Position numbers and translations under genes: made by a program
Part shown: positions 1-30,787 of the stretch, one piece after another
Position numbering within the stretch: position 1 is the first letter of the stretch
How the letters are laid out: each line of letters begins with the position of its first letter
Notes under the pieces: generated by a model
Database searches by the model: none
What the model was told of the DNA's origin: nothing
The model's input: the letters and a program-made list of their open reading frames with translations, nothing else
Virus record (IMG/VR): IMGVR_UViG_3300025645_000299
Coordinates: 1-30,787 of that record
Origin: a virus
Strand: one strand, 5' to 3'
DNA: 30,787 nucleotides

Positions 1-1380
1 GTTGCTTGGGCGTGGAAAGCTGATGATAACGAACCGACAATCTTACCTAATACAGAATTATCAACTTTAATATCTAAATATAAATTTGAGGACAATGCTA
101 ATGATGATTATGGAGACAACAATGGAACTGCTTCTAATTTATCTTATGTCGCAGGTAGGTTTGGTAAAGCAGCAGATTTTAACGGAACAAGTAGTAAAAT
201 ATTATACCCACAAGCTGCACCTTTTGACGATTCTAATACTATTTTAGCAGTTAGTGCTTGGGTAAAATTAGCTTCTACAACTGCAGAATTTGCCCTTTTA
301 AGTGCATCTTCAACAACTGACCAAAGCGATGTTGTTGTTCTTTATGTTGGTGGTGCGAACAAATGGGGTAGGGTTTATTTAGGTGATGCACCAAGTAATG
401 CTAATGAATATCAAGCAAATTTTGGTTCAACTAACAATACAAATTGGAATCATTTTGTATGGCAATTAAGTGCAACTAATGGCATAGAATTATGGGTTAA
501 TGGTGTAAGTCAAACAAGAACTCAAACGTGGCAAACTGGTACAATGGATGAAACTAAATGGTTTGGTGATTTAACTTATGCAACTGATGTACAATATGCA
601 ACAGGTCTTAATAGAGTTGTAACAACTGCTTATTACGAAGCTGAAGTTGACCAAATGAGATTGTTTAATGCAGAGTTAACATCTTCTGAAATAAGTGATT
701 TATACAATGAGGGTATTGAAGCATTAGTTAGTGCAAATGCTAATGCAGGATTTAGTATTGTTAAATGGGAAGGTACTGGCGCACAAACACAAATTCCTCA
801 CGGATTAAGTGCTGTTCCTGAAATGATTATTTCAAAAAGATTAGATAGTACAAATAACTGGAGTGTGTATCATAAAGATTTAGGTTTAAGCCATACTACA
901 TACCCTAACTGGTTATATTTAAATTTAGATAGTTCAGAACAAAATAGTGCGACAGCTGCAAACCACCCTTATTATGCAAGACCGTCTGCTACAGTAATAT
1001 ATCAAAACACAGGTACAAGTGAAAGTACAAATGTTAGCGGTGCTGATTATATTGCCTACTGTTTCCATTCAGTAGCTGGATATAGCAAGTTTGGAAGTTA
1101 TACTGGGAATGGTTCAGCAACAGGGCCAATTGTAACAACTGGATTCCAGCCAGATTGGATTATGATTAAAAGAACTGATGTAGCAGGAACAAATTGGAAT
1201 ATTATGGATAGCGTAAGAGGTAATTCTGATTATCTTTTAGCTGCCAATACAAATGCCGCAGAAGTTACAAATGAAACACCATTAAACACAACATCAACAG
1301 GTTTTCAAATTACAGAAGCAAGCGGCTATATAAACGCATCAGGAGGAAATTATATCTATATGGCATTCAAAATAAATTAA
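1..1380 (+). CDS. LamG-domain tail/adhesin protein, C-terminal part (5' end outside window)
   Basis: The reading frame is open from base 1, so this is the 3' part (459 codons plus stop) of a longer gene; the internal ATG at 544 is not the start. The first residues (VAWAWKADDNEPT) look like the end of a repeat unit. A LamG/concanavalin A-like domain follows at about residues 20-235 (YKFEDNAND, then GKAADFNGTSS, VSAWVKL, NWNHFVWQL, VDQMRLFNAELTSSEI), and then a second unit of about 220 residues (FSIVKWEGTGAQTQIPHGL, YIAYCFHSVAGYSKFG, TGFQPDWIMIKRT) ending in YIYMAFKIN. I recall this alternation of LamG and FQPD(W/L)-type units (a family sometimes named DUF7483) from marine phage tail proteins, which suggests receptor or glycan binding at the tail tip. 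Ile codons here are mostly ATT, unlike most neighbouring genes. The function is inferred from domain type and from position before the lysis genes. Confidence 0.8.
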   Translation, partial: VAWAWKADDNEPTILPNTELSTLISKYKFEDNANDDYGDNNGTASNLSYVAGRFGKAADFNGTSSKILYPQAAPFDDSNTILAVSAWVKLASTTAEFALLSASSTTDQSDVVVLYVGGANKWGRVYLGDAPSNANEYQANFGSTNNTNWNHFVWQLSATNGIELWVNGVSQTRTQTWQTGTMDETKWFGDLTYATDVQYATGLNRVVTTAYYEAEVDQMRLFNAELTSSEISDLYNEGIEALVSANANAGFSIVKWEGTGAQTQIPHGLSAVPEMIISKRLDSTNNWSVYHKDLGLSHTTYPNWLYLNLDSSEQNSATAANHPYYARPSATVIYQNTGTSESTNVSGADYIAYCFHSVAGYSKFGSYTGNGSATGPIVTTGFQPDWIMIKRTDVAGTNWNIMDSVRGNSDYLLAANTNAAEVTNETPLNTTSTGFQITEASGYINASGGNYIYMAFKIN

Positions 1381-1381
1381 A

Positions 1382-1528
1382 ATGAATGGATTTGAACCAA
1401 CAATATTAGGAATAGTTACATTAATAATGACAATATCAGAAATCAATTCTGTACTACAAGGATTGTTAATAGTAGTTACTACAATTTATACGTTGATAAA
1501 GATCCATCAGTTATTAAATAAAAAATAA
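1382..1528 (+). CDS. small membrane protein (48 aa)
   Basis: An ATG one base after the preceding stop opens a 48-codon frame. After a short polar N-terminus (MNGFEPT) the protein is hydrophobic almost throughout: a first segment at about residues 7-18 (ILGIVTLIMTIS), a short polar turn (EINS), a second segment at about 24-41 (VLQGLLIVVTTIYTLIKI) and a basic end (NKK). The two-segment hairpin, tiny size and position two genes before an endolysin fit an accessory holin or antiholin, but membrane topology alone cannot prove that. I recognise no family. Confidence 0.6.
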   Translation: MNGFEPTILGIVTLIMTISEINSVLQGLLIVVTTIYTLIKIHQLLNKK

Positions 1529-1552
1529 TTAACTTTATTAAAAATAAATATT

Positions 1553-1702
1553 ATGAAAAACTTTTTAAATAAAATTTGGGAAGGTATTAAAGATGCATTT
1601 TGGCTACAAGTACCTTATATTATTTACTCAACAGTATGGTTATTATTAACTATGTTTTGGGCAACAGTATTCTTAAAGTGGTTTATGAATAAATATTATT
1701 AA
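1553..1702 (+). CDS. small single-TM membrane protein (49 aa)
   Basis: This 49-codon frame ends two bases before the endolysin start. It has an amphipathic lysine- and tryptophan-containing N-terminus (MKNFLNKIWEGIKDAFW) followed by one strong membrane segment at about residues 20-42 (VPYIIYSTVWLLLTMFWATV) and a short basic tail (KWFMNKYY). Its place directly upstream of the endolysin and holin suggests a role in lysis or envelope interaction. It could equally be another small phage membrane protein. No family recognised. Confidence 0.6.
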   Translation: MKNFLNKIWEGIKDAFWLQVPYIIYSTVWLLLTMFWATVFLKWFMNKYY

Positions 1703-1703
1703 A

Positions 1704-2276
1704 ATGAAATTAAGTAAAAATTTAACATACGCTGAAGCGATAAGATCTGAAACAGCTAAACGTAGACGTATAGAAAACACAGCACACGGAGTAATACTAG
1801 ACAACTTAAAGCTAACAGCAGATAAAATATTTCAACCCGTTAGAGATCACTTTAATAAACCTATTTACGTAAGTAGTATGTATAGGTGTGAAAATTTGAA
1901 TCGTATGGTTAACGGATCAAAATTCAGCAAACACATTACTGGACAAGCTATAGATATAGACAACGATGGTACTGATGTATCTAACAGAGATATATTTTAT
2001 TACATAAAAGACAATTTAAAGTTTGATGTATTAATATGGGAGTATAATGACGATAGTCCTAGTTGGGTACATTGTAGTTATGTAGAAGGTTTAAATAGAG
2101 GTTTAGTATATCGCAATACTAATTTAGGTTTAATAGAGTTTAAAGAACCTAAAGTAGAAAAACCTAAAAAAGTAAAGTATGAGCAAAGAAAGAAAAAAGT
2201 TCAAAGAGACGAAACTAGGTCAGTTCCTACTAGGGAAGTCGGGGGTGTTTCAGAGTCTAGCGGAGACAATACCTGA
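1704..2276 (+). CDS. endolysin, peptidase M15 family (D,D- or L,D-carboxypeptidase type)
   Basis: The protein is a 190-aa zinc peptidase of the M15_3 type, which cuts peptide bonds in peptidoglycan. The signature is clear: SSMYRCENLN leads into SKHITGQAIDID, which supplies zinc ligands H77 and D84, and PSWVHCSY supplies H123. The catalytic domain covers about residues 5-135. The rest (about residues 150-190) is lysine- and arginine-rich and low in complexity. No signal peptide is visible, so release through a holin is expected, and a holin gene overlaps the 3' end by 98 bases in another frame. That long overlap is unusual, and the basic C-terminal tail is probably shaped by the dual coding. 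Function is confident from the motifs; exact bond specificity is not determined. Confidence 0.87.
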   Translation: MKLSKNLTYAEAIRSETAKRRRIENTAHGVILDNLKLTADKIFQPVRDHFNKPIYVSSMYRCENLNRMVNGSKFSKHITGQAIDIDNDGTDVSNRDIFYYIKDNLKFDVLIWEYNDDSPSWVHCSYVEGLNRGLVYRNTNLGLIEFKEPKVEKPKKVKYEQRKKKVQRDETRSVPTREVGGVSESSGDNT

Positions 2277-2595
2277 TAAAGGCGTTCTCGGACTCGTCAA
2301 ACGTCTTTTAGTAGAAGATAAGGGTATAAGTCCAGAAGATAAAGAATATGGTCTTAAATTGCTTGAAATTGACCTTAAAGAGATGGAATCGGTTACTCGT
2401 AGATGGGAAGCTGATGCTTTATCAGATTCGTGGCTTAGTAAAAACGTAAGACCATTAACCCTAGTATTCTTTGCAATAGTATATACTGCAGGTTTCTTTT
2501 TAAAATATGAACTAGGTGCTATTAATCAAATCTTATTACTTATAATAGGAGCATACTTTGGTGGTAGATCTTTCGAAAAAATACAGAAGCTCTAG
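2179..2595 (+). CDS. holin, GTA_holin_3TM-like
   Basis: This 138-aa protein matches the pattern of the 'holin of 3TMs, for gene-transfer release' family. A soluble N-terminal half is followed by T-R-R-W-x-x-D (residues 73-79), SDSWLSKNVRPL (82-93) and two clear membrane segments at about 93-108 (LTLVFFAIVYTAGFF) and 115-129 (INQILLLIIGAYFGG). Holins of this type open the cytoplasmic membrane for the endolysin. The start at 2179 lies 98 bases inside the endolysin gene. No later ATG keeps the conserved GVLGLVKRLLVEDKGISPED section, so the overlap appears real. It is the last gene before a non-coding stretch with palindromes. Confidence 0.82.
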   Translation: MSKERKKFKETKLGQFLLGKSGVFQSLAETIPDKGVLGLVKRLLVEDKGISPEDKEYGLKLLEIDLKEMESVTRRWEADALSDSWLSKNVRPLTLVFFAIVYTAGFFLKYELGAINQILLLIIGAYFGGRSFEKIQKL

Positions 2596-2687
2596 TACTA
2601 TATAGTACATACATTATTATCTTATACATAATTAACTTATACAATATAGTACTGTACATAATATAATAAAATTTTTATATTTACAAA
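2595..2687 (+). promoter_or_regulatory. intergenic control region with palindromes, upstream of the early genes
   Basis: This is the largest gene-free gap in the left third. It starts with a perfect 14-base palindrome GTACTATATAGTAC (2595-2608). The half sequence TATAGTAC recurs at 2645-2652, followed by TGTACATA. The 3' part is almost pure A/T and ends in TATATTTAC shortly before the ATG at 2688, which resembles the host-type TAnnTTTG -7 element in seven of eight positions. I infer the early promoter and a repressor or regulator site here. The palindrome has no U-tract, so it is not a good terminator. Confidence 0.45.
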
Positions 2688-3083
2688 ATGCGACAAAAAT
2701 TAATTAAAAAAATTGATAGGTTGTTTAGCGAATACATACGTAGAAAACACGCTGATAAAAATGGGTATTGTACTTGTATAACTTGTGGTAAGAAACATAT
2801 TTGGAATAGTGGTCAGATACACGCTGGTCATTTTGTATCACGAAGATTTTTAGTAACTAGGTATGATGAACGTAATGTTTATCCGCAATGTGCGTATTGT
2901 AATAATTGGCTTGCAGGTAATCAATATACATATGGTAAACGTATAGATGAGTTACACGGTAAGGGTACTGCAGATAAGTTAATGCTATTATCTAAACAAA
3001 CAATTAAAATAGAAAATTACGAATTAGAAGAAAAACATTTGTTTTATAAAAAAAATTTGATAACTTTGAGGAAACAATTATAA
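2688..3083 (+). CDS. NinG-like recombination protein (Rap family)
   Basis: A 131-aa protein with the phage lambda NinG/Rap layout: a basic N-terminus (KKIDRLFSEYIRRKHAD), a first zinc pair (C30-x2-C33 in CTCITCGK), the strongly conserved QIHAGHFVSRR stretch (H48) and a second pair C68-x2-C71 in NVYPQCAYCNNWLAGN, followed by a helical tail. In lambda this protein binds branched DNA and stimulates phage recombination. It is the first gene after the intergenic control region and heads a cluster of DNA-metabolism genes that follow with almost no gaps. Length is somewhat shorter than lambda NinG. The family call is firm; the precise activity in this phage is inferred. Confidence 0.85.
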   Translation: MRQKLIKKIDRLFSEYIRRKHADKNGYCTCITCGKKHIWNSGQIHAGHFVSRRFLVTRYDERNVYPQCAYCNNWLAGNQYTYGKRIDELHGKGTADKLMLLSKQTIKIENYELEEKHLFYKKNLITLRKQL

Positions 3084-3085
3084 AA

Positions 3086-3274
3086 ATGTACACACAAAAC
3101 GATTTAAGTATAATAAAAACACAAGCTGATGGCTTTGTGAATGACCAATTAAAATGGCAAAGACTACGAATAGAATCTCTACAAAAAGAGTTATCTAAGG
3201 AAAAACAAAAAACAAAAGAGCTAGAAGAATTATTAGCTTACGCAGATAAATTTAATTTAATAAACACACAATGA
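3086..3274 (+). CDS. small coiled-coil protein (62 aa)
   Basis: The start ATG lies two bases after the NinG stop, and the gene ends in a four-base ATGA overlap with the next one. After about 20 residues the protein is a continuous charged helix (RLRIESLQKELSKEKQKTK then ELEELLAYADKF) with heptad-like leucines, so a dimeric coiled coil is likely. No enzymatic motif or membrane segment is present. The tight coupling to NinG and the downstream genes suggests expression with the early replication/recombination set. The family is not recognised. Confidence 0.65.
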   Translation: MYTQNDLSIIKTQADGFVNDQLKWQRLRIESLQKELSKEKQKTKELEELLAYADKFNLINTQ

Positions 3275-3783
3275 GCTTAGCACAAAATCAAAACAGACAA
3301 TCAACTATAGACTGGATCGAAGAAGGTAAAACTTGGTCTGGTAAAGATGGAACAGAAATGAAAGAATATAAAGTATCACTTAAAAATGGTGATATACCAG
3401 TATTCAATTATCCATCTAACAAACCGTACCCATTTGCAAAAGGTGATAATGTTACGTACCTTTTGAACGAAAGAATGGTAAATAAAAAAATAATTCAAAA
3501 CGGTAAACAAATGAAAAAAGTAGAAAACAATCAAGCTACAACAACTACTAGTACAACAACAAATACATCTCTAACACAGCAACAAAGTATAGCATTATCT
3601 GTTGCGTCTAAGCTAGGGTTCGAAACTGTAACTAGTGATGCTTGGCAAAAAACATTAAAGTTTCAAGACACAGAAAAAAGATCGCAAGCACAAAGCGAAT
3701 TACTAAGTTCAATAGGACAAGTAACAATAGCATATTATAATTTACTAACAACTAAACCACAAAACAATGTCGCAAAAAACTGA
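3271..3783 (+). CDS. two-domain early protein of unknown function, possibly nucleic-acid binding
   Basis: This 170-aa protein has three visible parts: a beta-rich N-terminal section (about residues 10-80, with alternating strands such as MKEYKVSLKNGDIPVFNY), a threonine-rich linker (TTTTSTTTNTS, about residues 91-101) and a helical C-terminal section (about 103-165). The N-terminal part could be an OB-like fold, and the next gene carries an SSB-type acidic tail, so the pair may together cover single-stranded DNA. This is an inference from context only. I do not recognise the family from sequence. It overlaps the next gene by 17 bases. Confidence 0.6.
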   Translation: MSLAQNQNRQSTIDWIEEGKTWSGKDGTEMKEYKVSLKNGDIPVFNYPSNKPYPFAKGDNVTYLLNERMVNKKIIQNGKQMKKVENNQATTTTSTTTNTSLTQQQSIALSVASKLGFETVTSDAWQKTLKFQDTEKRSQAQSELLSSIGQVTIAYYNLLTTKPQNNVAKN

Positions 3784-4060
3784 TACTGTATTTGTAAATG
3801 GACTTTACACTTACACAAATGAAAAAAGTTTTATAGTATCTAAGAACAGTTTAAATGTAGAAAAGTTTTTAGAGCAATTAAAAGATCCTGATGTACAAAA
3901 ACATATAAAGGAGAATGAAGGTTACCTTAAATTTATTACAATGCTAAGTAAAGCTGGTAAACCTTATAGCAAACTAGAAAGTAACAATTACAAAGAAATA
4001 ACAAGCAAGGAACACAGTCCTGATCGAAACAACAATGACGATGACGGACTCCCATTCTAA
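3767..4060 (+). CDS. 97-aa early protein with an SSB-like acidic C-terminal tail
   Basis: The last residues are NNNDDDGLPF. This closely matches the C-terminal tip of bacterial single-stranded DNA-binding proteins (DDDIPF or DDDLPF), the peptide that recruits replication and repair partners. The body has a beta-rich start (TVFVNGLYTYTNEKSFIVSK), a helix (NVEKFLEQLKD) and a GYLKFITMLSKAGKPYSKLE section, and it is followed by a disordered linker. This layout (compact body, disordered linker, acidic Pro-Phe tip) is that of an SSB, but the body is only about 75 residues. It may be a divergent phage SSB or a protein that borrows the host SSB interaction network. The tail is encoded within 26 bases shared with the next gene's start. 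Confidence 0.72.
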   Translation: MSQKTDTVFVNGLYTYTNEKSFIVSKNSLNVEKFLEQLKDPDVQKHIKENEGYLKFITMLSKAGKPYSKLESNNYKEITSKEHSPDRNNNDDDGLPF

Positions 4061-4961
4061 TACGGTTTCTTTACAATCCCAAGTAAGTAGACTGAATGAC
4101 ATACGTAATGGTAAGATAAAGGAAGGTCTACGACTTGGAATACCAGAGATAGACGAGTACTGGAGATTTAAGTTTAGTAACTTTAATGTAGTACTTGGAC
4201 ACGCATCAACAGGTAAAACCACTACACTACTTTATTTACTTTTGTTATATGCTGTTAAGTATAATTTAAAATACTTAATATATTCTGCAGAGAATGAACC
4301 AAGCAGTATAAGTAAAAAGTTATGTGAATTTTTAATAGGGTTACCATTTAATAAAATACCAGATAAGGTATGGAAAGAAAAAATTAAATGGATACACGAA
4401 CACTTTAGATATATAGATATAGATGAAACATTTACATCTAGCGAATTATTAAGACAAGCAGAAAAAATTAAAAAAACATTTAATTACCACGCTTTATTAA
4501 TAGATCCATACAATTCACTTATAAGAGATAAAGAGTTAATGAAAACATATGGTGGTCACGAATACGACTACGCAGTTATGGGAGATTATCGTTTATTTAC
4601 TAGACGAAACAAATGTTCTATATATTTAATTACACACGCAGTAACAGAATCACTAAGACATAAACACCCTAACGGACATAAGTTTGAAGGATATATACAG
4701 CCACCTAGTGCAGGATCAGCTGAAGGTGGAGGTAAATTTTTAAATAAAAGTGATAATTTTTTAATACTTCACAGGTACACAAATCATCCAGAGTATTGGA
4801 CTGATACGTATTTAGCTGTAATTAAAATAAAAGAAATAGATAGTGGTGGTAGACCTACACCTATGGAAAATCCAATAGAGTTTAGATCACTAGCTAATAA
4901 TGTAGGGTTTAGTATAAATAATAAAAATTTATTACATTTAATAGAAAAGCGTGATTCTTGA
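4035..4961 (+). CDS. replicative helicase-type ATPase (DnaB/RecA-like core)
   Basis: This 308-aa protein has a RecA-fold ATPase core: a Walker A loop GHASTGKTT (residues 55-63) after strand FNVVLG, a conserved acidic position in YSAENEP (E86), a Walker B strand ALLIDPY (D157) and a sensor-like strand IYLITHAVTES. The core resembles the C-terminal domain of DnaB-type replicative helicases, or RadA-like ATPases, without an N-terminal primase-binding domain. The GSAEGGGKFLNKSDNFLIL stretch fits the helicase DNA-loop region. It most likely unwinds phage DNA. An alternative start two codons in (4041) exists. The gene overlaps its neighbours on both sides (26 and 11 bases), as expected in an early operon. 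Confidence 0.8.
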   Translation: MTMTDSHSNTVSLQSQVSRLNDIRNGKIKEGLRLGIPEIDEYWRFKFSNFNVVLGHASTGKTTTLLYLLLLYAVKYNLKYLIYSAENEPSSISKKLCEFLIGLPFNKIPDKVWKEKIKWIHEHFRYIDIDETFTSSELLRQAEKIKKTFNYHALLIDPYNSLIRDKELMKTYGGHEYDYAVMGDYRLFTRRNKCSIYLITHAVTESLRHKHPNGHKFEGYIQPPSAGSAEGGGKFLNKSDNFLILHRYTNHPEYWTDTYLAVIKIKEIDSGGRPTPMENPIEFRSLANNVGFSINNKNLLHLIEKRDS

Positions 4962-5508
4962 AATAGCATATAAGAAACATAAAGATTGGTTAAGGATATG
5001 TAAATCTTTTAACTGCGGTGATGACGACTGCAAAGATATTGTTTCAGAGCTATACTTAAAGATAGATGACTTAACAAAGAAGGGTAAAGATCTTAGATAT
5101 GGAGATGATGATATAAATTATTTCTACTGCTATAAAATTATATTTCATTCTTGCCTTAGATTAAAACAACACAACAATAAACGTAAAGATTTAATTATTA
5201 CATCTGATAGTGAGAATTTTGATTTAAGTTCAGCTCTAGCGAAGTATGGTAAAAAAAGTACAATAGATGAAGATATGTTATTTAATAAGCTAGAAGAATT
5301 TACAAATGATTATAGAGAGAAACTTACCTGGTATGATATTACAATATTTGAGTTACTATCAGGCGGTAAGAAAATATCAGAGCTACAAAGAGAAACTAAT
5401 ATAAGTTATGTATCTTTAAGAAACACATATTTAAAAGTAAAAGATTTTGTAAAAAAACAATATGAGAAATTCGATTGGACTAGGGGATCTAGCAGAAAAA
5501 ATAATTAA
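4951..5508 (+). CDS. sigma-factor-like / HTH transcription regulator
   Basis: The start is GTG at 4951, inside the end of the helicase gene (11-base overlap). The 185-aa product has the outline of a divergent sigma-70 family member. A helical N-terminal part (HKDWLRICKSFNCGDDDCKD, then IVSELYLKI, then NYFYCYKIIFHSCLRLKQ) resembles sigma region 2. An acidic linker follows, and a C-terminal helix-turn-helix (KKISELQRETNISYVSLRNT) resembles region 4. Such proteins are encoded by other phages as late transcription factors. Because a special promoter-like motif precedes the late genes of this phage only, this is the best candidate for its recogniser. Region 2 similarity is weak, so a simple HTH regulator remains possible. 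Confidence 0.6.
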   Translation: MILEIAYKKHKDWLRICKSFNCGDDDCKDIVSELYLKIDDLTKKGKDLRYGDDDINYFYCYKIIFHSCLRLKQHNNKRKDLIITSDSENFDLSSALAKYGKKSTIDEDMLFNKLEEFTNDYREKLTWYDITIFELLSGGKKISELQRETNISYVSLRNTYLKVKDFVKKQYEKFDWTRGSSRKNN

Positions 5509-5629
5509 CATAATAACATTTGGTTATGGTAAAAGAATTGCAACTTGGGTAGCAAAACTATTTGGCTATAAAGATTGCGGCTGTGATAAAAGAAAAGACG
5601 ATTGGAATAAAATACAAATTAAAAGATGA
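5462..5629 (+). CDS. conserved small CGCD-motif phage protein (55 aa)
   Basis: This short frame begins inside the 3' end of the sigma-like gene and ends in an ATGA overlap with the next one. The protein has a hydrophobic amphipathic N-terminal helix (GLGDLAEKIINIITFGYGKR) and a short cysteine pair in the motif KDCGCDKRKDDWNKI. I recall small proteins of this outline (LGD helix, then CGCDxRKxxLN) from many marine phage genomes, with no known function. The two close cysteines could bind metal or form a disulfide. The coupled overlaps at both ends support translation. Confidence 0.7.
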   Translation: MRNSIGLGDLAEKIINIITFGYGKRIATWVAKLFGYKDCGCDKRKDDWNKIQIKR

Positions 5630-5868
5630 CAGATAATGTACAAATGATACAAATTGATTACGATCAATGGACTAAATTTAAAGGAGTTAAAAATAACACA
5701 ATAGCAAAAAACGAACTTAAATTAATCGAAAGTCTACACGCAAAGTATTTTAATCATCCTTACGAAAGTTTATGCACTTGTAGGGGTGAACATATAATAG
5801 GTAGAATACAAGAGTTTGTAGACGAGCTAAATGTTATTTATAAAAATGGGTATAAAAGAAGTACATAA
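5626..5868 (+). CDS. small protein with Cys motif, unknown function (80 aa)
   Basis: The start ATG overlaps the previous stop (ATGA). The product has a helical body (IAKNELKLIESLHAKYFNH), then CTCRGEHIIGRIQEFVDELN. The CxC pair and following GEHI could bind a metal, but only two cysteines are present. No catalytic motif is visible and I do not recognise a named family. The gene sits in the early cluster and overlaps the following nuclease-like gene, so it is probably co-translated with it. Confidence 0.6.
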   Translation: MTDNVQMIQIDYDQWTKFKGVKNNTIAKNELKLIESLHAKYFNHPYESLCTCRGEHIIGRIQEFVDELNVIYKNGYKRST

Positions 5869-6277
5869 ATGGGAACAAACTGTAGTTGATATATTAAATA
5901 TAGATGGTTGGAACCTCACTTGGTGTGGTGAAGATTATGAATATTTTGATGCAAAAGGTTTAACACCAAAGAAAAATGAATGCGTAATAGAAATGAAATT
6001 TAGACATAAATATTATGAAACAAAATTATTAGAGAAAGGTAAGTATGAAAGATTGTTACAATTACCACAAAAAATACATAAGTTATATCTAGTGTTTGAT
6101 CCGAAAGGTATGTATATATTTTGGTTAAACAAATTAGATTTACCAGAGTTAGAGAAACTAAATTGTCCAGACACAACACTATGGACTAAAAAGAAAAAAG
6201 AAAAAGAAGTATATTTATTAGAAGAATCACAAGCAAGTTATATAAACAATGAATCAGGATTTGATAGATGCTTATAA
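5846..6277 (+). CDS. PD-(D/E)XK-like nuclease candidate
   Basis: I chose the ATG at 5846 because it gives MGIKEVHKWEQ and less overlap; an in-frame ATG at 5831 would add five residues. The core reads as a minimal PD-(D/E)XK nuclease: an N-terminal helix (HKWEQTVVDIL), a strand with the acidic residue in YFDAKG (D35), a strand with E-x-K in CVIEMKFR (E49, K51), and a helix (YYETKLLEKGKYERLLQ). The C-terminal part (CPDTTLWTKKKK, then YLLEESQAS) is distinctive but of unknown role. This fold is used by phage resolvases, recombination nucleases and DNA-end processors. The substrate cannot be named from sequence. Confidence 0.6.
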   Translation: MGIKEVHKWEQTVVDILNIDGWNLTWCGEDYEYFDAKGLTPKKNECVIEMKFRHKYYETKLLEKGKYERLLQLPQKIHKLYLVFDPKGMYIFWLNKLDLPELEKLNCPDTTLWTKKKKEKEVYLLEESQASYINNESGFDRCL

Positions 6278-6557
6278 AAAGCTAGACGCAATTAAAGAAT
6301 TTGAGTGCGATAATAATATTTCAACAATATTAGCTTTATTAGATAAATGGAATAAAAAAGCACAAGACAACAAAGAGTTAAAAAAAGTAATAGAAGCATT
6401 TCTAGATATACAATGGCATATAATAGAATTAAAACGTGATAGAGATCTAGCATTGAAAGCGGTAATGCAATATAAATTTCAAAGAGACGGTGCGGTAAAC
6501 GAAAGAAACGAAGCTAAACAACAATTAAAGAAATATGAAGATACACATCTTGACTGA
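6249..6557 (+). CDS. helical/coiled-coil early protein (102 aa)
   Basis: The gene overlaps the preceding one by 29 bases and the following one by 23. The product is almost entirely alpha-helical by composition: an N-terminal helix (DLIDAYKKLDAIKEF), a middle helix (ALLDKWNKKAQDNKELKKVI) and a long C-terminal coiled coil (VMQYKFQRDGAVNERNEAKQ). There is no hydrophobic membrane stretch or catalytic signature. Function unknown; it may be a structural or regulatory partner of the neighbouring nucleic-acid enzymes. Confidence 0.6.
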   Translation: MNQDLIDAYKKLDAIKEFECDNNISTILALLDKWNKKAQDNKELKKVIEAFLDIQWHIIELKRDRDLALKAVMQYKFQRDGAVNERNEAKQQLKKYEDTHLD

Positions 6558-6780
6558 CATAGTAGGACAAGAACCATCTGAAGATGTAGAAAACAAACTA
6601 CTAGACACAGTAAACTCTTTATGGTTAGATTTCGATAGTGTACCAGAAGTAGGAAGTGAAATAGAAGTAGAGTTGTTTACATTTATATTTAGGTTTGAGA
6701 TGGAAGGTAAAAGATATAAATTAGTAGATAACGACATATATATTTATTTAACATATAGAATGACATATGAAGAATACTAA
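6535..6780 (+). CDS. hypothetical early protein (81 aa)
   Basis: A compact 81-aa acidic protein: an N-terminal strand (MKIHILTDIVG), a helix (SEDVENKLLDTVNSLWLDF), then alternating strands (EIEVELFTFIFRFEMEGKRYK) ending YRMTYEEY. The alpha/beta pattern suggests a small globular domain, but no motif is recognisable. It overlaps both neighbours (23 and 14 bases) in the early operon, which supports that it is translated. Confidence 0.55.
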   Translation: MKIHILTDIVGQEPSEDVENKLLDTVNSLWLDFDSVPEVGSEIEVELFTFIFRFEMEGKRYKLVDNDIYIYLTYRMTYEEY

Positions 6781-7066
6781 TAAACACGAAGAAAGAAAAC
6801 AGATGCCAGTTTATACTGGAGTATTAAAGTATTTCCCATTAGCATTACTAGAAATAAGTAAAGTAAGTTGGATAGGAAACAAACAACACCATCCTGATAA
6901 ACCGTTACATTGGGATAAAAGTAAAAGCAAAGATCATTTAGATGCAGCAATAAGGCATATAATAGATCATAGTATTAACCCTTATGATGACGATGGTATG
7001 TTACATCTAGCTAAAGCAGCGTGGAGAATACTAGCAGCATTACAAGAATTTTTATTTAAATTATGA
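6767..7066 (+). CDS. dATP/dGTP diphosphohydrolase-like protein (MazG-like, dGTP_diPhyd_N type)
   Basis: The 99-aa product matches my recollection of the 'dATP/dGTP diphosphohydrolase, N-terminal' family, which includes MazZ of 2-aminoadenine phages. The features are VLKYFPLALLEISKVSWIG, then KPLHWDKSKSKDHLDAAIRH with conserved acidic and histidine residues (H57, D59, H64), then DDDGMLHLAKAAWRILAAL. In MazZ the reaction is dGTP to dGMP and pyrophosphate. Related proteins occur in many phages with ordinary DNA, where they may tune dNTP pools. No PurZ or HD-type DatZ partner is visible in this window, so base modification cannot be claimed. The gene is linked by ATGA to the following HNH gene. 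Confidence 0.72.
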   Translation: MKNTNKHEERKQMPVYTGVLKYFPLALLEISKVSWIGNKQHHPDKPLHWDKSKSKDHLDAAIRHIIDHSINPYDDDGMLHLAKAAWRILAALQEFLFKL

Positions 7067-7569
7067 CAAACACATTCAACAAAAACGAAATATACGCACA
7101 CAACAAAGACTATAGAGTAAACAGAGAAGGTGTGCTTTTAAATCCTGATGGTAAAACTTTAAAAGGATATTATAAAAATGGCTACAAATATTATAAGCTA
7201 AGAAAAGAAGAAGATTATACTAAATATGCTGCATTTAAAATATCAAGATTACAAGCATATCAAAAATATAAAAATGATATGTATCATAAAGGTATTGTTG
7301 TTAGACATTTAAATGGTAAAAGAGATGATGATTCTTTTGATAATATTGCAATAGGCACACAAAGTCAAAATATAATGGATTGTCCTAAACAAGATAGAGT
7401 AAAAAGAGCAACTTATGCATCGAGTAAAAATAGAAAATATCCTACAGAAACAATATTAAAAATCAGAGAGGATAGAAAAAATGGAATGACATATTCACAA
7501 CTATTAAAAAAGTATAATATTCCTAACGATTCATCTTTACATTACATTTTGTATAGAAAAAATATTTAA
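7063..7569 (+). CDS. free-standing HNH endonuclease (homing type)
   Basis: This 168-aa protein shows the HNH core VVRHLNGKRDDDSFDNIAIG with H82, N84 and D93-N94, preceded by an N-terminal beta-rich segment (DYRVNREGVLLNPDGKTLKG) like those of NUMOD4/HNH homing enzymes. A C-terminal DNA-recognition helix-turn-helix follows (TYSQLLKKYNIPNDSSLHYI). Such genes are selfish elements that spread by cutting genomes lacking them. By eye its Ile codons are split between ATT and ATA, whereas adjacent early genes use mostly ATA, which fits a later arrival. It starts within the previous gene's stop (ATGA) and ends just before the RecB-type nuclease. Confidence 0.8.
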   Translation: MTNTFNKNEIYAHNKDYRVNREGVLLNPDGKTLKGYYKNGYKYYKLRKEEDYTKYAAFKISRLQAYQKYKNDMYHKGIVVRHLNGKRDDDSFDNIAIGTQSQNIMDCPKQDRVKRATYASSKNRKYPTETILKIREDRKNGMTYSQLLKKYNIPNDSSLHYILYRKNI

Positions 7570-7595
7570 ATAAATTGGACTTAATAATACTAGAT

Positions 7596-8375
7596 ATGTT
7601 AGAAAATCAAATAAAACTATTAGACGGAAAATACTACGATAAAACAGAACTGTTATCTAAAATGCTAGATGATGACTTTTATTATGGCTTTATGAATAAA
7701 TGGGCGTTTAGCAGCTCAAGTATAAAACTATTATTAGAATCACCTAAAACATACTATAATGTAATGAAGTATGGATCACCTAAAAGTCAAGCGTTAAGAG
7801 ATGGGTGGTTAACGCATACTGCAATATTAGAGAATGATGTATTTGAATCACAGATATACATAGATGTACAAAGCAAGAACACAAAGAAATTTAAAATGGC
7901 TAAAGAAGAACACGGTGAAGTATTTACTATGAAAGAAAAGAATGATGCAGAGAGATTAGCAGAAGCATTTTATCGTAACGAACCTGCTATGCAAATGATA
8001 AAAGGATGTAAGACAGAGTATCCTGGTGTAGCATTGGTACAAGGTCAACCATTTCGTGCTAAAGCAGATGTGTTAGCTAAAGACTATGTGTGTGATCTTA
8101 AAACAACAAGTAACATAAAAGGTTTTGAGCATAGTGCGTATAACTTTCACTATGACGTACAAGCATATCTATATACAGAGATATTTAATACACCTAACTT
8201 TAGGTTTGTAGTAATAGATAAAGGATCTAGAGATATAGGTATAAGTAAAGCTGTAAGCAAAGAGTTTATACAGAGTGGTAGGGATAAAGTAGCGTATGCA
8301 CTTAATGTTTATGCACAACACTTTGAGCAAGACGAACCAGAACTAGACGACTATTATATAGAGATAAACCTTTGA
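7596..8375 (+). CDS. PD-(D/E)XK exonuclease (RecB/RecE-like, DUF3799-type)
   Basis: I chose ATG 7596 (259 aa); a TTG at 7575 would add seven residues. The C-terminal half has the RecB-family nuclease pattern: RAKADVL with D158, then YVCDLKTTSN with D167-x-K169, then YDVQAYLYTEIF, the Q-x-x-x-Y helix of RecB/RecE-type nucleases. The N-terminal part (WAFSSSSIKLLLESPKTYY) is the helical section usual in phage RecE-like exonucleases of this class, and the ALRDGWLTHTAILE section (H) completes the motif set. The enzyme likely resects DNA ends for phage recombination. No RecT/Beta annealase is recognisable nearby; the two proteins at 3271-4060 could fill that role, but this is speculation. Confidence 0.8.
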   Translation: MLENQIKLLDGKYYDKTELLSKMLDDDFYYGFMNKWAFSSSSIKLLLESPKTYYNVMKYGSPKSQALRDGWLTHTAILENDVFESQIYIDVQSKNTKKFKMAKEEHGEVFTMKEKNDAERLAEAFYRNEPAMQMIKGCKTEYPGVALVQGQPFRAKADVLAKDYVCDLKTTSNIKGFEHSAYNFHYDVQAYLYTEIFNTPNFRFVVIDKGSRDIGISKAVSKEFIQSGRDKVAYALNVYAQHFEQDEPELDDYYIEINL

Positions 8376-8407
8376 TATATAAACAAATATTAATAATTTA
8401 GTAAACT

Positions 8408-8836
8408 ATGAGAGAAACATACAGAATAGCAAAAGAAGTTAAAGACGTAACAGGTATAAACTTTTTACAAAAGAAAAGAGACCAAGAATATGTAGAAGCA
8501 AGATCATTTTTTGTACATATACTAAGACACTATTACAAACTACGTAATAAAGATATAATAAAGATATTCAACCAATTAGGTTTTAATATGGATAATGCAA
8601 CACTAACACACAGTATAAGAATGTTTGAAGTGTATGAACATAACAATGCAAGAATGAAAGAATGGTTCGATAACCTATTTGCTAAACCAGATTTTAAAAA
8701 CAGAGCAAACACAACTGCATATATAAAATCTAAACTAAAATACTTACCTGCAGATACACTAATGAAGATGGCAGCACAAATAGATACTATGGTAAAAGAT
8801 AAAGTGTTTTTAGATGAAAGTGAATGGACATATTAA
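8408..8836 (+). CDS. DnaA domain IV-like DNA-binding protein
   Basis: This 142-aa protein resembles the C-terminal DNA-binding domain of DnaA. The stretch YVEARSFFVHILRHYYKL, then RNKDIIKIFNQLGFNM, then NATLTHSIRMFEVY (A64-T65-L66-T67-H68) follows the DnaA signature of an Arg-containing helix, an Ile-Gly-type turn and the (D)HTTVLHA helix. There is no ATPase domain. The second half (FKNRANTTAYIKSKLKYLPAD) is helical and unknown. A likely role is origin recognition or control of transcription by binding DnaA-box-like sites. It is the last early gene: its stop codon is the start of the first late-type promoter motif. Confidence 0.66.
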   Translation: MRETYRIAKEVKDVTGINFLQKKRDQEYVEARSFFVHILRHYYKLRNKDIIKIFNQLGFNMDNATLTHSIRMFEVYEHNNARMKEWFDNLFAKPDFKNRANTTAYIKSKLKYLPADTLMKMAAQIDTMVKDKVFLDESEWTY

Positions 8837-8862
8837 AAAAAGTACGAAAAAAGTATTATATA
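8835..8862 (+). promoter_or_regulatory. late promoter motif copy 1 (terminase unit)
   Basis: Seven A (8835-8841, beginning inside the TAA stop of the preceding gene), a 12-base spacer, then TATTATATA (8854-8862). The overlapping octamer TATATTTG (8859-8866) also matches the host-type TAnnTTTG -7 element. The next start (GTG 8886) is 23 bases away, so in this copy the element sits apart from a start codon. That favours a promoter over a purely translational signal. Confidence 0.6.
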
Positions 8863-8885
8863 TTTGATTAATCAAGTTTTTTCAA

Positions 8886-9017
8886 GTGGCAAGAAAAGTA
8901 ATAAGTAACTATATATTTAAACCTAAAAAGAAAAGACCTGGTGTACATTCTAAGAATGCAAGTCGTAATCAAACAGGATTTAAAAAGAAATATAGAGGTC
9001 AAGGTAAAAGAAATTAA
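8886..9017 (+). CDS. small highly basic protein (43 aa), GTG start
   Basis: The only usable start in this frame is GTG at 8886, since an in-frame stop lies at 8865-8867. The product is rich in lysine and arginine, with KPKKKRPGVHSKN and GFKKKYRGQGKRN, and has almost no acidic residues. I recall proteins with the KKRPGVHxK and YRGQGR signatures from many Bacteroidota phages, often beside terminase or structural genes, with no known function. A nucleic-acid binding role is likely from charge alone. It lies two bases upstream of the small terminase gene and is the first gene behind promoter copy 1. Confidence 0.7.
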   Translation: MARKVISNYIFKPKKKRPGVHSKNASRNQTGFKKKYRGQGKRN

Positions 9018-9019
9018 TT

Positions 9020-9283
9020 ATGAGTTGGGGAGGTAAACGTATAGGATCAGGACGAAAAACAAAGTCACAAGAATTACAATTAATTGAGGAGCTATCAATG
9101 TATGATGGTTTAGCAGTTAAAACTTTAATAGACGGAATAAAAAAAGGATGCACTAAGTCATTACAATTATGGTTTAATTATAGATTAGGTAAACCTACAG
9201 AAACACAAAACGTAACGTTAGTTCAAGAGCAGCCGACTTATGAAGTTATCGTATTAGACAATGACTCAGAAAGTACAGACTAA
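9020..9283 (+). CDS. terS: small terminase subunit-like protein
   Basis: This 87-aa protein begins with GGKRIGSGRKTKSQ, the Gly-Arg-rich motif seen at the N-terminus of many terminase small subunits. A helical core (LAVKTLIDGIKKGCTKSLQL then WFNYRLGKPTE) of the usual type follows. It would recognise packaging sites and load the large subunit. It overlaps the large terminase gene by 23 bases, the standard arrangement. It is shorter than average for TerS, and the C-terminal end (VIVLDNDSESTD) is acidic and flexible. Confidence 0.8.
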   Translation: MSWGGKRIGSGRKTKSQELQLIEELSMYDGLAVKTLIDGIKKGCTKSLQLWFNYRLGKPTETQNVTLVQEQPTYEVIVLDNDSESTD

Positions 9284-10430
9284 TTGTATTTATAATCACG
9301 CCTATAAATTTAGTAGGTCAGATAAAAAAATCTTAATAGAACAAGGTGGTAGTAGAAGTGGTAAGACATTTAACTTACTAATATGGATTGTATTTGACTA
9401 TTGCGCTAATAACTCTAACACTATAATAACTATCTGTCGTAAAACATTTCCTAGTTTACGTGGTACAGTTATGCGTGACTTTTTAGATATACTAAAGAAC
9501 TATGAATTATATAGTGAGAAAGACCATAATAAGAGTAATAGCGAATACTATTTAAACAACAATACAGTAGAGTTTATATCATTAGATCAACCTGCTAAGA
9601 TACGTGGTAGAAAAAGAAACTTATTATTCGTAAATGAGTGTAATGAAATAGATTGGGATAGTTGGCAACAATTAATTTTTCGTACAGAAGGGCAAATTTT
9701 AATCGACTATAATCCTAGTGAGGCTAACCATTGGATATATGATAAAGTAGAAACTAGAGATGATGCTGTGTTTTATAAGACTACATATAAAGACAATCCA
9801 TTTATAGATAAAAACATAATACACGAACTAGAAAGACTTAAAGAAACAGATGATGAATATTGGCAAGTATTTGGTTTAGGTGAAAGAGCGCTATCAAGAA
9901 CACAGATATTTAGCTTTAGTACAATAAATAAAATACCAGAGGATGCTAAGTTCTTATCTATAGGTATGGACTTTGGTTATACAAATGATCCTACTTGTGC
10001 AGTAGAGGTATATCAGAAAGATCACAACTTATATATTAATGAATTACTTTATAGAACTATGATGACTACAGCAGACATACATAGATTCTTTCTAGAGCAT
10101 AATAAAGACAATAAGCTATGCTTTGGTGATTCAGCAGAAGTACGACTCATAGACGAGCTTAAAAGAATGGGAAACAATATAAGACCAAGTGTTAAAGGAC
10201 AGAATAGTATTATGGCTGGTATAGATCTATTAAAGCGATACAAACTACATATAACAGAAACATCTGTAAATGCTATAAAAGAGTTTAGAGATTATAGGTG
10301 GAAGAAAGATAAAGCTAATAGGTTAACAAACATACCTAATGATGGTGCTGATCACTTACCTGATGCAACCAGATATGCAACCTATAGTTTAATGAGCAAA
10401 CCTAACTATGGTAAGTATGCTATTCGTTAG
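9261..10430 (+). CDS. terL: terminase large subunit
   Basis: The DNA-packaging motor protein, 389 aa. ATPase part: Walker A GGSRSGKT (29-36), strand LLFVNEC with catalytic E126 (Walker B), and a coupling motif region around ILIDYNPSE. RNase H-like nuclease part: FLSIGMDFGYTNDPT with D237, LCFGDSAEVRL with D290, and DGADHLPDATRYA with D364 and D368. All catalytic residues are present. The length is at the lower end for the family. In most siphoviruses the portal gene follows directly; here portal lies about 13.8 kb downstream after tail and capsid genes. The last 11 bases overlap the end of a minus-strand gene. Confidence 0.95.
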   Translation: MTQKVQTNCIYNHAYKFSRSDKKILIEQGGSRSGKTFNLLIWIVFDYCANNSNTIITICRKTFPSLRGTVMRDFLDILKNYELYSEKDHNKSNSEYYLNNNTVEFISLDQPAKIRGRKRNLLFVNECNEIDWDSWQQLIFRTEGQILIDYNPSEANHWIYDKVETRDDAVFYKTTYKDNPFIDKNIIHELERLKETDDEYWQVFGLGERALSRTQIFSFSTINKIPEDAKFLSIGMDFGYTNDPTCAVEVYQKDHNLYINELLYRTMMTTADIHRFFLEHNKDNKLCFGDSAEVRLIDELKRMGNNIRPSVKGQNSIMAGIDLLKRYKLHITETSVNAIKEFRDYRWKKDKANRLTNIPNDGADHLPDATRYATYSLMSKPNYGKYAIR

Positions 10431-10572
10431 TACTTAATAACAAGTCTTGATAATCTAGAGCTTCTTGTTCGCTAGTAAATACTTTAGACTTTAATCTATT
10501 GTCTACAAACCATAAGAGTAAGAATGAATCTCTAGCTGCATTCGTAGTCAATTTTGTTTTAGTTATTTTCAT
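10420..10572 (-). CDS. lone minus-strand small protein (50 aa)
   Basis: On the minus strand an ATG (10572-10570) opens 50 codons ending TAG at 10420. The product MKITKTKLTTNAARDSFLLL continues with WFVDNRLKSKVFTSEQEALD and ends YQDLLLSTNE, a soluble-looking small protein with an amphipathic C-terminal helix. The whole plus-strand gap after the terminase gene is filled by this frame, and a host-type -7 element (TATATTTG, minus strand) sits four bases before the ATG. It converges on the terminase gene, so it could be transcribed from a host promoter at a different time. It is the only reverse-oriented gene supported here. No family recognised. Confidence 0.62.
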   Translation of the reverse strand: MKITKTKLTTNAARDSFLLLWFVDNRLKSKVFTSEQEALDYQDLLLSTNE

Positions 10573-10576
10573 AATT

Positions 10577-10584
10577 CAAATATA
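10577..10584 (-). promoter_or_regulatory. possible host-type promoter (-7 element) for the minus-strand gene
   Basis: Read on the minus strand the sequence is TATATTTG, a full match to the Bacteroidota TAnnTTTG consensus. It lies in an A/T-rich gap between two divergent genes. I could not see a clear TTG-type -33 element at the usual distance. It is so close to the ATG that transcription from it would give a very short or no leader. Confidence 0.35.
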
Positions 10585-10643
10585 AATAAAAAAAAGTTAT
10601 TAAATAATTTTGATAATTAAAATATAGTTATTAACTTAGAGGT

Positions 10644-10739
10644 ATGAAACAAAAATTATTAAACATATCATACGTATTAGTTATATGGTTTGCTGCTATA
10701 TTACTTGTAGTATTAGATAATATAATTACTAATCTATAA
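10644..10739 (+). CDS. small single-TM membrane peptide (31 aa)
   Basis: A 31-codon frame: MKQKLLNI, then a continuous membrane segment (SYVLVIWFAAILLVVL, about residues 9-24) and a polar end (DNIITNL). It ends in a TAATG overlap with the next small gene, which supports coupled translation. Positioned between terminase and the tail module; function unknown. Confidence 0.5.
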   Translation: MKQKLLNISYVLVIWFAAILLVVLDNIITNL

Positions 10740-10864
10740 TGGAAATAATAATAAACATATTTGCAGTTATAGGAGTATTTGCTACTGTGTTAGCATTATA
10801 TCATTTTGGTGTAGATCAATATGCTTTATGGGAGATGAGAATGAAAGAAAAATACGGTAAATAA
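10739..10864 (+). CDS. small membrane protein (41 aa)
   Basis: The start overlaps the previous stop (TAATG) and the stop overlaps the next start (TAATG). One N-terminal membrane segment at about residues 2-23 (EIIINIFAVIGVFATVLALY) is followed by a charged cytoplasmic-type tail (HFGVDQYALWEMRMKEKYGK). Together with the preceding 31-aa peptide it forms a pair of tiny membrane proteins. They could affect the envelope or superinfection, but nothing in the sequence decides this. Confidence 0.55.
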   Translation: MEIIINIFAVIGVFATVLALYHFGVDQYALWEMRMKEKYGK

Positions 10865-11076
10865 TGCAGAACAAATCCTATAGAGAAACAATGTTAGCTT
10901 TAAACTTAGTGTTTGGGCAATACGATATAGAATTCTTAAAACCATTAGATATATCACAGCTAGAAGATCTATTTATACAAGATGCATTTAGTAATCCAGA
11001 TAAGCATATTAATTACGAATTAAATAAAGACAATATTAATTTTAATATAATAAAAGAAGAACTTACATCTTCATAA
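10864..11076 (+). CDS. hypothetical protein (70 aa)
   Basis: A soluble acidic protein, mostly helical: SYRETMLALNLVFGQYDIEF, then ISQLEDLFIQDAFSNPDKHI, ending IIKEELTSS. It is coupled by TAATG to the small membrane protein upstream and is followed by a strong terminator, so it closes its transcription unit. No motif or family recognised. Confidence 0.6.
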   Translation: MQNKSYRETMLALNLVFGQYDIEFLKPLDISQLEDLFIQDAFSNPDKHINYELNKDNINFNIIKEELTSS

Positions 11077-11116
11077 TTCTTTTTTCAGAATATTTTTCAT
11101 ATTAATTGGTTTATAT

Positions 11117-11145
11117 AGGGAGTTAGAAGATGGCTCCCTTTTTTT
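11117..11145 (+). terminator. rho-independent terminator before the tail module
   Basis: Stem AGGGAGTT (11117-11124) pairs with GGCTCCCT (11132-11139), eight pairs including two G-T, with loop AGAAGAT, followed by a T tract to 11145. The next late promoter motif starts only four bases further on, so one unit ends and the next begins here. Confidence 0.85.
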
Positions 11146-11148
11146 GTG

Positions 11149-11175
11149 AAAAAAAGTTAAATTTGTTATTATATA
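11149..11175 (+). promoter_or_regulatory. late promoter motif copy 2 (tail module)
   Basis: Seven A (11149-11155), an 11-base spacer and TATTATATA (11167-11175), then three bases and the ATG at 11179. A host-type TAaaTTTG also lies at 11158-11165 within the spacer. The copy directly follows a strong terminator, which supports a promoter role. Confidence 0.7.
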
Positions 11176-11178
11176 TTT

Positions 11179-11841
11179 ATGAAGCTCCAAATAAATGTGC
11201 CGACAGATCTAAACGAGATAACATTAGGTCAATATCAGAAGTTTATTAAAATACAAAAAGATAACGGTGATGGTACGTTTGTAGCACAAAAGATGATAGA
11301 GATATTTTGTGGCATAGATCTTAAAGATACTTTTAAAATTAAGATTACAGATATGAACGAAATAATCAAAATACTAAACGACTTACTAGAAATAAAACCT
11401 GAACTAATAAATCGCTTCGAAATGGATAATGTAGCATATGGGTTTATACCTGTATTAGAAGATATATCATTAGGTGAATATGTAGACATAGAAAACTATA
11501 TGCAAGACTGGGATAATATGCATAAAGCAATGAGCGTATTATATAGACCAATTGCTGCTGCACATAGAGATAAATACAATATAGAAGAATACGATGGTAA
11601 GGAAACCGAAGTAATGAAAGATATGCCTTTAGATATATGTTTTAGTGCGGTGGTTTTTTTTTACAATTTAGGGATCGAGTTATCAAGCAATATGATGGAT
11701 TATTTGACGGAGGAACAGTTGAGCAACCTTACGGAAGGTCAGCACAGTTTTCTAAGCGATGGGGGTGGTATTCAGCAATTTACGAACTCGCTCAAGGACG
11801 TATTACTGAATTCGAAAATATCACTCAAGAAAAATTATTAA
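11179..11841 (+). CDS. tail assembly chaperone (0-frame product, gpG-like)
   Basis: A 220-aa soluble protein opening the tail module. The body (MKLQINVPTDLNEITLGQYQ, then LINRFEMDNVAYGFIPVLED, then SVLYRPIAA) resembles tail assembly chaperones I recall from Bacteroidota siphophages. These coat the tape measure before tube assembly and are not in the virion. In the middle of its 3' part lies a run of nine T (11654-11662) from which a second, conserved-looking frame continues to 11921 in the -1 frame, the hallmark of lambda G/GT-type chaperones. The 0-frame C-terminus after the run (LSSNMMDYLTEEQLSNLTEG) also looks protein-like, so this stretch is dual coding and visibly richer in G and C. Confidence 0.76.
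   Translation: MKLQINVPTDLNEITLGQYQKFIKIQKDNGDGTFVAQKMIEIFCGIDLKDTFKIKITDMNEIIKILNDLLEIKPELINRFEMDNVAYGFIPVLEDISLGEYVDIENYMQDWDNMHKAMSVLYRPIAAAHRDKYNIEEYDGKETEVMKDMPLDICFSAVVFFYNLGIELSSNMMDYLTEEQLSNLTEGQHSFLSDGGGIQQFTNSLKDVLLNSKISLKKNY
11655..11661 (+). promoter_or_regulatory. programmed -1 ribosomal frameshift site (slippery T TTT TTT)
   Basis: In the 0 frame the codons are GTT TTT TTT TAC. The heptamer T-TTT-TTT allows both tRNAs to re-pair one base back. After the slip, translation continues TTA CAA TTT AGG for 86 codons. The -1 frame is open only from 11646, just before the run, and contains no ATG, GTG or TTG codon, so it can hardly be reached except by frameshifting. I did not work out a downstream stimulatory structure. 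Confidence 0.78.
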
Positions 11842-11921
11842 AGTCATTAAATGTATTATTATATATTAAAGAGAAAAACGAAGTAGAACAAGCAGAATTA
11901 AAAGCAAATGCCAGAAAGTAA
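11661..11921 (+). CDS. tail assembly chaperone, -1 frame extension (gpT-like part of a gpGT fusion)
   Basis: Read in the -1 frame after the T run, this adds 86 residues to the first 161 of the chaperone, giving a 247-aa fusion. The extension contains FSKRWGWYSAIYELAQGRIT and FENITQEKLLKSLNVLLYIK, the (K/R)WGWY-x-x-(I/L)Y-x-LAxGD/R-type pattern known from T-domains of Bacteroidota phage chaperones. It ends 14 bases inside the next gene, consistent with coupled translation. In lambda, the minor GT product binds tape measure and tube protein while G alone binds the tape measure. The same division of labour is inferred here. Confidence 0.75.
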   Translation, partial: LQFRDRVIKQYDGLFDGGTVEQPYGRSAQFSKRWGWYSAIYELAQGRITEFENITQEKLLKSLNVLLYIKEKNEVEQAELKANARK

Positions 11922-12384
11922 CACAGCGATAAGATCATATTATTTAATAAGCGAAGCATTAGAAAGCTCATTACTAAACAACAATATTACTAAGACAGTT
12001 ACAATAGGTGATGTATCTGATGTAGACTTAGGTAAACAAACTATATTTCCTCTAGCACATTTTATAGTAAACAATGTAGTGTCAACACAACAAACACTTG
12101 TATATAATATTACAGTACTTGTAATGGATATTAAAGATGTAAGTAAATCTGAAGAAACAGATAAGTTTAGAAAGAACACAGATGAACAAGATATACTTAA
12201 CACACAACTAGGAGTGCTAAATTTATTAATACAAAAATTACGGTTTGGAGATTTACACACATCAGGTTATAGATTAACTAACGATCCTACTTGTGAACCG
12301 TTTGTAGATAGGTTTGAAAATAACTTAGCAGGGTGGAGTGCGGATATTAATATAGAGGTTAAAAACGATCAATACATATGTTAG
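11908..12384 (+). CDS. tail completion/terminator-like protein
   Basis: A 158-aa soluble alpha/beta protein. Stretches such as TIFPLAHFIVNNVVSTQQTL, VLVMDIKDVSKSE, EQDILNTQLGVLNLLIQKL and CEPFVDRFENNLAGW match a conserved neighbour of chaperone genes that I recall from marine Bacteroidota siphophages. By length, fold pattern (helix, strands, long helix, strands) and position it fits a tail terminator (gpU-like) or a minor tail protein. The ATG lies within the end of the chaperone -1 frame, and the 3' end overlaps the next gene by seven bases. Confidence 0.65.
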   Translation: MPESNTAIRSYYLISEALESSLLNNNITKTVTIGDVSDVDLGKQTIFPLAHFIVNNVVSTQQTLVYNITVLVMDIKDVSKSEETDKFRKNTDEQDILNTQLGVLNLLIQKLRFGDLHTSGYRLTNDPTCEPFVDRFENNLAGWSADINIEVKNDQYIC

Positions 12385-12956
12385 TATTTTCAGATAAGTT
12401 TAATGAAAGGTTAGAAGAATTTTTTTTAGCTGTTAAGAAACAAGCTAGACAGAACCTTAGTAAAGGTACAAAACTGCAAAGAAAGAAGCGACCTATAAAC
12501 AATACTAAAAGACTTTACAATAGTATAAAATATGAAAAGTTAATACAAAATGAAAGAACATTAGCTTATGGTTTGTTAATGGAAGATTATGGTGATTTTA
12601 TAGATCAAGGTGTAAAGGGTACTAAAAGTAATTATAGAGTAAATAAGAATACACCATTTAAATATTCAACTAAATTTCCGCCTTTTAAAGCAATAGGCAA
12701 ATGGGCAAAAGCAAAGAATATAAGATTTAGAGATGCACAGGGTAAGTTTAAAAAAGGAGATTATAATTCTATTGGATATGTAATTGCAAAATCAATATTT
12801 GAAAAAGGTATTAGAGCAAACAACTTTTATACAATACCCTTCGTAAATGAGTATAAAAAATTACCAAATGATTTACAAAACATATTTGCAGACGATATGA
12901 TAATATTAATGATAGATAGTATGATAGAATCAGATTTAATTAAAAAAGGAATATAA
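12378..12956 (+). CDS. HK97 gp10-like tail completion protein
   Basis: A 192-aa basic protein. The N-terminal helix (FNERLEEFFLAVKKQARQNL), TGxL-like region (TKRLYNSIKYEKL), ALAYGLLMEDYGDFIDQG-like element and the late part (FYTIPFVNEYKKLPND) follow the HK97 gp10/gp10-like family, which connects head completion and tail. The central insertion (FPPFKAIGKWAKAKNIRFRD) is typical of the longer version found in Bacteroidota phages. It sits between the gpU-like protein and further tail genes, and its stop overlaps the next ATG by one base. The call rests on pattern recognition, not an alignment. Confidence 0.62.
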   Translation: MLVFSDKFNERLEEFFLAVKKQARQNLSKGTKLQRKKRPINNTKRLYNSIKYEKLIQNERTLAYGLLMEDYGDFIDQGVKGTKSNYRVNKNTPFKYSTKFPPFKAIGKWAKAKNIRFRDAQGKFKKGDYNSIGYVIAKSIFEKGIRANNFYTIPFVNEYKKLPNDLQNIFADDMIILMIDSMIESDLIKKGI

Positions 12957-13984
12957 TGGCAAATATATTATTAAGAAGTCCGTATTACGAAACACATAGT
13001 CAACCATATGTTAATCCTGATGTAGCTAAAAGTGCTACACTTGTATTATCGGTAGATGGTACACAAATATCTGAAATGAGTAAAGATACTGTGCTTTCAG
13101 GTACAAGTGGTCAAGAAACAGGAACTGTAGCTTTTGAGATAGCAGATCTATGTAGAGATTATATAGATGTAACATTTAACAATTCTTACACTAGTCAGAC
13201 TATTTCAATAACAGGTACACTTACATTTAAAAGTGAAACAGTCGATGATATAAATACAGGTAGCACACCTAGTACTGTAGGAACACCAGTTAGTATTTCT
13301 CACAAAGGTTTAGATGGTTACTATGAATTTATGGAAGGTTTAGGTACAGGAAATACACCACCTAATAGTGCTAAAACAATAGCAGTAACACAAGACGAAA
13401 TATTACAAGACAACACACAGTTATATTATCCTGATAATACTGCAGGAGTAATACCTTATTTTGATTATAATACTTCAGCAATAGTATATGATACGTTTAG
13501 TACTTCAGCAATAAGTAAAACTACATTATCAACTACCTTTACAATAAATAGAGTTTGTAATAAACACACAGCATATAAGGTTACATTTGTAAATAAGTAT
13601 GGTGCTTTACAAGATTTTTATTTTAATGGTAAAACAACAGAAAACATTAATGTAAATAAAACTACATTTAAAAGAAACATAGGGAATAGTAGTTTTGAAT
13701 ATAATAAACAAAAACATTCTATAAGACAGTTTAATACTTTAGCAAATGAAAAACTTATACTAAATACGCCACCTATGAGTTATGACAATGTAAACGAAGC
13801 TATTAAACAATTATTAGTTAGTGAGCAAGTATGGATAAGAAAAGTAGAAGGCGGATCAGAACAAACAGTACCAATCAATATAACCGATACACAACAAACA
13901 TTTAAAACAGGTGTAAACGATAAAGTAGTACAATATACAATTACTGCAGAGTATGCCTTTGATATGATAAGTAATATTAGATAA
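12956..13984 (+). CDS. tail/baseplate structural protein, beta-rich (342 aa)
   Basis: The protein is beta-rich and low in charge, with many Thr and Ser residues. It starts MANILLRSPYYETHSQPY, continues with TLVLSVDGTQISEMSKDTVL, and has a section CNKHTAYKVTFVNKYGALQD followed by FYFNGKTTEN that recurs in marine Bacteroidota phage structural proteins as I remember them. The order chaperone, completion proteins, this protein, then a very large tail protein suggests a distal tail or baseplate component. The name of the family is not known to me. Stop and next start overlap (TAATG). Confidence 0.6.
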   Translation: MANILLRSPYYETHSQPYVNPDVAKSATLVLSVDGTQISEMSKDTVLSGTSGQETGTVAFEIADLCRDYIDVTFNNSYTSQTISITGTLTFKSETVDDINTGSTPSTVGTPVSISHKGLDGYYEFMEGLGTGNTPPNSAKTIAVTQDEILQDNTQLYYPDNTAGVIPYFDYNTSAIVYDTFSTSAISKTTLSTTFTINRVCNKHTAYKVTFVNKYGALQDFYFNGKTTENINVNKTTFKRNIGNSSFEYNKQKHSIRQFNTLANEKLILNTPPMSYDNVNEAIKQLLVSEQVWIRKVEGGSEQTVPINITDTQQTFKTGVNDKVVQYTITAEYAFDMISNIR

Positions 13985-16900
13985 TGAATAATATTGAATT
14001 ATATGTTAAGCAATTTGGTGATGATAATTACACTAGGTTAGATTTATTTAAAGATGAAACAATATCTTTAACACAAACGATACAAGACGTAAAAGATCCT
14101 GGAAAGATATTTACAAACTTTAGTAAAACATTTAGTTTACCTGCTAGTAAAACAAATAATAAATTCTTTAAACATTATCAAAACTTTATACAGTCACAAG
14201 ATTTTTCGTATGATGCTAGAAAGAAAAGTATAGCAAAAATAGAATTAAATAGTTTACCATATCAAAAAGGTAAATTAAGATTAGAAGGTGTAGATTTAAA
14301 AAACGGTAGACCAGATACATATAGAATTACATTCTTTGGTGAATTAGATTTAAAAGAAATATTAGGTGATCGTAAATTACAAGACTTAGATTTTTTAGAT
14401 GAATTCGATTTAACATTTACAGCTGCTAATGTAAAAAGTGGTTTAACATCTAGTACAGGAACAGGTAATATTGTAGGATCAGATGGAGAAACATATACAA
14501 CACCTACATTAGTTTCTTTAATAGGTAATTCAATGAGGGGTTTTTATGACAATGTAAACACAACACCGTCTTATTGGGATTTCGCTAAACAAGAGATAAA
14601 TATATCAGGAGGTAATTTAGCAGCAAACAATAGCGCACAGTATTCTGGTTACTATTGGAAAGACTTAGTTTATAGCATACGGTTATATGTTATAGTAAAA
14701 GCAATAGAAAATTCTATAAAAGACACAGCAGGAAACAAACAAATAATATTTAGTAATGATTTTTTTAATACAACTAACACAGGTTTTTATAATTTGTATA
14801 TGTTATGTCAAAGAAATGCAGGTAAAATATTAGAAGGGTTTGGATCATCATACACACCAAATAAACAATCTTTAAAAAGTTATGCAAATGCAAATAACAA
14901 CCACCCTAATAATTTATTTTTAGATACTAAAATTTTTACAATACGTAATTTAACTAGTTCACAACAATTTCAATTTGCAATAACAGTAAACTTTACCTCA
15001 ATAACAGGTTACGCATATGTAGATTTAAGAGATAAATCATCTAACACTATTGTAACAACTTTTAATTTTAATGCTAACGGACAAAGAAGTTTTAGTATAG
15101 GTAACGGTAGATATGAATTAATATTTAGAGCAGATAATGCAGGTGTAGTTGTACAAGATTTTAAATTTGATCTTATAGGGTTATTTGGAACATATCAGAC
15201 AACTAGCATAACTACAGGTAATGTAGATGCAGGTTTTACGATACCTAGTCAAGCATTTACAATTAGAAACAATATACCTGATATAAAAATTATAGATTTT
15301 TTAACTGGGCTTTTTAAAATGTTTAATCTTACAGCATATAAAGAAGATGGAAAGATTTATGTAGACACTTTAGATAGTTATTATACTTCAGGTACATTAA
15401 GAGATGTAACAGAATATACAGATAGCACAACAAGATCTGTAGACAAAGCTCTACCATATAGAGAAATAGATTTTAAGTATGAGGACACTAATAACATACT
15501 AGCTAAGAATCATAAAGAACAGTTTCAATCCGATTGGGGATCAGCAGCATATAATGATGATGGTTCTCTAGACAGTAATAATACTGTTTATGAAATAATG
15601 CTACCATTTCAGCATATGAAGTTTGAGAAACTAACGACGGGTTTACAGGTAGGACATTTATTGGATGACAAACAAGCACCGTATCTAGGAAAACCTGTTA
15701 TATATTACCCCATATATTCTACAGTTGCAAACACAGGAGAAAGTCCAACACAAATAAATTTCATTGAAGAAATAAATGGTTATGATAGTGGAAGTACAAA
15801 CACTACTACAGGTATATCTTCATATTGGATTCCAAGCAATACGCCTGCAATACTTAACACAGGAGCAGGTTATCCTGAATCAATACATTTTAATGTAGAA
15901 ATTAATGAATGGAATAATAGCTCTGCATATACAGATACATTATTTCAAAAATATTATAATTCATATATAACTAATGTATTTAGATTTAATGAAAGGTTAA
16001 CAAAAATAAAAGCAAAACTACCTTTAAGTTTCTTGCAACAATATACTTTAGCAGATGAACTGCAAATAGGTGATTTTACTTATAGAATAAATAGTATAAC
16101 AACTAACTTACAAACAGGTGAATCTAGTTTAGAATTATTAAATGGTAGCGAAGCTGTAGTATCATCAGGGGTTGGTTCAATTAGTATAACAATATCTGCA
16201 TCTAACAGTACAACACCAAGTACTGCTTGTGGATATACATTAGATACAACAGTTTATTATACAGGGATATTAGGTAATACAACACAACTATTTACAGATT
16301 CAGCTTTAACAACTAGTTATACAGGATCAGGAAACTTTCACTCATTTCCAGGTAGTAATTATGGAACAATAGATACTAATGGTTATGTATCAAATTATCA
16401 ACCTTGTCCTACACAAGCACCTACAATGACGACTAGTTCAGCTTCAAATGTAACATATCAATCATTTACAGCTAATGGTAGTTTAGATGTAGCTAACGGT
16501 ACGGTGACTGAAAAAGGTTTTTATATAGGAACTAGCCCTACATATACAAACAATACCCCTAAAGTAGTTGTTTCAGGAACATTTACAGGTAGTTATTTAT
16601 ACAACAAAACATCTAGCGTTTCAGGTAACACAACTTATTATGTAACTGCATACGCAATTAATGAACACGGAGAAGGAATAGGTACTACTGTAAGTTTAAC
16701 AACTCCATCAGCACCTGTGCCACCAACTGTAAGCGCATTAACAGAACAAAATGTAACATATACAGGTTTTACCGCTAGATTAGAAATTACAAGTGATGGT
16801 GGTGATACTATTGACGGAGCAGGGTTCTATATGGGAGTTAACAGCGCAGCAGCTACAAATAACCCACATTATGATATATCACCAGCACCAACTAGCATAG

Positions 16901-18258
16901 GAACTAAGCAATATGACTTTGGAAGTTCTGAAAGTATATTAGCTAATACTACATATTACTATTGGGGAACAGCTACAAATCAATACAGCTCAACAAAAGG
17001 TGTATCTAGTACTTACGAAACAGTTGTAACAACCACAGCACCATCTGCGCCATCAGTAGAAACACAAACAGAAAGTAGTGTAACATCTACAAGTTTTACG
17101 GGTAATATAAACATAACAAATGATAATGGTGCTAGTATAACAAGTGCAGGTATTTGGATGGGAACTAATAGTTCAGCTTATAATGCAGCAGGAAATACTT
17201 TTTATAATATATCTACTACATCTACAGGAGTTAAATCATTAAACTTTACAAGTCTTACTGGTAATACAACTTATTATTATTGGGGATCAGCAACTAATAG
17301 TGCAGGTACAACTATATCAACAGCATATGAAACAGTAACAACGCCTCTGCAAACATATCCTTATATAGTTTATTATAACAATACAAGCGCTTATTATGCT
17401 TGTGTAGTTAGTAGTACAAGCACATATTATTCTACATCATCAAGTTGGGCGGCAGGAATAACATTATATACTGATTCAGCGGCTACAACTTTAGCGCCTG
17501 ACGGGTGGTATAGATATAACCCAAATACATACAATGAAATTAGCGGAGGTAACGGAGTATTGGGAACACAACAAAATTGTAATTTAGATGTACAAAGATT
17601 AAGAATAACAACAGCATATCCTAGTACAAATTTTTATGATATAACAACAGCATTTAATTCTACATTAAGCACAACTAAACTATTATGGACTACTATACCA
17701 GTTACAGGGGGAAGTAGAGTTTATACAGATGAAAACCTAACAACACCTGTTACATATGGTTTAGGAACATTTAAAACTTTACACACATATCCACAAGATT
17801 ATAAATATCAACTATATCCAGATCAAGCATTTTTTGCAGCAAAGATTCAAAGATATAATACAAGTACTCAACAATGGTATGATTATCAATCTCAATACAC
17901 ACAGTTCTGGCAATTAGATAGTAATGGTTATATAGAAAGAGTTTATTGGAATTATGATAATGGTGATTTATACTATGACAGCGTTAACCCATCTACAGCA
18001 GGTTTATCTGGTATTAAAATATCAAGCACAGGTAGTAGCGATGCAACAACTGCTTGTGGTACTACACCAAGTACAATAGTTTATTACGATGAAACTACTT
18101 TAGGCAATAATACAGTATTATATACAGATTCTAGAGATGCAGGAGAAAGTACTGCTAATAATAAATTTAATGGTGGTGGTAACTGGTATAAGTTTGAAAA
18201 TAACTATAGAGCGCAAATAAGTAGCAGCGGTGTAGTATCTAATTATGCAAGTTGTTAA
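13984..18258 (+). CDS. large tail/baseplate protein with Fn3-like and Cys-framed modules (1424 aa)
   Basis: The largest protein of the window. The first 720 residues form a tail/baseplate-type body (NNIELYVKQFGDDNYTRLDL, then GKIFTNFSKTFSLPASKTNN, then ILGDRKLQDLDFLDEFDLTF), a start I recall from Bacteroidota phage tail proteins. After the body come surface modules: a Cys-framed module at about 749-808 (ACGYTLDTTVYYTG ... VSNYQPC); three Fn3/Ig-like repeats of about 100 residues each (about 809-1120, each with a TTYY(V/Y)(T/W) strand motif); a related Cys module around 1123-1200; and a last Cys-framed copy at the C-terminus (ACGTTPSTIVYYDETTLGNN ... VSNYASC). Modular ends of this kind usually contact host surface glycans or proteins. 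Receptor binding is inferred. Confidence 0.75.
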   Translation: MNNIELYVKQFGDDNYTRLDLFKDETISLTQTIQDVKDPGKIFTNFSKTFSLPASKTNNKFFKHYQNFIQSQDFSYDARKKSIAKIELNSLPYQKGKLRLEGVDLKNGRPDTYRITFFGELDLKEILGDRKLQDLDFLDEFDLTFTAANVKSGLTSSTGTGNIVGSDGETYTTPTLVSLIGNSMRGFYDNVNTTPSYWDFAKQEINISGGNLAANNSAQYSGYYWKDLVYSIRLYVIVKAIENSIKDTAGNKQIIFSNDFFNTTNTGFYNLYMLCQRNAGKILEGFGSSYTPNKQSLKSYANANNNHPNNLFLDTKIFTIRNLTSSQQFQFAITVNFTSITGYAYVDLRDKSSNTIVTTFNFNANGQRSFSIGNGRYELIFRADNAGVVVQDFKFDLIGLFGTYQTTSITTGNVDAGFTIPSQAFTIRNNIPDIKIIDFLTGLFKMFNLTAYKEDGKIYVDTLDSYYTSGTLRDVTEYTDSTTRSVDKALPYREIDFKYEDTNNILAKNHKEQFQSDWGSAAYNDDGSLDSNNTVYEIMLPFQHMKFEKLTTGLQVGHLLDDKQAPYLGKPVIYYPIYSTVANTGESPTQINFIEEINGYDSGSTNTTTGISSYWIPSNTPAILNTGAGYPESIHFNVEINEWNNSSAYTDTLFQKYYNSYITNVFRFNERLTKIKAKLPLSFLQQYTLADELQIGDFTYRINSITTNLQTGESSLELLNGSEAVVSSGVGSISITISASNSTTPSTACGYTLDTTVYYTGILGNTTQLFTDSALTTSYTGSGNFHSFPGSNYGTIDTNGYVSNYQPCPTQAPTMTTSSASNVTYQSFTANGSLDVANGTVTEKGFYIGTSPTYTNNTPKVVVSGTFTGSYLYNKTSSVSGNTTYYVTAYAINEHGEGIGTTVSLTTPSAPVPPTVSALTEQNVTYTGFTARLEITSDGGDTIDGAGFYMGVNSAAATNNPHYDISPAPTSIGTKQYDFGSSESILANTTYYYWGTATNQYSSTKGVSSTYETVVTTTAPSAPSVETQTESSVTSTSFTGNINITNDNGASITSAGIWMGTNSSAYNAAGNTFYNISTTSTGVKSLNFTSLTGNTTYYYWGSATNSAGTTISTAYETVTTPLQTYPYIVYYNNTSAYYACVVSSTSTYYSTSSSWAAGITLYTDSAATTLAPDGWYRYNPNTYNEISGGNGVLGTQQNCNLDVQRLRITTAYPSTNFYDITTAFNSTLSTTKLLWTTIPVTGGSRVYTDENLTTPVTYGLGTFKTLHTYPQDYKYQLYPDQAFFAAKIQRYNTSTQQWYDYQSQYTQFWQLDSNGYIERVYWNYDNGDLYYDSVNPSTAGLSGIKISSTGSSDATTACGTTPSTIVYYDETTLGNNTVLYTDSRDAGESTANNKFNGGGNWYKFENNYRAQISSSGVVSNYASC

Positions 18259-18283
18259 AAAAATAAAATAAAGTTATTATATA
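18257..18283 (+). promoter_or_regulatory. late promoter motif copy 3 (tape measure unit)
   Basis: Seven A (18257-18263, starting within the TAA stop of the preceding gene), an 11-base spacer and TATTATATA (18275-18283), then three bases and the ATG at 18287. Same layout as the other copies. Confidence 0.66.
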
Positions 18284-18286
18284 TAT

Positions 18287-18436
18287 ATGTTACATAGCAT
18301 AATCGAATTATTGAAGTACTCTAAAAGCAAAAGCGAGAATGTACAAATAGCTAAAGGTAAATATAAACTACCTAGTAGTGTAAAAGAAGCGTATAACCAA
18401 TTTAAACAAGAGCTTAAATGGCAGAAAAAAGGGTAG
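18287..18436 (+). CDS. small basic protein upstream of tape measure (49 aa)
   Basis: A 49-codon frame that directly follows promoter copy 3 at the fixed three-base distance. This is good support that it is translated. The product (MLHSIIELLKYSKSKSENVQ, then IAKGKYKLPSSVKEAYNQFK, then QELKWQKKG) is helical and lysine-rich. Its 3' end overlaps the tape measure start by 19 bases. A small gene in this place could aid tape-measure expression or folding; no family recognised. Confidence 0.62.
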   Translation: MLHSIIELLKYSKSKSENVQIAKGKYKLPSSVKEAYNQFKQELKWQKKG

Positions 18437-20184
18437 TAGAATTAGAAGTACAGGTACAGGAAGTAATAAAGAACTTACAAGAGATAAAAGAGTCTTTTGC
18501 GGCTGTAAAAGAAAGTGTAGATAGTGTAGAAAAAACAGGAAAAGACACAACTAAAAAATTAAGTGATGGTTTTAGTGGTGTAAGATCTGCTGTAGTAGGT
18601 GTAGGTGATGCATTAAGTTTTATAGGTCTTACTTTAAAAACTTTAGGTATTAGTTTAATTATAGAAGCATTTGCAACATTTAAACAAATATTAGTACAAA
18701 ATCAAAGAGTTGCTGATTTATTTTCTAAATCTTTTACATTTATTACAACAGTATTCAACGATTTTGTTGATTTAGTTTTAAATAATTCTCAACCTATAAT
18801 TAATTTCTTTAAACAAATATTTGAGGATCCAATAGGTTCAATAAAAGATTTTGGTAATGCAATATTAGAAAATTTAACAGAAAGGTTTAATAGTTATTTA
18901 GAAACTTTAGGTTTTGTAGCTAGTGCAGTTAAAAAAGTATTTAGTGGTGATTTTGCAGGTGCCTTAAATGACATAAAAAGTGCAGGTAAAGAAGCTGTAG
19001 ATGTATTAACTGGTGTAGATGGTACTGTAGATAAAGTAGCAAAAGTGTTACCAAATGTAACAAAAGCTGTAAAGGATTATGTAACTGAAACAGCAAACGC
19101 AGCATCGGCTCAAATAGATTTAGCAAATAGTGCAAAATTAGCATCTGCACAACAAGAATTATTAAGAATACAAAATTTAAAAGCCGCTGAAGAACAAAGA
19201 CAAATAAGAGATGACACTACAAAAAGTATTGAAGAAAGAATACAGGCAAATGAAAAATTAGGAAAAATACTTGAAGAAGGTTTAGAACAAGAAAAAGTAT
19301 TAGCAGAAGCTCAATTAGCAGCTGCTCAAGCAGCATTAATTAATAATGAAACAAATTTAGATTTACAAGCTGAATTAGTACGAGCGCAAGCCTCAGTATT
19401 AGATGTAGAAGAAAGAATTGGTGGTCAAAGATCAGAACAATTAACAAATGAAGCAGGGTTATTAAGAGAAAAACTAGATTTACAAAATGCTGAAATAGAT
19501 AGACGAAATGAAATTAATAGATTAGATTTAGAAGGTCAATTAGCTGTAGAAGATGGTATATTAGATAGATTAGAATTAGAAAGGCAACTTGCTGAACAAG
19601 AATTAAATATTGCTAATGAAAGATTAGAAAATACTAAAGCTATATTTGGAGAAGGAACTGTTGAATATGAAAATGCTTTAGCAGAGAGAGATGCTGCAGA
19701 AAAAAGATATAATAATTCTAGTGTTAAAAATGAAAAACTAGTAGCAGAAGCAAAAAGAAAAATTGTTGCAGATGCATTAGGTGGTCTATCGCAATTATTA
19801 GGAGAAAACACTGTAGCAGGTAAAGCTGTTAGTATTGCTCAAGCAATTATAAATACATATGAAGGTGCTACTAAAGCATTAGGTCAAGGTGGTATATTTG
19901 GTGGTATTGCAGCTGCAGGTGTAATAGCGTCAGGTTTAGCAACTGTTAAAAAAATAGTAGCAACTAAAATACCAGGAACAAGTGATACAGCAGCAGCTCC
20001 TGGATTACAAAATACAATACAACAAGCGTTACCACCAGCATTTAATGTAGTTGGAGCATCACCTATAAACCAAATTTCACAAGCATTAAACAACCGTGAA
20101 CCAGTTAAAGCATATGTAGTGTCAAGTGATGTAACTACAGCACAGCAATTAGATAGAAATATAATTAGTGAAAGCGGAATATAA
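18418..20184 (+). CDS. tail tape measure protein
   Basis: A 588-aa protein with the tape-measure outline. It has a helical N-terminal coil (ELEVQVQEVIKNLQEIKESF), a hydrophobic membrane-like region (about 55-100: VVGVGDALSFIGLTLKTLGI then SLIIEAFATF), a long Ala/Glu/Gln-rich coiled coil (about 220-450) and an Ala/Gly-rich hydrophobic region near the C-terminus (about 455-520: IFGGIAAAGVIASGLATVKK). Tape measures set tail length; at the usual about 0.15 nm per residue this one predicts a tail near 90 nm, an estimate only. It is separated from the chaperone gene by four tail genes, whereas the two are usually adjacent. The start is inside the small gene upstream. Confidence 0.85.
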   Translation: MAEKRVVELEVQVQEVIKNLQEIKESFAAVKESVDSVEKTGKDTTKKLSDGFSGVRSAVVGVGDALSFIGLTLKTLGISLIIEAFATFKQILVQNQRVADLFSKSFTFITTVFNDFVDLVLNNSQPIINFFKQIFEDPIGSIKDFGNAILENLTERFNSYLETLGFVASAVKKVFSGDFAGALNDIKSAGKEAVDVLTGVDGTVDKVAKVLPNVTKAVKDYVTETANAASAQIDLANSAKLASAQQELLRIQNLKAAEEQRQIRDDTTKSIEERIQANEKLGKILEEGLEQEKVLAEAQLAAAQAALINNETNLDLQAELVRAQASVLDVEERIGGQRSEQLTNEAGLLREKLDLQNAEIDRRNEINRLDLEGQLAVEDGILDRLELERQLAEQELNIANERLENTKAIFGEGTVEYENALAERDAAEKRYNNSSVKNEKLVAEAKRKIVADALGGLSQLLGENTVAGKAVSIAQAIINTYEGATKALGQGGIFGGIAAAGVIASGLATVKKIVATKIPGTSDTAAAPGLQNTIQQALPPAFNVVGASPINQISQALNNREPVKAYVVSSDVTTAQQLDRNIISESGI

Positions 20185-20211
20185 AAAAAACAACAATAAA
20201 TATATTATATA
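20183..20211 (+). promoter_or_regulatory. late promoter motif copy 4 (head module, protease)
   Basis: Eight A (20183-20190, starting in the tape measure TAA stop), a 12-base spacer and TATTATATA (20203-20211), then three bases and the ATG at 20215. Confidence 0.66.
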
Positions 20212-20214
20212 ATT

Positions 20215-21231
20215 ATGAAGATAGTAGAACTTATTTTAGACGAAGAACAAGAGTATTCAGGTATTGAAGCTATATCTATTGTAGAGAAACCAGCTATTGA
20301 AGAAGATTTTATTACACTTAACGCTGATGTAGAATATAAATTAGCGCAAGTAGATGATGAAAAAAGAATATTACTTGGAGCGTTACTAATACCTAATAAA
20401 CCTATACTTAGAGTTAACGAAGAAGGCGAATACTATATATATTTTAGTAAAGATACAGTTCGTAAAGCAAGCGAATTATATTTAATGGAAGGTAACCAAA
20501 ACAATGCAACACTAGAACACCAAATGCAACTAAAAGGTTTAAGTTTGGTAGAATCGTGGATAGTAGAAGATCAACAAAAGGATAAAACTGCTTTTTATGG
20601 TTTAAAATACCCAGTAGGTACTTGGGTAGGTAGTGTTAAAGTAAATAGCGAGAAAGTATGGCAAGAATTTGTTAAAACAGGTGCCGTAAAAGGTTTTTCA
20701 ATAGAAGGCTATTTTCAAGATAAGTCTACATATAGAAAAGACGAGTTAAATGCTATAGAAATAGAAGAAGCAGAGTATTTATTATCTACTTTAAAAGATA
20801 TTGTTAATGGTTTAGAGGTTACACTAGAAAGTTATAACGATTACCCAGATTCTGTTGCAAATAACGCTAAAAGAGGTATAGAACTTAACGAAAAGGTAAA
20901 TAATAAGTGTGCAACTGATGTAGGTAAGATAAGAGCGCAACAATTAGCTAAAAAAGAAAAGATAAGTACTGAAACAATAAAAAGAATGTATAGTTATTTA
21001 TCTAGAGCAGAAGAATACTATGATGAAAGCGATACAACTGCTTGTGGTACTATAAGTTACTTACTATGGGGTGGTAAATCTGCTAAAAGTTGGGCAGAAG
21101 CTAAAATGAAAGAATTAGATTTAGCTATTGAAAAAGAATTAAAAGAACCTTGTCAAGCAGGATACGAAATGATAGGGTTTAAAATTAAAAATGGTAAAAA
21201 AGTACCTAACTGTGTCCCAATAAAAAAATAA
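20215..21231 (+). CDS. prohead protease (XkdF/S78_2-like) with C-terminal extension domains
   Basis: The first about 190 residues match the putative phage serine protease XkdF family (Peptidase_S78_2): IEAISIVEKPAIEEDF at the start, then TLEHQMQLKGLSLVESW with catalytic-type H102, and VKGFSIEGYF with S162. The enzyme would process scaffold and capsid during head maturation. A second domain at about 210-315 (SVANNAKRGIELNEKVN, then GKIRAQQLAKKEKISTETIK, then ISYLLWGGKSAKSWAEAKM) resembles one seen fused to phage proteases and cyanophage head proteins. The tail (CQAGYEMIGFKIKNGKKVPN then CVP) is another recurring phage module. It lies just upstream of scaffold and capsid, as expected for its role. 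Confidence 0.84.
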   Translation: MKIVELILDEEQEYSGIEAISIVEKPAIEEDFITLNADVEYKLAQVDDEKRILLGALLIPNKPILRVNEEGEYYIYFSKDTVRKASELYLMEGNQNNATLEHQMQLKGLSLVESWIVEDQQKDKTAFYGLKYPVGTWVGSVKVNSEKVWQEFVKTGAVKGFSIEGYFQDKSTYRKDELNAIEIEEAEYLLSTLKDIVNGLEVTLESYNDYPDSVANNAKRGIELNEKVNNKCATDVGKIRAQQLAKKEKISTETIKRMYSYLSRAEEYYDESDTTACGTISYLLWGGKSAKSWAEAKMKELDLAIEKELKEPCQAGYEMIGFKIKNGKKVPNCVPIKK

Positions 21232-21232
21232 T

Positions 21233-21265
21233 ATGTGTAACTGCGAAACTTGTATTTGTAAATAA
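21233..21265 (+). CDS. 10-aa Cys-rich peptide (candidate)
   Basis: An ATG one base after the protease stop opens MCNCETCICK then TAA, and the stop overlaps the following gene's ATG (TAATG). Four of ten residues are cysteine in a C-x-C-x2-C-x-C pattern, which could bind a metal ion. The exact fit between two genes is the main support; the length is too small for statistics, and it may be only a translational relay for the next gene. Confidence 0.4.
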   Translation: MCNCETCICK

Positions 21266-21408
21266 TGCCAAAGAAAGATAAACATTATAAAACACCTAGT
21301 AGAACGTCACCTAAAGGTGCTAGAAGGGCTTGTTTGTGTCCAGATAATACTTATAGTCGTAAATGCTGCGATGGTTCATTAGAAGCGCAGGGAATAGGTC
21401 GTATCTAA
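21265..21408 (+). CDS. conserved small Cys-rich phage protein (47 aa)
   Basis: The protein has a basic N-terminus (MPKKDKHYKTPSRTSPKGAR) and a conserved C-terminal half with CLCPDNTYSRKCCDGSLEAQ then GIGRI. I recall the C(L)C-x(7-9)-CCDGSLxAQGIG pattern from many marine Bacteroidota phage genomes, always as a very small protein near structural genes. Four cysteines (C23, C25, C34, C35) suggest a zinc or disulfide mini-domain. Function unknown. It is followed by 21 bases before promoter copy 5. Confidence 0.72.
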   Translation: MPKKDKHYKTPSRTSPKGARRACLCPDNTYSRKCCDGSLEAQGIGRI

Positions 21409-21429
21409 AATTTCTTTAACACAAAATGT

Positions 21430-21456
21430 AAAAAAATATCGTGTATTCATTATATA
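21430..21456 (+). promoter_or_regulatory. late promoter motif copy 5 (scaffold and capsid)
   Basis: Seven A (21430-21436), an 11-base spacer and CATTATATA (21448-21456; one mismatch to TATTATATA), then three bases and the ATG at 21460. It would drive scaffold and major capsid, ending at the terminator near 23051. Confidence 0.62.
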
Positions 21457-21459
21457 GTT

Positions 21460-22083
21460 ATGAATGCTACAGAGATATTATCAAAGGTCAAAACTTTATT
21501 AGGTGTTGATCCTAATAATGTAGACATAAAATTAGAACAAATTTCTTTAGAAGAAATAACTCTGGAGAACGGTACTGTGCTAACTGCTGATAAGTTTGAA
21601 TCAGGTAGCGAAGTATTTATTAAAACAGAGGATCAGAATGTTCCCTTACCTATTGGTGAGTATGAACTTTCAGACAATAGAATATTAATCGTTAAAACAG
21701 AAGGTATGATAGAAGATATCAAAAATTCAGAAGAAGTAGTAGAAGAAACTGCAGCGGCAGTAGAAGATACTAACCTTGAAGAAGCACCAGTTCAGGAAGA
21801 AGAAAAATCTGAAATGGGTTATGCTACTAAAGAGGAACTTACAGCTTTAGCAGAATCTGTTGAAGAAGTAAAAGAGCAAATCAAAGGACTTATCGATGCT
21901 ATATCAAGCGATAAGGAAAAAGAGGAAATGTCACAGCAAGAAGAATTATCTAAACCTGCGGCAGAAGGCATTAAACATTCACCTGAAAACGTAGAAGAAA
22001 AATTAGGTGCAAAGTTTGCAGTTAACTCTAATCAAAACACTACCTATGGTAGAGTATTACAAGCAATTTCTAACAATAATTAA
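21460..22083 (+). CDS. capsid scaffold-like protein
   Basis: A 207-aa acidic protein directly before the major capsid gene. The first about 90 residues are a small beta-rich domain (TLENGTVLTADKFESGSEVF). The middle is very glutamate-rich and helical (EEVVEETAAAVEDTNLEEAP, then ELTALAESVEEVKEQIKGLI), typical of scaffolding proteins, and the C-terminal 30 residues (KLGAKFAVNSNQNTTYGRVL) may be the part that contacts the capsid. Role by composition and position: shaping the procapsid and being cleaved by the upstream protease. No sequence family is recognised. Confidence 0.72.
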   Translation: MNATEILSKVKTLLGVDPNNVDIKLEQISLEEITLENGTVLTADKFESGSEVFIKTEDQNVPLPIGEYELSDNRILIVKTEGMIEDIKNSEEVVEETAAAVEDTNLEEAPVQEEEKSEMGYATKEELTALAESVEEVKEQIKGLIDAISSDKEKEEMSQQEELSKPAAEGIKHSPENVEEKLGAKFAVNSNQNTTYGRVLQAISNNN

Positions 22084-22090
22084 TTAAATA

Positions 22091-23026
22091 ATGGCAACAA
22101 CAACTTCAATAACAACAACGTATGCTGGAGAATTTGCAGGGAAGTATATTTCAGCTGCTCTATTATCTGGTAAAACACTAGCAGAAGGTAACATATCTAT
22201 TGTACCTAATGTTAAGTTTAAACAAGTAATGAAAAAAGTAGCAACGGATGCAATCGTAAAAGATGCAACTTGTGACTTTACAGATACTTCAACACTAACT
22301 TTAACTGAAAGAATTCTACAACCAGAAGAATTTCAGGTAAACTTAGAGTTATGTAAAAAAGACTTTAGATCAGACTGGGAAGCAGTATCAATGGGATATT
22401 CTGCATTTGATAACTTACCTCCTAAGTTTTCTGACTTTTTAATTGCTCACGTAGCAGATAAAGTAGCTCAAAAAATGGAACAAAACATTTGGACAGGTAC
22501 TAATGCAACTGCAGGAGAGTTTGATGGTTTCATCACAACTTTAGGTGCAGATGGTGACGTAAACGATGTAGTAGGGCAAGCATCTACGAGCGCAAACGTA
22601 ATCGATGAACTTGCTAAAATTGCTGACGCTATTCCAACAGCAGTATATGGTGCAGAAGATTTAAATATCTACTTACCATCTAATATGTACAGAAACTATA
22701 TTAGAGCTTTAGGTGGATTTGGTGCAGCAGGTTTAGGTGCAGCAGGTACTAACGCTCAAGGTACTCAATGGTACAACAACGGTAATGCATTATCATTCGA
22801 TGGAATTAAAGTAGTTAACGCTCCTGGACTTTCAGATAATGATGCAGTAGCAGCTCAAGCAAGTAACTTATTCTTTGGAACTGGATTAATGTCAGATCAA
22901 AACGAAGTTAAAGTAATTGATATGGCTGATTTAGATGGATCTCAAAACGTAAGAGTAGTAATGAGATTTACAGCTGGTATTCAGCACGCAATCGGTGGTG
23001 ATATCGTATTATACGCTACAGCGTAA
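22091..23026 (+). CDS. major capsid protein
   Basis: A 311-aa protein following the scaffold. Features of an HK97-fold capsid protein include an N-terminal Thr-rich arm (ATTTSITTTYAGEFAGKYIS), a section TERILQPEEFQVNLELCKKD, then FLIAHVADKVAQKMEQNIW (spine-helix-like), a Gly/Ala-rich loop (GGFGAAGLGAAGTNAQGTQW) and a final strand pair (VRVVMRFTAGIQHAIGGDIV). Its codon use is more balanced in C-ending codons (AAC, TTC, GTA) than neighbours, as usual for a highly expressed gene. A strong terminator follows 24 bases after the stop. I infer the fold from pattern and position; no structure was computed. Confidence 0.87.
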   Translation: MATTTSITTTYAGEFAGKYISAALLSGKTLAEGNISIVPNVKFKQVMKKVATDAIVKDATCDFTDTSTLTLTERILQPEEFQVNLELCKKDFRSDWEAVSMGYSAFDNLPPKFSDFLIAHVADKVAQKMEQNIWTGTNATAGEFDGFITTLGADGDVNDVVGQASTSANVIDELAKIADAIPTAVYGAEDLNIYLPSNMYRNYIRALGGFGAAGLGAAGTNAQGTQWYNNGNALSFDGIKVVNAPGLSDNDAVAAQASNLFFGTGLMSDQNEVKVIDMADLDGSQNVRVVMRFTAGIQHAIGGDIVLYATA

Positions 23027-23050
23027 GTAAAATAATAGTATAACTTAAAA

Positions 23051-23086
23051 AGGGTAGGTGGCATTTTACTACCTACCTTTTTTTTT
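23051..23086 (+). terminator. rho-independent terminator after the major capsid gene
   Basis: Stem GGTAGGTGG (23053-23061) pairs with CTACCTACC (23069-23077), nine pairs including a G-T, loop of seven, then T tract to 23086. Outer A-T pairs extend it. No late promoter motif lies between it and the next ATG (23102), so the tail tube gene must rely on read-through or an unseen promoter. Confidence 0.85.
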
Positions 23087-23101
23087 AAAATAAAATAAAT
23101 T

Positions 23102-23674
23102 ATGGCTTGTGCATTAACAACAGGAAGGCAGTTACCTTGTAAAGAATCAGTTGGTGGATTAAGTAAAGTATATTTTGCAGATTATGGTACATTAGGTACA
23201 GCAACAATATCTGCAGGTAATATATCTGCTTTATCAGGAACACCATCTTTTTTTGAATACGATTTAAAAGGTGCGACTAGCTCTTTAACAACAAATATTA
23301 TAAGCTCTAGAGATACAGGTACAACAGTATATGAATCTACATTAGAGTTAACATTTACACATTTAGATGTGGCAACTCAAGAGGAAATTAAACTTCTAGC
23401 AGCTGCAAGACCACACGTTGTAATAAAAGACAACAATTCAGTACAGTCAGGTACAATGGATCCTGACACAGTAGATGCTAATTATCTAATGGTTGGTTTT
23501 CATCAAGGTGCTGAAGTTACAGCAGGTACAATTGTAAGTGGAGCAGCATATTCTGACTTGAGTGGATTTACTTTGACATTTACAGCTACAGAAGTAATAC
23601 CTCCGTTATTCGTAACAGGAACGGTAGTTACTGCGCTAGCTTCTGGTAATCCGCAAATAAATCCAACTTCATAA
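23102..23674 (+). CDS. major tail (tube) protein candidate
   Basis: A 190-aa beta-rich protein between capsid and portal genes: MACALTTGRQLPCKESVGGL, then SKVYFADYGTLGTATISAGN, EYDLKGATSSLTTN, and late strands with SDLSGFTLTFTATEVIPP. The pattern of strands with conserved Gly and Thr, absence of long helices and size are those of siphovirus tail tube proteins, which pile up in many copies. Location between two terminators suggests separately tuned expression. No direct family match can be claimed. Confidence 0.68.
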   Translation: MACALTTGRQLPCKESVGGLSKVYFADYGTLGTATISAGNISALSGTPSFFEYDLKGATSSLTTNIISSRDTGTTVYESTLELTFTHLDVATQEEIKLLAAARPHVVIKDNNSVQSGTMDPDTVDANYLMVGFHQGAEVTAGTIVSGAAYSDLSGFTLTFTATEVIPPLFVTGTVVTALASGNPQINPTS

Positions 23675-23699
23675 CAGTTTTTTGTTTTTGTGTGTTTTT

Positions 23700-23727
23700 A
23701 AAGGGGAGTTTTTAACTTCCCTTTTTT
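23700..23727 (+). terminator. rho-independent terminator after the tail tube gene
   Basis: Stem AAAGGGGAGTT (23700-23710) pairs with AACTTCCCTTT (23714-23724), eleven pairs with one G-T, loop TTT, followed by T to 23727. A TATTATATA copy (23727-23735) starts at its very end, followed by the late promoter copy 6. Confidence 0.88.
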
Positions 23728-23734
23728 ATTATAT

Positions 23735-23761
23735 AAAAAATATATTTTTTTTTATTATATA
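23735..23761 (+). promoter_or_regulatory. late promoter motif copy 6 (portal unit)
   Basis: Six A (23735-23740), a 12-base spacer that is almost all T, and TATTATATA (23753-23761), then three bases and the ATG at 23765. A second TATTATATA at 23727-23735 precedes it directly after the terminator. Confidence 0.66.
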
Positions 23762-23764
23762 TGT

Positions 23765-24196
23765 ATGAAGATTTTAACAACTAGTACTTCAGCACAAACT
23801 TTAACCTTTGCACCGAGATCATATCCGTCAGAGGTAATTGTATCAATTAGAGATACTAGTACTAACACAACAACAAGAACTGAAAACGTTTCATTATCAA
23901 AATCAAACGATAATGCATCTATATCTACTACGTTTAGTTTAGTAGAAGGTAGGTTTTATGATTTAAAAATATTAGAAGGTGTAGGTGCGCTCTGGAACAC
24001 TTACAATGTAATATGGGAAGCAGCAACCGATAATTGGGAAAGTATAACAACTTCTGAAACAAGTATTTATTTAGATAAGATATTTTGTACAGACCAAACT
24101 ATAAATCAAGCTGACAATGACTATTATACTATTAATAGCGGACAATACACACAAACAACTAATTATCCAGATGATGATTATATAATAATAAACTAA
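23765..24196 (+). CDS. small structural protein, unknown (143 aa)
   Basis: A 143-aa beta-rich protein: MKILTTSTSAQTLTFAPRSY, then EVIVSIRDTSTNTTTRTENV, FSLVEGRFYDLKILEGVG, and an acidic, Tyr-rich end (TNYPDDDYIIIN). Proteins with the SxxxTFxPR and EGxFYxLxIxEG pattern occur next to portal genes in marine Bacteroidota phages as I recall. It may be a head decoration or joining protein. The last base of its stop is the first base of the portal ATG, so the two are probably coupled in translation. Confidence 0.65.
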   Translation: MKILTTSTSAQTLTFAPRSYPSEVIVSIRDTSTNTTTRTENVSLSKSNDNASISTTFSLVEGRFYDLKILEGVGALWNTYNVIWEAATDNWESITTSETSIYLDKIFCTDQTINQADNDYYTINSGQYTQTTNYPDDDYIIIN

Positions 24197-25971
24197 TGAG
24201 TAATATCAGAGTAGTAAATTTAAGCACATACACAGCTCCTAAGATAACAGAGCAAAAAAATAAAGATTTTGTATCTTATGGTGAAGATAATAACTATTAT
24301 CAATATCTAATAGACCAATATCAAGGTAGTCCAACTAATAATGCTATTATTAATGGTATTACTGAAATGATATATGGTAAAGGTTTAAGCGCAACCAATA
24401 GCGATAAAAAACCAATGGAGTATGCAGAAGCGGTAACACTTTTTACTAAAGATGATCTTAAAAAGGTATGTTCAGACTTTTATTTATTAGGTCAAGCTAC
24501 TCTACAGGTTTATTATAATGTAGATAGAAGCAAGATAGTTAAAGTAGAGCATTTTCCAGTACAAACACTAAGAGCTGAAAAAGCAGATAAGAAAGGTGAT
24601 GTAAAAGGATATTATTATTTTCACGATTGGAGTAAATACACAAACAGAGATAAACTAACTAGAATACCAGCATTTGGTAGTGGTAATAATGCAATAGAAA
24701 TACTTTGTATTAAACCATATAGGGCTGGGTATTTTTATTATACACCAGTTACTTATCAAGGTGCTTTACCATACTGTGAACTAGAAGCAGAGGTAGCTAA
24801 CTATCATATTAATAATATACAAAACGGAATGGCACCTAGTATGTTATTAAATTTTAACAACGGTACACCTGATGAAGAATCTAGAGAATTAATCGAAAGA
24901 CGTATTTATGAAAAGTTTAGTGGTAGTAGTAATGCAGGTAAATTTATATTAGCATTCAATGATAATCAAGAAAGTGCAGCTACTATAGATCCAGTACAAT
25001 TATCTGACGCACATAATCAGTACCAATTTTTAAGTGACGAAGCTACGAATAAAATTCTAGTAGGACATAGATTATCATCACCTTTATTATTAGGTATTAG
25101 AACAGGTAATAACGGTTTAGGTAGTAATGCTGATGAATTAAAACAAGCTAGTATATTATTTGATAATATGGTTATTAGAGTACAACAAGAATATATATTA
25201 GATGCTTTAGATACTATTTTAGCATTTAATAATGTGTCGCTTAACTTATACTTTAAAACACTACAGCCATTAGAGTTTACTGACTTAGAAGGTAATTTAG
25301 TTGATGATGAAACTAGAGAAGAAGAAACTGGTGTTGATTTAGAAGATAAAGCAGAACTGTCTAGCGATAAAACAGATTTACAAGAACTATTAGATTTAGG
25401 TGAAGATGAAGATTTAGATAATTGGGAACTTATAGAATCAGCACCTGTAGATTATGATAAAGATGATGAGTTAAATCAAAAATTAGAATTAGCTAGTACA
25501 GGTAGCGCTAAGTCTAACGCTAAGAGTAATCAAGACGGTGAAAACAAAGAAGGTTTTAGGTATAAAGTAAGATATCAATATGCACCATTAAAATCTGATA
25601 ATGGCAGTAGAGATTTTTGTAATAAAATGGTAGCTGCTAAAAAAGTATATCGTAAAGAAGATATTATTGCTATGAGTAGCAAATCTGTTAATCCAGGTTG
25701 GGGACCTGATGGAGCTAATACATATGATATATGGTTATATAAAGGCGGTGGTTCTTGTAGACATTATTGGGAACGTAGAGTGTATATGGCTAAAACAGTT
25801 ACACCTGATGCTAAAAACCCTAGATCAGAAATTAGTGTAAATGAAGCTAAGAAACAAGGTTTTAAACCTGAAACTAATGATTCTAAAGTTGCTAAAAGAC
25901 CTAGAGATATGAAGAACAGAGGATTTAAAAAGAAAAAAGATTTTACAACACCGAAAGGTAAAGCATTTTAA
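24196..25971 (+). CDS. portal protein with a C-terminal extension
   Basis: A 591-aa protein. The N-terminal and central portal region contains KDFVSYGEDNNYYQYLIDQY, then NNAIINGITEMIYGKGLSA, and a wing/stem part (GHRLSSPLLLGIRTGNNGLG then NADELKQASI) typical of siphovirus portal proteins; it would form the ring through which DNA enters. After an acidic linker (about 375-430), a second domain of about 110 residues carries AAKKVYRKEDIIAMSSKSVN, then PGWGPDGANTYDIWLYKGGG and SCRHYWERRVYM. I recall it as a frequent C-terminal addition in Bacteroidota phage portals, with unknown role. It lies downstream of capsid and tail tube, opposite to the usual order. Confidence 0.86.
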   Translation: MSNIRVVNLSTYTAPKITEQKNKDFVSYGEDNNYYQYLIDQYQGSPTNNAIINGITEMIYGKGLSATNSDKKPMEYAEAVTLFTKDDLKKVCSDFYLLGQATLQVYYNVDRSKIVKVEHFPVQTLRAEKADKKGDVKGYYYFHDWSKYTNRDKLTRIPAFGSGNNAIEILCIKPYRAGYFYYTPVTYQGALPYCELEAEVANYHINNIQNGMAPSMLLNFNNGTPDEESRELIERRIYEKFSGSSNAGKFILAFNDNQESAATIDPVQLSDAHNQYQFLSDEATNKILVGHRLSSPLLLGIRTGNNGLGSNADELKQASILFDNMVIRVQQEYILDALDTILAFNNVSLNLYFKTLQPLEFTDLEGNLVDDETREEETGVDLEDKAELSSDKTDLQELLDLGEDEDLDNWELIESAPVDYDKDDELNQKLELASTGSAKSNAKSNQDGENKEGFRYKVRYQYAPLKSDNGSRDFCNKMVAAKKVYRKEDIIAMSSKSVNPGWGPDGANTYDIWLYKGGGSCRHYWERRVYMAKTVTPDAKNPRSEISVNEAKKQGFKPETNDSKVAKRPRDMKNRGFKKKKDFTTPKGKAF

Positions 25972-25973
25972 TA

Positions 25974-26474
25974 ATGGCACAGGTATTATTTATAAAAGTA
26001 CAGGATTTAAAAAAGAATACAATACTAGATGGTAATGTAGATGTAGACAAGTTATTGCCTTATATAAAATTAGCACAAGAAATACATATACAAAATTTCT
26101 TAGGTACTAAACTATATGAAGCGCTAGAAACTAAAATAACTGGTGATACATTAACGGGAGATTACCTAACACTAGTAAACAATTACATACAACCTGCTTT
26201 AATACATTTTGCTATGATGGATTATTTACCATTTGCAGCATACCAAGTAAAAAATGCAGGAGTATTTAAACATATAAGTGAAAACGCAGAAAGTGTAACA
26301 AAAAACGAAGTAGATTATCTAGTAAATAAAGAAAGAGAGTTTGCAGAGTATTATATAAGAAGGATGATAGATTATTTAAGTTTTAATAATAATTTATTTC
26401 CAGAGTATAATCAAAACTCTAACGAGGATGTATATCCAGACAAAGATAATTTATTCAACGGGTGGGTTTTATGA
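25974..26474 (+). CDS. head-tail connector protein, DUF6712-like
   Basis: A 166-aa, mostly helical protein two bases after the portal stop. Stretches such as DVDKLLPYIKLAQEIHIQNF, LGTKLYEALETKI, YLTLVNNYIQPALIHFAMMD and the end (YPDKDNLFNGWVL) match the DUF6712-type connector family of Bacteroidota phages. By fold and location it corresponds to gp6-like adaptor proteins that join portal and tail. Its stop overlaps the next small frame (ATGA). Confidence 0.75.
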   Translation: MAQVLFIKVQDLKKNTILDGNVDVDKLLPYIKLAQEIHIQNFLGTKLYEALETKITGDTLTGDYLTLVNNYIQPALIHFAMMDYLPFAAYQVKNAGVFKHISENAESVTKNEVDYLVNKEREFAEYYIRRMIDYLSFNNNLFPEYNQNSNEDVYPDKDNLFNGWVL

Positions 26475-26575
26475 AAAGATATAAAGTAAAAAATAAAAAT
26501 ATAGTAAAATTAAAAAAGTATATAAATAATAAATTAAAGAAAAATGGCGACATTAACTGGAAATTCAATAAGTAG
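26471..26575 (+). CDS. tiny lysine-rich protein (34 aa, candidate)
   Basis: The ATG overlaps the connector stop (ATGA) and the frame ends 32 bases inside the tail fibre gene. The product (MKRYKVKNKNIVKLKKYINN then KLKKNGDINWKFNK) is extremely rich in Lys and Asn. The coupled start favours translation, but the A-rich composition of this gap would also give such a frame by chance. Confidence 0.35.
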   Translation: MKRYKVKNKNIVKLKKYINNKLKKNGDINWKFNK

Positions 26576-29500
26576 TACTTATACTTCGCTGTTAAAAGTA
26601 GGAGATAACGGAACTCTAGCTGCGGCATTACAAGCAATCACAGATGGTGCTGGTAACGCTAGTGGTTTAAGTATGAATACAAGCGGTGATTTAACTGCTA
26701 ATGGTACTGTAACTGCTAATGCTTTTAGTGGACCTTTAACTGGGAACGTAACAGGGAATTTAACAGGTAATGTTACAGGTAATGTTACAGGTAATTTAAC
26801 TGGAGATGTAACGGGAAACCTTACAGGAGATGTAACGGGTAATGCAGATACAGCAACAGCATTAGAAACAGCAAGAACAATAGCAGGCGTTAGTTTTGAT
26901 GGTACTGCTAATATAAGTTTAACAACTGATAATATTACAGAGGGATCTAACGAATATTATACTGCAGAAAAAGTAGATGATCAAGTAAACACTTTACTAC
27001 AAGTATCTACAGGTATTTCAAAAACATATGACGATGCTAATGGTACTTTAACATTAACAAACACTAGTCCTGACCAAACTGTATCTTTAAGTGCAGGAGC
27101 AGGAATATCTACTAGCGGTACATACCCTAGTTTTACAATTACAAATACACAACCTGACCAAACAGTAAGTTTAACTGCTGGTACAGGTATAACAGTAAGT
27201 GGTACTTATCCAAGTTTTACAATAGCTAATAGTGGAGCGGGAATAAGTTTAACAGATTTATCTGCAAATGATACAGGCGGACTTGGAAGTTTTAGCTATG
27301 ATAATACAACAGGTGTGTTTACTTATACTGGACCTTCGGATGCAAATGTAAGAGCTTTAATAAGTGCGGTTGACAATGGTGGAGACGGTTCTTTATCTTA
27401 CAACAGTTCTACAGGAGTTATTTCCTATACTGGACCAAGCGCTGGTGAAGTTCAAGCACATATTACTAAAACATATGTAGACAGCTTAGGAATAGCCGCA
27501 TCAACTGCAGATACCTTATCAACACCAAGAACTATAAATGGTGTTTCTTTTGATGGTAGTGCAAATATTAGTTTCGATACAGATTCAGTTAGCGAAGGCA
27601 CGAGTAATCTTTATTACACAACGGCTAGATTTGACACAGCATTTGGAACAAAAAATACAGGTGATTTAACAGAAGGAGGAAATCTTTATTATACTTCAGA
27701 GCGTGTAGATGATAGAGTTTCTAATTTAATAGTAGCAGGTACATCAATTAGTAGTACTTATGATGACGTTAACAATACATTAACTATTGCTAATACAGCA
27801 CCTGATCAGACGGTTGCTCTTACAGCAGGTACGGGTATAACTACATCGGGTACATATCCGAACTTTACAGTAACTAACTCTGCTCCCGATCAAACAGTAT
27901 CTTTAACGGGTGGTGCAAATGTTACGGTAACAGGAACATATCCATCGTTTACTATTGCTGCAGCTTCAGATACTGATACAACTTATACTTTAAGTAGTGA
28001 AACATCAGGAAGTGATGCAATAATAAGATTAACTGGCAGTGATGCTAGTACAGACGATGTAACACTTGCAGCAGGTAGCAATATAACTATAACTGAAACA
28101 GGAGATACTATAACACTTGCTAGCGAAGGTACTGATCAAGTAAGAATTGAATGTAAAAACACATCAGGTGGTACTTTAACAAAAGGTACGCCAGTTTATA
28201 TTACGGGTACAGTAGGTACTTCTAACAGGGTAGAGGTTTCTGCAGCAGATTCAGCATCATCGAGTACTATGCCTGCAACAGGTTTATTACTACAAGACTT
28301 AGCAAATAATGGTGAGGGATATTTAGTAACAGGTGGTGTACTTAAAAACTTAACTACTGATCCAATAGACGGAGTAACGCCATCAGAAAATGATACGATT
28401 TATGTAAAATCAGGAGGAGGTTTGACAACCACAAAACCAACAGGAACAGCATTAATACAAAATGTAGGTAAAGTAGGTAGAGTAAATTCTTCGAGTGCAG
28501 GATCAATAATTGTTTCATCTATTATTAGAAGTAATGATATACCAAATATACAACAAAATTATTTCTGGTTAGGTAATTCTAGTGGAGTACCAACTGCAAC
28601 AGAACATACACTATCAACTTTAACAGACGTAACATTAACAAGTCCAGCAGCTGGAAACTTATTGATTTACGATGCTAGTAATTCATACTTTGAAAACGCT
28701 TTATTAACAGCTGGAAGTAATGTAAGTATAACTAACGCAGATGGAAGCATAACTATTGCCTCTACAGACACTACTTATAGCGCTGGTACGGGACTTTCTT
28801 TAACAGGTACTACCTTTGCCTTAGACGCAGCATTAAACGATCTTACAGACGCTAATATTAGTACTCCTGCAGCAGGAAACGTTTTAATATATGATGCAAC
28901 AAATAGTTATTTTGAAAATGCACTTATTACAGCAGGTACAAATGTAACAATAACAAATGCAGATGGTTCAATTACAATAGCGGCAACTGACACAGATACT
29001 ACATACACAGCAGGTAGTGGTCTAACATTAAGTGGTACAGAGTTTTCATTAACAAATAATGCAGTTACTATAGGTGGTACATCAGTAGCATTAGGAGCAT
29101 CATTAACTGCAACTTCAAGTTCATTAACAATAGGAGGAAATGGAAGTACAGGAGGTGTAACGATAGATGATGGATCGATACAAATAAGAAGTAATACGGG
29201 TAATGTAGCAGAAATGAGAATGTACTGTGAGGTAAGTAACGCTCATTATCAAACATTAAAAGCAGCACCACATAGTGAAGCAAGTAGTGCAGTATTAGTA
29301 TTGCCAACAGCTTCAGGAGATTTAGTAGGTACAGGTGATACTGGAACAGTAGCAACTACTATGGTAGCAGATGATGCAATTAATTATTCTAAATTAGGTG
29401 CAGAATATACTACTTCAGCAGCTATATCGGCAAGTGATGTAGATTGGTCAAGTGCAGCAGTACATACTAAAACACTAAGTGCAAACACTACACTTACATT

Positions 29501-29681
29501 TAGTAACGTTAGTACAGGTATGACAGTTGATTTAGTAATAAGTGGAAATTATACATTAACTTTACCTGCAAGTGTAAAAGAAATAACAGGAACTTACGAT
29601 GGGACAGTAGCAAACCTAATACAAATAGTTAGTACTAACGGATCAACAGAACAATGGGCAACAATTAGTCAAGAAGCATAA
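26544..29681 (+). CDS. tail fibre/side-fibre protein (1045 aa)
   Basis: A long, nearly lysine-free, Thr/Ser/Gly-rich repeat protein. After a short N-terminus it has nine (L/V)TG(N/D) tetrapeptides (about residues 65-100), then the fibre motif TARTIAGVSFDGTANISL, which returns as TPRTINGVSFDGSANISF. Four PDQTVSLxAGxG units with SGTYPSFTI follow, and later two 40-residue near copies beginning PAAGN(L/V)LIYDA. The C-terminal part is beta-rich (TKTLSANTTLTFSNVSTGMT). The (N)VTGN and RTIxGVxFDG motifs are typical of phage trimeric fibres, so this is likely a receptor-contacting fibre. Small companion genes follow directly, as chaperone-like genes often do. Confidence 0.82.
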   Translation: MATLTGNSISSTYTSLLKVGDNGTLAAALQAITDGAGNASGLSMNTSGDLTANGTVTANAFSGPLTGNVTGNLTGNVTGNVTGNLTGDVTGNLTGDVTGNADTATALETARTIAGVSFDGTANISLTTDNITEGSNEYYTAEKVDDQVNTLLQVSTGISKTYDDANGTLTLTNTSPDQTVSLSAGAGISTSGTYPSFTITNTQPDQTVSLTAGTGITVSGTYPSFTIANSGAGISLTDLSANDTGGLGSFSYDNTTGVFTYTGPSDANVRALISAVDNGGDGSLSYNSSTGVISYTGPSAGEVQAHITKTYVDSLGIAASTADTLSTPRTINGVSFDGSANISFDTDSVSEGTSNLYYTTARFDTAFGTKNTGDLTEGGNLYYTSERVDDRVSNLIVAGTSISSTYDDVNNTLTIANTAPDQTVALTAGTGITTSGTYPNFTVTNSAPDQTVSLTGGANVTVTGTYPSFTIAAASDTDTTYTLSSETSGSDAIIRLTGSDASTDDVTLAAGSNITITETGDTITLASEGTDQVRIECKNTSGGTLTKGTPVYITGTVGTSNRVEVSAADSASSSTMPATGLLLQDLANNGEGYLVTGGVLKNLTTDPIDGVTPSENDTIYVKSGGGLTTTKPTGTALIQNVGKVGRVNSSSAGSIIVSSIIRSNDIPNIQQNYFWLGNSSGVPTATEHTLSTLTDVTLTSPAAGNLLIYDASNSYFENALLTAGSNVSITNADGSITIASTDTTYSAGTGLSLTGTTFALDAALNDLTDANISTPAAGNVLIYDATNSYFENALITAGTNVTITNADGSITIAATDTDTTYTAGSGLTLSGTEFSLTNNAVTIGGTSVALGASLTATSSSLTIGGNGSTGGVTIDDGSIQIRSNTGNVAEMRMYCEVSNAHYQTLKAAPHSEASSAVLVLPTASGDLVGTGDTGTVATTMVADDAINYSKLGAEYTTSAAISASDVDWSSAAVHTKTLSANTTLTFSNVSTGMTVDLVISGNYTLTLPASVKEITGTYDGTVANLIQIVSTNGSTEQWATISQEA
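26736..26843 (+). repeat. nine 12-base units encoding (L/V)TG(N/D)
   Basis: Nine tandem tetrapeptides in the fibre gene. At DNA level the codons vary strongly (GTA ACA GGG AAT, GTT ACA GGT AAT, GTA ACG GGA AAC), so the protein repeat is kept while the DNA has drifted. Confidence 0.85.
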
Positions 29682-29908
29682 TGTGGGCAAATAATATAAA
29701 TGGTGAAATAAAAGTATATAAAAATCTACCAACGTATTGGGACGGTGTGAAATTATACACAAAAGGATTTTGTAGTTCACCAATAGAAGTATTAGAAGAA
29801 GAAGGTTTTTTTCCAATAATAGATCCACAAATTAATGAAGAAACAGAACAATTAGGAGATTTATATTTAGAAGATAACAAATATTATTATATAGTAATAC
29901 AAAAATAA
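29681..29908 (+). CDS. small fibre-associated protein A (75 aa)
   Basis: The ATG shares one base with the fibre stop (TAATG). The product MWANNINGEIKVYKNLPTYW continues with FCSSPIEVLEEEGFFPIIDP and LGDLYLEDNKYYYIVIQK. It aligns by eye with the first about 75 residues of the next gene: (N)NG-I-x-Y-x-(N/D)(L/V)P near the start, then L-x-(E/N)-x-G-(F/L)-F-x-(I/V)I, then LG-(D/E)-(L/I)-Y. The two genes are therefore probably a tandem duplication. Proteins like this follow fibre genes and may be assembly chaperones or fibre caps. Function is inferred from position. Confidence 0.65.
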   Translation: MWANNINGEIKVYKNLPTYWDGVKLYTKGFCSSPIEVLEEEGFFPIIDPQINEETEQLGDLYLEDNKYYYIVIQK

Positions 29909-29910
29909 TT

Positions 29911-30396
29911 ATGAAAGCAGTAAATAACAATGGAATAATAACTACATACCCGGACGTACCAGTAAAGTTTAAATCGTCAACAGGGTATCATTTAAACGCT
30001 AGAAGTATGACAGCAGACGAGCTTCGTAATGCAGGTTTATTTGATGTAATAATAGATGAGAATTATGATTCTAGAATACACGACTTAGGTGAAATATATT
30101 GGGATACAGCAGCAACAGTATTTAGAAAAGATACAATAGATAAAACTTGGTCGCAAACATTAGCAGAGTTAAAAGAGCAAAAGATCACAAACTATAAACA
30201 TATAACAGGTAGTGAATTAGCGAAAACAGATTGGTATATTATAAGACAAACAGACAATGGTGAAACAGTACCTACCGAAATAGTAGAAGCAAGACAATTA
30301 CTGCGTAACCAAACTACACAAGTAGAAAACGAAGTAAACGCTTTAACTACAAAAAAACAAGTTATATTATACGATTACCCAGAATATGAGTCTTAG
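29911..30396 (+). CDS. small fibre-associated protein B (161 aa)
   Basis: The N-terminal about 75 residues (MKAVNNNGIITTYPDVPVKF, then MTADELRNAGLFDVIIDENY, then LGEIYWD) are homologous to the previous gene. The C-terminal half is a helical section with HITGSELAKTDWYIIRQTDN and VEARQLLRNQTTQVENEVNA, a pattern common in phage tail fibre assembly proteins (DUF4376-like, low certainty). This looks like the longer partner of a duplicated pair. It overlaps the following LamG gene by 11 bases. Confidence 0.68.
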   Translation: MKAVNNNGIITTYPDVPVKFKSSTGYHLNARSMTADELRNAGLFDVIIDENYDSRIHDLGEIYWDTAATVFRKDTIDKTWSQTLAELKEQKITNYKHITGSELAKTDWYIIRQTDNGETVPTEIVEARQLLRNQTTQVENEVNALTTKKQVILYDYPEYES

Positions 30397-30787
30397 AAAA
30401 AGATTATTAGTTAAACCACCTAGTGGTGCATTAGTACCATCAGAACACTTTGGAGTAGTATTATACGAAGGAGATGGTTCATCATCACATTCTATTAACG
30501 GAGGTAAGTTTGGTGCGGCTGCTTATTTAAATGGAGGAAGTGCTTATATACAAATACCTTTACCTAATATAACAGGTAATCCTGTTTTTAGTATTAGTTT
30601 TTGGATTAATCCTTCTTCAATTAATGGTACACCTATAATGTTTGGTAATGCAAGTAACGGTGCGGCATTTATAACTTTTCTTAATTCAAGTAATAAATTA
30701 AATTTTGGAAGATATGGTGATTCTTTGGGTGATAGTACAGCGTCAATTCCAAATAATACTTGGACTCATATAGCAATATCAAATAAT
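30386..30787 (+). CDS. LamG-domain tail/adhesin protein, N-terminal part (3' end outside window)
   Basis: The ATG lies inside the end of the previous gene and the frame is open to the last base (134 codons). After a short basic start (MSLRKRLLVKPPSGALVP) a LamG/concanavalin A-like domain begins: GVVLYEGDG, GKFGAAAYLNGGSAYIQIPL, VFSISFWINPSS and finally NTWTHIAISNN, where the window ends in the middle of the domain. It is on the same strand and in the same frame as the LamG gene fragment at the left edge, and both may be parts of one gene or of paralogous genes. Confidence 0.75.
   Translation, partial: MSLRKRLLVKPPSGALVPSEHFGVVLYEGDGSSSHSINGGKFGAAAYLNGGSAYIQIPLPNITGNPVFSISFWINPSSINGTPIMFGNASNGAAFITFLNSSNKLNFGRYGDSLGDSTASIPNNTWTHIAISNN

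What the first reader, a model, noticed from the sequence alone, without database searches (positions are those of the whole stretch)
11646..11921. Programmed -1 frameshift in the tail assembly chaperone, with long dual coding
The 0 frame passes a nine-T run (11654-11662). The -1 frame then stays open for 86 codons, contains no ATG, GTG or TTG, and encodes a chaperone-like section with RWGWYSAIYELAQG. Both frames after the run look protein-like for about 180 bases. The stretch is richer in G/C than its surroundings, which fits constraint from two frames. Phage lambda G/GT is the known parallel, with a different slippery sequence (GGGAAAG).
Basis: partly seen in the sequence, partly recalled or inferred. 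Interest (0 to 1): 0.72.

Follow-up and report, generated by a model that had tools for sequence, protein, structure and literature searches.

The report
Two-frame phage gene with nine-T slip
A marine phage gene appears to make two proteins from one stretch of DNA by slipping back one base at a run of nine Ts; hundreds of related viruses keep the run and both reading frames, which makes this an unusually long-overlap version of the known phage tail-chaperone frameshift.

Summary
Confirmed and strengthened. The 0-frame ORF (11179-11841, 220 aa) passes T9 (11654-11662). The -1 frame is open from 11646 to the stop at 11919-11921, with no ATG/GTG/TTG. In three differently biased searches nearly every relative with complete tails has a T9/T10 (once T12) run, an open -1 domain of about 80-92 codons (WGWY motif) and an open 0-frame tail of 53-89 codons; one relative lacks the long 0-frame tail. 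Cultured Nonlabens phages P12024L/S and two very distant Bacteroidota homologues also have T9, so it is neither a sequencing error nor phase variation. Synonymous change is suppressed in both frames of the 179-nt overlap, and null simulations reject one-frame coding.

Best reading: a G/GT-type tail-assembly-chaperone pair. That identity rests on architecture and gene context, not on sequence homology. Whether ribosome or RNA polymerase slips is open; I lean to RNA polymerase (about 55:45): no downstream RNA structure, run never below 9, a doubly synonymous T never changed, and long runs avoided in other genes without slip-phase bias.

The long dual-coded overlap (179 nt; 18-21 nt in lambda and P2) and the obligatory nine-base run make it a new variant of a known kind.

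The parts
11179..11841 (+). 0-frame ORF, 220 aa: shared N-terminal domain (to about residue 160) plus a 59-aa 0-frame tail
   Evidence: ORF list; relatives; AlphaFold2 model confident over the N domain, pLDDT under 50 for 178-220
11654..11662 (+). T9 slip run (GTT TTT TTT TAC), contains the heptamer T TTT TTT
   Evidence: T9 or T10 in all 128 distinct relatives; T9, T10 or once T12 in the N-domain search
11646..11921 (+). -1 open frame (stop 11919-11921); 86 codons after the run with the motif RWGWYSAIYELAQG; no ATG/GTG/TTG
   Evidence: alignments A3 and A6
11663..11841 (+). stretch open and selected in both frames (179 nt)
   Evidence: codon resampling, synonymous O/E and null simulations, flattened codon-position pattern
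11842..11921 (+). part of the -1 domain read in the -1 frame only; its last 14 nt overlap the start of the next gene (11908)
11117..11139 (+). terminator-like hairpin upstream of the gene (9-bp stem followed by a T run)
   Evidence: pattern scan only, 1 found against 0.4 in shuffles

Best explanation
One gene yields two proteins that share an N-terminal domain. Reading straight through the nine-T run gives a 220-aa product with a 59-aa 0-frame tail. Slippage by one base at the run (read as V V F F L Q F) gives a fusion with an 86-aa helical WGWY domain of the -1 frame. The pair most likely works like lambda gpG and gpGT: many copies of the unshifted form and few of the fusion bind the tape-measure protein, and the extra domain recruits tail-tube subunits. 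The slip is driven by the homopolymer itself; I think RNA polymerase slippage (a fraction of mRNAs with one extra U) is the main source, about 55:45 over ribosomal -1 slippage on T TTT TTT. Shown here: the run, both open frames, their conservation, and selection on both frames. Inferred: that the fusion is made, that the pair is a tail chaperone, and the level at which the slip occurs. The confidence below is for the frame transition, the dual coding and the chaperone-like role together; the transition alone I put at 0.97, the dual coding at 0.93, the level of slippage at 0.55.
For: T9/T10 (once T12), open -1 domain and open 0-frame tail in three searches with different biases. Same T9 and -1 domain in cultured phages P12024L/S and T9 in two very distant Bacteroidota homologues. 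Both frames constrained. No complete locus has the two parts in one frame. For the chaperone role: shared N-terminus with -1 extension as in lambda, HK97 and P2, terminase upstream and a tape-measure-like protein downstream. For slippage on the run itself: no downstream RNA structure, run never under nine, doubly synonymous T at 11661 never C in 48 T9 lineages, runs of 8-9 and more avoided in other ORFs in all phases; 9-base A/T runs are a known threshold for selection against transcriptional slippage (PMC1088944).
Against: No protein or RNA evidence. No detectable sequence homology to lambda G or P2 E, no Pfam or PDB match. The gene is not next to the tape-measure gene, as it is in lambda, HK97 and P2. 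Every run also contains T TTT TTT, and the invariance at 11661 is only about P = 0.004 if Leu codon usage is added to Phe usage (counts); an A-site UUU preference would explain it without polymerase slippage. The 0-frame tail is predicted with low confidence, is short in P12024L (about 25 codons) and is missing in L127.
Confidence: 0.78

Rival explanations
1. Classical ribosomal -1 frameshifting alone: tandem slippage of two Phe-tRNAs on T TTT TTT, as on T TTT TTG in P2, with no polymerase slippage. Same two proteins.
For: T TTT TTT is present in every run. P2 uses a T-rich heptamer at the same kind of gene. All other tail-chaperone frameshifts named in the review read here are ribosomal (PMC5009743).
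Against: No stimulatory structure; a run of nine or more is kept where seven would do; T TTT TTC at 11659-11661 would be silent in both frames and is never seen; slip-phase T7 and A7 are not specially avoided elsewhere.
Confidence: 0.42
2. Same frame transition, but the protein is not a tail assembly chaperone; for example a head-tail joining or other assembly factor with two C-terminal forms.
For: It directly follows the terminase in P12024L and is far from the tape-measure gene here; no homology to known chaperones was detected.
Against: A shared N-terminus with a -1 extension in tailed phages is typical of tail chaperones (PMC5009743); one annotated tail assembly chaperone is a weak fold match (A0A8S5V8Z8, probability 0.94, E 0.17).
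Confidence: 0.18
3. Only the -1 frame is functional past the run; the 0-frame tail is a by-product that happens to stay open.
For: The tail is less conserved than the -1 domain (mean column identity 36% against 54%), poorly predicted, short in P12024L and lost in L127.
Against: Chance openness given the -1 peptide is 0-0.025 in each of 16 relatives; synonymous change in frame 0 is cut to about a third to a half of expectation; 0-frame similarity exceeds the null by z 5.8 on average.
Confidence: 0.06
4. Phase variation or sequencing error at the homopolymer: the true or alternative genome has one T more and a single fused ORF.
For: Homopolymers are error-prone and hypermutable in general.
Against: No complete locus from many independent assemblies is in the fused state, and runs of 9, 10 and 12 all keep the same frame relation; cultured P12024L/S agree; an error would not explain selection on both frames.
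Confidence: 0.02
5. The -1 ORF is a separate gene with its own start.
For: P12024L is annotated that way (gp41 from an internal ATG).
Against: No ATG/GTG/TTG in the window's -1 frame; 92 of 128 distinct sequences have none before WGWY and only two ATG codons occur there in the whole set; -1 conservation starts at the run.
Confidence: 0.02

Closest known systems
Phage lambda G/GT (also HK97 gp13 and its frameshift product)
   Same: Two proteins with a shared N-terminus, the longer made by a -1 shift near the end of the first ORF; tail-module neighbourhood; no own start needed for the second part
   Different: Slip site G GGA AAG with 18 nt of 0 frame after it against a T9 run with 179 nt of conserved dual coding; lambda G/T lie next to V and H, this gene does not lie next to its tape-measure gene; no detectable homology
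Phage P2 E/E+E'
   Same: -1 shift on a T-rich site (T TTT TTG) in a tail gene
   Different: T6 rather than T9; 21 nt of 0 frame after the site; next to the tape-measure gene; no detectable homology
Transcriptional slippage genes: Shigella mxiE/spa genes, Thermus dnaX, Citrobacter tssM1, IS elements with 9A/9T
   Same: Nine-base or longer A/T run; no stimulatory RNA structure; avoidance of such runs in other genes (PMC1088944; PMC4256274)
   Different: Not phage tail genes; mRNA heterogeneity was measured there and could not be measured here
Flavobacterium phage 11b gp38 and Cellulophaga phage phi10:1 (unannotated ORF at 36528)
   Same: Probable chaperone genes that switch to -1 at a homopolymer, A9 and A8
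   Different: A rather than T; 0-frame tail of only about 1-6 codons; no sequence relation to this family seen
PHROG phrog_32199 and Nonlabens phage P12024L gp40/gp41
   Same: Homologous: N domain (E 3.7e-18), same T9 and -1 WGWY domain
   Different: Annotated as two unrelated hypothetical proteins; 0-frame tail only about 25 codons

Membership tests
Tail assembly chaperone pair of the lambda G/GT type | Two products with a shared N-terminus, the second reached by a conserved programmed frame switch | tested here: met
   Sequence architecture in the window and in 128 distinct relatives; the products themselves not tested
Tail assembly chaperone pair of the lambda G/GT type | Location just upstream of the tape-measure gene | tested here: not met
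   About 6.5 kb and three large ORFs lie between the gene and the tape-measure-like ORF at 18418; the gene is in the terminase-to-tail block
Tail assembly chaperone pair of the lambda G/GT type | Sequence or fold homology to a known chaperone | tested here: inconclusive
   No Pfam match, no hhalign match to lambda G or P2 E; one annotated chaperone among weak fold matches. These families diverge beyond such methods
Tail assembly chaperone pair of the lambda G/GT type | Binds tape-measure and tube proteins, absent from virions, ratio-sensitive | not testable with these tools
   Needs experiments
Canonical ribosomal -1 frameshift site | X XXY YYZ heptamer in phase | tested here: met
   T TTT TTT in the window and in all runs of nine or more
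Canonical ribosomal -1 frameshift site | Downstream stimulatory RNA structure | tested here: not met
   Mean folding z +0.1 over 70 lineages, window z +1.2 to -0.3; pseudoknots and upstream SD-like stimulators were not modelled, and some bacterial sites need none
Programmed transcriptional slippage site | A/T run of about nine or more, conserved in length | tested here: met
   9, 10 or once 12, never 7 or 8, in all complete runs
Programmed transcriptional slippage site | Such runs selected against in other genes of the same genomes | tested here: met
   T9+ 4 found (3 of them members of this family) against 14.7 expected, A9+ 8 against 50.6; replication slippage could cause the same
Programmed transcriptional slippage site | mRNA heterogeneous in run length | not testable with these tools
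   Needs cDNA sequencing

The most novel reading that the evidence does not exclude
In a large, mostly marine group of Bacteroidota phages, RNA polymerase slippage on an obligatory nine-base run, not the ribosome, sets the ratio of the two tail-chaperone forms, and the unshifted form carries its own selected C-terminus of up to about 89 residues encoded in the same DNA as the other form's domain.
Probability: 0.4. Interest if true: 0.75.

Novelty: new variant of a known kind. Interest (0 to 1): 0.55.

Why it matters
It offers a large set of natural variants of one slip site and a dual-coded stretch of 53-89 codons in a phage assembly gene. That makes two questions testable: can tail-chaperone ratios be set at transcription, and how do two proteins evolve in one stretch of DNA. 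It also shows how annotation splits or loses the -1 domain (P12024L gp41).

Tried and rejected
Stimulatory RNA structure: none. Rfam and tRNA scans of the window: nothing. Pfam, NCBIfam, PDB sequence and PDB fold searches: no informative match; the retron Eco8 rows (Z about 4.5) are a partial, mostly helical match and mean little. hhalign to lambda G and P2 E: nothing. HK97 was fetched but not compared by profile. Flavobacterium phage 6H, a weak fold match, has only a T6 run and a -1 stop right after it, so it was not used. Ascertainment: the first search used the whole 0-frame protein, which could favour open 0 frames, so it was repeated with the -1 domain alone and with the N domain alone, with the same result. 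L167 (Rubrivivax) is a chance match. Genome searches among Bacteroidota found few members. Queries with the two distant homologues in cultured phages found nothing. Searches failed on input errors. No paper found describes this site; only open-access papers are held, so the survey of Xu, Hendrix and Duda 2004 could not be read and the novelty claim is limited by that.

Full report
What is in the sequence. The window is a 30,787-base IMG/VR virus record. The ORF 11179-11841 passes a T9 run at 11654-11662, in frame 0 as GTG GTT TTT TTT TAC. The -1 frame is open from 11646 to the TAA at 11919-11921, 86 codons after the run, without ATG, GTG or TTG. The 0 frame continues 59 codons to 11841. The third frame closes within 0-2 codons after the run in all 128 distinct relatives (median 2); a few loci reach 4-7.

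Is it conserved. Three searches of IMG/VR with different biases were run. With the whole 0-frame protein, 80 loci (46-100% identity) all show T9 or T10 in the same frame relation, an open -1 frame and an open 0-frame tail. With only the -1 domain as query, which says nothing about the 0 frame, all loci but two carry T9 or T10 and a separate 0-frame ORF; the two are a contig cut at the run (L088) and a chance hit (L167). One locus, L127, has a 0-frame stop about 6 codons after the run; all other complete ones have 53 codons or more. With only the N-terminal domain, which says nothing about either tail, all loci but L240 (contig ends before the run) have T9, T10 or, once, T12; where both tails are complete the -1 tail is 81-92 codons and the 0-frame tail 53-89. 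No complete locus has the two parts in one frame. The cultured Nonlabens phages P12024L/S carry the same T9 and a -1 WGWY domain, annotated as an independent gp41. Two very distant homologues in Bacteroidota genomes (E about 1e-10; local G+C 44.5% and 39.7%) also have nine Ts, one in another phase: GCT TTT TTT TTG and GTT TTT TTT TGC.

Are both frames coding. Resampling synonymous codons of the -1 peptide leaves the 0 frame open over the observed overlap with P between 0 and 0.025 in 16 diverse relatives, and the converse with P 0 to 0.026; the milder within-sequence permutation is less extreme (0.004-0.40). Relative to the upstream part of the same genes, synonymous changes in the overlap are reduced to 0.20-0.58 of expectation in frame 0 and 0.31-0.71 in frame -1, depending on divergence. 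The -1 tail beyond the 0-frame stop is also reduced (0.37-0.69), so the -1 reduction is not wholly due to the overlap. In 44 disjoint pairs, 0-frame similarity exceeds a null that keeps the -1 peptides by z 5.8 on average, and the converse by 7.2; these z values lean partly on stop codons in the null scoring low, while the openness test does not. Substitutions per site at codon positions 1/2/3 are 0.18/0.11/0.40 upstream, 0.14/0.08/0.26 in the -1-only tail and 0.11/0.17/0.18 (0-frame positions) in the overlap: the flattened pattern expected of two constrained frames.

How the slip may work. Every run contains T TTT TTT, so ribosomal slippage is possible. Four observations point to the run itself. 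First, no RNA structure follows (mean z +0.1 over 70 lineages). Second, the run is never shorter than nine although a heptamer needs seven; in L181 and L190, where the codon after the run begins with C, the run begins one base earlier and still counts nine. Third, T to C at 11661 (third base of the second Phe codon, first base of the -1 Leu codon) is silent in both frames and leaves T TTT TTC, yet it never occurs in 48 T9 lineages (80% clusters); P is 2e-6 from Phe codon usage and about 0.004 if Leu usage is combined with it (my arithmetic on the counts). Fourth, in 848 other ORFs of these loci T9 or longer occurs 4 times, three of them members of this family that the filter missed, against 14.7 expected, and A9 or longer 8 times against 50.6; T7 and A7 in ribosomal slip phase are not avoided more than in other phases. 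Published work finds selection against A/T runs at nine bases in many bacterial genomes (PMC1088944) and 15-55% slippage at such runs in several genes (PMC4256274). An A-site preference for UUU, or replication slippage, could explain parts of this, so I put polymerase slippage at only about 0.55.

What the gene is. The N domain is predicted as a confident mixed fold, the 0-frame tail with low confidence, and the -1 domain as helices at middling confidence. The protein matches phrog_32199, of unknown function, but no Pfam family and no solved structure. A tape-measure-like protein lies at 18418-20184. The layout is that of a tail assembly chaperone pair. That is an inference: homology to lambda G and P2 E was looked for and not seen, and the gene is not next to the tape-measure gene.

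What is different. After the slip site lambda has 18 nt and P2 21 nt of 0 frame; here it is 179 nt, and about 266 nt in relatives such as L051, where both C-termini are nearly equal in length (88 and 91 codons). Flavobacterium phage 11b and Cellulophaga phage phi10:1, with unrelated probable chaperone genes, switch frame at A9 and A8 with short 0-frame tails. Homopolymer slip sites may thus be common in flavobacterial phages, while the long dual coding is particular to this family.

Verdict. New variant of a known kind.

Noticed in passing
L263 (Flavobacterium phage 11b, AJ842011) 17864-18202, -1 extension to about 18525: gp38 ends 6 codons after an A9 run; the -1 frame runs on about 114 codons to just before the long gene gp40 (18521). 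Looks like an unannotated chaperone frameshift on a nine-base A run; phi10:1 has a relative with A8 (L265, 36889).
   Followed up: partly
window 2688-3083: A NinG-like ORF contains an A8 run 8 codons before its end, with a -1 frame open for 72 codons after it; it may simply be the next gene.
   Followed up: no
window 1704-2276 and 2179-2595: Two ORFs overlap by 98 nt in different frames, a second possible dual-coded stretch.
   Followed up: no
L127, about 6 codons after its T10 run: The only complete relative with an early 0-frame stop; the -1 domain is intact. Either a real loss of the 0-frame tail or a base error.
   Followed up: no
window 11663 onward and relatives: The third frame has a stop within 0-2 codons of the run in all 128 distinct relatives, so a slip in the other direction would end the protein at once. 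Probably a by-product of the conserved residues in the other two frames.
   Followed up: partly
BFVD entries A0A6J5MY57 and A0A6J7XA66: Predicted proteins of 234-244 aa from uncultured phages appear in the fold searches of both the 0-frame model and, weakly, the -1 domain; possibly relatives with both parts in one frame.
   Followed up: no
window 11117-11139: Terminator-like hairpin with a T run just upstream of the gene.
   Followed up: no
window 23078-23086 and 23745-23753: The other two T9 runs of the window, both between ORFs near the capsid gene.
   Followed up: no
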